A stretch of 64,000 nucleotides of DNA from Fontisphaera persica. Its GTDB lineage: Bacteria > Verrucomicrobiota > Verrucomicrobiia > Limisphaerales > Fontisphaeraceae. The notes beneath the pieces are model-generated. The model was given only the letters and a program-made list of their open reading frames with translations, was not told the origin of the DNA and made no database searches. Shown piece by piece: positions 1 through 64,000 of this stretch. A program made the position numbers and the translations under genes. The first letter of the stretch is position 1; each line of letters begins with the position of its first letter. The stretch is from the NCBI RefSeq assembly GCF_024832785.1, contig NZ_CP116615.1:1488001-1552000 (forward strand), in the 5' to 3' direction.

Positions 1-687
1 GCCGTAACTTTTGACGCGGGTGGCACGCTGCTCCGGCCTGCCGCGCCCGTGGGTGAGATTTATGCCCGTGTGGCAGATGCGTTTGGCTTGCGTGATGTCA
101 CGGCTGCGGAACTGGAGGAAAACTTCCAACGCGAATGGCGGCAAAAAGGAGAATTTGATTACACGCAGGACGCCTGGTTTGCCCTCGTGCGCCGCACCTT
201 TGGCCTGCACGCCGCACGGTTGCCTGACGCCTTTTATCCCGCCCTTTACGAGGAATTCGCCCGGGTGGAGTGCTGGCATTTGTTTGAGGATGTCCTCCCC
301 ACCCTCGATGAACTGGCCAGTCATGGCATCCCTCTCGGCGTGATTTCCAATTGGGACAACCGCCTGCGGACGCTGCTTGCTGCCTTCAAACTCACCGGCT
401 TTTTTGATGTCATCATTCCCTCCTGCGAGGTGGCCTTCCACAAGCCCAGCCCGGTGATTTATGAAGTCGCGGTGCGGCAGCTTGGACTGCCCCCGGAACA
501 AATCCTGCATGTCGGCGATCATTTTCTGGAAGACGTCGAAGGCGCCCGCTCGGCCGGCCTCCAGTCACTGCATTTGGTGCGCGGAGCCTTGCACAAAACG
601 GCCGGCCAGATTACCTCCCTCTTGGAGGTGCCCACGGTGGTCGAACTGGCCGGCGGGCATTTGCTCATTTCTGGATTAAACACCTGA
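1..687 (+). CDS. HAD-superfamily hydrolase (HAD-IA type), 5' partial
   Basis: The reading frame is open from the first base, so the start codon lies outside the window. Haloacid dehalogenase-like phosphatase. Motif I is visible at the edge (TFDAGGTL, nucleophile Asp of the DxGGT form), motif II is VISNWDN, and motifs III/IV are HKPSP and HVGDHFLEDVEGA. The helical cap lies between motifs I and II, which is the HAD-IA arrangement. The DAGGT variant with a SNWD motif II resembles the REG-2/HDHD3-like branch. These enzymes dephosphorylate small phosphometabolites in the cytosol; the substrate cannot be told from sequence. The next gene, sdhC, starts 168 bp downstream behind its own likely promoter, so co-transcription is not expected. 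Confidence 0.85.
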   Translation, partial: AVTFDAGGTLLRPAAPVGEIYARVADAFGLRDVTAAELEENFQREWRQKGEFDYTQDAWFALVRRTFGLHAARLPDAFYPALYEEFARVECWHLFEDVLPTLDELASHGIPLGVISNWDNRLRTLLAAFKLTGFFDVIIPSCEVAFHKPSPVIYEVAVRQLGLPPEQILHVGDHFLEDVEGARSAGLQSLHLVRGALHKTAGQITSLLEVPTVVELAGGHLLISGLNT

Positions 688-772
688 GCCCCCCTGCTCC
701 TGCTTCCGCCCAGCTTGTCCGAAGCCAGCGCAAAAGCTCAAGTATTAGATTTACTAATCCATTAAAACATGA

Positions 773-800
773 TTGACGATGTCAAGACTTTCTTTAATCT
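773..800 (+). promoter_or_regulatory. Candidate sigma70-type promoter for sdhCAB
   Basis: TTGACG (773-778) and TAATCT (795-800) are separated by 16 bp in the A+T-rich gap upstream of sdhC, about 55 bp before its ATG. This is a consensus match only; no transcription start is known. Confidence 0.4.
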
Positions 801-855
801 CTTGCGCCATATGTGCGCAGAGCGTCTGCGCCCTTCAATGACATAATTTTATTCC

Positions 856-1680
856 ATGAACTTGGTCTTGCGTATTTGGAATTCCTCGTTGGGGAAGAAA
901 TACCTGATGGCCCTCTCAGGGGTTGTTCTGGTGCTGTTTGTGATCGGCCACATGGTGGGCAATCTCCAGATTTTCCTGGGGCCGGAAGCCATCAATCGGT
1001 ATGCGCATTTCCTGCAAAGCAATGTGGAGTTGTTGTGGCCGGTGCGCCTTTTCCTGCTGACGATGGTGGTGTTGCACATCGTTTCGGCCATTCGCCTGAC
1101 CTTGGACAACCGGGCCGCCCGGCCCATGGAATATGCGCACGGGCAACCACCGTTTGCCGCCAGCCTCGCCTCGCGCACCATGTTGGTGGGAGGCCTTGTG
1201 GTGGCCAGCTTCATCGTATTTCATCTGCTTCACTACACCATCAAAATTGACTCCTTGAGTGTGGTTAAGACCAGCGCCCCGGCAACGGCGCTCAAGTTTC
1301 AGGATTTGAAGGAGATGCTTCCCACCGGCGAGACCCGTCCCGATGTATATGCCATGATGGTGGCGGGCTTTAGCAACCCGTGGATTTCTCTTTGCTACGC
1401 GATTGGCGTCGGCTTGCTGTGCTTCCATCTGAGCCACGGCATCGCCGCCATGTTCCAATCCCTTGGTTTTCGCAATCACGTGTACAGCCCGCTCATAGAA
1501 AAAGCCGCCAAAGTCATCGCCCTGGTGCTGGTGGTGGGCTATCTCTCCATCCCGGCGGCAGTGCTTTTGGGTCTTGGCAGGACTCATTTGGAAAAAGCCG
1601 TGGCACAGGCAGCCATGATTAAAAGCCTGCCGGCATCCAAAGCCGACCCCCAGAACCTCAAGGCCAACCCTTTGAAGTAA
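856..1680 (+). CDS. sdhC: Succinate dehydrogenase cytochrome b558 subunit
   Basis: Single large membrane anchor (274 aa) of the type B succinate:quinone oxidoreductase family. It binds two b haems and passes electrons from the SdhA/SdhB head to menaquinone in the inner membrane. Five hydrophobic segments are visible (about residues 15-35, 60-85, 110-135, 170-195, 215-240), with His residues suited to haem ligation in HMVGN, HFLQ, HIVSA, HLLHY and HLSHG. The N-terminal [15 protein letters not shown] stretch is typical of this family. The stop codon is followed after 1 bp by the sdhA ATG, so the order is sdhC-sdhA-sdhB. A single diheme anchor, rather than separate SdhC and SdhD, is the Bacteroidota/Verrucomicrobiota/Bacillus pattern. 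Confidence 0.93.
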
Positions 1681-1681
1681 C

Positions 1682-3598
<1,917 letters not shown>

Positions 3599-3621
3599 TT
3601 TTTCAACGGGACGATCGTTCT

Positions 3622-4395
3622 ATGAAAGTCAAACTCAAGGTTTGGAGGCAGAAAAACGGCAGCGCCCCCGGCGCCTTCGAGATTTACGAGACGCCGGAGT
3701 TGAACCCGAACATGTCTTTTCTGGAGATGATGGATGTGGTCAACGAGGACCTCACCCTCAAGGGTCAGGAGCCTATTGCTTTTGACCACGACTGCCGGGA
3801 GGGCATCTGCGGCACCTGTTCGCTGGTCATTAATGGCAAACCGCACGGGCCACATCGCGGTGTGGCCACCTGCCAGACCTACATGCGCAGCTTCAAAGAT
3901 GGCGATACCATCATCGTGGAGCCTTTTCGGGCCAAACCATTTCCCGTCATTAAAGACCTCATCGTCAACCGCAAGGCCTTTGACAAAATCATGCAGGCGG
4001 GCGGGTTCATCTCCGTCCGCACCGGCAGCGCGCCGGATGCCAACAGTATTCCAGTGCCCAAGGAAAATGCCGACCGCGCCATGGACGCAGCGGCCTGCAT
4101 TGGTTGCGGCGCGTGCGTGGCTGCCTGCAAAAACGCCAGCGCCATGCTTTTCGTGGCGGCCAAGGTCTCCCATCTGGGCCTCCTGCCACAAGGCCAGCCG
4201 GAACGCTGGCGGCGCGCCAAGGCCATGGTGGAGGCCATGGACGAAGCGGGATTTGGCGCCTGCACGGTGACCGGTTCTTGCGAAGCAGTTTGCCCGAAAA
4301 ACATCAGCCTGGATTTCATTGCCCGCCTGAACCGCGACTACGCCGTGGCCCTGCTCAAAGGCGACCCCCCCCAATCGGCCCAAGGCGCCGGCTAA
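3622..4395 (+). CDS. sdhB: Succinate dehydrogenase iron-sulfur subunit
   Basis: 257-aa electron-transfer subunit carrying the [2Fe-2S], [4Fe-4S] and [3Fe-4S] centres that link SdhA flavin to SdhC haem. The 2Fe-2S domain shows CREGICGTC plus a later Cys (GVATCQTY). The ferredoxin-like half shows [11 protein letters not shown] and, near the C-terminus, GSCEAVCPK. The frame is open further upstream (to 3391), but that extension overlaps sdhA and is not conserved-looking. The ATG at 3622, after the sdhA stop, gives the usual N-terminus ([10 protein letters not shown]) and length. The operon ends here; the next gene is convergent. Confidence 0.96.
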
Positions 4396-4516
4396 GGTTT
4401 GCAACCTCCGGCTCCCTGAACGGCTGGTTGCGACCGGCGCCGACACGGAACCTCTCAGGCGCGTCCTTCAACAACGCGCGGGGAAGTCCACCTCCTTCGC
4501 GATGCCGCCCATCCTT

Positions 4517-6109
4517 TCAGGCCGCTGGCTGGGGGTTTCGCCATTCCCGGCCGTCCCGGGCCATCAATTCGTCGGCGGCCACGGGTCCCCAGGTGCCTGC
4601 CGCATAGAACTCCCGATTGGACAACGGGGCCGACCACGCTTCGCGAATGGGGTCCACCAGGCTCCAGGCCGCCTCCACTTCGTCGCTGCGGATAAACAAC
4701 GTGGCATCGCCCGCCAGCGCCTCCAACAACAGGCGCTCATACGCCTCGGGGGTGTAGGCCCCAAACTCCGTGTTGTAGCTGAAATGCATGCGCACCGGCC
4801 GCACCCGCAAACTGGAGCCGGGCACCTTGCCGTTGAAACGGAGGGAGATGCCTTCATGCGGCTGCAGCCGCAGGGTGATGGCGTTGACGTCCAGTTGCAG
4901 GCCGCATTGCGCGGCAAACAACACATTGGGAGCGGGACGAAACTGCACCCGCACCTCGCTGGCGCTCAAGGGCAGGCGCTTGCCACTGCGGACGTAAAAC
5001 GGCACGCCACTCCAGCGCCAGTTGTCAATCTGCAGCTTCAAGGCCATGTACGTCTCCACATTGGAGTCCGGGCGGACGCGCGGCTCCTGCCGGTAACCCG
5101 GCACCGGCTGGCCGTCAATAGTTCCCGCAAAATACTGGCCGCGCACTGCCTGCGTAGCGGCCTGCGCCGGAGTAATGGGACGGATGGACTTGAGCAGTTT
5201 GACCTTTTCATTGCGCACGGCTTCGCTTTCCAGCGTCACGGGCGGTTCCATGGCCACCAGCGCAAGCACCTGCAGCAAATGATTCTGACCAATATCCCGC
5301 AGGGCGCCGGCCTCTTCGTAAAAGCCGCCCCGGTCCCCTACGCCGTGCTGTTCGCTCACGGTGATTTGCACATGGTCCACCAGTTGCCGGTTCCAGAGCT
5401 GCTCAAAAATGGAGTTGCTGAACCGAAACATTAAAATGTTCTGCACGGTTTCCTTGCCGAGGTAATGGTCAATGCGGAAGATTTGCTGCTCGTCCACCAG
5501 CCGTAGAAGATGTTGATTCAAGGCCCGGGCGCTTTGCAAATCGTGGCCAAACGGCTTTTCCACCACCAGGCGCTGCCAGCCGGTTTGCTCGCCCAGCCGC
5601 TGCAACAAACCGGCGTCATGCAATTGCTGGCTAATCTCGCCAAACTGGCTGGGGGCCACCGCAAGGTAAAACAACAAATGCCGACGTAAATCCTCAGCCG
5701 GCGCCGCCTTCAGCATTTCCCGCAGGCGCTGGTAGGTGGCTGAATCATTGAAGTCGCCTTCGCAATAAAACACTCCTTCCGCAAACGCCTGCCACTTGTC
5801 GGCCGGAGGCGTGCCGGAGCGTGAAAACCGCTCCAGCGCGGCGCGCAACTCCGCGCGCCAGGTCTCATGAGTTTTGTGGCGGCGCGCCACGCCAATGACC
5901 TGAAAGGGCGCGGGCAGCATGCCTTCGGCAAACAAATGGTACAAAGCCGGGATTAATTTGCGCGCGGTCAAGTCGCCGCTGGCGCCGAAGATGACCACCG
6001 TGCAGGGCGTTACGGCTTTGCGACCGGCATCCAACTGACAATTAAAAACATCCTCGCTTACTGCTGTTAGCATAGGCTCTAAGGTTGTCCCTGAAGGATA
6101 AACATGCAA
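4517..6109 (-). CDS. zwf: Glucose-6-phosphate 1-dehydrogenase
   Basis: Oxidises glucose 6-phosphate to 6-phosphogluconolactone with NADP+, the first step of the oxidative pentose phosphate (or Entner-Doudoroff) route. The nucleotide-binding motif IFGASGDLTARKLIPALYHL lies near residue 44. The active-site signature RIDHYLGKETVQNILMFRF is intact, with Lys for substrate and Asp-His for catalysis, and the C-terminal alpha+beta domain follows. The frame is open to 6109, giving 530 aa; an internal ATG at 6073 (MLTAVSEDVF) would give 518 aa and is an equally good start. No 6-phosphogluconolactonase or gnd gene is adjacent. The upstream gene on the same strand is the hybrid kinase, 72 bp away. Confidence 0.96.
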   Translation of the reverse strand: MHVYPSGTTLEPMLTAVSEDVFNCQLDAGRKAVTPCTVVIFGASGDLTARKLIPALYHLFAEGMLPAPFQVIGVARRHKTHETWRAELRAALERFSRSGTPPADKWQAFAEGVFYCEGDFNDSATYQRLREMLKAAPAEDLRRHLLFYLAVAPSQFGEISQQLHDAGLLQRLGEQTGWQRLVVEKPFGHDLQSARALNQHLLRLVDEQQIFRIDHYLGKETVQNILMFRFSNSIFEQLWNRQLVDHVQITVSEQHGVGDRGGFYEEAGALRDIGQNHLLQVLALVAMEPPVTLESEAVRNEKVKLLKSIRPITPAQAATQAVRGQYFAGTIDGQPVPGYRQEPRVRPDSNVETYMALKLQIDNWRWSGVPFYVRSGKRLPLSASEVRVQFRPAPNVLFAAQCGLQLDVNAITLRLQPHEGISLRFNGKVPGSSLRVRPVRMHFSYNTEFGAYTPEAYERLLLEALAGDATLFIRSDEVEAAWSLVDPIREAWSAPLSNREFYAAGTWGPVAADELMARDGREWRNPQPAA

Positions 6110-6181
6110 ATCCAGCCGCGTCGGTGGTCTGGGGATTCACGCCGGCCGGTTTTGGCGGCGTACGGCCACCGTCCGCATGAT

Positions 6182-8956
6182 TCATGCTCCTGGCCGTGCC
6201 GGACCGGCCGCTGCCGCGCGGGGGCTGCACTCCGGGGGCAGCGGTTTTCCATCCAGACAAGCGCGCACGGCGCGTGCCAGCGTGGTGGGATGATACGGCT
6301 TGGCCAGAAAGTTGAACCCCTCGCGCAAGGTAAAGTCTTTGGAAAACAAATCCAGACTGTAACCACTGGAATAAATCACCTTCAGTGAAGGCTTCCGGCT
6401 TTGGAGACGCTCGGCCAGGACACGCCCGGAAATGCCCTCGGGCATCACCATGTCCGTGACGAGAATGTCCACCTGCCCCTGATGCTCATCCCACACCCGC
6501 AAGCCTTCCACGCCGTTGGAGGCGGTGAGCACTTTGTATCCATGAAACTCCAACACCGTGCGCACCAACTCCCGCAAAGCCGCCTCGTCCTCCACCACGA
6601 GGACAGTTTCATGCCCATCCAGGGTTTCCTCCCCCACAGCCGCTTCCGCACCCGCCGGTGGCGCGGCTGGCGCAAACGGCAGAAAAATATTAAAAGTAGT
6701 GCCCCGGCCCAGTTCACTTTCCACCTCAATCCACCCCTGATGTTGTTTCACAATGCCATAAACCATGGACAAACCGAGGCCGGTGCCTTTGCCCACTTCT
6801 TTGGTGGTGAAAAATGGCTCAAAAATACGATGGAGGATCGCTGGATCAATACCGGACCCGGTATCCTTGACACTCAAGCGGGCAAACTGCCCGGGCCGCG
6901 CATCCGGATGCCGCCGGCTGGCCTCGGGAGTGATGCTGACCACGGCCGTGGCAATCAGCACGTGGCCGCCCAGCGGCATGGCATCCCGCGCATTGACCAC
7001 CAGGTTCAAAATCACCTGTTCCATCATGCCGACATCCGCGACAATGGGGGGCAGATCCGGCGCGCATTGAAATTCCAACACCACATCCTCCCCCAACATC
7101 CGGTTGAGCATGCGGCCCATGTTTTGCACGGTTTCGTTCAAGTCCAGCGTTTTGGTCTGCATGACCTGGCGGCGGCTGAACGCCAATAGTTGGCGAACCA
7201 GGTTGGCGGCGCGTTCCGCCGCTCCGGCCACCTGCTTGAGCGACTCCAATTGAGGAGGAGGCAGGGAGGTCTTGCGTAAGAGGAGGGCCGTGTGCCCCTG
7301 AATAATGGTCAGAATGTTGTTGAAATCATGCGCCACTCCCGCCGCCAGCCGCCCCACAGCCTCCATTTTCTGGGACTGCCGCAATTGCTCCTCGAGACTG
7401 AGGCGCTCGGTAATATCATGATAAATAAACAACGTGCATGGCTCGGTGCCCAGGTTGATTAATTCGGCGGAAACCAGGGCCTTCCGGCTGCTGCCGTCCT
7501 TGCTGCGGAACTGGCAAAGCTCCTCCCGGAAGCGGCGCGCCTCCTGCAGCCGCTGGAAGAGTTTCAGGCGGTCCTGGGGTTTCTCCCACATCCCCAAATC
7601 CTGCATGGTGTGGCCAATCACTTCTTCACGCCGATAGCCAAACAATGCCAGAAAACTGTCGTTGACATCCACAAACTGCCCGCCCAACAGGGTGGTGATG
7701 CTGATCGCCTGCGGGCTGGCGCGGAAAGCTTTGCTGAACAGCTCCTCCGAACGCCGCAGCGCCTCCTCGGCCTGTTGCCGGTGGGTTACATCCAACACCA
7801 GTGAGGAAACCCCCACTACGCGCCCATCAATGGTAACCAGCGGCGTGTTGAACCACTCACAGATGATGGTGGCGCCGGTCTTGGTCCGGTTTTCATGCAC
7901 CACCCGTTTGCCCCCCCGCCCGGCCAGCAAATCCTCCCACAACCGCTTCACATTCTGCCGGGCGCTTTCAGGAAAAATTAAATCCGTGGCGTGCTTGCCT
8001 ATCGCCTCGCTTTCGGTGTAACCAAAAATCCGTTCGGCTGATGGATTCCAATTAATCGCCTGAAACTCCAAATTCCAGTCAATCACGCCCAGCGGCGTTT
8101 GCTGCACGTGCATAAGCAGCTTTTGCTGCGAATTACGCAAAGCTTCATCGGCCCGCTGCCGCTCAAGGTTTTCCTTGCGCAGCAATTCATTAGCCTGCAC
8201 CAGCGCGGCAGTGCGCTCGGCGACGCGCTGCTCCAATTCATCGCGCGCTTTTTGCAGCTCCTGTTCGCGTGCTTGTATCTGGGTAAGCATCCAATTAAAA
8301 CTCCCGACCAGATGCCCCAGATCATCATCGCTGCTTTTCATGACCCGCAGCGAGTAGTTCTGGTTGGCAGCCACTTCATTGGCCACCCGCGCCAGGTCCA
8401 AAATGGGTTGTGAAATCAACCGCTGAACCCGCAGTGCCACCAAGGCCACCAGAAGAGTTAATGCCCCCAAAACCCCTCCCAAAACCTTCCAGAACTCTGC
8501 TGATACACGAGCTGGCTCCCCTTTCAAGTACACCGTGCCCCGGCGCTCATTTTGAAACAAAATCGTCTCGGCTACCGCCACGCCATCCGGGTCAAACCAC
8601 ACCGACCCTCCCTGCGGCTGCGCCGGAAAATTGTAACCGTGAACATCACCGCGGGTGTAGGTGGCAAAGGGCCGCCCATCCTGGGCATAAAGCCGGGCGG
8701 CGATGAAGCGGCGATCCACCTTGAGGCTGTCCATCAAATCGCGCACAACGCCGGGGTCATCGGCCACCAGGGCCGCGATGCTGCTATTGCCGATGAAACG
8801 GGCGTGGGTTTGCAGTTGATGCACCAGGTCCGACCGTGCCTGGTTATTGAGATAGATGACCAACGCCACCGCCGCCAATAAAAGGGCGGCCACGCTGCTC
8901 AACGTGATGATCAGCGTCAACTTGCGCTGGATTGAGCTGCCACCCAAAGCAAACAT
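6182..8956 (-). CDS. Membrane hybrid histidine kinase (CHASE8-like, HAMP, two PAS, HisKA, HATPase, receiver)
   Basis: 924-aa sensor kinase. It has a TM helix near residues 14-36, a periplasmic CHASE8-like sensor (about 37-155), a second TM (157-178), and HAMP plus coiled coil (180-275). Two PAS domains follow (about 280-395 and 400-515), then a HisKA dimerisation helix with H-box [12 protein letters not shown] (phospho-His about 543). The ATPase has N-box [10 protein letters not shown] (Asn about 655), DTGSG, and G-box GTGLGLS. The C-terminal receiver has acceptor Asp about 835 (ILVTDMVMP) and the conserved Lys in AKPYHP. The HDFNN H-box is typical of hybrid kinases whose receiver is attached. 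The signal and the partner regulator are unknown: no response regulator gene is nearby. The C-terminal Ala/Pro tail looks unstructured. Confidence 0.93.
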
Positions 8957-9204
8957 GCCGTCAGCCTTTTGACCGGCGGTTCTGGCGCCAAGGTAAAGGA
9001 ATCACGGGGCTGACCATGCCCCAAACCCGCCGTAAAAGCAAGCCATCTCCCTCGTCCGGCTCTTGGAAATGTGCTCGTCCTCGGCACGGAACATTACATG
9101 CCGGCAAGACGGCCCTTCGCCTCATTCCTTGCCAGATGTCCTTGCCGTGCCCCCGGCTTTTCATTATTCTAAACTCAACCGGTTGGCTGTCCCGAGCAAT
9201 CATT

Positions 9205-9549
9205 ATGAATAAAACCATTTTTGAGAAAATTGCGGCCCGTGAGATTCCGGCGGATATTGTGTACGAAGATGACTTGGTGGTCGCCTTCAAGGACATCCAT
9301 CCCCAGGCCCCAACCCATGTTCTGCTGGTTCCACGCAAACCCATCCCGCGCATTAACGAGGCTACCACTGAAGACCAGGCCTTATTGGGACACCTCCTGC
9401 TAAAAGCGGCCGAGGTTGCGCGCCGTTTGGGGCTGGACCAACGCGGCTATCGGCTCGTCATCAACAACGGCGCTGAAGGCGGCGAATCGGTCCCCCATTT
9501 GCACTGCCACATTCTGGGCGGCCGCCACATGCGCTGGCCACCGGGCTAA
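9205..9549 (+). CDS. HIT-family (histidine triad) nucleotide hydrolase, HinT-like
   Basis: 114-aa purine nucleoside phosphoramidase-like protein. The histidine triad PHLHCHI (H-x-H-x-H) lies near residue 97. The early segment IFEKIAAREIPADIVYEDD and the central HVLLVPRKPI are typical of the HinT branch. The frame is open upstream to 8932, but the ATG at 9205 yields the canonical N-terminus MNKTIFEKI. The 248-bp gap to the divergent kinase gene holds nothing else I can identify. The hydrolase gene 14 bp downstream is probably co-transcribed, though with no obvious functional link. Confidence 0.93.
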   Translation: MNKTIFEKIAAREIPADIVYEDDLVVAFKDIHPQAPTHVLLVPRKPIPRINEATTEDQALLGHLLLKAAEVARRLGLDQRGYRLVINNGAEGGESVPHLHCHILGGRHMRWPPG

Positions 9550-9563
9550 GCCAGGACGCAGTT

Positions 9564-10619
9564 ATGCACAAGTTGCCTGCTTCGCCCTGGCCCGGACTGT
9601 TTCAGAAGGCCTTCGCCGTTTTAGGCCTTGGTTTTGGCCTGTTCATTGGCAGCGCCGCGCCTGCCTATCCAAATTTCTGGTTTAGTGACTCATCCCGTCT
9701 GGGACGTCCTTTTGCCAAAGACCCCAGTGTCATTCGGTTTGGCGGTCGCTATTTAATGTACTTTTCACTGCCTCCCTTCGCGCCGGAACAGGCTCCCGCC
9801 CCTGCTCCCCGCGGCTGGAGCGTGGGCATAGCCGAAAGCCCTGACCTGCGGCAATGGCGCAAGGTGGCTGAATTATGGCCGGAACAAGAATGTGACCAAA
9901 ATGGACTGTGCGCTCCAGCCGCCCGGGTGTGGGAAGGGCGGGTTCACCTGTTTTACCAAACCTACGGCAACGGGCCGCGCGATGCTTTATGTTATGCCGT
10001 TTCCCGGGATGGCATACATTTCCAGCGCCATCCCGAAAATCCAATCTTTCGCCCGACCGGCGATTGGAACAACGGTCGGGCCATTGATGCCGAACCCTTG
10101 ATTTGGCGCAATCAATGGTGGCTCTATTTCGCGACTCGCGACCCTTTCGGCCGTACTCAAATGCTGGGAGTTGCCACCGCCGACTTGCGCCGCCCCATAA
10201 GCCGCACCTCCTGGAAACAGCAAGGCAGCGGACCCCTCCTGCGGCCGGAATTGCCGTGGGAAACCCGCTGCATTGAGGCCCCTTCCATCATTATACGCGG
10301 CGAAACACTCGTCATGTTCTACGCCGGTGGATATAACAATGACCCTCAACAAATTGGGGTGGCCGTCAGCCAGGATGGGGTGCATTGGCAACGGCGGTTC
10401 ACCGAGCCTTTCCTCCCCCATGGACGGTCGGGCACATGGAACGAAAGTGAAAGCGGACATCCGGGCATTTTTGAAGATGACGATGGACGCACCTACCTCT
10501 TTTTCCAGGGCAATCCTGACCGCGGGCGCACGTGGATTCTTTCCGCAGTGGAAGTGGGCTGGGACAAGGAAGTCCCCCGCTTGCTGCGTCATTCCACCAA
10601 ATTTCCCCAAGTACCTTAG
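9564..10619 (+). CDS. Secreted five-bladed beta-propeller glycoside hydrolase (GH43/GH32-like)
   Basis: 351-aa exported protein with an N-terminal hydrophobic signal segment (about residues 16-34, ending near AAPAYP). The rest is WxxY/F-rich blade repeats typical of clan GH-F/GH-J enzymes. The three acidic positions expected of the fold are visible: AKDPSV (Asp about 53, base), IDAEP (Asp about 175, pKa-tuning) and CIEAPSI (Glu about 238, acid). Repeated phrases such as VGIAESPDLRQW and VAVSQDGVHW mark the blades. It probably removes arabinose, xylose, fructose or related terminal residues from glycans in the periplasm or outside. The exact family is uncertain because the motifs are shared by several propeller families. 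Start chosen at the first ATG ahead of the signal segment. Confidence 0.75.
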   Translation: MHKLPASPWPGLFQKAFAVLGLGFGLFIGSAAPAYPNFWFSDSSRLGRPFAKDPSVIRFGGRYLMYFSLPPFAPEQAPAPAPRGWSVGIAESPDLRQWRKVAELWPEQECDQNGLCAPAARVWEGRVHLFYQTYGNGPRDALCYAVSRDGIHFQRHPENPIFRPTGDWNNGRAIDAEPLIWRNQWWLYFATRDPFGRTQMLGVATADLRRPISRTSWKQQGSGPLLRPELPWETRCIEAPSIIIRGETLVMFYAGGYNNDPQQIGVAVSQDGVHWQRRFTEPFLPHGRSGTWNESESGHPGIFEDDDGRTYLFFQGNPDRGRTWILSAVEVGWDKEVPRLLRHSTKFPQVP

Positions 10620-10740
10620 GGTTATCGCTATATCCCCGTAGCCAGATGCCGCTGTCCCGCACTGTTCCCCCCAGGCATCCCCCCCGGCAGCCTCGAATAA
10701 ATTGGGTTTTATTTTGCCGCAATTTTGCCAAAGTAACTGC

Positions 10741-11244
10741 GTGATTAACGGCACTCAACAAAGCGAGCCTCCCCTTCAGCGACTGGACCCACGAGTAATC
10801 CGGTTGTGGCGGATTAGTCAGGCCATTAACGGCGCGTTTTGGTTGACGGGGGCACTGGTGGCCGCAGTGGTGCTTGCCTGGAATCGGGTTTTGTCTCCGC
10901 CACTGGCAATCCTCCTGGTGGCCTTGGTCTTTGCCTCGCGGGTCTTTTTGTTCTTATGGTATCCGCCCAAAGCCTACCAGCACTGGGGTTACCGGCTGGA
11001 TGGAATGGTGCTCGAAATTCACTTTGGCATCTGGTGGAAGACCATTCAATTGCTGCCCTTGTCCCGCCTGCAGCATGTGGATTTGCACGCGGGGCCGCTG
11101 GAGCGCGCCTTGGGTTTGGCCACTCTTACGCTTCACACCGCCGGCACCCATGATGCCGTACTGGTCATTCCAGGCTTGGACGCGGCGCAAGCCGCACGCC
11201 TGCGAGACGAATTAGTGGTCAAAGGAGGTGACGATGGCGTCTGA
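10741..11244 (+). CDS. bPH2-domain membrane protein, YdbS-like
   Basis: 167-aa protein with two adjacent hydrophobic helices (about residues 26-68) followed by a bacterial PH (bPH2) domain: WGYRLDGMVLEIHFGIWWKTIQLLPLSRLQHVDLHAGPLER and onward. This is the YdbS layout. The start is taken as GTG at 10741, giving MINGTQQSEPP; an in-frame TTG at 10702 is less likely. Its last 11 bp overlap the start of the larger partner, whose Shine-Dalgarno lies inside this gene. The pair therefore looks translationally coupled. In Bacillus, YdbS/YdbT homologues are accessory proteins of lantibiotic and stress resistance; the role here is unknown. Confidence 0.8.
   Translation: MINGTQQSEPPLQRLDPRVIRLWRISQAINGAFWLTGALVAAVVLAWNRVLSPPLAILLVALVFASRVFLFLWYPPKAYQHWGYRLDGMVLEIHFGIWWKTIQLLPLSRLQHVDLHAGPLERALGLATLTLHTAGTHDAVLVIPGLDAAQAARLRDELVVKGGDDGV
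11221..11228 (+). promoter_or_regulatory. Strong Shine-Dalgarno inside the upstream gene
   Basis: AAAGGAGG at 11221-11228 lies 5 bp before the ATG at 11234 and within the last codons of the upstream bPH2 gene. It fixes the start of the downstream gene at 11234 rather than the in-frame GTG at 11228, and it implies coupled translation. Confidence 0.7.
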
Positions 11245-12874
11245 ACCGGAAAACACGGGAGCTCCCATCCCTAATTTGCCCCCCGTGCTGCCCCCGGCCT
11301 TGCCGCCGGTCATTCCGCCCCCGCCCCCACCCACCGGCACCGTGCCTGGCGATGGCTCACTAGCGGCCCTGGTGGAGGGCAGGCTGCATCCCTTCACCCT
11401 CCTGCTTACGATCGGCCAAGCCATCCGCAATTTTTTCATACCGCTGGTGATTGTGCTGTTTCTCGGCCGCCGCACCGAGGGAACGTTCCTTTTTTGGATT
11501 GCGCTCATGGTGGGCTTGTCGTTGACCTATTCCCTAATCCGGTATTTCACCTTTTCCTACCGCATCACATCCCACGAACTCATCACCACCCAGGGGCTGC
11601 TGGGCCGCTTGGAACGCAAAATCCCGCTCTCCCGCGTGCAAGACGTACGCATCGAGCAATCCTTGGTTCAGCGCCTGCTGGGCGTCGTGGAGCTGCAAAT
11701 TGAAACCGCCGGCGGCCAGGGCGCAGAAGCCAACCTATCCGTCCTTGCGCTGGGAGAAGCGGAAAAATTGCGTGCGCTCATCCTGACGCATGCTGGGCGG
11801 GCAGTTCCCGCTCCGGCCGCCGCGGAAAGCCCCAGCCAGGCTGTCATGCCGTCCGAAGAAATTTTACGGCGGTTGACCTTGGGGGATTTGGTGCGCGCGG
11901 GTTTGACGTCTAATTATATTGCCTCGGCGTTGGTGGTGCTCCTGGTGGTCTGGCAACAATTGGATGACTTGCTGCCGGAGAGTGTCTATCAGCAGCTTGG
12001 CCGCTTTCTCGAACAATCTGTGAATCAAGCTGCCACCACCGGCCAGGGTTTTTCGTGGACCGCAGCTCTGATTCTGGCGCTGACCTTGCTCAGCGTGGGT
12101 TTGGTATTTTCCGTGGCCGGTTCCATCATGTTATTTTACGGGTTCACCCTGAGCCGATGTGGCGAGGACCTGCGACGCACTTACGGCTTGTTTACCCGAC
12201 GCTCCTCCAGTCTGCCCCGCCGGCGCATTCAAGTGCTGCGTATTGATGAACCGTGGCTGCGTCGTTGTCTGGGACTGGCTACGCTCAGAGCGGATACCGC
12301 AGGAAGTGCCCCAGGCGAAGAAGAAGAGGAAAAAAGCGGTCATGACGTCCTGCTGCCTGTGACTCGGCGCAATGAACTGGAGCCCCTGTTGCCAGCTATT
12401 TTGCCTGTTTTGGTCGGCGAACCTCAGACGCCCTGGCGCAGGGTCTCCCCTCGCGCCATTCGCCGCGGCACCCTCAAAGGAGCGTGGATGGTACTTTTAT
12501 TGACCACGGCCGCCTGCCTGGTATGGCAGAGCTGGGCGGGCCTGTGGCTGCTAGGCTTTCTTCCCGTCGTTTATGGCCTGAACGTCCAGGCCTATCGGCA
12601 TTTGGGCTATCGCTTGGGAGAGTTCTTTTTCTGGAGCCGCCAAGGCTGGCTCAGCCGTAAGACCTGGATTGTGCCCCTGCGCAACGCCCAGACGGTCATC
12701 CTGCATCAAAACCCCCTGGACCGCTGGCATGGCGTGGCCAGCATTCGCGTGGATACCGCCGGCCAGACTTCTACCGGCGGGGGGCCGCATTTGCACAACG
12801 TCCCTGCCGACGAAGCCCTGGAATTGGCGCGTGCCCTGGCCCAGAAAGCCTCGGCCCTGCGCTACCGCTGGTAA
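11234..12874 (+). CDS. Multi-bPH2-domain membrane protein, YdbT-like
   Basis: 546-aa membrane protein. A proline-rich N-terminus (residues 10-40) precedes three units, each made of a hydrophobic pair and a bPH2 domain. Unit 1 has TM about 60-105 then YRITSHELITTQGLLGRLERKIPLSRVQDVRIEQS. Unit 2 has TM about 230-305 then LRRTYGLFTRRSSSLPRRRIQVLRIDEPWLRR. Unit 3 has TM about 415-455 then GEFFFWSRQGWLSRKTWIVPLRNAQTVILHQNPLDR. The recurring phrase '(R/K)-I-P-L-x-R-V-Q-x-[VL]' ending in a 'V-D-T-A-G' strand marks the repeats. It overlaps the preceding single-bPH2 gene by 11 bp, and the pair probably forms one complex in the inner membrane. Function unknown beyond family resemblance. Confidence 0.85.
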   Translation: MASEPENTGAPIPNLPPVLPPALPPVIPPPPPPTGTVPGDGSLAALVEGRLHPFTLLLTIGQAIRNFFIPLVIVLFLGRRTEGTFLFWIALMVGLSLTYSLIRYFTFSYRITSHELITTQGLLGRLERKIPLSRVQDVRIEQSLVQRLLGVVELQIETAGGQGAEANLSVLALGEAEKLRALILTHAGRAVPAPAAAESPSQAVMPSEEILRRLTLGDLVRAGLTSNYIASALVVLLVVWQQLDDLLPESVYQQLGRFLEQSVNQAATTGQGFSWTAALILALTLLSVGLVFSVAGSIMLFYGFTLSRCGEDLRRTYGLFTRRSSSLPRRRIQVLRIDEPWLRRCLGLATLRADTAGSAPGEEEEEKSGHDVLLPVTRRNELEPLLPAILPVLVGEPQTPWRRVSPRAIRRGTLKGAWMVLLLTTAACLVWQSWAGLWLLGFLPVVYGLNVQAYRHLGYRLGEFFFWSRQGWLSRKTWIVPLRNAQTVILHQNPLDRWHGVASIRVDTAGQTSTGGGPHLHNVPADEALELARALAQKASALRYRW

Positions 12875-13136
12875 ACCAGGAGGGCCTCAAGGGCCGGTAA
12901 ACCACGGTCAGCATGGGGCCTCTTCACTTTCCGGTCTCCCCCCCACCGCAAGGACAAAAAGGAAAACATGGGTTGCTAAAATCAAGATTCTCCGCAGGCG
13001 GTTTTTCAGTACCTCCGGAAACCAGCGGCGCACTTGCTGACCGCTTTCACTTTTCTGTTGACCAATTTGGCCAATCATTGTGGCATCATTAAGTATTATC
13101 AAACCCACCTCGGGTTTGAACCGACGGAGCTGGAAC

Positions 13137-16100
13137 ATGGCACGAACGAGCAAGAAAGGCGGGCGGGCGCCCCGTTACTCGGCCGGCACGGCCAAGTACG
13201 ACGCGCACCACCGCGTATTGGAGCAGACCTATGGCGCCCTGGCTGATTTACGCCGCGAGTTGACGGATTCCAAAGAGCGCGTGGCGGAACGCAAAGAAAT
13301 CCTGGACCTTTTCTCCCGCTGCAACGATTCCCAGCGCGCCTGGCTGCTGCTGGAGGACTATTTTGAAAAATTGTCCCTTTCGCGGAAAGATTTTGCCGAC
13401 GGTGAATGGTGGCCCCGCATGTTGGCGGCCCACGGACAAATCCGTCTGGAAGAGCTGGCCTTTCTATTCCTGCGCACGGGACGCTCGCTCCCTTCAGAAT
13501 TAACCCCCTACGCCAACTATCAACGCCTGGCCGAACGCAACCAGGCCGAACGCGAACAACAATACCTGCAGGCGCTGGAACAATGGCTAATCCCGCCCCC
13601 GCCGGAACATCTGGACGCTCCGCGCGCCAATTTGCGGCTGCTCTGCTCCGTTGCCACTGCCGACAACGCCCCCTGCCTGCATGAACTGCGGGTCTATCTG
13701 AATCTGTATCGCCCGCGTTCCGGCGTTAAAAACCGGCCATTGGGAGAAATCCTGGAATTGAGCACCCGCAACCAAACCGAGCGGGAACTATTTTCACAAG
13801 AAGACTGGCAGGTGGTTCAATGGATAGCGGAACAACATGGGCAGGAATCGCCCGAGAACGAATACCTTAGCCTGCGAGGCGCCTCGCTGCTTGTCTGGTT
13901 GGTCCAATGGGGGCACACCCGGCGGCTTGAACAGTCCGGCCACCCCGACCCGCTCCAGTTCTTTGGCGAGATGGCGGAAATCGTCCCACTGCTGCAAGCG
14001 CAGGAGCAAAACCTGCACCTTGCCCACCAGGTTAAACTTGGTGACGGCCGCGAAGTGCCGTTGAGCGAGGTGCGTTTCTTTGCCGGCCGGCCCATGCTGG
14101 CATTGGTCAACCATCGCTTTTATTTGATGCGCAATCCGCCTCCGGCGGAATTGTTGGAATTCTGGCACACCCAGGCGCAAATCCCCATTGCCAAACTGAG
14201 CGCCCGTTTGCGGCTGCATCTGCGCCGCCAGAAGGCGCAAGGCATGGTGGACTGGGATCAAATCTGTGTGACCCACCAGGCGCGGCCCCGCTTTGTCTTT
14301 GAATTGCTGGGCGACACGGTGCGTCTCCAACTGCTGGCCATCAGCGATCGGGATGGCAGCCAATGGCATTGGACCGGCCAGGAATGGCAACGGCGTCAAG
14401 CCGGAGATAATGGCAACGGCGCCGCCCACTTTGCCGACCCCAACCACCCGGAAGTGCTGGAAGACCCCCGGCTGGACGCCGCCACGCAATGGCTGCGGCG
14501 GCTGGACTGGTTCACTCCCGAACCCGGTCTCTGGCTGGGCGACGCCAATGAAACCTTCCTGGGCACGCTGGCCGCCATCTGGCCCAACCGCCCCAAAGAG
14601 GCCGAGTATCTGGGCAATCCCGCCTTCCAGCGCCTCTTCATCCAGCCCAAACTTTTACGGCCCAAACTCATCGTCAAGGGCAGTGGCATTGACTGGTTGA
14701 GCGTTTCCGCGGAATGGGAAGCGGAAGGGATGCGCCTGACCAAGGCCGACCTTGAGCGCCTGGCGGTGGCCACCAGCCGCTTCGTGCAACTGCCCGATGC
14801 CGGATGGGTCGAGTTGAACACCGAAGCCCTCGCCCAGGCGCATGAAGTAATGGCGGATTTGGGATTAGAAAATCTCAGCCCCATCGAGCAGAAAATCGGG
14901 TTGGAACAGGCCGCTCATCTCGATCCAGCCGAACTAAATCGTTTTGCCGATACCTCTGAAATGCGCGCCTTGCGCCAGCGGCTGGCGAATTTCAAAGGCA
15001 TTCCTTCGGTCCCTCTGCCGCCCACCGTCAAGGCCGAGATGCGGCCTTATCAAAAGGAAGGCTTTGACTTTCTCTGCCATCTTACACGACTCAAACTGGG
15101 AGGCATATTGGCGGATGACATGGGCTTGGGCAAAACCCTGCAAACGCTGGCCTGGCTGGCCTGGCTCAAGCAGGAAAATCCCAAAAATCCCAAGCCCTCC
15201 CTGGTTATCTGCCCGGCTTCAGTGCTGCACAACTGGCGGCGTGAGGCCGAAAAGTTTGTGCCAGACATGCGCGTGCTGGTGCTGGAAAGCGGACAGGCCC
15301 GCCACAACTTGCGCAAGCAAATCCCCCATTATGATCTGATTGTCACCAATTATGCCCTGCTCCGGCGGGACTTGACAGAGCTGGCCAAGTTTTCTTTCCG
15401 CGCCGTAATTCTGGATGAGGCCCAATTCATCAAGAATCCCACCGCCCAGGTGACCCAGTCGGTCAAGGAGCTTAAGGCAGACCAGCGCCTGGCGCTCACG
15501 GGCACACCGCTGGAAAACCGCCTGCTGGACCTGTGGAGCATCACCGATTTCATCCAGCCCGGCTATCTTGGCACGCAAGAGCATTTCCACGAATTATACG
15601 AACCGAAGGTCGCCGGGGATGGCGAGGAAGCTCTGACGCAATTACGCATCGCGCGCCGCCGTCTCTCGGCCCGGCTGCGGCCCATCATGATTCGCCGCCT
15701 CAAACAACAGGTGGCCAAAGACCTGCCGGACCGCATTGAAGAGCGCCGTGACTGCGAGCTGGGCGAGCAACAACGCAAACTTTACCTGGCGGAGTTGCGC
15801 CGCAGCCGCGAGCAAATCTCGCAAATCGTCGCCGAAAAAGGCCTGAACAAGAGCAAGATGCATGTGCTGGCCGCGCTGACCCGGTTGCGGCAAATTTGCT
15901 GTCATCCCGCCCTGGTGGGCAACGACTCACCGTCTGGCAAAACTGAAACCCTGTTTGAACTGCTGGAACCTTTGTTAGCCCAAAACCACAAGGTTTTGCT
16001 TTTCTCGCAATTCGTGCAAATGCTCCGGTTGCTGGAAAAGGAATGCCAACAACGCAACATTCCCACTCACATCCTCACCGGCGAAACGAAGGAACGCCAG

Positions 16101-16442
16101 GCGGTGGTTCAGGCCTTCCAAAACGACCCCCATGCCTCAGTATTTCTGTTGAGCTTGCGGGCTGCAGGCACGGGGTTGAACCTCACCACGGCCAGTTATG
16201 TCATTCTTTATGACCCGTGGTGGAATCCGGCTGTCGAAGCGCAGGCCATTGACCGCTCGCATCGCATCGGGCAAACGCGCACCGTCAACGCCTACCGGCT
16301 GATTAGCCCGGGCACCGTGGAGGAAAAAATCTGGGATTTGCAACAACGCAAGGCACAAACCATTGCGGATGTGCTGGGCGAAGAAGGCTTCACTCGCAGT
16401 CTCACGCAGGCCGATTTGGAATACCTTTTCCGCGAAGACTGA
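13137..16442 (+). CDS. SNF2/Swi2-family DNA-dependent ATPase
   Basis: 1101-aa helicase-like translocase. The ATPase core starts near residue 630: RPYQKEGFDFL, Walker A ADDMGLGKT (about 662), the ICPASVLHNW segment (motif Ia), motif II LDEAQFIKN (about 758), motif III LTGTPLENRLLDLWS. The C-terminal RecA lobe has LLFSQFVQML, LSLRAAGTGLNL (motif V) and DRSHRIGQTRTV (motif VI). The N-terminal 600 residues are family-specific and lack a recognisable SWIM zinc finger. Start at ATG 13137, with GGAG 7 bp upstream. Bacterial SNF2 proteins such as RapA act on nucleoprotein or RNA polymerase complexes; the target here is unknown. Confidence 0.93.
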   Translation: MARTSKKGGRAPRYSAGTAKYDAHHRVLEQTYGALADLRRELTDSKERVAERKEILDLFSRCNDSQRAWLLLEDYFEKLSLSRKDFADGEWWPRMLAAHGQIRLEELAFLFLRTGRSLPSELTPYANYQRLAERNQAEREQQYLQALEQWLIPPPPEHLDAPRANLRLLCSVATADNAPCLHELRVYLNLYRPRSGVKNRPLGEILELSTRNQTERELFSQEDWQVVQWIAEQHGQESPENEYLSLRGASLLVWLVQWGHTRRLEQSGHPDPLQFFGEMAEIVPLLQAQEQNLHLAHQVKLGDGREVPLSEVRFFAGRPMLALVNHRFYLMRNPPPAELLEFWHTQAQIPIAKLSARLRLHLRRQKAQGMVDWDQICVTHQARPRFVFELLGDTVRLQLLAISDRDGSQWHWTGQEWQRRQAGDNGNGAAHFADPNHPEVLEDPRLDAATQWLRRLDWFTPEPGLWLGDANETFLGTLAAIWPNRPKEAEYLGNPAFQRLFIQPKLLRPKLIVKGSGIDWLSVSAEWEAEGMRLTKADLERLAVATSRFVQLPDAGWVELNTEALAQAHEVMADLGLENLSPIEQKIGLEQAAHLDPAELNRFADTSEMRALRQRLANFKGIPSVPLPPTVKAEMRPYQKEGFDFLCHLTRLKLGGILADDMGLGKTLQTLAWLAWLKQENPKNPKPSLVICPASVLHNWRREAEKFVPDMRVLVLESGQARHNLRKQIPHYDLIVTNYALLRRDLTELAKFSFRAVILDEAQFIKNPTAQVTQSVKELKADQRLALTGTPLENRLLDLWSITDFIQPGYLGTQEHFHELYEPKVAGDGEEALTQLRIARRRLSARLRPIMIRRLKQQVAKDLPDRIEERRDCELGEQQRKLYLAELRRSREQISQIVAEKGLNKSKMHVLAALTRLRQICCHPALVGNDSPSGKTETLFELLEPLLAQNHKVLLFSQFVQMLRLLEKECQQRNIPTHILTGETKERQAVVQAFQNDPHASVFLLSLRAAGTGLNLTTASYVILYDPWWNPAVEAQAIDRSHRIGQTRTVNAYRLISPGTVEEKIWDLQQRKAQTIADVLGEEGFTRSLTQADLEYLFRED

Positions 16443-16578
16443 GCCCGCTGGCAGGTGGCGTGTCTGCCCCCCTTGCAGGGGTAACCTCAAAGGCTTCGCC
16501 TGGAGGGCGTGCCTCTCTACGGCCCTCCCATCCATAAATTAAGCTGCACGCGGCGGGGCCAGTGATTATCTTCTTGCT

Positions 16579-17118
16579 GTGACCGTTGTGCGAAATATTA
16601 CCAATCTTGCGCTTATTGGTTTCATGGGCACCGGCAAGACCACCATCGGAAGGATGCTGGCCTCGCAGTTAGGCTATGATTTCCTGGATACGGACCATTG
16701 GATTGAAGCCGCCGCCGGAAAATCCATTCCCGAAATCTTCAACCAAGCTGGCGAAGCGCACTTCCGCTTCCTGGAACAGCAAGTCTTGACTGACCTTGCC
16801 AAGCGCCAGCATACCGTCATTGCCACTGGCGGCGGATTGCCTTGTTACCAGGACAATTTGGAAAAACTTCGCCAACACTCCTACGTAGTATGTCTTTGGG
16901 CATCGCCGGAAACCATCTTCGAGCGCGTGCGCCACAATACCCACCGGCCATTGCTGCAACACCCCGATCCTTTAAGCCGCATCCGTGAACTCCTGGTCCT
17001 GCGCGAGCCTTTTTATCGCCAGGCTGACCTGCTGGTTTCCTCTGACGGCCGGCCGTCGCGCGAAATTGTGCAGCACATCCTCCACGAGTTTCAAAACCGT
17101 AAGGCCGCCAGCGGCTAA
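16579..17118 (+). CDS. aroK: Shikimate kinase
   Basis: 179-aa cytosolic kinase that phosphorylates the 3-hydroxyl of shikimate in the chorismate pathway. P-loop GFMGTGKTTIGRML near residue 15. The shikimate-binding Asp/Arg are in FLDTDHWIEAAAG and AHFRFLEQQVL, the GGG substrate loop is ATGGGLPC, and the LID Arg segment is RHNTHRPLL. The start is a GTG at 16579; a second in-frame GTG lies at 16588. It is followed after 4 bp by queG, so the two are co-transcribed. No other aro genes are nearby. Confidence 0.92.
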   Translation: MTVVRNITNLALIGFMGTGKTTIGRMLASQLGYDFLDTDHWIEAAAGKSIPEIFNQAGEAHFRFLEQQVLTDLAKRQHTVIATGGGLPCYQDNLEKLRQHSYVVCLWASPETIFERVRHNTHRPLLQHPDPLSRIRELLVLREPFYRQADLLVSSDGRPSREIVQHILHEFQNRKAASG

Positions 17119-17122
17119 TCCC

Positions 17123-18157
17123 ATGTCTGAGCAGCTTAAAAACGCCGTGCAGAAGGCCGCCCGCGCGTTGGGCTTCTCCCTTTGCCGCGTAACGGATGCC
17201 CGCCCCCCCGATCCGGACCAACGCCTGCGTCAATGGCTGCAAGCGGGTTTTCACGGCGAAATGCAATGGATGGCCCGCTCCCTGCCCAAACGCGAAGACT
17301 TGCAGGCCATTTTATCTGAAGTCCGCAGTGTGGTCTGTGTAGCGGCTGCTTATCCGGCTCCCCCCGCCCCGCCCCCCGCCGGAGCAGGATTTGTTGCACG
17401 GTACGCCCGTGGTGCGGACTATCATCAAATCCTGGGGGGAAAGCTGGCTGAACTGGCCGCCTTGCTGAATCGCGAAGGCGGTGCCGGCACGCGCAGCCTC
17501 TGGTACGTGGACACCGGCCCCATCCTCGAGCGCGCCCTGGCTCAACGAGCTGGCATCGGTTTTATTGGCAAACACAGCCAGCTCATCAACCGCCATCATG
17601 GCAACTGGCTTTTGTTGGGGGAAATCCTGACCACCGTGGCTTTACCGCCTGATACCCCCGAACGCAATCGTTGTGGCACGTGCACCCGCTGTCTGGCGGC
17701 CTGCCCCACCCGGGCCATCACTGCACCCTTCACCCTTGATGCCCGCCGTTGCATCTCTTATCTCACCATCGAATTAAAAGGTGCAATCCCGGAGGAGTTG
17801 AGACCTCTAATAGGCACGCGCATCTTCGGTTGTGATGACTGTCTAGAAGTTTGTCCCTGGAATCGCTTTGCCGGCGAAGCCTCGCCCCTGCTTCAACGGT
17901 GGGGCCGGCAGGACTTGCAGGCGCCAGATTTGCTGGAATTGCTGCAATTGGACGAGGCTGGGTTCCGGCAAAGATTTCAAGGTACCCCCCTGCAAAGAAG
18001 CAAACGCCGAGGCTTGCTGCGTAATGTGTGCGTCGCCTTGGGCAACTTGGGCAGAACAGAAGCCCTACCTTTTCTGGAAAAGGCCGTCCAAGACCCTGAG
18101 CCACTCATCGCAGAACACGCCCGCTGGGCCATCAAGCGCATCCAAACCGACCGCTAG
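17123..18157 (+). CDS. queG: Epoxyqueuosine reductase
   Basis: 344-aa cobalamin- and iron-sulfur-dependent enzyme performing the last step of queuosine synthesis, reducing epoxyqueuosine to queuosine in tRNA. Two [4Fe-4S] motifs are visible: CGTCTRCLAACPTRAI (about residue 178) and CDDCLEVCPWNRF (about 239). They are preceded by the family segment GFHGEMQWMARSLPKR and the RYARGADYH region. The C-terminus (RNVCVALGNLG... ALPFLEKAVQDPEPLIAEHARWAI) is a HEAT-like repeat that usually caps full-length QueG. The ATG at 17123 follows the aroK stop by 4 bp; an upstream open stretch overlapping aroK was ignored. Confidence 0.95.
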   Translation: MSEQLKNAVQKAARALGFSLCRVTDARPPDPDQRLRQWLQAGFHGEMQWMARSLPKREDLQAILSEVRSVVCVAAAYPAPPAPPPAGAGFVARYARGADYHQILGGKLAELAALLNREGGAGTRSLWYVDTGPILERALAQRAGIGFIGKHSQLINRHHGNWLLLGEILTTVALPPDTPERNRCGTCTRCLAACPTRAITAPFTLDARRCISYLTIELKGAIPEELRPLIGTRIFGCDDCLEVCPWNRFAGEASPLLQRWGRQDLQAPDLLELLQLDEAGFRQRFQGTPLQRSKRRGLLRNVCVALGNLGRTEALPFLEKAVQDPEPLIAEHARWAIKRIQTDR

Positions 18158-18199
18158 GCGACTCCATCCGCCGGAGTACCCTCCTTGGCACCAGACAGC

Positions 18200-18352
18200 T
18201 TACACGGCGGGTTTGGGTTGCTCCGGGGGTTTGCTGGTAAGCAACGCGACCACGACCGACACCAGGAATCCCAAAGGAATGGTCACAATGGCAGGCTGGC
18301 TGAAAGGCACGCTGGCCCGCGCCAGCTCCCCCCGGCCTGGAAGGCCAAATCG
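18200..18352 (-). pseudogene. Remnant: C-terminal tail of a sodium:solute (acetate-type) symporter
   Basis: Read on the minus strand, 18200-18352 encodes the end of a membrane transporter. The phrase PFSQPAIVTIPLGFLVSVVV is followed by ALLTSKPPEQPKPAV and a TAA. This matches the last transmembrane helix and tail of ActP/SSS-type symporters. A TGA lies in frame about 50 codons upstream. In the other frame, across a run of six Gs, an open stretch continues upstream (NAEAGLAADFDDLAFQAG), suggesting a frameshift as well as truncation. The remaining 450-500 residues of such a protein are absent. The family name rests on my recognition of the tail only. Confidence 0.5.
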
Positions 18353-18547
18353 TCAAAATCCGCCGCCAAACCGGCTTCAGCGTTGAACGCCATCGGAGCG
18401 AGTTCGCCCTCCCCTAAAGTCACCACGCCATCGCACGCATTCTGCGCCCACGCCAACTCAACCGCCCAGGCGAAAAGCGCCTGAGGTGAGTAGTTACCTC
18501 ACCTGCGGGAGAAAACTTGCCCCCATCGCTGCCCGCCTGCCTGGGCT
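18353..18547. other. Intergenic debris with a short perfect hairpin
   Basis: No complete gene. The minus strand holds a short open stretch that may belong to the broken symporter or its replacement. At 18484-18504 a 7-bp perfect inverted repeat (AGGTGAG / CTCACCT, 7-nt loop) lies just past the stop of the minus-strand CDGSH gene. It lacks a T-run, so it is at best a weak terminator or processing signal. Confidence 0.4.
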
Positions 18548-19345
18548 CTATGACACCGGCAGCTTGGCGTGAGTACCATCGCAATAGGGTGGATTGTGCG
18601 TATGCTTGCATCCACACAATGCCACGCGCTTGCTTTCCGCCACTTCCACTTGCAGGGGCTTGAGGCCGGTGCCTTTGTGCGCTCCATCACAAAACGGCTG
18701 GTTTTGGGAGCGGCCACAGGCGCACCACCAGTGGGCGCCCGCATTGAGCGTGACAATGTAAGGACTGCGCTTGGCCATTAACGGTTCCATTGGCGTTTCA
18801 GGTTCAGGAGGGTCGGCTGCCACAGCGCCTTCCGGCGCAGCTTCGGCAGCGGGCGCTGAGGCGGGAGATTCGTCCTTGCGGCGGAAAAGGGCCTGCACGT
18901 CCGCCACATTGAGGTCGGTTAAATCAAAACTCACCGAGGGCGCTCGTTCCTGCGCCACCTTGATTTGGTTGGCGATGGTTTTGGCCGTTTCCTGAGCGTA
19001 ATACCGCACGGCGCCCACGCTGATGTCAGCGCGGAAAATGATGACGAGCATGCAATGCTCGTCCACGTTGAGCATGAGCGTGCTGCAACGCTCGCCCTGC
19101 TGATAAAGCCCTGGAAACTTGTCTTCATTCAGCAGGCCGGCCATGAACTGGACAGCATTGAAAGAATTGGAGGCCAACGTGGCCAGAACATCTGGAGGAA
19201 AGGCGTTTTGCTCGCCGGCCAGATGAATCAAATGGCCGGCTTTTTCGACCAGGAGGGCGGCATCGGCATCGGTCTTGCCGAGCAGCTCTTTCAGGGCCTG
19301 ATCCAGGCACTGAAAATCCTCCTCGATCAATTGCGGGAAACCCAT
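18548..19345 (-). CDS. Roadblock/LC7 protein fused to two CDGSH iron-sulfur motifs
   Basis: 265-aa protein in two parts. Residues 1-135 are a Roadblock/LC7 (MglB-like) domain: [16 protein letters not shown], an [18 protein letters not shown] helix, [21 protein letters not shown] and a final helix after [14 protein letters not shown]. Residues 136-190 are an Ala/Pro/Glu linker. The C-terminus holds two CDGSH motifs, C208-A-C210...PFC219-DGAH223 and C244-G-C246...PYC255-DGTH259. Each has the 3Cys-1His pattern that binds a [2Fe-2S] cluster in mitoNEET-type proteins. The start at 19345 lies 1 bp after the MglA stop, so the genes are co-translated. Roadblock proteins bind and regulate small GTPases; CDGSH clusters carry electrons or sense redox state or pH. 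A redox-tuned GTPase regulator is inference. Confidence 0.85.
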
Positions 19346-19346
19346 A

Positions 19347-19964
19347 TCACGCAATTTTTCTGCCGCCCAAATTGATGAATTTATGCAACAACATGCGCAC
19401 AATCATGTTCATCGTCTCAAACACCCCCTCGCACTTCGTTGCCGTGGCCGGAAACGACGGGACTTGCACATCGCGGTTGTTGAGCAGGAATTCCATGTAC
19501 TCAATGGGGGCTACATTCGGCAGGTCGCGCTTGTTGTATTGCAGCACGTAGGGGATGTCGTCGAGGTTTAACTTGAGCGATTTCAAGTTGTCTATCAAGT
19601 TCTGAAAGCTCTCTACATTTTCCTGCATCTTGTCGTACTGGCTGTCGGCCACAAAAACAATGCCGTCCACACCGCGCAGCACCAATTGACGGGTGGTGTT
19701 GTAAATCACCTGGCCGGGCACGGTATAGAGCTGGAACTTGGTTTTGTAGCCCTTGATGGCCATGGCCTCCAAAGGCATGAAGTCGAAAAACAAGGTGCGG
19801 TCGGAGCTGGTGGCCAGGGAAACCATTTTGCCCTTGGCCTCCGGGCTGGCCACTTGCACATTGGCATGGACCTGCTCCAGATTCGTGGTCTTGCCACATT
19901 TGGCCGGCCCGTAATAAACGATTTTGACCTGCAGCTCTTTCGTGGCTTGATTGATAATCGCCAT
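19347..19964 (-). CDS. MglA-type small Ras-like GTPase
   Basis: 205-aa GTPase of the MglA (gliding and polarity) family. G1 is YYGPAKCGKTTN (residues 18-28), the switch I region includes SDRTLFFDFMPL, and G3 is the MglA-style TVPGQ (81-85) instead of DxxGQ. The TRQLVLRGVDGIVFVADSQ helix-strand follows, G4 is NKRD (144-147), and the G5 region is ATATKCEG. In Myxococcus and Thermus, MglA-GTP sets cell polarity and activates type IV pili or gliding motors, while Roadblock proteins (MglB) act as its GAP. Here it is the middle gene of a three-gene operon between two Roadblock proteins (14 bp and 1 bp spacing), strongly suggesting they regulate it. The type IV pilus genes of this window are 20 kb away. 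Confidence 0.95.
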   Translation of the reverse strand: MAIINQATKELQVKIVYYGPAKCGKTTNLEQVHANVQVASPEAKGKMVSLATSSDRTLFFDFMPLEAMAIKGYKTKFQLYTVPGQVIYNTTRQLVLRGVDGIVFVADSQYDKMQENVESFQNLIDNLKSLKLNLDDIPYVLQYNKRDLPNVAPIEYMEFLLNNRDVQVPSFPATATKCEGVFETMNMIVRMLLHKFINLGGRKIA

Positions 19965-19978
19965 AGGTTGTTTGGGGG

Positions 19979-21703
19979 TTACATTTTCGACAGCTCACGT
20001 TCCAACTGCGCCAGTTCCGCCAGCGGGAGCGGTCGCTGAGGCTGGCTGACCACCGCCAGATACACCTTCCCGCACTTGCTCACACGCCATGCGGCGCCAT
20101 TGCAAGTGAAGGTAAGTCCTTCCAAATTTCCCGCGCCCAAATCCCGGGCATACTGGGCTGTGCGCTGAAAAAGTTGCGGAGCAAAAGCCGCCACTTTATC
20201 GCCTGCCAGGGGCGGCAACACCTGAGCAGCCACCGACAAACCATCCTCGGATGCCACCACCGCCCCGGCAATCCCGGGCAGTTTAATCACCGCTTGCACT
20301 GCTTCTGCCGGCGTCTTGAGGGTGATTGCCGGTTTGGCGGGCGGGACGGCCGGCGCTGGTGCGGGGGCAGCGGCTGGGGCTGGGGCGGGTTTGGGCGCTG
20401 CGGCAGGAGCAGGAGACGGAGCGACCGCCGGAGCTGCATGCGCTGCAGGAGCAGCAGGCGCTGCCGACGCGCCTTTGCCCACAAACATATCCGGGATATT
20501 GGGGTCCACCTCCACCTTTTTCTGGGGAGTGGGAAGTTTGGAAACCGCAAGGAAGAGCGGCGCCACCACTTTAAGCGCCAGTTCCACGGTCACATTGGCC
20601 TGGGTGGTTTTCAGGGAAGGATTGGTCCAGCTTAACAATTGTCCCCATCCAAACGCCACTTTGCCGGTCTTCAACGCCTTGCCCATCTCCTCCACTGGCA
20701 CGAGCAGAGTCCCCTCGGACAATTTCAACTGTTGGATTTCGGCCTTTATAGGCTCCGGCCAGTTTCCGCTCACAGCCGAAACGGGAACGGCCACCATTCC
20801 CGGCGGCGCCGTGGGAGCTGCGGCAGGCTCCGCCGCCGGTGCAGGCGCGGCAGCAGGCGCCCGTGCGGGAGCTGCGGGTTTGGCCGCGGTGGCCGCCGTC
20901 ATTTGTTGCAACAAATCGGCAGAAACTTTGAGCGGACCGGCAGGTTCGGCGGGTTTGGCAGGGGGCGGCGGTGGGGGCGGCGGCGGTGGTGACGGAGGTT
21001 CCACAGCTTTGGTTGCAGGAGCCGGTGCCGCCACTGGTTTCGGGGGCGGGGGCGGTGGTGCAGCAGGCTTGGGAGCAGGCGTCGGCGCGGGTACCTGTTT
21101 TTGGGCGGGTGTTTCCACCGGCGCAACGCCAATCACCGTGGTTTTGGGCGGGGTTACCGGCTCACCTTTGGGCCCAAACAAACCTGCCACGTCTTCGGGA
21201 ATCTCAATGACCTTCTGGTCCGTCCGCCGGCCAAAATCCGAGGGGGAAAGCCTTGATAAAACCTCGCTCAAAGGAATTTCCACCATTTTCTGGTCGTCCT
21301 CGCCGGCCGCCAACAAAGCCCCGGCGGCTGTCATGCGGCGCAAATCCCCAAACGAGAAGCGCACTGCGCCTGAGGGCAATTGCTGGGTCACCAATTTCTT
21401 GGGAATCAGAAGCATCTCGTTGGGATTGGCCACCTTGGGCTTTAGCGTCGGCGGCAATTTATCCATGATAACCTGGAGCGGTAGTTGCAATTCATCACCC
21501 GTGGCAGCGCGTGACACAGGAACTGCTGACGGCGCTGGTTGCGCAGGTGCCGCCGCTGGCTTTTCCGGAGCCGGAGGCGCAGGTGCTCCGGCGGGCTTGG
21601 GAGGCGCAGCAGGAGCCGGAGCTGCAGGGGCTGCAGAAGCGGGCTTGGTAATGGCCGGAGCAGGCGCCGGCTTTTTGAAAAGTTGTTTGAGTTTCTCGAA
21701 CAT
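19979..21703 (-). CDS. Pro/Ala-rich protein with duplicated unknown domain and C-terminal Roadblock/LC7 domain
   Basis: 574-aa cytosolic protein, first gene of the mglA operon. A basic start (MFEKLKQLFKK) leads to a Pro/Ala linker (12-66). Then comes repeat A (about 73-178, LPPTLKPKV... LLIPKKLVTQQL... VRFSFGDLRRM) and a second linker with a polyproline run (about 190-255). Repeat B follows (about 303-410, WPEPIKAEI... LLVPVEEMGKAL... VAFGWGQLLSW), then a third linker (411-458) and a Roadblock/LC7 domain (460-574, LPGIAGAVVASEDGLSVAAQ... and a final helix). The two repeats share the pattern P..lK..v....LL.P.......L..G.V.F.fG.L and end in IPEDVAGLFG and IPDMFVG. I do not recognise this domain. 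The protein is probably a scaffold that ties the GTPase to partners through polyproline and repeat modules. Confidence 0.8.
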   Translation of the reverse strand: MFEKLKQLFKKPAPAPAITKPASAAPAAPAPAAPPKPAGAPAPPAPEKPAAAPAQPAPSAVPVSRAATGDELQLPLQVIMDKLPPTLKPKVANPNEMLLIPKKLVTQQLPSGAVRFSFGDLRRMTAAGALLAAGEDDQKMVEIPLSEVLSRLSPSDFGRRTDQKVIEIPEDVAGLFGPKGEPVTPPKTTVIGVAPVETPAQKQVPAPTPAPKPAAPPPPPPKPVAAPAPATKAVEPPSPPPPPPPPPPAKPAEPAGPLKVSADLLQQMTAATAAKPAAPARAPAAAPAPAAEPAAAPTAPPGMVAVPVSAVSGNWPEPIKAEIQQLKLSEGTLLVPVEEMGKALKTGKVAFGWGQLLSWTNPSLKTTQANVTVELALKVVAPLFLAVSKLPTPQKKVEVDPNIPDMFVGKGASAAPAAPAAHAAPAVAPSPAPAAAPKPAPAPAAAPAPAPAVPPAKPAITLKTPAEAVQAVIKLPGIAGAVVASEDGLSVAAQVLPPLAGDKVAAFAPQLFQRTAQYARDLGAGNLEGLTFTCNGAAWRVSKCGKVYLAVVSQPQRPLPLAELAQLERELSKM

Positions 21704-21976
21704 GTTCAGGCCTTTAACATGCGCTGCGTTTCGGACGCTGCTAACAGGTACATGGCAAGCTATACGGCAAAAAATCCAAACTGCAAAGCAAAAAGATACC
21801 CTTTACCCACGGCATACGGTCATAAACCGCAGCTTTTCGATTGTCCCACCTTGCGGCACACACGATTGCTGACCTCGACGGAGGATACACGCCAATTATT
21901 GTTGGCGCGTGGGTACAGCATTTTCGCGCCACCCTGAGATTGACAGGAATGCGTCTGGCTCCCATGCTCGCCGCGC

Positions 21977-22762
21977 ATGGTTGAACAGGATGTCATCATT
22001 CTGGCCAATGAGAATTTTACCGGACAGTACCACCGCCTGGTATTGCAAGCCGACCGCATTGCTCCGCAAGCGCAACCGGGACAATTCGTGCACCTTCGGA
22101 TTCCCTTGCTGCGGGAGGCCCTGCTGCGCCGTCCCTTCAGCATTTATCAGGTCAAAGACCAGACGTTGTCGGTACTTTACAAAACCGTGGGCAAAGGCAC
22201 GCATCAACTGGCACGCCTCAAACCGGGGCAAATGATGAATGCCATCGGCCCGCTCGGTCACGGTTTTACGGTTCCCGCCTCCCCGCAAATCAGGCCGCTG
22301 CTGGTGGCTGGCGGCTATGGCATGGCAGCCCTCTATTTATTGGCCGAACGCGCTCCTCGCGCCGGCGTGGTATTTGTGGGGGGTCGCAAGCAGGGAGACA
22401 TTTTATGCGAGGCCGAATTCCGCGCGTTGGGATGGGAAGTGCGGGCGGCCACTGAAGACGGCAGCTACGGCAGACGCGGGCTGGTCACTCTGCCTTTGCG
22501 CGAGGAACTGGAGCGCGACGCCAGTGGGGTGCGCCTGTATGCTTGCGGCCCGACGCCCATGTTGAAGGCCGTCAGCGCACTGGCGCACGAGTTCAACGTA
22601 GAGGCGGAACTGTCCATGGATGAACACATGTGTTGCGGCGTGGGAGTATGCCTGACCTGCGTCATCCCCGTTCGCACCAGTGAAGGCTGGGAATACCAGC
22701 GCACCTGTACTGAAGGGCCGGTTTTTACCGCCAACTCCATTGCCTGGGAGGTGATGGCATGA
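21977..22762 (+). CDS. pyrK: Dihydroorotate dehydrogenase B, electron transfer subunit
   Basis: 261-aa ferredoxin-reductase-like subunit that passes electrons from PyrD to NAD+ through FAD and a [2Fe-2S] cluster. The FAD-binding signature is RRPFSIYQV (about residue 45). The NAD-binding part begins LLVAGGYGMAALYLLAERA. The C-terminal cluster ligands are CCGVGVCLTC plus the later Cys in RTCTEGPVF. Its stop overlaps the pyrD start in ATGA (22759-22762), indicating translational coupling, and together they form the heterotetrameric class 1B enzyme of pyrimidine synthesis. The 272-bp divergent gap to the Roadblock operon holds a TTGACA at 21939 but no matching -10. Confidence 0.95.
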   Translation: MVEQDVIILANENFTGQYHRLVLQADRIAPQAQPGQFVHLRIPLLREALLRRPFSIYQVKDQTLSVLYKTVGKGTHQLARLKPGQMMNAIGPLGHGFTVPASPQIRPLLVAGGYGMAALYLLAERAPRAGVVFVGGRKQGDILCEAEFRALGWEVRAATEDGSYGRRGLVTLPLREELERDASGVRLYACGPTPMLKAVSALAHEFNVEAELSMDEHMCCGVGVCLTCVIPVRTSEGWEYQRTCTEGPVFTANSIAWEVMA

Positions 22763-23676
22763 ACTGGTCTGTCCGCATCGGCTCCCTCGTCATGCCCAAC
22801 CCGGTCACCGTGGCTTCCGGCACGTTTGGGTACGGGGTGGAATACGCACGCCTTCTGGATTTGAATCAACTGGGCGCGGTGGTGGTGAAAGGCATACGGC
22901 TTGAGCCTGTCCGCGGCAATCCCACTCCGCGCACGGTGGAAGTAGCGTGCGGTCTCATCAATGCCATTGGCCTGCAAGGCCCGGGAGTGGACGGTTTCAT
23001 TGAGAAATACTGGCCATTTCTCAAAACCCTCCAGGTGCCGGTTATCATCAACATTTGGGGTTGCACGGTGGACGAATACGCGGAAGTGGCCCGTCGTTTC
23101 GATGCGCTGGAGGGGGTGGGTGGACTTGAACTCAACGTCTCCTGCCCGAATATCAAGGAAGGCGGCGCCCATTTTGGCACAGATGTGCGCTTGCTGGAGA
23201 AGGTTGTTGCCGCCTGCCGAAAAGCCACACGCCTGCCCTTAATCACCAAACTAAGCCCCAATGTGCCCAGCATCGTCCCGTTTGCCCAGGCCGCCGAAGC
23301 TGCCGGCAGTGATGGTCTTTCCATCATGAACAGCTTTCCCGCCATGGCCATAGACATAGAAACCCGCCGGCCGCGTCTGGCAAATATCACCGGAGGCTTG
23401 ACCGGCCCCTGCATCAAACCCATCGCCGTCAAACTGGTGTGGGAGGCCGCCCGGGCGGTTAAAATCCCCATCATTGGCATGGGCGGTATTCAATCCGCCG
23501 AGGACGCCCTCGAATTCATCATCGCGGGGGCTTCCGCCGTGGCTGTGGGCACGGCCAATTTTTATGAACCGCAAACCTCGTTGCACGTGCTCCAAGGCAT
23601 CCGTGAGTACATGCAACGCCACGGCATTGAAGACCTGAAAAGTCTGGTTGGCGCCGTTAAGTTGCCGCGTGTTTAG
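22759..23676 (+). CDS. pyrD: Dihydroorotate dehydrogenase B, catalytic subunit
   Basis: 305-aa FMN-containing TIM barrel oxidising dihydroorotate to orotate. Visible landmarks are VTVASGTFGYG (FMN contact), NAIGLQGPGVDGF, ELNVSCPNIKEGG with the class 1 catalytic Cys and substrate-binding Asn, LITKLSPNV (Lys), and the phosphate-binding segments GMGGIQSAEDALEFIIAGASAVAVGTANF. The Cys as active-site base marks it as class 1, and pairing with pyrK makes it type 1B. The downstream neighbour is convergent, so the operon ends here. Confidence 0.96.
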   Translation: MNWSVRIGSLVMPNPVTVASGTFGYGVEYARLLDLNQLGAVVVKGIRLEPVRGNPTPRTVEVACGLINAIGLQGPGVDGFIEKYWPFLKTLQVPVIINIWGCTVDEYAEVARRFDALEGVGGLELNVSCPNIKEGGAHFGTDVRLLEKVVAACRKATRLPLITKLSPNVPSIVPFAQAAEAAGSDGLSIMNSFPAMAIDIETRRPRLANITGGLTGPCIKPIAVKLVWEAARAVKIPIIGMGGIQSAEDALEFIIAGASAVAVGTANFYEPQTSLHVLQGIREYMQRHGIEDLKSLVGAVKLPRV

Positions 23677-23797
23677 CTCGGCCTAACAGCTCTTACAGGG
23701 AAGGTGGTGGGACGGGGGTGCGTTGGCGAAATGAATTAATATGCAGGCGCATCAAGGGTGTGCTCCCCTTTCCCAAGCTGCTGCTCTCTCCCCTGCC

Positions 23798-25093
23798 CTA
23801 CAGAATATTCGCTGCCAGCTCCGCCAACTCCGAACGTTCACCCTTTTGCAGTTCAATGTGGGCCGCTAGCGGTTGGGCACGAAACCGGCTGACTAGATAA
23901 TTGAAGCCGTTGGAGGCGGAGTCCACATAGGGATTATCAATCTGGTAAGGGTCCCCGGTAAATACCACCTTGGTGCCGTGTCCCACCCGCGTGCAGATGG
24001 TTTTGACCTCCAAGGGGGTAAGGTTTTGGGCCTCGTCAATCACCATGAACTGGTTGGCGATGCTGCGGCCGCGAATATAACTCAACGCCTCCACCACGAT
24101 GGTGCCGCTACGCAACAAGTCAGCCGCCCGCCGGTGCTCGTGCCCCATGTTCAAATCGCTCAGCATTTCCAGCGCGTCATGAATGGGTTGCATCCACGGA
24201 TTTAACTTCTCTTCCAAGGTGCCCGGCAGGAAGCCCAATTCCCGCCCCACCGAGACCGTGGGTCGCGCAACGACAACGCGGCGAAATTCGCGGTCCAAGA
24301 CGGTGCGCTTCAAGCCCGCGGCCATGGCCAACAAGGTCTTGCCCGTGCCGGCTTTGCCCATGAGGGTGACCAGCCGGATGCGGTCATCTAAAAGCGCATC
24401 CAAGGCAAAATGCTGTTCCCGATTGCGTGGCTTAATGCCCCATACCCCCTCCCGGCAATCCAAAATCGGCACCAGTTTTTTGCCGGATACATCCACCTTG
24501 GCCAGCGCCGGCCGCCGAGGATGGCCGGCGTCATTCAGGATGCAGTACTCATTGGGATAATGCCCGTTTAAGGGGACCTCCAACTCTCCATTCAGCCGGA
24601 AAGCGGCCATCTCCTCAGTGCTCACCGTCATTTCAAACATGCCGGTGTACAAATCCTGAATCCGGACATGGTCTGTCTCATAATCCTCCGCCGCCAGGCC
24701 GCAGGCATCCGCCCGGATGCGCAAATTGATGTCCTTGGTCACCAAGACCGTTTTGCGACCCTTGTCTGATTGGGCCACGGCCAGGGCATGCGCCAAAATC
24801 CGGCTGTCCACACTATGGTTTTGATGGCCATTACCGTTGTTTTGCTGAAATAAAATCCGCAGCAGCCCCCCATTGCGCAAAGGCACGCCCCCGCTCAAGG
24901 CGCCCTGCTCTCGCAGAGCATCCAGGGTGCGGCTGACCGTGCGGGCATTTTGCCCCAATTCGGTGGCCTCCCGTTTGAAGCGGTCAATCTCCTCGATGAC
25001 CTCAATGGGGATCAGGACGTGGTTTTCCTGAAAGTTGAAGATGCTGTTCGGATCGTGAAGAAGAACGTTGGTGTCGAGGATGTAGTTTTTCAC
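23798..25093 (-). CDS. PhoH-family ATPase with N-terminal PIN domain
   Basis: 431-aa fusion. The PIN nuclease-like domain occupies about residues 1-140, with acidic metal-site residues in ILDTNVLLHDP and later VTKDINLRIRADACG. The PhoH P-loop ATPase follows: LMGKAGTGKTLLAMAAGL (Walker A, about 245), VIDEAQNLTP (Walker B) and VFTGDPYQIDNPYVD. Such PIN-PhoH (PhoH2-like) proteins have been reported to act as sequence-specific RNA helicase/RNases in mycobacteria. The start is GTG at 25093, overlapping the stop of the upstream GST-like gene in GTGA, so the pair is coupled. The job of this copy is unknown. Confidence 0.93.
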   Translation of the reverse strand: MKNYILDTNVLLHDPNSIFNFQENHVLIPIEVIEEIDRFKREATELGQNARTVSRTLDALREQGALSGGVPLRNGGLLRILFQQNNGNGHQNHSVDSRILAHALAVAQSDKGRKTVLVTKDINLRIRADACGLAAEDYETDHVRIQDLYTGMFEMTVSTEEMAAFRLNGELEVPLNGHYPNEYCILNDAGHPRRPALAKVDVSGKKLVPILDCREGVWGIKPRNREQHFALDALLDDRIRLVTLMGKAGTGKTLLAMAAGLKRTVLDREFRRVVVARPTVSVGRELGFLPGTLEEKLNPWMQPIHDALEMLSDLNMGHEHRRAADLLRSGTIVVEALSYIRGRSIANQFMVIDEAQNLTPLEVKTICTRVGHGTKVVFTGDPYQIDNPYVDSASNGFNYLVSRFRAQPLAAHIELQKGERSELAELAANIL

Positions 25094-25758
25094 AGGTTAA
25101 ACTCGCTTCTGCGGCAGGTGTCCATCCGTTGGTACCACTCGGCCAGCCGGTTGTGGGGCGCCGGCAACTGGTAATGGCCGCTGTACAAATAATTGGCCAG
25201 CATGCCGTACAAGTCAAAATCCACAAAGCGGGGACGCTCCTCGAGCAGGAAAGGCCGCGTGGTCAACATTTGCTCAAAAGGCAGCAACCGCCGCTGCAAT
25301 TCTTCCAGCAGGGTGACCTGTTGCCGCCGCCATTGCTCCAGGCAACCCCGCCCAAATTTGCGCTCCTTGAAACGAATAAAGTCCAGATGCTCCCGCGCCG
25401 GCACAAACTCACGAAAATAAATGTCGTTCAACTTGAAGCAGACCTCTTCGATTTCGTTTTCAATGTGCCGCCATAGAATGTTCTGCACCCCAGCCAGCGG
25501 ACGGGGAAATAAATCCAATCCCAGGGTGTTGTCCACGTATTTGGCAATCACCTGCGATTCATGGTCCGTTTCAAAGATCACATTCCGGCCATGCTTGAGA
25601 ATGGGCACTTGATAATAACGCTGGCGCGTCAGCCGCCAGACCAGCGTCCGATCCGTGCAGGTAATGTTCACGATTTTGAAACGGGCCCCCGCATACTCAA
25701 GGATGCGCCGTTGCACCAGGCAAAACGGGCTCCAAGGAAATTGCACTAAAACCATCAT
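25090..25758 (-). CDS. Glutathione S-transferase-like protein
   Basis: 222-aa protein with a thioredoxin-fold N-terminal domain (VLVQFPWSPFCLVQRRILEYAG, ending VPILKHGRNVIFETDHESQVIAKYVDNTLG with the Glu/Ser pair that binds the glutathione backbone) and an all-helical C-terminal domain. SPFC occupies the usual catalytic CPxC/SPxx position. The frame is open much further upstream (to 26175), but the ATG-ATG at 25758 gives the proper fold start, and the longer N-terminus overlaps the divergent nuclease gene. It is coupled to the PhoH gene by a 4-bp overlap. The substrate is unknown; a true glutathione dependence is not proven by the sequence. Confidence 0.75.
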   Translation of the reverse strand: MMVLVQFPWSPFCLVQRRILEYAGARFKIVNITCTDRTLVWRLTRQRYYQVPILKHGRNVIFETDHESQVIAKYVDNTLGLDLFPRPLAGVQNILWRHIENEIEEVCFKLNDIYFREFVPAREHLDFIRFKERKFGRGCLEQWRRQQVTLLEELQRRLLPFEQMLTTRPFLLEERPRFVDFDLYGMLANYLYSGHYQLPAPHNRLAEWYQRMDTCRRSEFNL

Positions 25759-26007
25759 GGTCTGGCGGTTGGCGAGAATGGCATCCACTGCAAAGAGCGG
25801 CACCGGCCTGCCCGCCGGCCACGGCATGGGTGCTCGGAGGGCGCCGTTAAATAAACCATGGTGTGCCTCACGAGTTTCTTTTAGTGAGAGCCGCGCTGCC
25901 TGACAAGTCATTTTGCGAAATTTGCATCCGCTCCAGTCCACACCCGCCGTGACACGGTACGAATCCGCTTTGACATCGCCCCGCCTTGCCCGTAATTCAT
26001 TTCCCTG

Positions 26008-26934
26008 ATGCGTGTCATTCTGAGCATTGGCCTCAGCCTGCTGTTGGCCGGTTTGTGGTCTGTCGAGTCGGCGGAAAAAATCCGCATCGCCGAATACAAC
26101 CTGGAAAATTACCTGGACCAGCCCGCCGGCAACCGTCCCGCCAAAAGCGCGGAAGCCCGCGCCAAAATCCGGCAAAGCATTCGCTCCCTCAAACCCGATG
26201 TCCTTGCCTTGATGGAAATGGGCAGCACCAATGCGCTGTTGGAATTGCGCGATTCATTGCAGGCTGAGGGGCTGTCCCTGCCCCATTGGGAATGGGTGCG
26301 CGGCTGGGACACCAACATCCATGTGGCCCTCCTCAGCCGCCTCCCCATCGTGGCGCGGCGGCCTCATACCAACCTGACCTACCTCTTGTATGGGCGCCGC
26401 TTTCATGTCAGCCGTGGTTTCCTGGAAGTGGATTTGCGCGCCACAAACGGCTACCAGTTCACCCTCCTTGCCGTTCATCTCAAATCCCGCCGTCCCATTC
26501 CCGAAGGCGACGAAGCGGAGATGCGGGAACAGGAAGCGAGGCTGTTGCGGGAAATCATCACCGAACGGCTGGCGGCCAATCCCAGCCTGAATCTGGTGGT
26601 CCTGGGTGATTTCAATGATACCAAGGATACGCGCAGCGTGCGCACGATTATGGGCCGTGCCAATGCCCGCAATGGTTTGGTGGATACCCGGCCCGCCGAA
26701 CGCAACGGTGACTCCCTACCCCCATTGAACGCCCGACAGGACGCCCGACGCATCACCTGGACTCATTACTATGGTGTGGAAGATTCTTACAGCCGCATTG
26801 ATTACATCCTCCTGAGCAAGGGTATGGCCGCCGAGTGGATTCCTGAAGAAACCTACGTCCTGGCGCTGCCTAATTGGGGGCAGGCCTCCGACCACCGCCC
26901 CATCGTGGCGACCATTTATGCAGAAGACCGCTGA
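26008..26934 (+). CDS. Exported endonuclease/exonuclease/phosphatase-fold protein
   Basis: 308-aa protein with a signal peptide (VILSIGLSLLLAGLWSVESA, residues 3-22). The Mg-dependent EEP fold motifs follow: IAEYNLENYLD (metal-binding Asn), LALMEMGS (Glu), HLKSRR, VVLGDFNDTKD (catalytic Asp and Asn), SRIDYILLSKG and ASDHRPIVATI (catalytic His). These enzymes cut phosphodiesters in nucleic acids or phospho-lipids/sugars; an exported copy may scavenge phosphate or nucleotides. Its 3' end overlaps the convergent MBL gene by 19 bp. Confidence 0.88.
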   Translation: MRVILSIGLSLLLAGLWSVESAEKIRIAEYNLENYLDQPAGNRPAKSAEARAKIRQSIRSLKPDVLALMEMGSTNALLELRDSLQAEGLSLPHWEWVRGWDTNIHVALLSRLPIVARRPHTNLTYLLYGRRFHVSRGFLEVDLRATNGYQFTLLAVHLKSRRPIPEGDEAEMREQEARLLREIITERLAANPSLNLVVLGDFNDTKDTRSVRTIMGRANARNGLVDTRPAERNGDSLPPLNARQDARRITWTHYYGVEDSYSRIDYILLSKGMAAEWIPEETYVLALPNWGQASDHRPIVATIYAEDR

Positions 26935-27917
26935 GGTCCGACCGCGGTGCCGTGCGCATCCAGGGCAAACGTTTCGCCCACCTGCCGCCAGGCAATGCGG
27001 GCCGGCTCTGCGCGCAGGGCGTGGCAAAAACGTTGCACCGGTTCCTCCATGGGTTCGTCGCTTAGTTTGAAGGTTTCGTGATGTACAGGCGCAATAAACC
27101 GCGCCCCGGCATCGTTGGCCATTTCCACCGCCTCCTCCGGCGTGCAATGGTTCCAAATCCACGGATCATAGGCCGCTATGGGCATGATTGCCAAATCAAA
27201 CGGCCCCAGGCGCCGGTGCTGCTTGAACAAGGGCGTCATGGCTGTGTCGCCCGCAAACAACACCGACCTTCCCTTCCGGCGCATGATATACCCATTGTAA
27301 CCGCGCACTTTCTTGTTGGGCCAGCGCTGCCCCCAATGCCGCACCTGGATGGCCTGAATCTCCAGTTCCCCATGTCCGTTTTTGAAAATGAATGGCTCGT
27401 TCCAATCCAATTCCTTGATTGTGGCAAACTCCATCCCTTCCAATAAATCACTGGTCTCGGGCGCGGTGATGACGGTGGCGGTCTTGGGCAATTGGCGCAG
27501 GGTCAAGCAGTCAAAGTGATCATAATGCGCGTGCGATAATACAATTAAATCCACGGCCGGTATATCCGCCACGCCCAGAGCCGGGGCGATATAGCGTTTA
27601 GGCCCGATGTTGCCCATCCATGCCACTGGCCCCACTCGCGGGCTGAAAACGGGGTCCAACAACAGGCGCACGCCAAAGAAATTGATTAAAGTGGTGGCAT
27701 GTCCCAGCCAGCTTAAAGTCAAATGCTCCTCCTTCCACCGAGCCGGCATGGGCCGGTGGGGTGGTGGCGCCATCTTGCGGAAATAGTCAGCACCCAGCAT
27801 TCGCAGCACCCGGGCCGCCCGGCTCTGTGAACGATGCACCCACCACGCCCCCGTCACTGCAGCAAGGCCGGTGGCTGCGAGCGTGTATTTCAGCCAGGTC
27901 CGGCGGCTTTTTGCCAT
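26916..27917 (-). CDS. Membrane-anchored MBL-fold metallohydrolase (UlaG/NAPE-PLD-like)
   Basis: 333-aa protein with an N-terminal Arg-rich start and hydrophobic anchor (KYTLAATGLAAVTGAWWV, about residues 10-27). A metallo-beta-lactamase domain follows. The zinc ligands are VLSHAHYDHFD (HxHxDH), a downstream FAGDTAMTPLF Asp, MPIAAYDPW and PVHHETFKLSDEP. The architecture LTWLGHATTLINFFGVRLLLDPVFS resembles NAPE-phospholipase D and UlaG lactonases. It could hydrolyse a phospholipid, acyl or lactone substrate at the periplasmic face of the membrane. The substrate cannot be assigned. Confidence 0.88.
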   Translation of the reverse strand: MAKSRRTWLKYTLAATGLAAVTGAWWVHRSQSRAARVLRMLGADYFRKMAPPPHRPMPARWKEEHLTLSWLGHATTLINFFGVRLLLDPVFSPRVGPVAWMGNIGPKRYIAPALGVADIPAVDLIVLSHAHYDHFDCLTLRQLPKTATVITAPETSDLLEGMEFATIKELDWNEPFIFKNGHGELEIQAIQVRHWGQRWPNKKVRGYNGYIMRRKGRSVLFAGDTAMTPLFKQHRRLGPFDLAIMPIAAYDPWIWNHCTPEEAVEMANDAGARFIAPVHHETFKLSDEPMEEPVQRFCHALRAEPARIAWRQVGETFALDAHGTAVGPQRSSA

Positions 27918-28107
27918 GCCCTAAATCTGTTGGCCTGCCCCCCATTGTCAAGGCCCCAGTACTCTGCTTGGAAAGGCTCCGTTTTACTCACCCGGACTGG
28001 ATTAGGCGCTGGTCCGCACTCCAGAGTCGGCATCGAATTCTCGTTCGCCTTCCACTTTTCCTTTTTCAGTTGCCCAACTCCTCCTCCGCTCCTACCTTTG
28101 CCGCACT

Positions 28108-28782
28108 ATGGTCCGGCTGGCCCTATTTGACATTGACGGCACCCTTATCCGCACTCATGGCGCGGGGGTGAGGGCCTTTGCGCGTGCCTTTGCCGTTGAG
28201 TTCGGCCTGGGCAACGGCACCGAAACCATGAGCTTTGCCGGCCGCACCGACACCAGCCTGGTGCGTGAATTCCTGCGGCAACATGGCCGGCAGGTCACGC
28301 CCGAGGACATGCAGCGCTTTTTTGACTGCTACGTCTTCCTCTTGGACCATTACCTGCGTGAATCCACCGGCGGGGTCATCCCTGGGGTGCCAGAGTTCCT
28401 TGCCGCGCTGCAACGCCAGCATCCGCCGGCGGTTTTGGGGTTGCTTACGGGAAACATTCGCCTGGGCGCGGAAATCAAATTGCGCCGGTTTGGTTTATGG
28501 GGGCCGTTTGTCACCGGCGCTTTTGCGGATGACCATGAGGATCGCAACGAAATTGCCCGCGTAGCCTTTGCCCGGGGCCGCGCGCTGCTTGGCGATACCC
28601 TCCAACCCGACGAAGTCCTGGTGGTCGGTGACACGCCTCATGACATCCGATGCGGCCGCGCCATTGGCGCCAAGACCCTGGCTGTGGCCACCGGCGGCGC
28701 CACATTGGAGGAGTTGCAAAAACACCAACCAGACTGGGCGGTGCCCACTTTGGAGGGCTTTCCAGTGGAAACTTTGGCCTGA
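28108..28782 (+). CDS. HAD-superfamily hydrolase, phosphoglycolate-phosphatase-like
   Basis: 224-aa HAD-IA enzyme. Motif I is FDIDGTLIRTHGAG (nucleophile and acid Asp), and a helical cap with the GRTDTSLVREF motif follows. Motif II is LLTGN, and motif IV is VVGDTPHDIRCGRAIGAKTLAVATGG. The cap motif and length are those of Gph-like phosphatases, but several substrates are possible. It stands alone, divergent from the MBL gene across 190 bp and convergent with the SIS gene with only 8 bp between stops. Confidence 0.9.
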   Translation: MVRLALFDIDGTLIRTHGAGVRAFARAFAVEFGLGNGTETMSFAGRTDTSLVREFLRQHGRQVTPEDMQRFFDCYVFLLDHYLRESTGGVIPGVPEFLAALQRQHPPAVLGLLTGNIRLGAEIKLRRFGLWGPFVTGAFADDHEDRNEIARVAFARGRALLGDTLQPDEVLVVGDTPHDIRCGRAIGAKTLAVATGGATLEELQKHQPDWAVPTLEGFPVETLA

Positions 28783-28790
28783 AACCCTGT

Positions 28791-29651
28791 TCAGGTGATA
28801 AAAAACGAGCCCGTGTCGAATTCCTCGGGTGGTTTCTCGGGTGTGCGGCGGCGGAAAGAGGTGATGGACTCCGTTTGGGCCTCCAATTCCTGATGCAGCT
28901 TCGCCAACAGCCGCGCCTGCTCCGCCACTGCCAGCTCAAACAATCCATGCGCGCGCTCTTGACCCGCCAAAGCGGGGGCCACCAACACCTTGGGTGGATG
29001 CCCCGCGCGGGCCAGCCGCCGGGCCACTTCGACTTTGAGGCAATTAATCACCAGACAGCCACCCAACGTTGACGCGCTACCCACCGGCTCCTCCACTCCT
29101 TCCACCGTAATGAGCGCGTCTCCGGTGGGTGCCCCTGTATCCAGGACCAAATCCGCAAAGTCTTGCACCTTCCGGCCTTCCGGATGCCGTGAGGCACTTA
29201 CCGCAGAGTGACGCAAGCTCACCAGGGCCACCACGCGAATGCCGCGCTGCTGAAACAAGGCCGCCATCTCCACGGGGACCACGCTGCAACCACTGGAGGT
29301 GATGATGAGCGCGGCATCTTTGCGATGCAGCGCAAAATTGCGCAGAATTTGTTCGGCCAAACCGGGAGTGTTTTCCAAATACATCGCCTGGCGCGGGCCG
29401 TTGGCTCCCACCGGATTGGGCGCGCTTAAGGCCAGTTCTACAATGGGATGAAATCCCGGAAAGGAGCCGTTGCGAGGCCAGAATTCCTCCACCATTGCCC
29501 GGCATTGGCCGGTGCCAAAAACATGCACCATGCGCCCCGCCAGGATGGCCTCAGCAAACCAATCCGCCGCCTGTTCAATGGCTGCTATTTGCCCCGAAAT
29601 GCAGGCAATAATTTCCCTGGCCTTGGCCAGGTAAGCTTCTGCGGGTTTCAT
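28791..29651 (-). CDS. SIS-domain sugar-phosphate isomerase-like protein
   Basis: 286-aa protein of the SIS fold (UPF0309/YckX-like group). Residues 20-60 form the first helix pair (AIEQAADWFAEAILAGRMVHVFGTGQCRAMVEEFWPR) with the Gly/Ser-rich sugar-phosphate loop. ALIITSSGCSVVPVEMAALF is the second binding loop. A dinucleotide-like VLVAPALAGQE segment and a conserved GSASTLGGCLVINCLKVEV helix follow. Such proteins bind or isomerise phosphosugars such as N-acetylmuramate or glucosamine phosphates, but the reaction is not known for this subgroup. Confidence 0.82.
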   Translation of the reverse strand: MKPAEAYLAKAREIIACISGQIAAIEQAADWFAEAILAGRMVHVFGTGQCRAMVEEFWPRNGSFPGFHPIVELALSAPNPVGANGPRQAMYLENTPGLAEQILRNFALHRKDAALIITSSGCSVVPVEMAALFQQRGIRVVALVSLRHSAVSASRHPEGRKVQDFADLVLDTGAPTGDALITVEGVEEPVGSASTLGGCLVINCLKVEVARRLARAGHPPKVLVAPALAGQERAHGLFELAVAEQARLLAKLHQELEAQTESITSFRRRTPEKPPEEFDTGSFFIT

Positions 29652-29737
29652 GCCTCCACTATACCCCCCAAGCGCTGTTCTGGCCAGTTTTGTTTACTTC
29701 TTGTAGGAAGCCCTGCCCTTGGGAAGATTGGCTTTTT

Positions 29738-30415
29738 TCAGGGGGTCCGAATGACGCGCGTGGGCGGCTGGTAAAGCGTCGCAGCCGGGTTGGGAACAGG
29801 GTTGGTAACAGCAGCCCCCGGAGGAATGACTGAGCCATCCGGCCGCCAAATCGCCCCTGGTTGTAGATTGGGCGGGGGCTGAATCGGCATCGGGATACCG
29901 GTCGTAGCATTCAAGGCACCTCCTGGCAGGCCTTGCACAGGAGGCTTGTTAAGTAGAGCCATATTGGTAGGCATGGCAAAAGCCGCCGCTGGTGCGGTGG
30001 GAGGGGTAATTCCATCCTTTTTGAAATCCAGTTCTTTTTCTTGATCCCGAATCTTCACCCGCACCGTCTCCGCCGCGGTGTCTATGGCCAGGACCTCTAT
30101 ATCCCCTTCCTTGTCCCCTTCCTGCATAATCCTGGATTCCGGGGCGGCTTTGCCTGGTTCGCTAATCTGCAGAATGGCCCGTTTGTTTCCCATGATGCTG
30201 AACACCCCGGTCAGATTAACTTTCGTAGCCGGCGGCGGCGGGGCCGGCGGGGGAGCCGGGGGCGCGGGAGCCTTCAAATTGAAAGCATTGCGTTCGGTGA
30301 TGCTCTTGCCCGGCAGTTTTTCCTCCTTAGTGTCCAGCGATATAACCACCCCTGCGCCGGTCAGCAAGACCGCCGTTGTCGCCACGATGAATCGCCAAAA
30401 AAACATGCCTGCCAT
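29738..30415 (-). CDS. Single-pass membrane protein resembling GspC/PulC homology region
   Basis: 225-aa bitopic protein. There is one TM helix (FFWRFIVATTAVLLTGAGVVISL, residues 5-27), then a short stretch with SITERNAFNLKAP, which recalls the 'RNPF' start of the type II secretion GspC/PilP homology region. A Pro-rich hinge follows. Then comes a compact beta domain (VNLTGVFSIMGNKRAILQIS... ESRIMQEGDKEGDIEVLAIDTAAETVRVKI) much like the GspC HR domain, and a long Pro-rich tail. The start is the ATG at 30415 (MAGMFFWRF); the frame continues upstream but loses protein character. No other secretion genes are adjacent. A GspC-like role is an inference from pattern, not a certain assignment. Confidence 0.6.
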   Translation of the reverse strand: MAGMFFWRFIVATTAVLLTGAGVVISLDTKEEKLPGKSITERNAFNLKAPAPPAPPPAPPPPATKVNLTGVFSIMGNKRAILQISEPGKAAPESRIMQEGDKEGDIEVLAIDTAAETVRVKIRDQEKELDFKKDGITPPTAPAAAFAMPTNMALLNKPPVQGLPGGALNATTGIPMPIQPPPNLQPGAIWRPDGSVIPPGAAVTNPVPNPAATLYQPPTRVIRTP

Positions 30416-30644
30416 GAATATACGCCTTCCCAGTTCATTACACCAAGCCGAAAAAATAGTTGCGCTGCCGCGGGCTTTAGCCTTGCTCCACGCCAACTTA
30501 AGGCGCCGCCTCTCGCTTCGGCGAATGTTCATAGCGAGGGTGGAAACCACGCTTCATGCGCCAACAAGGGGCGCCGGTCTCTCTCGCCCTTGTCTCCCTT
30601 TTTCATCCCTCTTCATCCCAATTGGGGGCAAGAGCTCACGCTCC

Positions 30645-31505
30645 CTATGGCTTTTGCCGATACACCCGCACGTAATCAATAAGGTATTTTTGCGGCAAGA
30701 CCGTGTCGTCCATGGCTCCTCCCCAAGAACCGCCCAAGGCCAGGTTGAGCAATAAATAATGGGGTTTGCGGAAAGGGTTATCCGGCCCCGTCCCTGCCTT
30801 GTCCAACGGATAAGTGAAGTACTTTACTTTATCAAAATAGAAATCCATCTGGTCTGGATACCATTCCACGGCGTAGATGTGAAAATCTGCATAAGGGGTA
30901 TTGGTTACAATCCTTTGGCCCAGAGATTGATGCCGCCCCTCCCCGAACCAATGAACTGTGGCATGGACATTGGTGGGGGCCTTGCCCACGAACTCCATGA
31001 TGTCAATTTCTCCGCACCGTGGCCAGCCTACGGTCACCCGGTTGGTTCCCATCATCCAAATGGCTGGCCAGACCCCCATGCCCTGAGGCAGCTTGGCCCG
31101 TACTTCCACCCGTCCATATAAAAAACTCGCTTTGCCCAGCGTATTAATGCTCGCGGAGGTGTACTCCGCAAATTCCCTGCCGGCTTTACGGTTTTTGGGG
31201 TCGGCGTCGGGCCGGTAATGGGGATTGCGGAATTTCTCCTTGCGCCCTTCAATCACCAGGGCGCCATTTTCCTGCCGGCAATTTTCCAGCCGCCCGCGCG
31301 TGTAGTATTGCAACTCGTTGTTGCGAATCCACCCCTCCTCGTAATCCCACTTGGCCGGGTCCGGAAGCCCTGTGCCATTAAATTCATCAGCCCAAATCAA
31401 TTCCCAGCCGGCGCCCCGTAAACCCGGAAGAGCCATGGTCAACCAACACCCCATCATGACCGCCATTACTACTTTACGCTTAGGATTAATCATATACTCA
31501 AGCAT
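30645..31505 (-). CDS. Secreted GH16 family beta-glucanase (laminarinase-like)
   Basis: 286-aa exported enzyme with a signal segment (VVMAVMMGCWLTMALPGLRGAG, about residues 12-33) and a GH16 jelly roll. The catalytic motif is CGEIDIMEFVG with nucleophile Glu 166, Asp 168 and acid/base Glu 171. NELQYYT, YGRVEVRAKLP and GVWPAIWMMG are typical flanking strands. It cleaves beta-1,3 or mixed-linkage glucans (or a related GH16 substrate). It begins 6 bp after the GH5 stop, and the two glucanases form an operon. An ATG at 31493 is an alternative start. Confidence 0.93.
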   Translation of the reverse strand: MLEYMINPKRKVVMAVMMGCWLTMALPGLRGAGWELIWADEFNGTGLPDPAKWDYEEGWIRNNELQYYTRGRLENCRQENGALVIEGRKEKFRNPHYRPDADPKNRKAGREFAEYTSASINTLGKASFLYGRVEVRAKLPQGMGVWPAIWMMGTNRVTVGWPRCGEIDIMEFVGKAPTNVHATVHWFGEGRHQSLGQRIVTNTPYADFHIYAVEWYPDQMDFYFDKVKYFTYPLDKAGTGPDNPFRKPHYLLLNLALGGSWGGAMDDTVLPQKYLIDYVRVYRQKP

Positions 31506-31511
31506 TAAGGG

Positions 31512-33023
31512 TTAATATTTCAGGTATTGCTGCAACAGTTCTAACATCTGCCGGTCCAGTTTGTGCCCGTGAAAATCCTCGTACTGCACATCATTGCGGC
31601 CGCTGTCCAATATTCCAAAGCTGCCGCGGAAGTTCCACAAGGCCCAGCCCATGCGATGCTGCTTCCATAGCTCCAGCCAATCCTTCATCCACGCCAGCGC
31701 CACCGGATGCGGTGTCCGATTGAAACACCCCCACTCCCCCACAAACACCGCCTGGCCTTCTGCTTGAATCTCCACCCAGGATTTAAGGTAATCCCGCAAA
31801 GTTTGGTCTGCCCGGCTCCCGGCGGGGGGCAACAAGCGCCCGCCTTTATCTACGCGCAAGGGGCTTTGTTTGCGGCCCCAGGTGGAATCCGGCCGCACGG
31901 TGTTGGTCTTGGCGCCGGGCATCACCAAGGACAGTTCTCGCAACCGGACCCAGTCGCCGTCCACATTTTCCACCGTGATTTCCCGGGCTGGTTGGGTCAA
32001 CGTCAGGGTCCACCGCAAAGGTTTGACAGGTTCATGGTAGGTGTATTGGCGGCTTTCCGGCGAAACTTTCCATTGCCCGGCCTGGGTTTGCGGGTCACAG
32101 AGCAATTCCCCCACCATTTTTCCGTCGGCACGGGCGGCCAGCCGGCCTTTGACGGATATTTGTTGCACACTCAATTCCAGCCGTGTGCCAGCCGGAAACT
32201 CCCCGAGCAAAGCCAAGGGCGACTTAAATTCCGGCTTGGCCGGGCCATAAAGCATCCCGTTCACCGGCACCGGCGGCCAGGTGGGTTCAGGCCACTGATC
32301 ACTGCCCTGCACCCAACTGGCGCGATAATGGGAAATGGTTCCCGGATGGTATCCCCGCGTGGCCTGCACCACGTTGGAATAACGCAAGAATTCCCTTGCC
32401 GGCTGTGCCCCCACGTTCATGCCGTCCACAATGATCAATCGTTTAGGATCCACGGCCTGGATTGCCTCAATGGCCCGCGTGAAGACCTTGAGATACTGCT
32501 CCCGCGTATGCCGCGCCGGTTCATTCAGAAGATTAAAACTAAGGCGAGAGGAAGGGATGTCTTTATAACGCCGGGCAAACATTACCCAATGTGCCACAAA
32601 CGCCTCCAGCGGGGCCTCCTCAGTCCACAAATTCGACGGCTCCGCCGGCGGGTTGATACAAAAACCTGGGGCGCGATGCAGATTGATGGAGACGTGAATG
32701 TTGTATTTGTCCCCAAAGGCGATGGCCTGGTCAAAGTGCTTGAGGATCTCTTCACGGAATTGCAGCCAGTCATTGGTCTGCACATAACAACGGTAATCCA
32801 CCGGCAGGCGGACATAATTAAAACCCAATTCCGCAATCCAACGGAAATCATCCTCCAAAAAAGGCGCATTTTGCCGCAGGGTGAATTTTTCCAATAAATT
32901 AAACCCTCGCCAGCGTGAAACATCCACCCCCCCCACCACCTGGGGGTCCGGCGCGGCGAATGCACCCAAAGGCAATAAATGAAATACCAATAATCCCGCG
33001 GTTAACCATGGTTTGGCGTTCAT
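31512..33023 (-). CDS. Secreted GH5 endoglucanase with a domain inserted in the catalytic barrel
   Basis: 503-aa exported enzyme. The signal peptide is WLTAGLLVFHLLPLGAFA (residues 6-23). GH5 TIM-barrel landmarks are GGVDVSRWRGFNL, FNYVRLPVDYR, VSINLHRAPGF, LSFNLLNEPARH (acid/base Glu 168), QATRGYHPGTISHY and AVFVGEWGCF (nucleophile Glu 430). Some 260 residues separate acid and nucleophile, about 150 more than usual. Residues about 245-395 form a beta-rich insert (LELSVQQISVKGRLAARADG... LRWTLTLTQPAREITVENVDGDWVRLRELSL) that looks like a carbohydrate-binding sandwich. Start at ATG 33023, just ahead of the signal; the upstream open frame is not used. It is transcribed with GH16. Confidence 0.92.
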   Translation of the reverse strand: MNAKPWLTAGLLVFHLLPLGAFAAPDPQVVGGVDVSRWRGFNLLEKFTLRQNAPFLEDDFRWIAELGFNYVRLPVDYRCYVQTNDWLQFREEILKHFDQAIAFGDKYNIHVSINLHRAPGFCINPPAEPSNLWTEEAPLEAFVAHWVMFARRYKDIPSSRLSFNLLNEPARHTREQYLKVFTRAIEAIQAVDPKRLIIVDGMNVGAQPAREFLRYSNVVQATRGYHPGTISHYRASWVQGSDQWPEPTWPPVPVNGMLYGPAKPEFKSPLALLGEFPAGTRLELSVQQISVKGRLAARADGKMVGELLCDPQTQAGQWKVSPESRQYTYHEPVKPLRWTLTLTQPAREITVENVDGDWVRLRELSLVMPGAKTNTVRPDSTWGRKQSPLRVDKGGRLLPPAGSRADQTLRDYLKSWVEIQAEGQAVFVGEWGCFNRTPHPVALAWMKDWLELWKQHRMGWALWNFRGSFGILDSGRNDVQYEDFHGHKLDRQMLELLQQYLKY

Positions 33024-33253
33024 AAGGCTGGGATATTGGACGTGCCTGCCAGCCCATATCATCAATTTTTGTTCTCCTTCCGTTTCCTCCACGGCCTGCG
33101 AGCAGGTGGGGCACGCCTCCTTTTCCCGGAATTTCCCAGAGTGAGGGGCTGCACAGGGGATATTCTTAAAGTCCCCTCAAAAAGTGCCGATAAAAAATGT
33201 AGGGGTTGGACAGTAAATGTCCATCCCCACTGTTCAGAATGGCAGCGGTCAAA

Positions 33254-33499
33254 ATGAAAACAACGATGAAAACGATGTACCGCGCCACGGCCCGGCAGAT
33301 GGAATTGGGTTTGCCGCAACCTGCCACCCTGCATTACCACCCACGGCGTCAGCGACGCCTTCCCGGCGCTCACTGGTGGTTTCAACAAATGCGCCAGGCG
33401 GTGTTAAGCACCCCCTCCGGACTGCCCGCCTCTCCGGAGTTGCAAGCATCAAGTCCCCTGCCCGGCGCGGCAAGTGGCATGGACCCAAGCCAATCTTAA
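33254..33499 (+). CDS. Small basic protein with a WWFQQM motif
   Basis: 81-aa open frame in an otherwise empty 503-bp gap. It encodes MKTTMKTMYRATARQMELGL, then LHYHPRRQRRLPGAHWWFQQMRQAV, followed by a low-complexity tail. Alternative ATGs are at 33239, 33266 and 33275. The basic 'R..AHWWF.QMR..V' core is, to my recollection, shared by short hypothetical proteins of Verrucomicrobiota. It shows no membrane segment. Function unknown; it could be a nucleic-acid-binding peptide. It has no clear Shine-Dalgarno, so it remains a candidate. Confidence 0.5.
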   Translation: MKTTMKTMYRATARQMELGLPQPATLHYHPRRQRRLPGAHWWFQQMRQAVLSTPSGLPASPELQASSPLPGAASGMDPSQS

Positions 33500-33526
33500 C
33501 CGGCGTTGTGGCCGGGACGGCGAAAG

Positions 33527-34816
33527 TCAGGGACGGTTTTTGAGCGGCATATAAGGCCGCACGGTGGGGCCGACGTAAATTTGTCGCGGCCGGTAGATGC
33601 GGCTGTCGCCGCTTTCCATGATTTCCTTGTAATTGGCAATCCAGCCCGGCATGCGGCCGATGGCAAAAATTACGGTGAACATTTCGATGGGGATGCCAAT
33701 GGCGCGCATGATGATGCCGCTGTAGAAGTCCACGTTCGGGTACAGCTTGCGCTCGATGAAATAGGGATCGCTCAAGGCCGCCTCCTCCAGCCGCTTGGCG
33801 ATGTCCAACAGGGGATCATTCAGTTTCAGGGCCTTGAGCAACTGGTCGCAGCGGGCCTTGATGATCTTGGCGCGCGGATCGTAGTTTTTATAAACCCGGT
33901 GTCCAAAACCCATCAGGCGCTTGCCGCTGGATTTATCTTTGGCCATTTCAATGAATTTGCGGCCGTCATCGCCGGAATCATGAATCTGTTGCAGCATTTC
34001 AATCACCGCCTGATTGGCGCCACCATGCAACGGCCCCCACAAGGCGCACACTCCCGCTGCCGCCGAGGCAAACAGATTGGCCCGGCTGGATGCTACAAAC
34101 CGCACCGTGGCCGTGGAACAGTTCTGCTCGTGGTCTGCGTGCAACAGGAAAATCAAGTCCAGCGCCCATACCACCTCCGGCTGCAATTCATAATCCTGGT
34201 ACGGCTCGGAAAACATCATGTGCAGGAAGTTGGCAGTGTACTTGTAGCTGGGCTTGGGATAAATGATGGGCAAGCCATGCGCCTTGCGGTAGGCGAACGC
34301 TGCAATGGTGCGCACCTGGGAGATTAAGCGCGCTGCCATCAAATCAAACGTCGCCGGGTCGTACCCCTTCATGACTTCCGGGTAAAAACAACTGGTGGCG
34401 TTGATCATCGAGGACAGGATGGCCATGGGATGCCCCGTTGAGGGAAAACCCTCAAAGTGGTACTTCATGTCCTCGTGCAGGTTTTCGCACTTGGTCAGCA
34501 AATCGGAAAACCGTTGCAACTGTTTGCGGTTGGGCAGCTCGCCGTAAATAATCAGGTAGGCCGTTTCAATGAAGGACGACTTCTCCGCCAGTTCCTCGAT
34601 GGGAATCCCCCGGTAACGCAGGATGCCCTTTTCCCCATCAATAAAGGTAATCTTGCTCTTGCAAGACCCGGTGTTGCCGTAACCATCATCCAAGGTGATG
34701 TAGCCACTTTGCTGGCGCAAGGTGGAAATGTCCAAAGCCTTCTCGCCCTCGGAGCCTTCCACCACCGGCAGCGTATAGGTCTTGTCCTCAATCGTCAGCG
34801 TCGCCGTTTTATTCAT
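33527..34816 (-). CDS. gltA: Citrate synthase
   Basis: 429-aa type II citrate synthase, condensing oxaloacetate and acetyl-CoA at entry to the TCA cycle. Catalytic residues sit in [17 protein letters not shown] (His), [17 protein letters not shown] (His), and the [12 protein letters not shown] segment with the catalytic Asp. The N-terminal beta-strand region ([14 protein letters not shown]) with [26 protein letters not shown] is typical of the Gram-negative hexameric type, which is NADH-regulated in some species. AGGAG lies 7 bp before the ATG. It forms part of the respiratory core together with sdhCAB. Confidence 0.97.
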
Positions 34817-34874
34817 GAGCGCTCTCCTGTCTGGGGGTTAAGTATTCAGTTGTCTTAATTAATTGTGTGAAAAA

Positions 34875-34903
34875 CTAATATCGGGAGACCGCCGCGCTCA
34901 CAA
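34875..34903 (-). promoter_or_regulatory. Candidate promoter for gltA
   Basis: On the minus strand, TTGTGA (34898-34903) and TATTAG (34875-34880) are separated by 17 bp, about 60 bp upstream of the gltA start. Each element matches the consensus at 4 of 6 positions. Confidence 0.3.
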
Positions 34904-34960
34904 GCGTTTTTCTTGTTGTACCGCGCTTTTTTTAATGGCCTGTCTCACCCAACCTGCGTA

Positions 34961-36739
34961 TCACAATTCCGTTTCAAACAAACTGGGGGCCGCGCTGCGG
35001 GCCAATTGCCGCGAACGCTCCAAAATCTCCCGCGCGTCCTCACACTGCAACGCGAACGCCACGAGGTCCCGCGCCTCACTCATTTTCAGACGCCGGATGA
35101 GAAACTTGATCTGGGCCGCCACGGAGGGCGCGGCGCTAAGTTCATCCACCCCCAACCCCAGCAGGAGCGGCACCAGCACGGGATCCCCCGCCATTTCCCC
35201 GCACACGCCCACCCAGATGCCCTGGCGATGCGCGGCGGCTACGGTCTCCTGGATCAGTTTCAGGATGGCCGGGTGGGTGGGCTGGTAAAGATGGGCCACA
35301 TGCTCATTCATGCGGTCCACCGCCAGCGTGTATTGAATCAAATCGTTGGTGCCAATGCTGAAAAATTGCACCCGCCGGGCCAGGGCATCAGCGATCAAAA
35401 CCGCCGAGGGCACTTCGATCATTGCTCCTATTTGCATGGAGTCATCAAAAGGCCGGCCCTCCGCCCGGAGCTCTTGCTTGCACTCGGCCAGCAGGGCGTT
35501 GGCTTCCTCAATTTCCCGCGTATCGGAAACCATGGGATACATTAATTTCACATTGCCCCGGCTGCTGGCGCGCAGAATGGCGCGAATTTGCGTGCGGAAG
35601 ATGTCCCGGCGATGCAGGCAGAAACGTATGGCCCGCCAGCCATAAAAACTGCTGGTCTCCGGACCGACGTTGACATGGGTCAGAAATTTGTCCCCCCCCA
35701 AGTCCAAAGTGCGAATAATCACCGGCGCTGGATGCAGCGCCTCGGCCACCGACAAGTAGGCCTGGTACTGCTCCTCCTCGGCGGGCGCCGATTCCCGGTT
35801 CAGGTAAATAAACTCCGTGCGGAACAGGCCCACCCCCTCCGCCCCGCTGGTCTTGACGGCCTCCACATCGCTCGGTTGCTCAATGTTGGCCGAGAGCAGC
35901 ACCCGGCTGCCATCCAAGGTCACCGCCGGTTGGTCCTTTATCGAACGCAGTTTCTCCTGCAGGGTGACCTGCCGGCGCACCAGATGACCGTATTCAAAGA
36001 GCGTCTGGTCTGACGGATTGATGATCAACAAGCCATTGTAGCCGTCCAATAGCACCTGCTGCCCGGTGGCCAATTCCTGGCTGACCGTCTTCAAGGCCAC
36101 CACCGCCGGAATCTGCAGACTGCGCGCGAGGATGGCGGTATGGGACGTGCGGCTGCCCACATCTGTGGCAAAACCCAAAATTTTGGTCTTGTCCAACAGG
36201 GCCGTGGTGGAAGGCGTCAAATCATGACTGATGACAATGCTGGGTTCAGTGAGGAGATTCAGTTGATGCTCATCCACACAGCCGAGGAGATTGTTGAGAA
36301 TGCGATCCCCCACATCGCGCAAGTCCGCCGTGCGCTCGCGGAGCAGCTCGTCGTTGATTTGCTCCAGCGCGTTGACGTATTTCTCAATCGCCGTCTGCAG
36401 GGCATATTCGGCATTGACTTTCTCTTCGGTGATTAATTTCATCACCTCGTCCACCAATAATGGGTCTTCCAGGATTAGCAGATGGGCAGTGAAAATGTCA
36501 GCATCCTTGGCCCCCACACGGGCGCGAATTTGCTCCTGCAATTCCAGGAGCTGCTGACGGGATTGCACCAGGGCCTGCTCAAAACGCGCCACCTGGCCCG
36601 GCACGTCCGCTTCCGTCATTTCCAGCCGTGCCACTTTCTGCTCACGGCTGCCCAGCACCAGGACCTTGCCCCGGCACACCCCTCCCGAGGCAGGAATGCC
36701 CCGCAACACTTTTTCACCTGTCTTTGCCAAACCAGCCAT
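34961..36739 (-). CDS. ptsI: Phosphoenolpyruvate-protein phosphotransferase (enzyme I)
   Basis: 592-aa enzyme I that autophosphorylates from PEP and passes phosphate to HPr. The phosphohistidine loop is GSRTSHTAILARSLQIPAVV. The PEP-binding barrel has EGVGLFRTEFIYLNR, FFSIGTNDLIQYTLAVDRMN and the catalytic Cys in GVCGEMAGDP. Residues 1-230 hold the HPr-binding helical bundle and swivelling His domain. No ptsH, HPr kinase or sugar-specific EII genes are next to it, so it may serve a regulatory PTS or partners elsewhere. The divergent sensor gene starts 71 bp away. Confidence 0.96.
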   Translation of the reverse strand: MAGLAKTGEKVLRGIPASGGVCRGKVLVLGSREQKVARLEMTEADVPGQVARFEQALVQSRQQLLELQEQIRARVGAKDADIFTAHLLILEDPLLVDEVMKLITEEKVNAEYALQTAIEKYVNALEQINDELLRERTADLRDVGDRILNNLLGCVDEHQLNLLTEPSIVISHDLTPSTTALLDKTKILGFATDVGSRTSHTAILARSLQIPAVVALKTVSQELATGQQVLLDGYNGLLIINPSDQTLFEYGHLVRRQVTLQEKLRSIKDQPAVTLDGSRVLLSANIEQPSDVEAVKTSGAEGVGLFRTEFIYLNRESAPAEEEQYQAYLSVAEALHPAPVIIRTLDLGGDKFLTHVNVGPETSSFYGWRAIRFCLHRRDIFRTQIRAILRASSRGNVKLMYPMVSDTREIEEANALLAECKQELRAEGRPFDDSMQIGAMIEVPSAVLIADALARRVQFFSIGTNDLIQYTLAVDRMNEHVAHLYQPTHPAILKLIQETVAAAHRQGIWVGVCGEMAGDPVLVPLLLGLGVDELSAAPSVAAQIKFLIRRLKMSEARDLVAFALQCEDAREILERSRQLARSAAPSLFETEL

Positions 36740-36810
36740 GCTACGCTGGCATCGTAAAGTATTGCACCAAAATGAAAAGCAAAACCTTGCCCAAATTGTA
36801 ATCAGGTGCC

Positions 36811-39048
36811 ATGTCGGCCCTCACCACATATCCCGCCCCAGCCCATGACCAGTCCTCGCCCTGGCTGGGAAGCTCCTGGGGTATCACCGTGTGCCGCATT
36901 TTGGCCACCGCTCTGGTATTGATTGGGCTGCTGACGCTGGCCGGGTGGCATCTGGGCAACGAGCGCTTGACCCATTGGCGGCGGGATTGGGTACCCATGG
37001 CATACAACACCGCCTTAAGCATGGCCTTTCTGGGGGCCGCCCTCCTGTCCGCGACTTTCCACCGGCGGCACTTAAGCCGGTTTTTCACCGTATTTCCTTT
37101 CCTGTTGGGGGTACTAACCGTCTTTCAACATCTCAGCGGCATCTCCCTGGAATTGGATGAATGGATGGTGGCCCTAGAGACGTCCGTAGGCTCACAATCG
37201 CCCACCCGGGTGGCCTTAAGCAGTGGTTTGTGCTTCTTATTCACGAGTCTCGGGGTGTGGCTGGTCAACCGCGAAAAATTGCCAGAGTCTTGCCGGATTT
37301 CCATCAACCTCCTGGCCTGCCTGGTTATGGGCATTGCCCTGGCGGCCATGGTGGGATTTGTGCAAGGGTTGGCCCCGGAACAGGCATGGGGGCGATTTAA
37401 CCTCATGGCTTTCCACAGTGCCTTGAGTTTTCTGCTGGCCAATGCGGCTTTGTTGCTATGGCTGCGCGAGAAAACTCCATCCGCCGCCTCCCAACCCTCC
37501 CCGCTACCCGCAGTCGCCGGCGGCATGGCCATCTTCACCTTGGCCTTGATATTCAGCCAAACCTTGCGCAACGAAGAAAGCCTGGCCTTGCAAAGGAATT
37601 GTTCGGATGCAGCCAATCTGGCCGCCGCTTATTGGACCAACCACCTGCATCACTACGATTCCACGCTGCAATTTCTGCGCAGTGTCTGGGCAGAAGAAGG
37701 CCCCCTCAGCCGGCAACAATTCGAGCAACTGGCTGGTTTGATTGCCGCCCGCCATCCCGATTTGCAGGCGCTGCAATGGTTGGACCCTCAAGGCATGGTG
37801 CAGTGGTGCATGCCGGTTCAAGGCAACGAGGCCATATTGGGCCAGTCGGGTATTTTCGACACGGTCCGGCGGCAGGCGCTGGAGCAAGCCCGACAAAGCC
37901 GTTCCCTCGCCCTGTCAGCATCCATCGAGTTGAAACAGGGGGGACTGGGATTTTTAATGTACCTGCCCCTGGAAAAACAGGGTCAATATGATGGCGCGCT
38001 GGCCGGCGTTTTTCGTTATGCCGACCTTGCCCATTACAACTGGGGCCGGCTGGCAAGCATGTTCGAATTGCGGCTGCGAGATGTTAAGACCTTCCAGCAA
38101 ATCGTTTTCCCAGAAAAGCTGCCAGCGAAGGAGGTCTTCAATGGCTACACCCAAAAACGGGAAATCGTGTTCAAAGGCGCCCATTGGCAATTGGAGCTGA
38201 CCCCTCGCCGCGAAACGGTCTTGCGCTCCTTGAGTTTGCTGCCTCGCGTGGTCTTGGGCGGAGGCGCGGTAATGGGGGTCATGACCGGCTGGCTCATTTA
38301 CCTCCTGCAGGCCTCCAGCCAGGCCTCACGGGAATTGCGCCGCACCAATGAGCTCCTGCAGGCTGACATCGCGGAACGCCATCGAGCTGAGCAGGCTCTC
38401 CAGGAGCGGGAGGCGGGGTTGCGGCTGGCGCAAAGGGTGGCAAACATTGGCAGTTGGGAGCTGGATTTAAGCACCCAACAAATTACGTGGTCAGATCAAA
38501 CTTACCGGATATTCGGTTTCACAACCGGCAATTTCACGCCAACGCGGGACAACTTTTATGCGCTGGTACGACCGGAAGACCGAGATTTGCTGAAGCAAAG
38601 AATCGAAGCCTTGATCAGGGAAGGCGGGGCTTTCGATCACGAGTTCACGGTACTGCTCCCTGGTGGCCGCGAACGCATTATGCACGAGCAAGCCGCCGTG
38701 GTGGTCATGCCCCATAGTGGCGCCGTCAAAGTCATCGGGGTGGTGCGGGACATCACCGAAATGCGTCTGGCCCAACAGGAACGGGAAAAACTTATTGTGG
38801 AGCTGCAGGAAGCTCTCGAAAATGTAAAAACCCTCAGCGGCTTGCTGCCCATCTGTGCCAGTTGCAAGAAAATCCGCGATGACCAGGGCTATTGGAATCA
38901 AATCGAGGTCTATCTTCAGAAACACTCCGACGCCAAGTTTACCCATGGACTTTGCCCCGACTGCGTCCGGAAGCTTTACCCTGAATTGGGGGATATCACC
39001 ATCCCCACCAAGCATGCCCCCAAGGGAAACCCTGAATCACAAGCCTGA
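36811..39048 (+). CDS. Membrane CHASE/PAS sensor without a kinase, ending in a four-Cys module
   Basis: 745-aa sensory protein. Residues 25-250 have about seven hydrophobic helices (MASE-like). A periplasmic CHASE domain follows (about 255-470: AAAYWTNHLHHYDSTLQFLRSVW, ALQWLDPQGMVQW, GIFRYADL-like strand), then a TM near 478-500 and a coiled coil. A PAS domain spans about 545-655 (GSWELDLSTQQITWSDQTYRIFG) with a PAC tail. A short C-terminal module with C682-x2-C685...C715-x2-C718 (LPICASCKKIRDDQGYWNQI ... GLCPDC) ends the protein. No HisKA, GGDEF, EAL or methyl-accepting domain follows. The Cys pairs suggest metal binding. The output route is not known; the coiled coil could signal through a partner protein. 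Confidence 0.85.
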   Translation: MSALTTYPAPAHDQSSPWLGSSWGITVCRILATALVLIGLLTLAGWHLGNERLTHWRRDWVPMAYNTALSMAFLGAALLSATFHRRHLSRFFTVFPFLLGVLTVFQHLSGISLELDEWMVALETSVGSQSPTRVALSSGLCFLFTSLGVWLVNREKLPESCRISINLLACLVMGIALAAMVGFVQGLAPEQAWGRFNLMAFHSALSFLLANAALLLWLREKTPSAASQPSPLPAVAGGMAIFTLALIFSQTLRNEESLALQRNCSDAANLAAAYWTNHLHHYDSTLQFLRSVWAEEGPLSRQQFEQLAGLIAARHPDLQALQWLDPQGMVQWCMPVQGNEAILGQSGIFDTVRRQALEQARQSRSLALSASIELKQGGLGFLMYLPLEKQGQYDGALAGVFRYADLAHYNWGRLASMFELRLRDVKTFQQIVFPEKLPAKEVFNGYTQKREIVFKGAHWQLELTPRRETVLRSLSLLPRVVLGGGAVMGVMTGWLIYLLQASSQASRELRRTNELLQADIAERHRAEQALQEREAGLRLAQRVANIGSWELDLSTQQITWSDQTYRIFGFTTGNFTPTRDNFYALVRPEDRDLLKQRIEALIREGGAFDHEFTVLLPGGRERIMHEQAAVVVMPHSGAVKVIGVVRDITEMRLAQQEREKLIVELQEALENVKTLSGLLPICASCKKIRDDQGYWNQIEVYLQKHSDAKFTHGLCPDCVRKLYPELGDITIPTKHAPKGNPESQA

Positions 39049-39051
39049 CTG

Positions 39052-39321
39052 CTAATTTTGCGGCGGCTGGAGTTTTTTCAGCCCCACTTCGTGGGCGATG
39101 TCATCAAACTCCTCGCGGCTGACGTCATCCAAGGTCTTGCCTTTCCTGGCGAGTTTTTCGTTGATTTTGATGGCCTTTTCCGTCATGGCCTCGTGCGTTT
39201 CCTGCGTTCCTCCCACCAGGGCAAAATTAGGGCCTGTGGTCACGCGTTTGTGGCCGTCGCTGTCCAATCCCACTCCCAGCAGGAGGGCTTTTTTCTTCTT
39301 TTTGGGCGGTTGACTCGCCAT
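39052..39321 (-). CDS. Small conserved-looking protein of unknown function
   Basis: 89-aa protein with a lysine-rich start (MASQPPKKKKKALLLGVGLD), a central KRVTTGPNFALVGGTQETHEAM segment and a Glu/Lys-rich C-terminal helix region (TEKAIKINEKLARKGKTLDDVSREEFDDIAHEVGLKK). No TM segment or known domain. It resembles short uncharacterised proteins of Planctomycetota and Verrucomicrobiota that share the 'GxxLDxDGHxRxTxGxNFxLxGGSxxTHExMxE' pattern, as I remember it. It converges with the sensor gene with 3 bp between the stops. Confidence 0.65.
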   Translation of the reverse strand: MASQPPKKKKKALLLGVGLDSDGHKRVTTGPNFALVGGTQETHEAMTEKAIKINEKLARKGKTLDDVSREEFDDIAHEVGLKKLQPPQN

Positions 39322-39662
39322 TGGCGCACAATACTGGCAAAAGACCCGGCGCGCAAACGGAAAACGTCCAAGGATTGGGAAAGAATGGGCAAGTCGTGCC
39401 CCCTATGGAAAGTTGGAGGCAAGTGCGGGCCGCTTGTGCATCCGTCAGCATTATTAACTTGGATTTTCCGATGCCGCATTGAAGGAATCCCCCGGCGAAA
39501 AACCAAGCGGCAAACCCACCCTTTGGGCCTCTTGGCCCCTGCTTCCGCCGCGTCCTCCTTGCGTTTTTCCGCGCCCATGTTGACTTTGGGGCGGATTCAC
39601 GGATACAGTTTTAGCAGAACTCCATACGCCGCCGGTGGGAGTCCCCCAAAGGTCCGGCGGCA
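39322..39662. other. 341-bp intergenic region with no recognised feature
   Basis: Lies between the divergent small-protein gene (-) and the first pilus ATPase gene (+), so it should hold both promoters. I see no consensus -35/-10 pair, no RNA structure and no convincing short gene. Open frames here are low-complexity and unlike proteins. Confidence 0.5.
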
Positions 39663-41384
39663 GTGACAACCAATTTTGTGGCTGCCAAAGACGACTATTT
39701 ATTGGACCTGCTCATGGACATGGGCGTAGTAACCCATGACCAGGTGGCGCAAGCCCGGCAGGAAGCGGAAGCAGGCGGTGCCGGGGTGGTGGACACACTG
39801 CTGGCGCGACGCTGGATTACACCCCAGGACGTCACCAACGCCAAAGCCGTGTATTTCGGCGCGGAAGTAGTGCAACTGGCCGACCTGCGCATCGAAGACA
39901 GCGTCATCTCCTCCTTGCGGCGTGACCTGGCCAAGCGTTACCGGGCCATTCCCATTTATAAACACGGCAACACCATGGCCGTGGCCCTGGCAGACCCCTC
40001 CGACCTCGACACGATTGACGCGCTTCACCACGCGCTGAAGATGGAAATCGAGGTCAAGGTGGCCTCGGAAGCGGAAATTGACGCGGCGCTATCCAAGTAC
40101 TACGGCGCGGAAGACGACCAGGTGGGCATGATGATTCAAAACATCACCGAGGGTGATGTGGCGGTGCAGGCCATGACCAAGGCGGCCGGCGAGGATGATG
40201 GCTCCGTGGTGGAATCCGACGCGCCCATCATCCGGCTGGTCAACAACATGATTGTGGAGGCCTTCAAGATGCGGGCCTCGGACATCCACCTAGAGCCGCT
40301 GTCCAAATCCTTCCGTGTCCGTTACCGTATTGACGGTGTGCTGCACGAGATTAAAGGCCCCCCCAAAAAGCTGCAGGCCTCGATCATCAGCCGCATTAAA
40401 ATCATGTCCAACATGTCCATTGCCGAGCGCCGGATACCCCAGGACGGCCGTATCCAAACCTCGGTGGGCGGCAAAATGATTGACCTGCGCGTCTCGTGCA
40501 TCCCCACCAATCACGGGGAAAGCATCGTCATGCGTATTTTGGACAAGGAAGGGCTGCGGCTGGGACTGCCCGAACTGGGCTTTTTTACGGATGACCAGCA
40601 AACGTTTGAGCGTCTGATTGGTCTGCCGGACGGCATCATCCTGGTCACCGGCCCCACCGGTTCCGGCAAAACCACCACGCTTTACTCCGTCCTTAATTTC
40701 ATCAACCGTCCGGACCGTAAAATCATCACGGTGGAGGACCCGGTGGAATACCTGCTGAGCGGCATCAACCAGGTACAGGTCAACGAAATCGTGGGTCTGA
40801 CCTTCGCCACCGCCTTGCGGGCCATGCTCCGCCAAGCCCCCAACATCATCATGATTGGTGAGATACGCGACCTGGAGACCGCCTCCATCGCCATCAACGC
40901 CTCGCTCACCGGTCACCTGGTGTTCAGCACCTTGCATACCAACGACGCGCCCAGCGCCGTGACCCGTTTGATTGACATCGGCGTCAAGCCCTTCCTGGTG
41001 GCTTCCTCCACCCGCGCCATCATGGCCCAGCGCCTGGTGCGCAAAGTTTGCAAACGTTGCGCCGCCCCTTATGAACCCACCGAGCATGAGCGCCGCGTGC
41101 TCAACCTGGACCCCAACACCCCCGGCGCCAACTTCCTCAAAGGCCGCGGGTGCGGCGATTGCAATAAAACCGGCTACCGGGGGCGCATGGGCATTTTTGA
41201 GATTTTTGTGGTGGACGACGAAGCCCGCAAACTGATTTATGAGAAAGTCCAGGCCTCCATTTTACGCGCCCGCGCCCGCGAAACCGGCATGCGCACCCTG
41301 CGCGAGGATGGCACGCGCAAGGTGCTGGCCGGCCTGACCACCCCCGACGAGGTCATCCGCGCCACGCTGGCGGATGTAGATTAG
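39663..41384 (+). CDS. PilB/GspE-type assembly ATPase (first copy)
   Basis: 573-aa hexameric ATPase powering type IV pilus extension or type II secretion. The N-terminal MshEN-like domain (about 1-150) includes LMDMGVVTHDQVAQARQEA and AVALADPSDLDTIDALHHAL. The ATPase has SDIHLEPL, RIMSNMSIAERRIPQDGRI-like arm, Walker [11 protein letters not shown] (about 330), the Asp box, Walker B MIGEIRDLETASIA and His box [14 protein letters not shown] zinc site CKRC...CGDC is near 463-500. Start is GTG 39663. It leads the cluster pilB-pilT-pilB-pilC; pilT begins 56 bp downstream. Whether it serves pili or secretion cannot be decided because no pilin or secretin is nearby. Confidence 0.93.
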   Translation: MTTNFVAAKDDYLLDLLMDMGVVTHDQVAQARQEAEAGGAGVVDTLLARRWITPQDVTNAKAVYFGAEVVQLADLRIEDSVISSLRRDLAKRYRAIPIYKHGNTMAVALADPSDLDTIDALHHALKMEIEVKVASEAEIDAALSKYYGAEDDQVGMMIQNITEGDVAVQAMTKAAGEDDGSVVESDAPIIRLVNNMIVEAFKMRASDIHLEPLSKSFRVRYRIDGVLHEIKGPPKKLQASIISRIKIMSNMSIAERRIPQDGRIQTSVGGKMIDLRVSCIPTNHGESIVMRILDKEGLRLGLPELGFFTDDQQTFERLIGLPDGIILVTGPTGSGKTTTLYSVLNFINRPDRKIITVEDPVEYLLSGINQVQVNEIVGLTFATALRAMLRQAPNIIMIGEIRDLETASIAINASLTGHLVFSTLHTNDAPSAVTRLIDIGVKPFLVASSTRAIMAQRLVRKVCKRCAAPYEPTEHERRVLNLDPNTPGANFLKGRGCGDCNKTGYRGRMGIFEIFVVDDEARKLIYEKVQASILRARARETGMRTLREDGTRKVLAGLTTPDEVIRATLADVD

Positions 41385-41440
41385 CCCATGACGCCCAAAG
41401 TGAACTGTTGAAAATCTAAAACTAAGCCGCAGGTTAGTTT

Positions 41441-42583
41441 ATGTCCTATCAGATGTCTGATCTGTTGCAGTTGGTGGTCTCCGAAGGGGCCTCTGACCTG
41501 CACATTCGTGTCGGTGTGCCGCCGGTCATCCGGCTGCATGGCATCCTGCATCGGGTGGAAGGCCCCCCGTGCACCAACGAAGATACGGAGGAATTGATGC
41601 GCAGTATTTCCTCCGATGACCACATCCAGCAGGTGCGCGAAAACGGCACCGCCGACTTCGGTTTTGCCTTTGGCGACATGGCTCGTTTCCGCGTGTCCGT
41701 GTTCAAAGAACGTGGCCAGTTCGCCCTGGTGCTTCGCCAAATCCCCAACAAACTGCTGACCTTGGAGCAAATCGGCCTGCCGCGGCAGACCATCATGACG
41801 CTGCTGTACAAGCCGCGTGGTCTCATCCTGGTTACCGGTCCCACCGGTTCCGGCAAATCCACCACGCTGGCCTCGATGATTGACATCATCAATCAGGAGC
41901 GGGATGACGCGCACATCGTCACCATCGAGGACCCCATTGAATATTATCACTATCACAAGAAGGCCATTGTCACCCAGCGCGAGGTGCACGTGGACGTGCC
42001 CAGTTTCGCTGAAGCCCTGCGCCGCGTGCTGCGCCAGGACCCGGACATCATTCTGGTGGGCGAAATGCGCGACCTCGAAACCATCGAAGCTGCCATCACC
42101 GCCGCGGAAACTGGCCACCTGGTGTTCGGCACGCTGCACACCACTGGCGCTGCCAAGACGATTGACCGTATTGTGAACGCCTTTCCGATGAACCAGCAGG
42201 AAATGATCCGCATCCAGCTCTCAACTGTGCTCCAGGCGGTCATTTCCCAGTTGCTCATCCCGCGCTGCGACAAGCCGGGTCGGGTGGCGGTGTACGAAAT
42301 CATGATCAACACCCCGTCCATTGCCGCGTTGATTCGTGACAACAAGACCTTCCGCATTGCCTCAGACATTCAGACCGGCGCCAAATATGGCATGGTCACC
42401 CTGGACGGTTATTTGATGGAGAAATACATGCAGGGGATTATCGCCCGCGAGGAAGTCATCAACAAGTGCCAGGACCCGGTGACCATGATGCAGAAATTAC
42501 AGGAATACGACATCGCCAAGGCCGCCGAGGCCGCCCGGGCAGGGGTGGCCCCCACCGCCGCCGCGCCCGCGCCAGCTTCCTGA
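41441..42583 (+). CDS. pilT: Twitching motility retraction ATPase PilT
   Basis: 380-aa ATPase that drives pilus retraction. It has a PilT N-terminal PAS-like domain ([21 protein letters not shown]), then Walker [11 protein letters not shown], Asp box, Walker [16 protein letters not shown] and His box [25 protein letters not shown]. The retraction-specific motif is close to the AIRNLIRE consensus ([15 protein letters not shown]). The C-terminal tail is Ala/Pro-rich. It lies between two PilB-like genes with 12 bp to the second. PilT strongly suggests genuine retractable pili rather than only secretion. Confidence 0.94.
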
Positions 42584-42595
42584 AATGCGTAGCCT

Positions 42596-44299
42596 ATGCC
42601 CGACCTCATTCACGATCCTTTTCTGAACCTGATCCGCGAGCGCAGTCTGCTGGACGACATGCAGATTGAGGAAGTCGTTCAGGAGCATCAGCGCACCGCC
42701 AAGCCCCTCCACCAAATCCTGGTGGACTTTGGCCTCATGGACATGGAGACCCAGTTGCAGGTCAAGGCCGAAGCGCTGGGCACGGAGGTGGTGGAGCTGG
42801 AAAAACGCGAAATCCCCCCGGACGTGATTGCCACCATCCCGGCGGCGGTGGCCCGCATGTACCAATGCGTGCCGGTGGCGGTCTATGGCAACTCCGTGCA
42901 GGTGGCCCTGGCCGATCCCTTCAACCTCACCGCCGCCGATGACATCAGCGTCAGCAGCGGGCGCGAAGTCATCGTGGTGGTGGCTGATCCCAATGCCATT
43001 GAGCGCGCCATTTCGCGTTATTACGGCGAAGAAGGGGTGGACGTGAACAGCGCGCTGAAAGAACTGGGCGAGGATGAAACCATCGCCCGGGAAATATCCG
43101 AAGTCTCCGAGGAGAACCTTGGCGAGCTGATGGACCTGGCCAATGAAACGCCCATCATTAAATTTGTGAATCTGGTGCTCTACCAGGCCATTAAAGACCG
43201 GGCCAGCGACATCCATTTTGAACCTTTTGAGGACGAATTCAAAATCCGCTACCGCGTGGACGGGGCCCTCTACGAAATGGCGCCCCCGCCCAAGCACCTG
43301 GCCCTGCCCGTGATTTCGCGCATCAAGGTCATGGCCAATCTCAACATTTCGGAGCGCCGCCTGCCCCAAGACGGCCGCATCAATTTTCCCATGGGCAACC
43401 GGCAGGTGGACATGCGCGTCTCCTGCCTGCCCACCCAGTTTGGCGAGTCGGTGGTGCTTCGCGTCCTGGACCGCTCCGCCGTCAACCTGGACATCGAATC
43501 CCTGGGCTTCCCCAAATACGTTTATGATTACATGCTGGAGGCCATCCAGCAGCCCAACGGCATTATTGTTGTCACCGGCCCCACCGGCTCCGGCAAAACC
43601 ACCACCTTGTACTCCTGCCTGCGCAAGGTGAACACCATTGACTCCAAGCTTCTCACCATTGAGGACCCCGTGGAGTACGACATCGAGGGCATTATGCAGG
43701 TGGCCGTCAACGAGGCGGTGGGCATGACCTTCGGCAAGGCCCTCCGCGCCTTTCTCCGCCAAGACCCCGACATCATCATGGTGGGGGAAATGCGCGACGT
43801 GGAAACCGCCCAAATCGCCATCCAGGCCTCCCTCACCGGCCACCTGGTCTTGAGCACCCTCCACACCAATGATGCCCCCGGCGCAGTGACTCGTTTGATT
43901 GACATGGGGGTGGAGCCCTTCCTGATTTCCTCGTCTTTGATGGCCGTGCTGGCTCAGCGGTTGGTCCGCACGATTTGCAAGAAATGCCGGACCCCCTTTG
44001 AACCCACGGAAAGCCAATTGGCCCTGCTGAACCTTTCCCCTCACGATATCGGGGACAAGATGTTTTATTACGGTCGCGGATGCAATGCCTGCAACGATAC
44101 CGGCTACAAAGGACGAAAAGGCATTTTTGAGCTTCTGCCCATCACTGAACCCATCCGCATCCTCATTAACGAACGCGCCCCCACCGTGGTTATTCGGCAA
44201 AAAGCGGTGGAATTGGGCATGGTCACCCTGCGCGAAGACGGCTTGCGCAGCATCTTTGACGGTGATACTAGTATTGAAGAAGTCGTTAAGTACACCTAA
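42596..44299 (+). CDS. PilB/GspE-type assembly ATPase (second copy)
   Basis: 567-aa ATPase of the same family as the first copy but clearly divergent at the N-terminus ([21 protein letters not shown]). The MshEN-like region is followed by a [49 protein letters not shown] block. Walker [11 protein letters not shown] lies near 328, Walker [15 protein letters not shown], His box [13 protein letters not shown], and zinc site CKKC...CNACNDTGY. 14 bp to pilC. It is likely the motor paired with the downstream PilC, with the first copy a second motor; this is inferred from gene order. Confidence 0.93.
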
Positions 44300-44313
44300 C
44301 GACAAGTACCTTT

Positions 44314-45639
44314 ATGCCAAAATTCAGTTACGTGGCCATGGACTCCCGGGGGAAGGAGACCAAGGGCACTTTGGATGTCGGCTCCCAAAACGAGGCCATT
44401 TCCCGCATCAAGGACATGGGGTTGCACCCCACCCGCATTGTCCAAGTGGACAAAGATAAGGATAAAACCAAGGCCAAGCCCGCCGATACCAAGGGCGCCC
44501 CTGCCAAAAAAGGCGGCTTGCACAAGGAGATTAACCTTAATCTCAACATCAAAATCCCCGGCCTGACCGACCGCGTCAAAAGCAAGGTGCTTACCACCTT
44601 CACCCGCCAGTTGGCGACGCTGGTGGACGCCGGTTTGCCTCTGTTGCGCGGTCTGCGCGTGCTGGAAAAGCAGGAAAAACACCCCCTGTTGAAGAAGATT
44701 ATTGGGGACTTGGGAGCCTCCATCGAAAGCGGCAGCACCTTTTCCGAGGCACTGGCCCAGCACCCCAAGGTGTTCAACCGCCTCTACGTCAACATGGTCA
44801 AAGCCGGCGAGCTGGGCGGCGTGCTGGAAGTCGTGCTCAACCGTCTGGCGGAGTTCATGGAAAAGGCCCAAAAAATCAAGGGCAAGGTCATTTCCGCCAT
44901 GTTCTATCCGGTGGCGGTGCTGGTGGTGGCGGTCACCATCCTGGGCGTTCTGATGGTGTATGTCGTGCCCAAATTCAAGGCCATCTTTGTGGACCTCCTG
45001 GGTCCGGGCAAGGAGCTTCCCCAGTTCACCCAGATTGTGCTGGGGATTAGCGATATGATAGCCAATCATTTCATTGTCACCATGAGTGTTTTGATTGGCC
45101 TGTTCATTCTGTTTCAAATCTTCATCCGCACCAAAGCCGGCCGCAAAATCTTCGACCGCTTTAAACTCAACATGCCCGTGCTGGGGCCGGTGATTAAGAA
45201 AGTGGCGATTTCCCGTTTCACACGCACGCTTGGCACGCTCATTAGCAGCGGCGTGCCGATTTTACAGGCCCTGACCATTGTTAAAGAAACCTCCGGCAAT
45301 GTCATCGTTTCAGACGCCGTCGCCGCCGTCCATGAAAGCGTCAAGGAAGGCGAAACCATCACGGCACCTCTGGAAGCCTCCGGCGTTTTCCCGCCCATGG
45401 TCATCAGCATGGTGGACGTGGGAGAACAAACCGGCGCCCTCCCGGAAATGTTGATGAAAATTGCCGATAACTACGATGACGAAGTGGATAACGCCGTGGC
45501 GGCCATGACCTCGCTCCTGGAGCCTATCATGATTGTGTTCCTGGCGGTCATCGTGGGTAGCATTGTCATCGCCCTGTTCCTGCCCCTCATCTCCATCATT
45601 GACAGCCTCGGTCAGGAAGGGTCCGGGCCGGGAGAATAA
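44314..45639 (+). CDS. pilC: Type IV pilus/type II secretion inner-membrane platform protein
   Basis: 441-aa polytopic inner-membrane protein of the PilC/GspF family, the platform on which the ATPase turns. It has two T2SSF domains (about 85-210: TFTRQLATLVDAGLPLLRGLRVLEKQ..., and 290-410: SRFTRTLGTLISSGVPILQALTIVKE...) and three TM helices (about 190-215, 245-270, 410-435). The N-terminal segment carries a charged Lys/Asp linker (residues 45-75) before the first domain. Last gene of the cluster. No pilin or prepilin peptidase follows. Confidence 0.94.
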   Translation: MPKFSYVAMDSRGKETKGTLDVGSQNEAISRIKDMGLHPTRIVQVDKDKDKTKAKPADTKGAPAKKGGLHKEINLNLNIKIPGLTDRVKSKVLTTFTRQLATLVDAGLPLLRGLRVLEKQEKHPLLKKIIGDLGASIESGSTFSEALAQHPKVFNRLYVNMVKAGELGGVLEVVLNRLAEFMEKAQKIKGKVISAMFYPVAVLVVAVTILGVLMVYVVPKFKAIFVDLLGPGKELPQFTQIVLGISDMIANHFIVTMSVLIGLFILFQIFIRTKAGRKIFDRFKLNMPVLGPVIKKVAISRFTRTLGTLISSGVPILQALTIVKETSGNVIVSDAVAAVHESVKEGETITAPLEASGVFPPMVISMVDVGEQTGALPEMLMKIADNYDDEVDNAVAAMTSLLEPIMIVFLAVIVGSIVIALFLPLISIIDSLGQEGSGPGE

Positions 45640-45827
45640 TCATGCGAAAATATTGCCGGTCACGGACAAAGCACGGGTCTAAAGTGCAAAGGGTGGTTTG
45701 TTGCCCAAGTCCTTGCAGATGGATTCCATATATCTATGTGCAGCCCATTTTGACTTGCACGTCCCCCCCTCCATCGCCAACTAATGCATTGCCCTCTCCC
45801 GGCTAAATCCCATCTCCAACGGCAATC

Positions 45828-46769
45828 ATGACCCCAGCCCAACCTCCAGCATTCGCCGGCATCGAAATTGGCGGTACTAAACTGCAGGTGGTCATTGGGC
45901 GGCCTGGCCACATTGCCGTGCGCCGCCGTCTTCCCGTAAAACCCGAAGCAGGGGGCCAAGGCATTCGGGAACAACTGACTGCTGAATTACCCCCACTGCT
46001 CCGCAAGCAGCCCGTGCGTGCCATTGGCGTGGGCTTCGGCGGTCCGGTGGATTGGCAGCGCGGCATCATTCGGTGCTCCCATCAAGTCCCCGGCTGGGCT
46101 GATTTTCCCCTCGCTGACTGGCTGCGGCATCTGACCCACCTGCCCGTCCATGTGGAAAACGACGCCAACACCGCCGCTCTGGCCGAAGCGCTCCTTGGGT
46201 CTGGGCAGGGTGCCAATCCGGTCTTTTATGTCACCTTGGGCAGTGGGGTCGGCGGTGGGTTGGTCATAAACGACCAGATATACCACGGAGCCATGCCGGG
46301 GGAAGCCGAAATTGGCCATATACGACTCAACCGGGAGGGAATCATCGTGGAGGAGCGCTGCAGCGGTTGGGCGGTGGACCGGCGCATTCGCGAACTGCAA
46401 ACCCGCGGGCTGCGAGGGCCTTGGGGGCCTCTGCTGGCTCAGCATAAGGGTGTAGGCGGCGAAGCCCGGACATTGGCCCCTGCCCTGATGGCAGGTGACC
46501 TAGAGGCCCGCCGTCTTCTGGAGGAAATTGCTGATGACCTGGCCTTTGCGCTGTCTCATGTTGTTCATCTTTGCCATCCGTCGGTAGTAGTCCTGGGAGG
46601 CGGCCTATCTTTGGTGGGAGAGCCCCTTCGCGCCGCCGTAGCCGCCCGCTTGCCCACCTATGTTATGCAAGCCTTCCATCCCGGCCCGGCTGTGCGTCTG
46701 GCTGGGTTGCTGGAGGACGCCGTCCCCATGGGGGCTTTGCTTCTGGCCGCGCAACTTAAATTTGCCTAA
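45828..46769 (+). CDS. ROK-family sugar kinase, zinc-motif-less variant
   Basis: 313-aa ASKHA-fold kinase. The phosphate-1 loop is GIEIGGTKLQVVIG, and the catalytic Asp 112 is in VENDANTAALAEALLG. The phosphate-2 strand VTLGSGVGGGLVIND and the Glu-161/His-164 segment GEAEIGHIRLN follow. The usual ROK zinc signature CxCGxxGCxE is replaced by VEERCSGWAVDRRI, with only Cys 178 retained. It probably phosphorylates glucose or another hexose with ATP, but substrate choice is uncertain because of this substitution. It stands alone, 188 bp after pilC and 45 bp before the GH172-type gene. Confidence 0.87.
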   Translation: MTPAQPPAFAGIEIGGTKLQVVIGRPGHIAVRRRLPVKPEAGGQGIREQLTAELPPLLRKQPVRAIGVGFGGPVDWQRGIIRCSHQVPGWADFPLADWLRHLTHLPVHVENDANTAALAEALLGSGQGANPVFYVTLGSGVGGGLVINDQIYHGAMPGEAEIGHIRLNREGIIVEERCSGWAVDRRIRELQTRGLRGPWGPLLAQHKGVGGEARTLAPALMAGDLEARRLLEEIADDLAFALSHVVHLCHPSVVVLGGGLSLVGEPLRAAVAARLPTYVMQAFHPGPAVRLAGLLEDAVPMGALLLAAQLKFA

Positions 46770-46814
46770 TTCAGCCAGGGCGGCTTTCAAGCTGCCCTGC
46801 GCCATGGCATTACC

Positions 46815-48329
46815 ATGAATCCTCTGCACAAGCGCTCTCTGGCTGGGAAGGTATTGAGATATACCCCCCCTTCATGGGGTCTTGCCGCCTCCTGGGTATT
46901 TATACTTGGTTTGCTCACCCCCATTTACGTCTGCCATGCAGCAGCCCTGCTGCTTCAAACGAATCCCCTTTCTCTTCAATGGCTGCCTCTGCCGGACTCC
47001 ACCAAAACCCATTTGCGCAGCGGCTATGATTACAACGATGGAAATTATGACTCTGGCAACTTGATTCGGGTGGAACCGGCAGGCATGAGTTTTTCCAATG
47101 TTCAGTCTGCCTGGGTGCTTTTTGAACAACAGGGTCCGGGCGTCATTACCAGCATCTGGTTCACCGGCAAAAACAAGCAGGGACAAGCCCATATGGGCGG
47201 AAGATTGAATTTCTACTTTGATGGGGAACCCCGGCCGCGGCTTTCCGGGCAGTTACCGGACTGGCTGGAAAAGAATCCTGTGCTGCCGGCTGGACTGGCG
47301 GAAAAGAGCAGTGGGGGATGGATTTGCTACGCGCCCATTTACTTCGCCAAATCCCTTAAAATTACTTTGGAAGACCACGGCGACCGTTTTACCCACCGCA
47401 AAAATGGCCGGGGGGAGACCATCCCCCATATTTATCACCAGTTCAGCCATCAGCGACTGCCGGCACTAGTAACGAGTACCACGGCAGAAAGTTGGAGCCA
47501 AACCCCGCTTTGGGAGGATGCATGGCCTCCTTTGCCTCCGCCGCAGACAGTGTTACTGCCCACGGGCCGGAGTGTGGCTGTTTATGAAAGCCAAGGCCCG
47601 GGTATTCTGGAGATGCTTCGCCTGGACTTTGAGGCCGCGGATGCCGCCGCCATGAAACTGCAAGTGGAAGCCGACGGTATGGCCACGGTGAACATGAGCG
47701 TCCGCGAGTTCTGGGGCTTCAACCGCGCCCAACGTCCGCAGGCTCGTTTTCGTTCGCTGCTCATGGGCGTGGACGAATCGGGCGCGTATTATAGCCGCTG
47801 GCCCATGCCATGCCGAAAGTCCCTAAGAATCAGTCTGGAAAATCCCGGGCGTCCCGTGGAAGTCCAAGTTCAGGGCCGCTTCCGGCAAGGTTGGCCGCAA
47901 CCTGAACTCTATTATTTCCGCGCGGCCAGGATTACCGACCGGACGGAGAAAGGTCGGGACATTATCCTCCTGGAGACAGAGGGCCGCGGCCATTATGTGG
48001 GATGCATCCTTGAACTGGCCAATGCCACCTTGGAAGGGGATGACCGTTTTTACGTGGACGGGGAGGGTTTTCCCCCCGCCTGGCATGGCACCGGCACTGA
48101 AGATTATTTCCGGTGCGGATGGTATTTCCATGGCGGGGCCTTGACTCGCCCCCTCTATGGTTTGCTGGACAACAGCATTCCCAAGATCGCCTATCGCTTT
48201 CACCTGGCCGACCGCATCAACTTCACAAATCGTGTCAAAATTGGGTTTGAACATGGGCATCACAACGAGTATCTTGGCTCATACTCGGGCACAGTATTCT
48301 GGTATGCGGCACGGCAGCCCGCTGAATAA
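46815..48329 (+). CDS. Secreted DUF2961/GH172-like protein
   Basis: 504-aa protein with a hydrophobic N-terminal segment (ASWVFILGLLTPIYVCHAAALLL, about residues 24-46) acting as signal or anchor. A double jelly-roll follows, with the family hallmark GTGTEDYFRCGWYF near residue 432 and an early SYDYNDGNYD-like stretch (RSGYDYNDGNYD). DUF2961 corresponds to family GH172, whose characterised members are alpha-D-fructofuranosidases and alpha-arabinofuranosidases acting on D-sugars, and they trimerise. The active residues of those enzymes are Glu; candidates here include the Glu of GTGTEDYF. It may act on an external glycan, but the substrate is not fixed. Confidence 0.85.
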   Translation: MNPLHKRSLAGKVLRYTPPSWGLAASWVFILGLLTPIYVCHAAALLLQTNPLSLQWLPLPDSTKTHLRSGYDYNDGNYDSGNLIRVEPAGMSFSNVQSAWVLFEQQGPGVITSIWFTGKNKQGQAHMGGRLNFYFDGEPRPRLSGQLPDWLEKNPVLPAGLAEKSSGGWICYAPIYFAKSLKITLEDHGDRFTHRKNGRGETIPHIYHQFSHQRLPALVTSTTAESWSQTPLWEDAWPPLPPPQTVLLPTGRSVAVYESQGPGILEMLRLDFEAADAAAMKLQVEADGMATVNMSVREFWGFNRAQRPQARFRSLLMGVDESGAYYSRWPMPCRKSLRISLENPGRPVEVQVQGRFRQGWPQPELYYFRAARITDRTEKGRDIILLETEGRGHYVGCILELANATLEGDDRFYVDGEGFPPAWHGTGTEDYFRCGWYFHGGALTRPLYGLLDNSIPKIAYRFHLADRINFTNRVKIGFEHGHHNEYLGSYSGTVFWYAARQPAE

Positions 48330-48397
48330 AAGGCGCCCCGTGGGCGTCCATGTGCATGGAATGATTCGTTGGGCTTAAAAGAATCTAAACGACTCTT

Positions 48398-48835
48398 ATG
48401 AAAAAATTAATTCTCGCAATTACGGCAATCCTGGTGGCGGGCTGGGTGGGGGCGGCAGAACTGAACTGGGAGACCGATTTCGACGCGGCGGTGGCCAAGG
48501 CAAAAAAGGAAAACAAGCTGGTGTTTATCAACTTCACCGGCAGTGATTGGTGCGGCTGGTGCAAAAAATTGGACGCGGAAGTGCTCTCAACCCCTGAATT
48601 TAAGGAGTTTGCGGCCAAAAACCTGGTGCTGTTGTATGTGGACTTCCCCGCCAAGAAAGAATTGCCCGCCGCTCAGAAAAAGGCCAATGAGGAGTTGAAG
48701 AAAAAATATGGCGTGCGCGGCTTCCCCACTATCGTGGTGCTCAATGGACAGGGGGATAAAGTGTACGAAAAAGTCGGCTTTATGGCAGGAGTGGATAAAT
48801 GGCTGGCTGCTCTCAAGGAAGCCAAGGGTAAATAA
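48398..48835 (+). CDS. Exported thioredoxin-fold protein (DsbD C-terminal/DUF255-like)
   Basis: 145-aa periplasmic thioredoxin. The signal peptide is LILAITAILVAGWVGAAE (residues 4-21). The active site is FTGSDWCGWCKKL (C52-x-x-C55), followed by the cis-Pro segment GVRGFPTIVVLNGQG. The DWCGWC motif with a preceding INFTGS strand is typical of stand-alone 'thioredoxin_7' proteins in Planctomycetota/Verrucomicrobiota. It probably reduces or isomerises disulfides outside the cytoplasm; no DsbD-like donor is visible. A strong terminator follows 26 bp after the stop. Confidence 0.9.
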   Translation: MKKLILAITAILVAGWVGAAELNWETDFDAAVAKAKKENKLVFINFTGSDWCGWCKKLDAEVLSTPEFKEFAAKNLVLLYVDFPAKKELPAAQKKANEELKKKYGVRGFPTIVVLNGQGDKVYEKVGFMAGVDKWLAALKEAKGK

Positions 48836-48861
48836 ATTCTTACTTTATTACACTTTCCTGA

Positions 48862-48892
48862 AAAACCGGCCGATTGCCCCTCGGCCGGTTTT
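48862..48892. terminator. Bidirectional rho-independent terminator
   Basis: A 12-bp perfect stem (AAAACCGGCCGA / TCGGCCGGTTTT) with a 7-nt loop, flanked by T-runs in both directions. It serves the thioredoxin gene on the plus strand and the nuo operon (nuoN stop at 48956) on the minus strand. Confidence 0.9.
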
Positions 48893-48955
48893 TTGTTTTA
48901 CCCCACATACGTGAATCCAAGGAAGGGCTGGCGCCAACGCCGACGAGAATAATAG

Positions 48956-50410
48956 TTACAACCCAAGCGCCATGGCCCCCTGCTCTGCCAGCCACAAGGG
49001 AATCTCGGGCAGCACACCCAGCCATAACATGCCTGCCACGCACACCACCAAGCCTACGCGACTTGGCAGGCTAATCTCCACCGGTGACATATCGGCGGCA
49101 TCTTCACCCCAATAAAGGGCTTTGATGACGCCGAAATAATACCAAAGGGAAATCACCACCCCCACCACTGCCACCCCCGCCAGCCAGTAAAATGCTGTGG
49201 CCTGGGTGCCTTGTTCCAACACGGCCTTAATCAGCAGAAATTTGCCGAAAAATCCCGCCAACGGCGGCACCCCCGCCAGAGAAGCCATGGCCAGCGTCAG
49301 GATGGCAGCCAAAAACGGCGAGCGCCGCCCCAACCCGCCAAGCGCAGCGACGTCCTCGGCCCCGGTCTGGCGCAGGACCAGGGTAATCACGCCAAACGCA
49401 GCCAGGACCGTGAACAAATAACCGGCGAGGTAGTATAACAAGGCGGTGGCACCAGCCAGCGAAAAGGCAGCCATGCCCATCAATAGATAACCGGCATGAG
49501 CGATGCTTGAATAACCCAGGAGGCGTTTAAGGTTGCTTTGAGGAATGGCGCCCAGGTTGCCGTATAAAATGGTCGCGCCTGCCAGCACTATGAACAAAGT
49601 TTCCCAACGCAACACATTGAGGGGCGCTACATGCAGAAAAACTCGCAGCAACAAGGCAACACCAGCCGCCTTGCTGCCGGCCGCCAGAAAGGCCGTCACG
49701 GGCGACGGCGCCCCCTGATAAACATCCGGCACCCAAAAATGGAAAGGTACGGCGGCGATTTTGAAGCCCAGTCCGGCCAGCAGCAACAGCATGCCCAACT
49801 GAAAGAGCGGTTGCTGGGCCGGACTGCTTTTCGCGGCCATCTTGGCCGACAAAATTTCAAATTCAATCGTGCCCGTGATGCCAAAGATGAGGGCAATGCC
49901 AAAAACCATAAAGGCCGAGGCCAGCCCGCCCATGATGAGGTATTTCACACCCGCTTCGAGGGACTCCCGCACCTGGCGTTGATAGGCTGCCAGCACGTAG
50001 AACGAAATGGTGACCAGCTCAATGGAGACGAACAGCATGGCGAGGTTGTTGGCGGAAGCCGTAAACATCATGCCAGCCAGTGCGAACACCAGCAGCGCAT
50101 AAAATTCCGCCACCCCGCCACGCAGGCGGTCCCCAAACTCCACTGCCCAAAGCAACACCAGCACGCCAGCCAGCAGGAAAAACCTTTTGAAAAACAAGGC
50201 CAGATCATCCAACACGTAACTGTGGCCGAAGGCATATTGTGGCAAGCTGGACGGCTGCAAGAAGCTCAATCCGAAAAAAAACAGCAGCGCCAGGGCAGCC
50301 GCAATCCCCAGCCAGCGCTTGTGCGCTGCGGGCGTAAACCAATCCACCACCAGCAGGGCCACGCCCAGCAGGATTACCAGAATTTCGAGACTTAAGAGGG
50401 AAATATTCAT
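48956..50410 (-). CDS. nuoN: NADH-quinone oxidoreductase subunit N
   Basis: 484-aa polytopic antiporter-like subunit of the complex I membrane arm, about 14 TM helices, pumping protons. The proton-transporting core includes LGYSSIAHAGYLLMGM, KIAAVPFHFWVPDVYQGAPSPVTAFLAAGSKAAG and the GGLASAFMVFG helix, with conserved Lys residues in TM segments. ATG at 50410, 4 bp after the nuoM stop; the longer upstream frame runs inside nuoM and is not used. Last gene of the operon, before the shared terminator. Confidence 0.94.
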   Translation of the reverse strand: MNISLLSLEILVILLGVALLVVDWFTPAAHKRWLGIAAALALLFFFGLSFLQPSSLPQYAFGHSYVLDDLALFFKRFFLLAGVLVLLWAVEFGDRLRGGVAEFYALLVFALAGMMFTASANNLAMLFVSIELVTISFYVLAAYQRQVRESLEAGVKYLIMGGLASAFMVFGIALIFGITGTIEFEILSAKMAAKSSPAQQPLFQLGMLLLLAGLGFKIAAVPFHFWVPDVYQGAPSPVTAFLAAGSKAAGVALLLRVFLHVAPLNVLRWETLFIVLAGATILYGNLGAIPQSNLKRLLGYSSIAHAGYLLMGMAAFSLAGATALLYYLAGYLFTVLAAFGVITLVLRQTGAEDVAALGGLGRRSPFLAAILTLAMASLAGVPPLAGFFGKFLLIKAVLEQGTQATAFYWLAGVAVVGVVISLWYYFGVIKALYWGEDAADMSPVEISLPSRVGLVVCVAGMLWLGVLPEIPLWLAEQGAMALGL

Positions 50411-50414
50411 CGTC

Positions 50415-51971
50415 TCATCGCTGCAACGACGGCAGGGAGGGTGCCGCCTTCTCCGCCGTGGCCCGGCCTTTGGCTTTGGCCGGGAGGGGGACATCGTAGC
50501 CGGCCTTGCGCACCAGGGCGGTGACCGCCGGCTCAATCGTCCGCGTCAACAACGGCGGGTAAAAGCCGAAAACCAATAAGGCGGTCAACAGGAGGGTATA
50601 GGGCAGTTTGGCCCACCATCCCGGCACATCCTGCGCTTGATTCCACCGCGGCGCCAGCGGGCCGTGCAACACCTCGCGCACCGCGCCCATCATGTAAATC
50701 GCCGCAATCACCAGCGCCCCCCAGGCGGCCAGCACCACCGGCATCGGCAGCGTCTTCCACGCCCCGAACATCACCAGCAGTTCGCCCGGAAAGTTCGCAA
50801 AACCCGGCAGGCCACAACCGGCAAACATCGCCATCATCAATGCAGCCCCCACATAAGGCATCCGCTGCCATAATCCGCCCAAATCCTTCATTTCCAGCGT
50901 CTGGGTTTGCTGATTCAGATAGCCGCTCAGTCCAAAAGTCAGCGCCGCCAGCAACCCGTGGGCCACCATCACCAGCACACAGCCCGTAATGCCTGCCACC
51001 GAGAGGCTGGCCAATCCCAGGAAGCAAAAGCCCATGTGCGCCACGCTTGAATTGCCAATGAGCAAATTCAAATCCCGTTGCCGCATGGCCACCCAACCGC
51101 AAAACAAGATGTTGCCCAGACAAAGCACGCTTAAAATATCCACCCAGGACCAGGCCGCCTGCGGAAGCACGGGAAGCGCCACGCGAATCAGGCCATAGAG
51201 GCCAAACTTCTTGATGACGCCCGCATGCATCATGGCCACGGCCGGCGGGGCGCTGCCATAACCCAAGGGCGCCCAAGAGTGAAAAGGCCAGAGGGAAACG
51301 AGGATGCCAAAACCGAATAACAATAACGGGAAAATGAGATGTTGCAGGTCGGCGGGCATCGGCTGCTCCTGCAATTGCCGGGTGAGGACCACCAAGTCAA
51401 AGGTCCTGGCCCCGCTGTGCAGATAAAGCAAAACCAGCCCCGCCAGGGCAATCAACGCCCCAAGGCTCAAATACAAGGTGATTTGGAACGTGGCATAATT
51501 GCGGCGCTCTCCCCTGCCCCATACTCCAATCATGATAAACGTGGGCACCAGCGCCAGCTCGTGGAAAAAATAGAGGAAAAACAAGTCCAGCGAGGCGAAG
51601 GCTCCCAGGATACCGCCGCTCATCAATAGCAGAAGCAGATAATATTCCTTTTCACGCTCCTTGATGTGCCGGCTCACACAGACCGCGGCAAAGGTCACCA
51701 TCGCCCCCATGAACAGCAGGGCCAGGTTGATACCGTCCACACCGACGTGAAAAGCAATTCCCAGGGATTCCACCCACGGCACATGGGTCACGAATTGATA
51801 ACCCGTCTGCTGAAGGTCAAAGCGATAAAACAACACCAGCGCCGAGACCAGCGCCCCCAGTGAACTGCCCAAGGCGATAAGCCGGATGACGAACCGGTAA
51901 TTGCGCGGCACCAGCCACACCAACAACGCCCCCAAGAGCGGCAGGCCAAATATGTAAAGCAACGGTGTCAT
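50415..51971 (-). CDS. nuoM: NADH-quinone oxidoreductase subunit M
   Basis: 518-aa antiporter-like proton-pumping subunit. Hydrophobic throughout, with the core motifs FPLLLFGFGILVSLWPFHSWAPLGYGSAPPAVAMMHAGVIKKFG-type region (Lys and His in TM 7-8) and IGNSSVAHMGFCFLGLA. An EL-containing loop (FHELALVPTFIMIGVWG) holds the conserved Glu in TM 5. 9 bp after nuoL and 4 bp before nuoN. The C-terminal cytosolic tail (PLPAKAKGRATAEKAAPSLPSL) is unusual in length but low-complexity. Confidence 0.94.
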   Translation of the reverse strand: MTPLLYIFGLPLLGALLVWLVPRNYRFVIRLIALGSSLGALVSALVLFYRFDLQQTGYQFVTHVPWVESLGIAFHVGVDGINLALLFMGAMVTFAAVCVSRHIKEREKEYYLLLLLMSGGILGAFASLDLFFLYFFHELALVPTFIMIGVWGRGERRNYATFQITLYLSLGALIALAGLVLLYLHSGARTFDLVVLTRQLQEQPMPADLQHLIFPLLLFGFGILVSLWPFHSWAPLGYGSAPPAVAMMHAGVIKKFGLYGLIRVALPVLPQAAWSWVDILSVLCLGNILFCGWVAMRQRDLNLLIGNSSVAHMGFCFLGLASLSVAGITGCVLVMVAHGLLAALTFGLSGYLNQQTQTLEMKDLGGLWQRMPYVGAALMMAMFAGCGLPGFANFPGELLVMFGAWKTLPMPVVLAAWGALVIAAIYMMGAVREVLHGPLAPRWNQAQDVPGWWAKLPYTLLLTALLVFGFYPPLLTRTIEPAVTALVRKAGYDVPLPAKAKGRATAEKAAPSLPSLQR

Positions 51972-51980
51972 CTCATTCGC

Positions 51981-53954
51981 TCAACGTCCCAGCTTCCACC
52001 ACAACACCAGCGCCAGCCCGGCGGCCAGCAGAAAAGCATAGGTCTGGACATTTCCGGTCTGCAGCAACCGCAACGCCCGTCCGGCCAGCTCCGTCGCCCC
52101 GTGGGCGCCGCGCACCCCCACCCCTGAAATAATCCATGTATCCACCCAGGCTGCCAGCCGCGCGATGGCATCGTGCGTCAGGTAAATCACCCCCTCGTAG
52201 ATTTCATCCAGCACAAACCGGTCGCGCATCAGCCGGGACAACACCCCCAAGGAGGCAGGCAGGGGGTCTTTGCCGCCTTTGCCATAGAGCAGCCATGCGG
52301 CCAACAGGCCAAACAACGAGGCCGCCAGCCCCAATGCAGCCACTTTGGGCGCATGGTGGAAAGGCTCAATGAAAGCATTCCAAAGGGTCGCCGTCTGAGC
52401 GGCAACGGCCTTCCCTGCCCCCGCCATGTGACCGGCCACTCCGGCCAAATCCGGCATCTTCTGCAGAAAGGCAGGGATGCCAATGACTCCACCCGCCGCC
52501 GAGAACACCGCCAATAACACCAGCGGCACCGTCATAATGGACGGCGACTCGTGCGCGTGCTCCACCTTGGCACTGCGCGGCGCGCCGCAGAACGCCACAA
52601 ACACCAGCCGGAACATGTAAAAGCTCGTCAACCCGGCGGTCCCGACGGCCAGGATGAACAATCCTGTTTTCTCCTGAGCAGCAGCCAGAATGGCATCCTT
52701 GCTGTAAAAACCACTTAAGGGGGGAAATCCACAGAGCGCCAGCGTGGCAACAAGAAAAGTCAGCCAGGTCACGGGCATCCGTCGCCGCAGACCGCCCATC
52801 TGCCAGATGTCCTGCTCGTGATGCAGCGCATGGATTACAGAACCAGCTCCCAAAAATAACAACGCCTTGAAAAAGGCATGGGTGGTCAGGTGAAACATCG
52901 CTGCCTGGGGATGCAGCAAGCCCACCGCCATGATCATGTAGCCCAGTTGGGACAAGGTAGAATAAGCCAGAATGCGCTTGATGTCACTTTGTTGCACTGC
53001 GATCAACGCCGCCAGCAGGGCCGTTATCCCCCCAATCATGGCAATGATATCCAAGGGCGTCACCCCCTGCAAAAATGCCAGGCTCTCTGGCCAGCTCACC
53101 GGGACGGTGTAAAGGAAGAAAAGGCGGCAGAGCATGTACACACCAGCAGCCACCATCGTGGCGGCGTGAATCAGTGCGCTTACCGGCGTGGGGCCTTCCA
53201 TCGCGTCCGGCAACCAGACGTGCAACGGGAATTGCGCGGACTTGCCCATGGCGCCACAGAAAATCAGCAATCCCGCAACTCCTGCCATGTCCCCCAAGCG
53301 GTCGGGACGTGAGGCCAATTGCTGGCGAATTTCGTCGAAATCCAGCGTCCCCAACATGCCCCAAATCACCAATATCCCCAAGAGAAAGCCAAAATCCCCG
53401 AGGCGATTGGTAAGGAAGGCTTTGCGCGCGGCATTGGCCGCCGCCGCCCGCTCATGCCAGAAACCAATCAACAAGTAACTCGACACCCCGACCAGCTCCC
53501 AAAAGATGAACAGCGTGATGAGATCGTTGGCGAACACAATCCCCAACATGGCAAAAGTGAACAGACTCAACCCTGCAAAATACCGCCCCATGTGCGGGTC
53601 TTTGGCCATATACCCCGCCGAATACAAGTGTATCAAGCCACCCACCCCCGTCACCACCAGGGACATGAGGAGGCTCAGAAAATCCATTCGCAGCGCCATG
53701 GACACCTTGACGCCGCCAACCTGCAACCACGGCAGACGCCATTCCGTCAGCGAAGGGTACAGTCCCAGATTGCTTTCGGCGGGCAGGCCAAACACGACGA
53801 ACAGGCCGCTGCACACCACAAATGACAACCCCACAGCCCCGATGGACAGTCCCGCGCTGAAACGGCCTTCCTTGCGGAAGAAGCAGGTAATCAACACTGC
53901 CGCCCCCAACGGAGCTGCCAACGCCAGCCATAAGAGGTTTTCCGGGTGCTCCAT
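51981..53954 (-). CDS. nuoL: NADH-quinone oxidoreductase subunit L
   Basis: 657-aa largest antiporter-like subunit, with about 16 TM helices. It includes the lateral helix HL near the C-terminus that braces the membrane arm. Motifs are GGLIHLYSAGYMAKDPHMGRYFAGLSLFTFAMLGIVFANDLITLFIFWELVG, KSAQFPLHVWLPDAMEGPTPVSALIHAATMVAAGVY, and SDIKRILAYSTLSQLGYM. All these are in order and intact. 4 bp after nuoK, 9 bp before nuoM. Confidence 0.96.
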   Translation of the reverse strand: MEHPENLLWLALAAPLGAAVLITCFFRKEGRFSAGLSIGAVGLSFVVCSGLFVVFGLPAESNLGLYPSLTEWRLPWLQVGGVKVSMALRMDFLSLLMSLVVTGVGGLIHLYSAGYMAKDPHMGRYFAGLSLFTFAMLGIVFANDLITLFIFWELVGVSSYLLIGFWHERAAAANAARKAFLTNRLGDFGFLLGILVIWGMLGTLDFDEIRQQLASRPDRLGDMAGVAGLLIFCGAMGKSAQFPLHVWLPDAMEGPTPVSALIHAATMVAAGVYMLCRLFFLYTVPVSWPESLAFLQGVTPLDIIAMIGGITALLAALIAVQQSDIKRILAYSTLSQLGYMIMAVGLLHPQAAMFHLTTHAFFKALLFLGAGSVIHALHHEQDIWQMGGLRRRMPVTWLTFLVATLALCGFPPLSGFYSKDAILAAAQEKTGLFILAVGTAGLTSFYMFRLVFVAFCGAPRSAKVEHAHESPSIMTVPLVLLAVFSAAGGVIGIPAFLQKMPDLAGVAGHMAGAGKAVAAQTATLWNAFIEPFHHAPKVAALGLAASLFGLLAAWLLYGKGGKDPLPASLGVLSRLMRDRFVLDEIYEGVIYLTHDAIARLAAWVDTWIISGVGVRGAHGATELAGRALRLLQTGNVQTYAFLLAAGLALVLWWKLGR

Positions 53955-53958
53955 GCCG

Positions 53959-54264
53959 TTAAAGTTTCATCGAAGTCAAATCGTCTGCATGCGTCGTCTG
54001 CGCCCGGCGGTATAAGGCCACCAACAGCGCCAGCCCCACCGCCACCTCTGCCGCCGCCACGGTGATGATGAAAAAGACCATGACCTGGCCGTCCACGTGG
54101 TTGTTATAACGGGAAAAGGCCACCAAGGCCAAATTGGCGGCATTAAGCATCAACTCCAATGACATGTACATCAGGATAAGGCTTCGCCGCAAAATGACTC
54201 CCAGCAATCCCAGACCAAACAGGAGCACACTCACCGTCAGATAATGCTCGAGGCCCACGCTCAT
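53959..54264 (-). CDS. nuoK: NADH-quinone oxidoreductase subunit K
   Basis: 101-aa three-TM subunit of the complex I membrane arm. The two conserved Glu residues on TM2 and TM3 are in MYMSLELMLNAANLALVAF and FFIITVAAAEVAVGLALLVAL. Both are needed for proton translocation in E. coli. Its ATG overlaps the nuoJ stop by 4 bp (ATGA), indicating coupled translation. Confidence 0.95.
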   Translation of the reverse strand: MSVGLEHYLTVSVLLFGLGLLGVILRRSLILMYMSLELMLNAANLALVAFSRYNNHVDGQVMVFFIITVAAAEVAVGLALLVALYRRAQTTHADDLTSMKL

Positions 54265-54779
54265 TTGACCTCCTTTTTGCTGAGCACCATGGCCCCAATC
54301 ATGGCCACCAGCAGCAAAAGCCCCACCAGTTCAAAGGGCAATAAAAAGCCGGGGCTGTTGCCCTGCGCGTTGAACAGGGCGCGCCCCAGCACGGGTGTTT
54401 CCCCCTCGAGTAACGGTTGGGCCCCCTGCCCTGGAGAAGCTAGCCATACTGTTTGCAAAACAATAAACGCCAGCCCCCCCACCGCCACCAGGCCGGCCAG
54501 CAAGGCGGTGTGGCGCAACCGTTGTTTTTCCTCCTCCTTCAAATCCAGCAGCATGATGACAAATAAAAACAGCACCATCACCGCCCCGGCATACACCAGA
54601 ATTTGAATGGCTGCCAAAAAATAGGCATGCAACAGGACAAACAGTCCGGCCAGCGACACAATCGTCAACACCAAGAACATGGCGCTGGTCACCGGATTCC
54701 GGCTGAACGGATTGGCCACCACCAAAAAGGCGGAAGCCAACGCCAGCGCGGCAAATATGTAAAACAACACGTCAGTCAT
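54261..54779 (-). CDS. nuoJ: NADH-quinone oxidoreductase subunit J
   Basis: 172-aa five-TM membrane subunit. Signature TSAMFLVLTIVSLAGLFVLLHAYFLAAIQILVYAGAVMVLFLFVIMLLDL, including the TM3 region with the pi-bulge (YAGAVMVLFLFVIMLL). 12 bp after nuoI and overlapping nuoK. Confidence 0.94.
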   Translation of the reverse strand: MTDVLFYIFAALALASAFLVVANPFSRNPVTSAMFLVLTIVSLAGLFVLLHAYFLAAIQILVYAGAVMVLFLFVIMLLDLKEEEKQRLRHTALLAGLVAVGGLAFIVLQTVWLASPGQGAQPLLEGETPVLGRALFNAQGNSPGFLLPFELVGLLLLVAMIGAMVLSKKEVK

Positions 54780-54791
54780 GCGCGTCGCCGC

Positions 54792-55370
54792 TCATTCCTT
54801 GCGCTCCGGATTAAACACTTCCTGCTTCTGGGCTTCGAGCGCTTTCTTTTTCCACTTCATGATGGGGTCCTGATGCACCCCGCCCAACGCGAGCAGTTTC
54901 TCCATGTTGTAAATCATCTCCTCCCGGCTCTGCCCATTGAGCGAATAATCCTTCATCAGGAAAATGGCCTCCTCCGGGCACACCTCCTGGCAAAAACCGC
55001 AGAAGATGCAGCGGAGCATGTTAATTTCAAATTCCTTGGGGCGTTTTTCCACGTTGCCGGTGGTGGGGTCCACTTCCGGCCCGGGCGGGGTGATTTTGAT
55101 GGCCTTGGGAGGGCATACAAACTCACAAAGCTGGCAGGACACACATTTGGTCCTGCCCTCCTGGTCCTTCACCAGATACGGCGCCCCCCGGTAACCCTCC
55201 TTCACTGTCCACGGCACTTCCGGATAATACCCTCCGGCCGTGACCACTGCCGCATTGCGACGCCGGAACAGCGTGTTCACAAAATGCCGCCAGGTGACCT
55301 TGAAACCGGCCCAAAAAGCCGGCAGGAACAAGCGTTCCCAAAACGTCAGTTTTTTACGCGGCACTATCAC
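54792..55370 (-). CDS. nuoI: NADH-quinone oxidoreductase subunit I
   Basis: 192-aa ferredoxin-like subunit with two [4Fe-4S] clusters, N6a and N6b: CVSCQLCEFVCPPKAI and CIFCGFCQEVCPEEAIFL. It links the peripheral chain to N2 and the quinone site. The first in-frame start is TTG 55403, inside nuoH. I prefer GTG 55370, which follows the nuoH stop (55382-55384) and has GGAG about 8 bp ahead (overlapping that stop). The C-terminus is charged and specific (WKKKALEAQKQEVFNPERKE). Confidence 0.94.
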   Translation of the reverse strand: MIVPRKKLTFWERLFLPAFWAGFKVTWRHFVNTLFRRRNAAVVTAGGYYPEVPWTVKEGYRGAPYLVKDQEGRTKCVSCQLCEFVCPPKAIKITPPGPEVDPTTGNVEKRPKEFEINMLRCIFCGFCQEVCPEEAIFLMKDYSLNGQSREEMIYNMEKLLALGGVHQDPIMKWKKKALEAQKQEVFNPERKE

Positions 55371-55381
55371 AACAGCATCTC

Positions 55382-56461
55382 CTACGCCCCCGCCCGCCAC
55401 CAAAGCCAGAGGGCCATGGCTAAAATATTGGCCAATCCCAGCGGCACAAAACGCCGCCAGCCCAAATCCATCAGTTGGTCATAGCGAAACCGCGGCAGCA
55501 TCCAGCGTACCCAGATGAAAAAGACCATGAACACCGCCACTTTGGCTAGAAATATCAGGATGTGCAGGATGCCCATGCCCACCGTCTGCGCCGGTTGATC
55601 CAATCCAAACCACGGCAGCGTCCATCCCCCGAAAAACAGCGTCACCATCATCGCCGAGGCGGCAATCATGTTGGCATACTCGCCCATGAAAAACAGGGCA
55701 AACTTGATGGAGCTGTATTCCACGTTGTATCCCCCCGCCAGCTCCTGTTCCGCCTCGGGCAGGTCAAACGGCAGCCGGTTAGTCTCCGCAAAAGCGGCCG
55801 CCAGGAAGATCAGGAACGCCAGGGCGGTCATGGGACTTTGAAACACCATCCAGTTGGGCAGCGGCAGCCAGCTCGCCAGCCATCCGGTTTGCGCCGCGAC
55901 GAGCCGGCTTAGATTCAAATCGCCCGCCAGCATCAGCACCGGGATTACGGATAATCCCATGGCAATTTCATAGGAAATCATTTGAGCGCTTGAACGAATG
56001 CCGCCCAAAAAAGGATACTTGGAATTGGCCGCATAGCCCGCCAGCACAATCCCATACACCCCCAGGGAAACGATGCCGAAGGTGTAAAGGATGCCCACGT
56101 TCAAATCTGCGATGACCATCTTTTGCTGGCCAATTTGCGAACCAAAAGGAATGACCGCCACTGTCACCAAACCAGGTATCATGACGGCGGCTGGCGCCAG
56201 CCAGTACCACACCCGGCGCACATGGGCCGGCATGAAATCCTCCTTCAGAAACGACTTCACCGCGTCGGCGATGGGCTGCCAGATTCCCCCGGGCCCCGCC
56301 CGGTTGGGACCCACTCGGTCCTGAATGGCCGCGCATAACCGCCGCTCCAGCAGCACCACATATGCCACCATGAACATCAGCACGGCAAACACCCCAAGGA
56401 TTTTTACCGCGCTGAAGAGCGCGAATTGCTGTCCGGCGGTTAAATTGTTAAACCAGTCCAT
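55382..56461 (-). CDS. nuoH: NADH-quinone oxidoreductase subunit H
   Basis: 359-aa eight-TM subunit that with NuoB/D forms the quinone-binding chamber. Conserved stretches are [73 protein letters not shown] (Glu residues of the E-channel) and [22 protein letters not shown]. 30 bp after nuoG. Confidence 0.96.
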   Translation of the reverse strand: [359 protein letters not shown]

Positions 56462-56491
56462 GAATTCAAGGTGTTCCGACGGCCGGTGTGG

Positions 56492-58207
56492 TCATATTTT
56501 CACGTCCACCCCGGTATCTCCAAGCTGTTCCCACCGCACCCCCCCGAGGGCGGGCACTTCGCGGCTGAGATGGTTAAATAACGCTTCCACGCTGGCAAAG
56601 CTGTTTTCGCCCGCCAGATTATGCGCCAGTTCGCCCAGCCATTCCATTTCGGGCCGCGCCTGCCCCGGCGGTTCCACCGCTTTCCAGAAACGCTGCCATC
56701 GTCCCTTGGCACTAATAAAACTTCCCCGTTTCTCGGCGTGGGCGCAGCCGGGCAACACATAATGCGCCCGCCGCGTGGTTTCGTTGGGCAGGATGTCGCT
56801 GACCACCAAGGTTTCCAGTTTGGCCAGCAATTCTGGACCCAACCCGCATCGGGTCACATCTTCGCCGATGACGATGAGCGTACGAATGGCGCCGGCGGCG
56901 ATACCCTCGGCCATACGCCGCATATTGGCGCCCATTTCATCGCCGCACAAGCCCATCAGCCGCACGCCGTTGCTGTTGGGATTTTTGTCGGCATGCACCA
57001 GCAAATAATCAGGTTGTCCCACGCGAGGAACGGCATCGGTGATGGCTCCCAGTTTATTGGCCAGCACCCGCAGCAGATACAACTCCTCCACCGTCTGCCG
57101 CGCCGAAATGACCATGGCGACCGACCCCGCCGGCGCCGCCCGCAAACGCCCGCTGATTTCGGGAATGACCTTCGACCAATCGGACTTTTGCCCTCCTGGC
57201 CCCAAGACCTCCCGCAACCGGTCGGGGCGTCCAATCCACTTGTAATTCAACCGTCCTGCATCGCACATCCAACATTTGTTTACCGCCATGTTTTCTCGGG
57301 GCGTGTACCGGTAAATGACGTTTTCGCGCGAGCTGATGATGATGTTGCAGCCCGTGCCGCAACTGGTGCAGATGCTTTTGGTCTCCTTCAAAAACCACAC
57401 CCGCATCTTGAACCGGAAGTCCTTGGAGGTCAGCGCCCCCACCGGGCATATGTCCACCGTGTTCAGGGTGTAATTATTATCAAACTGCCGCCCCGGATAC
57501 GCCGTCAAAGTGTTATAGCCACCCCGGTTGATGATTCCCAGCGCATCATCCCCCGCAATGTCCCGGGTGAAACGGATGCATCGCGTGCACAAGATGCACC
57601 GTTCATCATCCAGCATGATTCGTGGCCCCAAATCCACCTGCTTGGGCTTGTGCACCTTGGTTTCCCTAAAGGCACTTTCCGCACGCCCATGGTCCAGCGC
57701 ATATTCCTGCAATTTGCACTCGCCCGCCTGATCGCAAATGGGGCAATCCAGCGGATGATTAGCCAGCAAAAACTCCAATACAGATTCCCTCATCTGCTTG
57801 GTCGCCGGCGAACTGGGATAAATTTCCATCCCGGGTGAAATGGGCGTGGCACAAGCGATGGCGCCGCGGGGCGTGCCCGGCTCATACGGCAGGGTGGAAC
57901 GCTGGATGATGGGTTCTCCCTTATCGTTCAGCAACGGCTTGCGATCCGGCCCAATCATGGGCACGCCGAACTCCACCAGACACATCCGGCAATTGCCCGC
58001 CACTGGCAACAGGGGATGGTAACAATAGTGCGGCACTTCCACGCCTGCCAGCTTGCAGGCCTGCAACATGGTCGTCGGCACCAGCTTGCCCGTCCAATCC
58101 GGCATCAACCGCGGCACTTCCACCTCCCGGCCGTCCACCTTGATTTTAATCTTTTCCACGGTGGCAGGCGGTGGGGTGGCGCTCTGGTCTGGTTTGGCTT
58201 CCGGCAT
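56492..58207 (-). CDS. nuoG: NADH-quinone oxidoreductase subunit G, short form
   Basis: 571-aa iron-sulfur subunit of the peripheral arm. N-terminal [2Fe-2S] N1b: CYHPLLPVAGNCRMCLVEFG. His-containing [4Fe-4S] N5: HPLDCPICDQAGECKLQ. Then CILCTRCIRFTRDI (N4) and a further four-Cys set CTSCGTGCNI...CWMCDAGRLNYKW. The C-terminal molybdopterin-oxidoreductase-like part is cut to about 300 residues, against about 650 in E. coli (908 aa), but retains a clear end. Start ATG 58207 (MPEAKPDQ); a TTG at 58225 is an upstream alternative. 27 bp after nuoF. Confidence 0.93.
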   Translation of the reverse strand: MPEAKPDQSATPPPATVEKIKIKVDGREVEVPRLMPDWTGKLVPTTMLQACKLAGVEVPHYCYHPLLPVAGNCRMCLVEFGVPMIGPDRKPLLNDKGEPIIQRSTLPYEPGTPRGAIACATPISPGMEIYPSSPATKQMRESVLEFLLANHPLDCPICDQAGECKLQEYALDHGRAESAFRETKVHKPKQVDLGPRIMLDDERCILCTRCIRFTRDIAGDDALGIINRGGYNTLTAYPGRQFDNNYTLNTVDICPVGALTSKDFRFKMRVWFLKETKSICTSCGTGCNIIISSRENVIYRYTPRENMAVNKCWMCDAGRLNYKWIGRPDRLREVLGPGGQKSDWSKVIPEISGRLRAAPAGSVAMVISARQTVEELYLLRVLANKLGAITDAVPRVGQPDYLLVHADKNPNSNGVRLMGLCGDEMGANMRRMAEGIAAGAIRTLIVIGEDVTRCGLGPELLAKLETLVVSDILPNETTRRAHYVLPGCAHAEKRGSFISAKGRWQRFWKAVEPPGQARPEMEWLGELAHNLAGENSFASVEALFNHLSREVPALGGVRWEQLGDTGVDVKI

Positions 58208-58234
58208 AGGATGAAATCCGTCCAATGGTCTGCG

Positions 58235-59614
58235 CTACGAGTTCTTCGGGGCCGGGCCGCCGCCGCGTGCCTCAAAATCCTCGCGGAACTTGCTTACAAA
58301 ACTCAGCACCGGCCAGGAACAGGCCTCGCCAAAGGCACACACCGTCCGCCCCTGGATGTTTTGCGCCAGATGCAGCAATTGAGCCGGGTCACCTGCCCGG
58401 CCGCGTCCTGTATCCATGCGATGCAATATTTTACTCATCCACAAGGCCCCTTCCCGGCAGGGGGTGCACTGGCCACAACTCTCATGCGCGTAAAACTCCG
58501 CCAGATTTGCCAGCGCCGCCACCATGTCCGCCGTGTCATCCATCACAATGATGGCCCCGGAGCCGGACATGCTGCCCGCCGCCGCAATGGTGTCAAAATC
58601 GTAGGGCAAATCCAGCAAATCCATCTCTTGCACGCTGGTACTGCCATCCGGACGTTTCCGCCGGAGGGTAATTTTTTCTCCGGCCTTGAAGACTTTGGCC
58701 GATGACCCACCCGGTATGACTGCCTTCAGGGTGCGGCCGGGCCGCAAACCCTGCCCGAAGTTTTCATGAAAAATCAGTTCTCCCAGCGTCACCTTGCCCA
58801 CCTCAATCTCATAATATCCCGGCCGGCGCACGTGCCCGCTCAAACTGACTATCCGCGTGCCGGTGTTATTCGGCGTGCCCAGCCGAGCATAAGCCGCTCC
58901 GCCCATCTCCACGATGTGCTTGACGGCACACAACGTCTCCACATTGTTGACAATGGTGGGGCATTGATACAACCCCAACACGGCCGGAAAATAGGGCGGT
59001 TTGATGCGCGGGTACGGACGCTTGCCCTCCAGCGACTCAATCAAGCCGGTTTCTTCCCCGCAAATATAGGCTCCCGCACCCCGATGCACATAAATCTCCA
59101 AATCATAGCCACTGCCCAGGATGTTTTGCCCCAAGTACCCTGCCGCCCGCGCCTCCGCCAGGGCCCGGTTCAGGATTTTGGCCCCTTCGGCGAATTCGCC
59201 GCGGATGTAAATAAACGCCAGATGCACATCATTGGCGTAGGAGGAAATGATCATCCCCTCTATCAGTTGATGGGGATCCTTGTAAATGATCTGCCGGTCC
59301 TTGAAGGTTCCCGGCTCCGATTCATCTGCATTGCAGATCAAATAAATCGGTTTTCCGCTTTTGCGGTCCACAAAGGACCACTTCAGTCCGCACGAGAAAC
59401 CGGCCCCGCCACGCCCCCGCAGCCCTGACAGCATGACCTCCTTGCGGATTTGCTCCGGTCCGGACTCTGTCTTGCCTTCAGCGGTCGTTACCGGCTTCAG
59501 CGCCACCGCTTTCCGCAACGTCTGGTAACCCCCATGCCGCACGTAGCATTCCAAATCCGGTGTATAACCGGCCTGGTCCACATGCTTCAAAATCATCCGA
59601 TACTCTTGCGGCAT
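58235..59614 (-). CDS. nuoF: NADH-quinone oxidoreductase subunit F
   Basis: 459-aa NADH-oxidising flavoprotein. NADH site GLRGRGGAGFSCGLKWSFV. FMN site: GAGAYICGEETGLIESLEGKRP. The [4Fe-4S] N3 is ESCGQCTPCREGALW. ATG 59614 chosen over a TTG at 59629. It heads the operon nuoFGHIJKLMN. No nuoE, nuoD, nuoC, nuoB or nuoA lies upstream; the next feature is a tRNA gene on the opposite strand. Confidence 0.96.
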   Translation of the reverse strand: MPQEYRMILKHVDQAGYTPDLECYVRHGGYQTLRKAVALKPVTTAEGKTESGPEQIRKEVMLSGLRGRGGAGFSCGLKWSFVDRKSGKPIYLICNADESEPGTFKDRQIIYKDPHQLIEGMIISSYANDVHLAFIYIRGEFAEGAKILNRALAEARAAGYLGQNILGSGYDLEIYVHRGAGAYICGEETGLIESLEGKRPYPRIKPPYFPAVLGLYQCPTIVNNVETLCAVKHIVEMGGAAYARLGTPNNTGTRIVSLSGHVRRPGYYEIEVGKVTLGELIFHENFGQGLRPGRTLKAVIPGGSSAKVFKAGEKITLRRKRPDGSTSVQEMDLLDLPYDFDTIAAAGSMSGSGAIIVMDDTADMVAALANLAEFYAHESCGQCTPCREGALWMSKILHRMDTGRGRAGDPAQLLHLAQNIQGRTVCAFGEACSWPVLSFVSKFREDFEARGGGPAPKNS

Positions 59615-59698
59615 ATCATTATATCCCAATACCCGCCCGCCGCTGAAATCCGCGGCTTGACTCCGGTCACAAAATCCTTAACTTGCTCTCACGTGCAC

Positions 59699-59772
59699 TG
59701 CCCGATGGTGTAACGGTAGCACAGCAGACTCTGGATCTGTTTGTCATGGTTCAAATCCATGTCGGGCAGCCA
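59699..59772 (+). tRNA. tRNA-Gln (anticodon CTG), CCA encoded
   Basis: Cloverleaf by eye. Acceptor TGCCCGA (59699-59705) pairs with TCGGGCA (59762-59768), discriminator G and genomic CCA at 59770-59772. D-arm GTGTAACGGTAGCAC. Anticodon stem GCAGA/TCTGT with loop CTCTGGA, anticodon CTG, decoding CAG. T-arm ATGGTTCAAATCCAT. It lies between nuoF (-) and a GH5-like gene (-) but on the plus strand. Confidence 0.93.
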
Positions 59773-59986
59773 AATCTTTCCGATTACCCCCAACTTTCCG
59801 CACGCCTTGCCTGTTTGAGACAAAATCATTCGTTGCGTTCAGGTTTGGGTTGGACCTTTTAAGCCGCCCCATTCACCGGCACTGCACGCCCCAAGTAAAG
59901 ATTTTCAGCCGCACAAAGTCAAATCTGTCCTCGACGCCACGCGGTTGGCCGGTTTGCTGGGGCCCAGCCCAGCCTGTGCCGCGCCT

Positions 59987-61429
59987 TCACTTCCTCAGGA
60001 TTCTTACCACCAAAGATCTCTGGAAGGGCGGCAGCACCAATTCCCCCCCTGTTTTCACTTCCACCGCCTGCGTCTGATTCTTCCAGGGGTCATAGGCTGA
60101 GGCCCGTGCCACGCCGGAAATCTTGAACGGCTGCATTGATAGACGAAAATCCCGAACCTCCGGAGGCGCCTGTCCCTGCTGCAACTCCGTCTGCCAGGTG
60201 GCGCGTCCATCCCGGCACCACAGCAACACCTCCCGGCGCCCCACCAAGGCATAGACACGCAATGGTCCGACCTCCACTAGTTGAGGTTCAAAGCCTTCCG
60301 CCGGCGGGTCCACTCCCTTCACCGCCTCGGCAAACCGGCCAAAATGAAACCACAAATGGTTGCGGGCCACATAACTGTCCCAGTGCCAGATGTGCCCCGG
60401 CCCGGCGGCGCCCGCAAAAAATGGCGCAAACAAAACATCGTGCAAAATTACTCCGTTCGTGTCCGCCCCATACAACTTGAACGGCCCGCTGTGATTAGGC
60501 TCCACCGCCCCGCTCTCTGCCAACAGCACCGGTTTGCCCGGTTTTACCGCCAGCAACTCCCGCACCGCATCAGCCGCCAGCACATCCACCGGCCCGTGAC
60601 ATACGGTCAACCTCGCCCCTAAATCCAGATACCGATGCACTTGTGCCACATCATTGCCCGGCATCAGCGCCAGCCGCCGGTAATGGGCCCTCACCCCATC
60701 CGTATCGAAGCTACCCAAGCTTTGCATGCAGAGGTTGGAGGGAAAAGCCCGATGCAAATGGGGCAACATGACTTCCGTCCACGCCATGTAATCCCCGGCA
60801 CGAATGGCATTCATTTCATTCCACAACTCCCACCCAAACACATAAGGATGCGTCCCGAAGCGCCGCCCATACCATCCGATTTTTTCCTGGAACTGCCGCC
60901 GACCCGCCTCGCCGTCGAAGAAGTGCGCCGTGTTGGTCGCCGGCCCGCCATTTTGCGCCAGATGCAGCGGTTTGGCCGCCCACCTTTGGGTCCCCTCCCC
61001 CAAATGGCGGAAGTGCTCCATGCACATTTTCACCCGGATGCCTCGCGCCGCGGCGTGCGCCAGCAATTCATCAATCCGCCTGGCTTTCTCCTCGTCATAC
61101 TCCCCACTGCGGACGTGCTCCACATCAAAATACGGATTGCTGAGCCATACGCGGATGAAATTGCCGCCTTGTTTGGCCAACTCATCCATCCACTCCGCCA
61201 TTCCCTCAAAGCGATTGCCCGGCGGGGCAATCATGTTGAGGCCAATGGGAATGTAGGGCGTGCCATCGGTCAGTTCAAAGTATCGCGCATCGCGGGGGCT
61301 TACCCGCACCAAAGCCGCCGCCGGGGCGGCCGCCCGGCTGAATTCGGGAGCAAGTAAGACCACGAAAACCCACGTCCTCCACAAAACAGGAAGCAAAGAG
61401 TGAAGCAACTGGCGTGATAAGATAATCAT
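59987..61429 (-). CDS. Secreted GH5-like (cellulase/mannanase clan GH-A) hydrolase
   Basis: 480-aa exported protein. Signal peptide about residues 9-34 (LHSLLPVLWRTWVFVVLLAP...AAA). GH-A barrel landmarks: ELTDGTPYIPIGLNM, GGNFIRVWLSNPYF, RVKMCMEHFRHL, FGWELWNEMNAI (acid/base Glu 205), DVAQVHRYLD and PVLLAESGAVE (nucleophile Glu 305). The C-terminal 110 residues form an appended beta domain (VGRREVLLWCRDG... VELKTGGELVLPPFQRSLVVRI). It is likely to cut beta-mannan, beta-glucan or a similar glycan outside the cell. The start at 61429 is chosen ahead of the signal; the upstream open frame runs into the divergent gene. 88 bp of shared promoter separates it from the BNR-repeat gene. Confidence 0.85.
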   Translation of the reverse strand: MIILSRQLLHSLLPVLWRTWVFVVLLAPEFSRAAAPAAALVRVSPRDARYFELTDGTPYIPIGLNMIAPPGNRFEGMAEWMDELAKQGGNFIRVWLSNPYFDVEHVRSGEYDEEKARRIDELLAHAAARGIRVKMCMEHFRHLGEGTQRWAAKPLHLAQNGGPATNTAHFFDGEAGRRQFQEKIGWYGRRFGTHPYVFGWELWNEMNAIRAGDYMAWTEVMLPHLHRAFPSNLCMQSLGSFDTDGVRAHYRRLALMPGNDVAQVHRYLDLGARLTVCHGPVDVLAADAVRELLAVKPGKPVLLAESGAVEPNHSGPFKLYGADTNGVILHDVLFAPFFAGAAGPGHIWHWDSYVARNHLWFHFGRFAEAVKGVDPPAEGFEPQLVEVGPLRVYALVGRREVLLWCRDGRATWQTELQQGQAPPEVRDFRLSMQPFKISGVARASAYDPWKNQTQAVEVKTGGELVLPPFQRSLVVRILRK

Positions 61430-61517
61430 GATGCGAGGATGCCATAAGCCGCCACACAGCACAACCTCATCCAAAAGCAGTTTGGCTTCAACCGGGAACC
61501 GGTTTAGCATCGGGAAT

Positions 61518-62516
61518 ATGCAACGAATGGGAGCAGCGGTACTGGGTCTGCTATTGATGACCCTGGCGTCCGGCAAGGCCTCCACGGCGGCACCGCCCTT
61601 GGAGCTTGGTCGAGGAGCCTGGGGACGGCTGGAACGTTTGGATGACCAGCGCTGGTTGATGGTGGTGACACGTTTTTCAACCCAAGAGCCGAGCCGTCTG
61701 GAGGTACTGCTGAGCACAAACGCATGTCGTGCCTGGCAACACGTCACGGATTTGCGCGAGCCGGGACGCAAATTCGACAATGGCCATCTCTTGCGCCTGC
61801 CCAACGGCAATCTTCTGTTGACCGGCCGCTCCCTGGTGGATGGCCAATCCTATCATTTGCCGGTGTACGCCAGCGCTCAGGGCGGCCGGGCGTGGCAACG
61901 CCTCAGCAACATTGATGCGATAGAAGGTAACGCAGCCGCGCAAAAAAGAGGCTTGTGGGAGCCGTTTTTATTCCTGCTGCCTGATGGCCGGGTGAGTGTG
62001 ATTTACTCCAGCGAAAAACACGAGGGTTACAGTCAGATTCTGTCGCAAAAAACCTCGCAGGACGGCGGTCATACCTGGGGAGCAGAGCGTCACATCGTCG
62101 AAGAACCAAGGGGCGGCAAATTGCGCCCTGGCATGGGCGTGGTCAGCCGGTTGGCGGACGGCCGCTATTTTCTGGTGTACGAGGTGGTGGGGTTGGGCCG
62201 CGGGCTGGTGCATTACAAAATCTCCCCTGATGGCGAACAATGGCCCGGCGGATTAGGCACGCCCATTGAAGGACATGAAGCGGCACCGTATGTCATCACC
62301 TTGAGCGATGGACGGCTGCTGTTGACGTCCTGTCAGAATACTTTGTCTATAAGTGAAGACACAGGACGCACCTGGCAACGCGTTGGACGCGAAACCTGGC
62401 CCGTCTCTTTTCGTTATACCTGGCCGGCTTTGTATGAAATTGCTCCCGGAGAAGTGTTGGCCGTGCGCTCCGAAGGCATGATCAGATTGCGATGGATCAC
62501 TCTGCCCACCCGATAA
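61518..62516 (+). CDS. Secreted BNR/Asp-box repeat protein, sialidase-like propeller
   Basis: 332-aa protein with a signal peptide (RMGAAVLGLLLMTLASGKASTA). Six-blade propeller fold with degenerate Asp-boxes: STNACRAW, SAQGGRAW, SQDGGHTWG, SEDTGRTWQ, and a SPDGEQWPG variant. The catalytic Arg triad and the nucleophilic Tyr of true sialidases cannot be confirmed, so exo-alpha-sialidase activity is not certain. Such proteins also act as glycan-binding or rhamnosidase-like enzymes. Start ATG 61518; the longer frame from 61428 lies over the divergent promoter. Shares the 88-bp gap with the GH5-like gene. Confidence 0.78.
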   Translation: MQRMGAAVLGLLLMTLASGKASTAAPPLELGRGAWGRLERLDDQRWLMVVTRFSTQEPSRLEVLLSTNACRAWQHVTDLREPGRKFDNGHLLRLPNGNLLLTGRSLVDGQSYHLPVYASAQGGRAWQRLSNIDAIEGNAAAQKRGLWEPFLFLLPDGRVSVIYSSEKHEGYSQILSQKTSQDGGHTWGAERHIVEEPRGGKLRPGMGVVSRLADGRYFLVYEVVGLGRGLVHYKISPDGEQWPGGLGTPIEGHEAAPYVITLSDGRLLLTSCQNTLSISEDTGRTWQRVGRETWPVSFRYTWPALYEIAPGEVLAVRSEGMIRLRWITLPTR

Positions 62517-62774
62517 CGCCGACAGCATGAGGGAGACATTACAGGAATCATCTACCACCTTGGGAATGCGATGGGGCGCGTCAAAATTAGTCCCCCAAAA
62601 TACCCATGGCGCCAACGTATTGCCGCAGCCATTAAACTTGCCCAACCGGTATCAACTACCGGCCCCTCAAGCCGGAAAACGACCAGGGTGAGAGGTTGAC
62701 TTCCAGGAAAGAATGCGTCCTTCGAGAGATTCCGCACTCGACACCCCACCCGGCAACCAGATAATGAAAATCGC
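62517..62774. other. Intergenic, no recognised feature
   Basis: 258 bp ahead of the cdsA-dxr operon. It presumably contains the promoter, but no convincing -35/-10 pair, RNA or short gene is visible. Confidence 0.4.
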
Positions 62775-63698
62775 ATGGCAGATGCGATAACCAGCCCGCC
62801 AGGGCTTTCCAAGCGGGCCATATTTTTGCGCCGACTGGGCAGTTCCGTGGTGCTCTGGAGCACCATCATTGCCGCCTTGTTCTCGGGCATCCCGTGGCTT
62901 TCAGACGCAGTAGTGGTACTGCTCCTGGGGCTTCTGGCCGTGACCGGCCAATGGGAATTTTACGGCATGGTGGGGCGCCGGCCATTGGTCTGCTTCCGTG
63001 GCTGGGGAATTGTCTGTGGGTTGTTTCTTATTGTGGGCACCTTTGTCTTCCTCCAAGCCGAGCGGCATTTGTACGTGCGTTATCCGGCCGGGGCGGTCAA
63101 TGACTTTGAAGTCGGTTTTCTTATTCTTTTCGTGCTGGGCCTGTGCCTGCGCCAGCTTACGGCAAAGGAAAACCCCCATGGTCTCACGGCCATTGCCACC
63201 ACCCTCCTGGGTCTGATGTATGTGCCGTGGCTTCTCAATTTCATTCAGAAAATCATTTATTTCCCCGGCGTGGACGGCCGTTATTACGTCCTTTATTTCA
63301 TCGTGGTGACCAAATTGAGCGACATCGGCGCCTACAGCGTGGGGTCGCTGATTGGCCGGCACAAGATGATTCCACGCATCAGTCCCGGCAAAACGTGGGA
63401 GGGTCTGGGTGGCGCACTGCTCTTCAGCCTGCTGGGCAGTGTGCTCTGGGTGGCTCTGGCCCCCCAAACCATCAGCGGCATGACGCTGGGGCATGCCCTG
63501 GCGCTGGGGCTCTTGCTGGGCGCCGCCGCCGTCGTCGGCGATTTGATTGAATCCCTGTTCAAGCGCGAGGTGGGGTTGAAAGACTCCGGACGATTATTTC
63601 CGGGCATTGGGGGGATACTGGATTTATTGGACAGTTTGCTGTTTAATGCGCCATTGATGTATATCTATTTAAGATACATCTTGCGATTGGGTGAATAA
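62775..63698 (+). CDS. cdsA: Phosphatidate cytidylyltransferase
   Basis: 307-aa polytopic membrane enzyme making CDP-diacylglycerol from phosphatidic acid and CTP. About eight TM helices. The family motif is GRHKMIPRISPGKTWEGLGG (residues about 195-214). The C-terminal signature is VVGDLIESLFKREVGLKDSGRLFPGIGGILDLLDSLLFNAP. In most bacteria the latter reads PGHGGxLDRxD; here His is Ile and Arg is Leu (PGIGGILDLLD), the form I associate with Chlamydia and Verrucomicrobia. Co-transcribed with dxr (15 bp gap), a common membrane/isoprenoid gene pairing. Confidence 0.94.
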   Translation: MADAITSPPGLSKRAIFLRRLGSSVVLWSTIIAALFSGIPWLSDAVVVLLLGLLAVTGQWEFYGMVGRRPLVCFRGWGIVCGLFLIVGTFVFLQAERHLYVRYPAGAVNDFEVGFLILFVLGLCLRQLTAKENPHGLTAIATTLLGLMYVPWLLNFIQKIIYFPGVDGRYYVLYFIVVTKLSDIGAYSVGSLIGRHKMIPRISPGKTWEGLGGALLFSLLGSVLWVALAPQTISGMTLGHALALGLLLGAAAVVGDLIESLFKREVGLKDSGRLFPGIGGILDLLDSLLFNAPLMYIYLRYILRLGE

Positions 63699-63713
63699 CG
63701 TCGGGAATCTTTC

Positions 63714-64000
63714 ATGAAACGGGTGGTATTATTGGGGAGCACGGGTTCCATCGGCACCAGCACCTTGAAGGTGGCGGATGATTTGCCAGAGCACTTGCGC
63801 ATCGTCGCCCTGGCTGCCGGTAACAATGTGGAATTGTTGAGGGAGCAGGTCCAGCGCTACCAGCCGCTGGCCGTCTCGGTGGCCGACCCCGGCAAGGCCG
63901 CCGCTTTACGCTCCACCCTGCCCATGCCCGTGCATTCCGGGGTGGAAGGATTGGTCAAACTGGCCACCCTGCCGGAAGCCGATATTGTCTTGATTGCCAT
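63714..64000 (+). CDS. dxr: 1-deoxy-D-xylulose 5-phosphate reductoisomerase, 3' partial
   Basis: First 95 codons of Dxr, the second step of the MEP isoprenoid pathway. The NADPH-binding motif LLGSTGSIGTSTLKV is at the N-terminus, followed by AAGNNVELLREQVQRYQPLAVSVAD. The gene runs off the window end at 64000. It overlaps no other gene and directly follows cdsA. Confidence 0.94.
   Translation, partial: MKRVVLLGSTGSIGTSTLKVADDLPEHLRIVALAAGNNVELLREQVQRYQPLAVSVADPGKAAALRSTLPMPVHSGVEGLVKLATLPEADIVLIA

Follow-up and report, generated by a model that had tools for sequence, protein, structure and literature searches.

A conserved scaffold-mglA-mglB operon of Limisphaerales in which MglB is, in a few genomes, fused to a predicted iron-sulfur domain

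Within the 64,000-nucleotide stretch of the Fontisphaera persica genome analysed here (the window), we found a three-gene operon, scaffold-mglA-mglB, whose order is conserved in relatives from Limisphaerales and near kin and whose MglB homologue here carries a C-terminal CDGSH domain. We read this module, tentatively and with slightly less than even confidence, as a membrane-tethered MglA/MglB switch, perhaps serving pili or polarity, that gained an iron-sulfur input to its GAP/GEF. All three open reading frames, and all the features described below, lie on the minus strand: the scaffold gene (19979..21703) for a 574-aa, Pro/Ala-rich Roadblock protein, mglA (19347..19964) for a 205-aa small GTPase identified against MglA in the PDB, and gene 3 (18548..19345) for a 265-aa MglB-CDGSH fusion recognised by Pfam and PDB matches. 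The gaps are 14 bp between scaffold and mglA and 1 bp between mglA and gene 3, coordinates and spacing being as given in the earlier note on this DNA. That note had taken the genes, from their order and spacing, as one transcript and had named a lack of conserved order as grounds for abandoning the system claim. The order was looked for in other genomes and it held: in the best 80 of 227 relatives, the scaffold lay directly 5' of mglA in 76 of the 76 loci with at least 1 kb of upstream sequence, likewise adjoining it in 3 loci with a shorter upstream stretch, and mglB adjoined mglA in 73 of 73 testable loci. The median scaffold-mglA spacing was 8 bp (79 loci). Pfam found Robl_LC7 in the products of both gene 1 and gene 3, bearing out that two different Roadblock proteins flank the GTPase, and a whole-genome profile search at E <= 0.001 found no Robl_LC7 copies beyond these two.

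The gene 2 product matched small-GTPase families in Pfam and, with an E value of 8e-63, MglA in a PDB sequence search, in agreement with the MglA-type GTPase first proposed from its TVPGQ and NKRD motifs. The G3 motif TVPGQ occupies residues 81-85, Gln85 is present in the PDB alignment, NKRD is present too, and Arg56 in G2 aligns with the Arg of DRTLFFDF in MglA 5ymx, which is the intrinsic arginine finger. Group 1 MglA proteins are defined in PMC4316618 by TVPGQ, the G2 Arg, a length of at most 240 aa and coupling to MglB; here the protein has 205 aa and an MglB homologue is encoded 1 bp downstream. The signature which that survey gives for Groups 2-5 (conservon-type and others), GTPGQ with Thr replacing Arg in G2, was absent from the window protein, where TVPGQ and Arg56 are found. 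Judged by these features, gene 2 appears to encode a canonical Group 1 MglA that itself supplies the catalytic Arg and Gln.

The N-terminal part of the gene 3 product (residues 1-135; 18941..19345) was assigned to MglB by both sequence and predicted fold. Robl_LC7 covered residues 16-104 (Pfam, E 9e-7), the PDB sequence search matched MglB of Thermus thermophilus and Myxococcus xanthus (best E 5e-12), and in the fold search ranks 1-30 were all MglB chains, with TMt values of 0.84-0.93 and one chain at 0.77. The NCBIfam Thermus-type MglB model gave an E value of 1.5e-16 but, with 60.9 bits, stayed far below its 200-bit cut-off. A conserved peptide follows (residues 141-158; 18872..18925), which aligned over 141-154 with the Ct-helix region of M. 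xanthus MglB, the alignment reaching residue 157, and which shows the consensus DLSxLNxxDxxxxF in homologues; the single-chain model gave it only short helical turns (pLDDT 56-70). According to PMC6785124, the Ct-helix of MglB is the exchange factor in M. xanthus. The residues named as the GAP residues of M. xanthus MglB in PMC11016934, Asn37 and Arg98, are not kept, Ala36 and His97 standing here; T. thermophilus MglB is without them as well in the same alignments, so they do not define an MglB. By sequence and predicted fold, the N-terminal part is thus an MglB homologue with a Roadblock domain, and by alignment it has a candidate counterpart of the Ct-helix. In PMC4316618, 58 of 63 MglB sequences are a single domain of 129-179 aa. 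With 265 aa, the gene 3 product falls outside this range and, carrying a fused CDGSH, is therefore an MglB homologue to which a further domain has been added rather than an ordinary MglB. Unfused homologues have mostly around 160 aa and stop just past the Ct-helix counterpart, the very point where CDGSH was attached. A zinc-ribbon-like tail was seen at the MglB C-terminus of one relative. Such C-terminal additions, CDGSH and the zinc-ribbon-like tail, point to the end of MglB as a place for attaching inputs.

The C-terminal part (residues 187-262; 18560..18787) gave two zf-CDGSH stretches (Pfam, E 2e-18) and matched the tandem CDGSH protein 3tbn by sequence (E 1e-22) and by predicted fold (TMt 0.79). 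Both 3Cys-1His sets, eight ligands in all, were intact in all five fused CDGSH domains, that of the window protein included, so the iron-sulfur motifs that the earlier note had seen on one Roadblock partner are complete, and this part is predicted to be a CISD type 6 domain with tandem motifs that binds [2Fe-2S]. Its dN/dS was 0.04 against the same-genus copy, a rough ratio given a dS above 1, and 0.26 against a same-family copy, indicating that the fused domain is under purifying selection. Because gene order is conserved and the fused CDGSH part has this dN/dS of 0.04, we do not consider the operon a chance arrangement. The CDGSH part evolves faster than the Roadblock domain and sits on long branches. 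In the CDGSH tree (51 rows; duplicate loci were excluded from the trees), the fused domain of genome G004 grouped with its own genome's stand-alone copy (100/90) and the other four fusions clustered together (97/89). Two independent fusions are nevertheless not claimed, since AU tests did not reject a single clade of the five, either for CDGSH (p 0.09) or for MglA+MglB, where its fit exceeded that of the quick tree (p 0.86). The fusion would thus have arisen once or twice, perhaps as a single event after which the domain was replaced.

Fusion is rare, having been seen in 5 genomes only; the iron-sulfur Roadblock protein of the earlier note does not belong to the module at large, although a separate CDGSH gene recurs as a convergent neighbour. 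Among the 167 genomes of the order, at least 79 had an MglB match, at least 67 an unfused CDGSH match and at least 47 both; at least 19 of these 47 have CDGSH and mglB genes that are convergent and within about 400 bp of each other, and all 19 pairs were confirmed on the DNA. Convergent neighbours turn up at many places in the MglA+MglB tree, with 16 changes against a shuffled mean of 23.8. Counting on the 80 loci did not score as neighbours a match 4.8 kb away (L073) and a weak 31-codon match 1.8 kb away (L030). Among the matches listed, CDGSH was neither fused nor adjacent in 56 of the 79 MglB-bearing order genomes, and 30 of the 79 were without any CDGSH match. Outside the order, CDGSH and MglB shared a contig in none of the 9 genomes having both. 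Co-occurrence of MglB and CDGSH gave p 1.6e-6 in a Fisher test; neither this value nor a binomial figure for adjacency was used as proof, both ignoring phylogeny.

It should be considered that the CDGSH domain could be a passenger with a general iron-sulfur or electron-transfer duty and no part in MglA regulation, a CDGSH gene beside mglB having been joined to it by rearrangement and tolerated because the MglB C-terminus is free. Tandem CDGSH genes of this kind widely stand alone in the class. In the window genome and in that of its genus mate a single CDGSH match was obtained, so that the fusion may be their only copy. Moreover, the two parts of the window protein are joined by a Pro/Ala/Glu-rich linker of 28 aa (residues 159-186; 18788..18871) which is predicted to be disordered (pLDDT 42-56 in blocks of ten) and argues against tight MglB-CDGSH coupling there; in G004 the linker is about 1 aa. 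The single-chain model (pTM 0.57) does not give the relative placement of the domains. Nevertheless, genomes G002 and G004 carry a stand-alone copy besides the fusion, the fused copy being therefore dispensable there for a general job, and the linkage in those 19 or more genomes extends past the fused lineages. We regard a passenger as the less likely reading.

The scaffold is an added Roadblock family carrying an unnamed duplicated domain. The 'repeats' mentioned in the earlier note proved to be two globular repeats, residues 66-165 (21209..21508; pLDDT about 95 over 71-150) and 298-392 (20528..20812; from the structure model), homologous to each other (hhalign E 6e-14). They matched no Pfam family in the window protein, Robl_LC7 being the only family common to the 46 homologue rows, and Foldseek and VIA-align searches with the whole scaffold returned no fold for them, the lists being filled by the Roadblock domain. 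An acyltransferase and one ribosomal protein, both matched by the scaffold in a PDB sequence search, were discarded as mere Pro/Ala-rich matches. The Roadblock/LC7 domain (residues 461-574; 19982..20323; pLDDT above 90) was detected by Pfam at residues 468-552 (E 1.5e-7) and in 43 of the 46 homologue rows; its nearest structures are Asgard Roadblocks, Ragulator p14 and MglB. The scaffold model was also matched (Z 10.6) by 7ct3, the structure of MglC, a Roadblock protein like this domain and an accessory partner of an MglB in M. xanthus. Compared with each other, the Roadblock domains of the scaffold and of gene 3 reached an hhalign probability of 0.2%; profile-level homology was therefore dropped and the two are treated as related by fold only. 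At the N-terminus, a short basic amphipathic segment (residues 1-12; 21668..21703) is a candidate membrane tether on the basis of the homologue consensus MFGxLKxLFxK (majority of 46 rows). The strict start pattern was found in 26 of 46 rows, and 37 of 46 had a looser segment among their first 30 residues where shuffles gave 5.0; these counts are biased since homologue starts were picked by a script favouring such a segment. The hydrophobic moment (z above 1 in 27 of 46) and positive net charge (40 of 46) are weak indications for the same reason. A helix is predicted at residues 2-8 with low confidence.

The preferred reading would place the output at pili, and a PilB-PilT-PilB-PilC-like gene set lies about 18 kb away within the window. 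The PilT family, however, scored above its cut-off in every one of the 167 genomes of the order, with or without an mglB match; its co-occurrence is uninformative and links the module to pili in no specific way. The GTPase switch, whether or not it has an iron-sulfur input, could instead position another envelope or secretion machine or time cell division. The operon itself is without a motility gene, and an mglBA-like pair also occurs in another verrucomicrobium, which is non-motile according to PMC4476040; against this, the characterised Group 1 MglA proteins act, as surveyed in PMC4316618, in motility, polarity and pilus formation, and pilus-type ATPases occur throughout the order. We consider such a role away from pili and motility rather unlikely; motor control, as first suggested for the module, may be its role.

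For the membrane-tethered switch with an iron-sulfur input, the following steps can be envisaged. The N-terminal segment of the scaffold would sit on the membrane and its Roadblock domain would recruit MglA or MglB; the MglB dimer would be the GAP and its Ct-helix the exchange factor. The state of the cluster, oxidised or reduced, loaded or empty, would alter the reach of the nearby Ct-helix to MglA and shift its GTP/GDP balance, the output perhaps being where type IV pilus machinery is placed. Among relatives that do not have the fusion, the protein from the convergent CDGSH gene may act likewise in trans. Gating of the GAP/GEF in precisely this manner, with the redox or assembly state of the CDGSH domain behind the Ct-helix setting MglA nucleotide occupancy on the tethered scaffold and the convergent neighbour of relatives doing so in trans, is conceivable, the chances leaning somewhat against it. 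The architecture suggests, as the earlier note proposed for a redox input, that the switch may read the redox or iron state of the cell. If true, iron-sulfur or redox state would be tied directly, at the molecular level, to a small-GTPase switch, and this would offer a handle on the role of MglA in Verrucomicrobiota, a phylum mentioned once, under Group 5, in the available text of the 2014 survey (PMC4316618).

Searches of the open-licence literature gave no match for MglA, Roadblock and CDGSH together, and CDGSH and Roadblock were co-mentioned there only in passing, in rat or retina studies by title; the words 'Roadblock' and 'fused' are absent from PMC5859297. The view that the MglA systems described so far rely on a simple MglB is too strong in the light of published work. 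Group 1 systems in which one MglA has two MglBs were reported in 2014 (PMC4316618) and likewise couple a single MglA to two Roadblock proteins; in the present module one Roadblock forms the end of a scaffold of 574 aa that has two further domains. RomY of M. xanthus, which works with MglB and stimulates its GAP activity according to PMC9481161, is, as the scaffold may be, an accessory partner of an MglB. With CISD type 6 proteins (MmCISD 3tbn, human CISD3/Miner2) the gene 3 product shares the tandem motif, the 3Cys-1His ligands and the predicted fold, but these are described in PMC3174974 as tandem motifs alone, the CDGSH fusion partners named there being a glutamate synthase domain in type 5 and DUF1271 in type 7. 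HGbRL of Methylacidiphilum, from the same phylum, is a published precedent for attaching a sensor to a Roadblock: a metal-cofactor domain is likewise fused to Roadblock there, and a sensor role was proposed (PMC4476040). In HGbRL the added domain is a haem globin at the N-terminus and the gene lies apart from the mglBA-like pair, whereas here an iron-sulfur domain stands at the C-terminus of MglB, within the mglA operon. The MglA-MglB systems of M. xanthus and T. thermophilus share with the present one TVPGQ, the intrinsic Arg and the Roadblock fold of MglB, and the Ct-helix has a candidate counterpart here by alignment; the present system differs from both in the additional Roadblock scaffold gene upstream and the C-terminal tandem CDGSH of MglB, and from M. 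xanthus MglB in the replaced GAP residues.

The earlier note had proposed three open reading frames separated by 14 and 1 bp, and these were confirmed on the minus strand: a scaffold gene of 574 aa (21703..19979), mglA of 205 aa (19964..19347) and a Roadblock-CDGSH fusion of 265 aa counted from its ATG (19345..18548). The flanking genes lie on the plus strand and have unrelated functions [queG, ending at 18157, and a pyrK-like/pyrD pair starting at 21977]. At E ≤ 0.001, Robl_LC7 gave only two matches in the whole genome (a single contig of 4.73 Mb, 97% complete), both in the operon. The top PDB matches of the GTPase were MglA structures, that from M. xanthus at E 8e-63 and that from T. thermophilus at E 1.5e-59, and alignment placed the Arg of DRTLFFDF and the Gln of TVPGQ at Arg56 and Gln85 of the window protein. 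Group 1 is defined by TVPGQ plus an Arg in G2 (PMC4316618), a definition that the window GTPase fits by its sequence; the available text of that source names Verrucomicrobia once, under Group 5.

The operon is conserved. An MglA scan returned 227 relatives, of which the best 80 were retained, giving a set skewed to close relatives. Within these 80, the scaffold gene preceded mglA at 76 of 76 loci with at least 1 kb upstream and also in 3 shorter ones, and mglB followed mglA at 73 of 73 loci with at least 500 bp downstream and in 5 shorter ones; the median gaps were 8 bp (scaffold-mglA) and 4 bp (mglA-mglB). Two loci carrying the operon (L073 and L075) sit on contigs titled Proteobacteria and cluster with verrucomicrobial loci; they are probably misnamed bins. 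Across the phylum, the scaffold profile matched 9 of the 240 genomes drawn, the window's own among them, and the stretches around the match were examined for the other 8. The gene order was identical in two genomes of the same class (G190, G343), two from other classes (G236, G339) had mglA-mglB with the scaffold on the opposite strand, and no mglA match occurred within the stretch examined in G263, G327, G338 and G350. A Pfam scan of four scaffold-like proteins found Robl_LC7 in none of them, and a helix-hairpin-helix domain above cut-off in G236 and G327, below cut-off in G263 and absent from G350; in G236 the scaffold profile extended over the Roadblock part (E 7.5e-9). The wider scaffold family is thus looser than within Limisphaerales.

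The scaffold model (mean pLDDT 76) comprises a short N-terminal helix, one confident domain at about 71-151, another at about 303-388 and a Roadblock at 465-573, connected by low-confidence Pro-rich stretches. The first two domains are homologous repeats (hhalign E 6e-14). Robl_LC7 was present in 43 of the 46 aligned scaffold homologues, and no other Pfam family was common to more than 2 of them. In structure comparison the scaffold Roadblock was similar to Asgard Roadblocks, Ragulator p14 and MglB, with VIA Z scores reaching 18, and its profile gave no match to that of the operon's MglB (0.2% probability, hhalign). The majority N-terminus reads MFGxLKxLFxK, with the strict form in 26 of the 46 homologues; a looser amphipathic segment within the first 30 residues occurred in 37, versus 5.0 in shuffles, a comparison biased by a choice of starts that favoured such segments. 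Scaffold-like proteins of other classes (L187, L190, L191) carry a helix-hairpin-helix domain behind the repeats (below cut-off in L190), and those of L190 and L191 have an N-terminal basic amphipathic segment resembling the scaffold's.

Residues 1-135 of the fusion are MglB by sequence (E 5e-12), and MglB chains took Foldseek ranks 1-30 for its predicted fold (pLDDT 86, pTM 0.57). Residues 141-154 align with the C-terminal end of M. xanthus MglB, whose helix of residues 147-157 is described, in the text available, as occupying an MglA pocket distant from the active site and accelerating nucleotide exchange (PMC6785124; PMC11016934). Most unfused MglB homologues terminate a few residues from the peptide corresponding to this helix. 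By sequence and model, the iron-sulfur domain is placed behind that counterpart, and it resembles the type 6 tandem CISD 3tbn (E 1e-22; predicted-fold TMt 0.79). Both ligand sets were complete in all five fused genomes and in 75 of 82 loci with a CDGSH match (a redundant set), the other 7 being cut, weak or degenerate matches. Compared with the same-genus copy, rough dN/dS values (dS 0.9-1.8) came to 0.03 in the Roadblock and 0.04 in the CDGSH part, and compared with the same-family copy to 0.10 and 0.26, respectively; the CDGSH part is under constraint, yet evolves faster than the Roadblock. Two relatives have other C-terminal additions to MglB: the homologue at L061:6617-7258 (+) is extended at the same end as the CDGSH by a zinc-ribbon-like segment with two CxxC pairs (Pfam matches below cut-off), and that at L020:2614-3285 (+) by a different 64 residues that gave no match in a Pfam scan.

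Among the 72 testable loci of the best 80 of 227, two were fused (L003, L007) and 14 had a convergent CDGSH match 9-108 bp beyond the mglB match. A survey of 167 Limisphaerales genomes at least 90% complete found the fusion in four (G000, G001, G002, G004); a fifth fused genome (G013, 89% complete) appears, from contig and sequence, to be the same as L003. At least 79 of the 167 had an mglB match, at least 67 an unfused CDGSH and at least 47 both, and in at least 19 of these 47 the CDGSH was convergent and adjacent to mglB, all 19 being confirmed on DNA. Among the matches listed, CDGSH was neither fused nor adjacent in 56 of the 79 genomes with mglB, and in other orders of the class none of nine genomes with both matches had them on the same contig. 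When the convergent label was mapped on a tree built from MglA+MglB at 103 loci, it took 16 changes versus a shuffled mean of 23.8, which suggests either an old neighbour lost often or one acquired repeatedly. Two neighbours may be decaying, with assembly error as an alternative: those at L029:3315-3514 and L023:7114-7224 (-) look degenerate, the first having lost a cluster cysteine, besides being truncated at the end of its contig, and the second resembling a scrambled remnant. Simple read-through fails to explain the fusion, because a convergent neighbour would need inversion first. The topology of the CDGSH tree points to two fusions, and AU tests are compatible with a single one.

We propose that the scaffold would be tethered at the membrane and would recruit MglA, on which the operon's MglB may exert GAP/GEF action controlled by the iron-sulfur domain, with pili or polarity as the putative output. 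Pilus-type machinery is present, since PilT is universal in Limisphaerales and the window carries, about 18 kb from the operon, a plus-strand row for type IV pilus/type II secretion (39663..45639) encoding a PilB-like protein (MshEN+T2SSE), a PilT-family protein (41441..42583), a second PilB-like protein and a PilC-like T2SSF protein; no tie between this set and the mgl operon was found. In G001, of the same genus, a PilT match lies at a comparable distance (~22 kb).

The window module would work as MglA-MglB does, and its third protein is an MglB homologue that differs from plain MglB by carrying an extra type 6 CISD. No such architecture was found in the open-licence PMC literature searched, nor do the CISD types covered by the available text of PMC3174974 include it. 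The nearest precedent in idea, from the text available, is HGbRL, a globin-Roadblock protein of Methylacidiphilum (PMC4476040).
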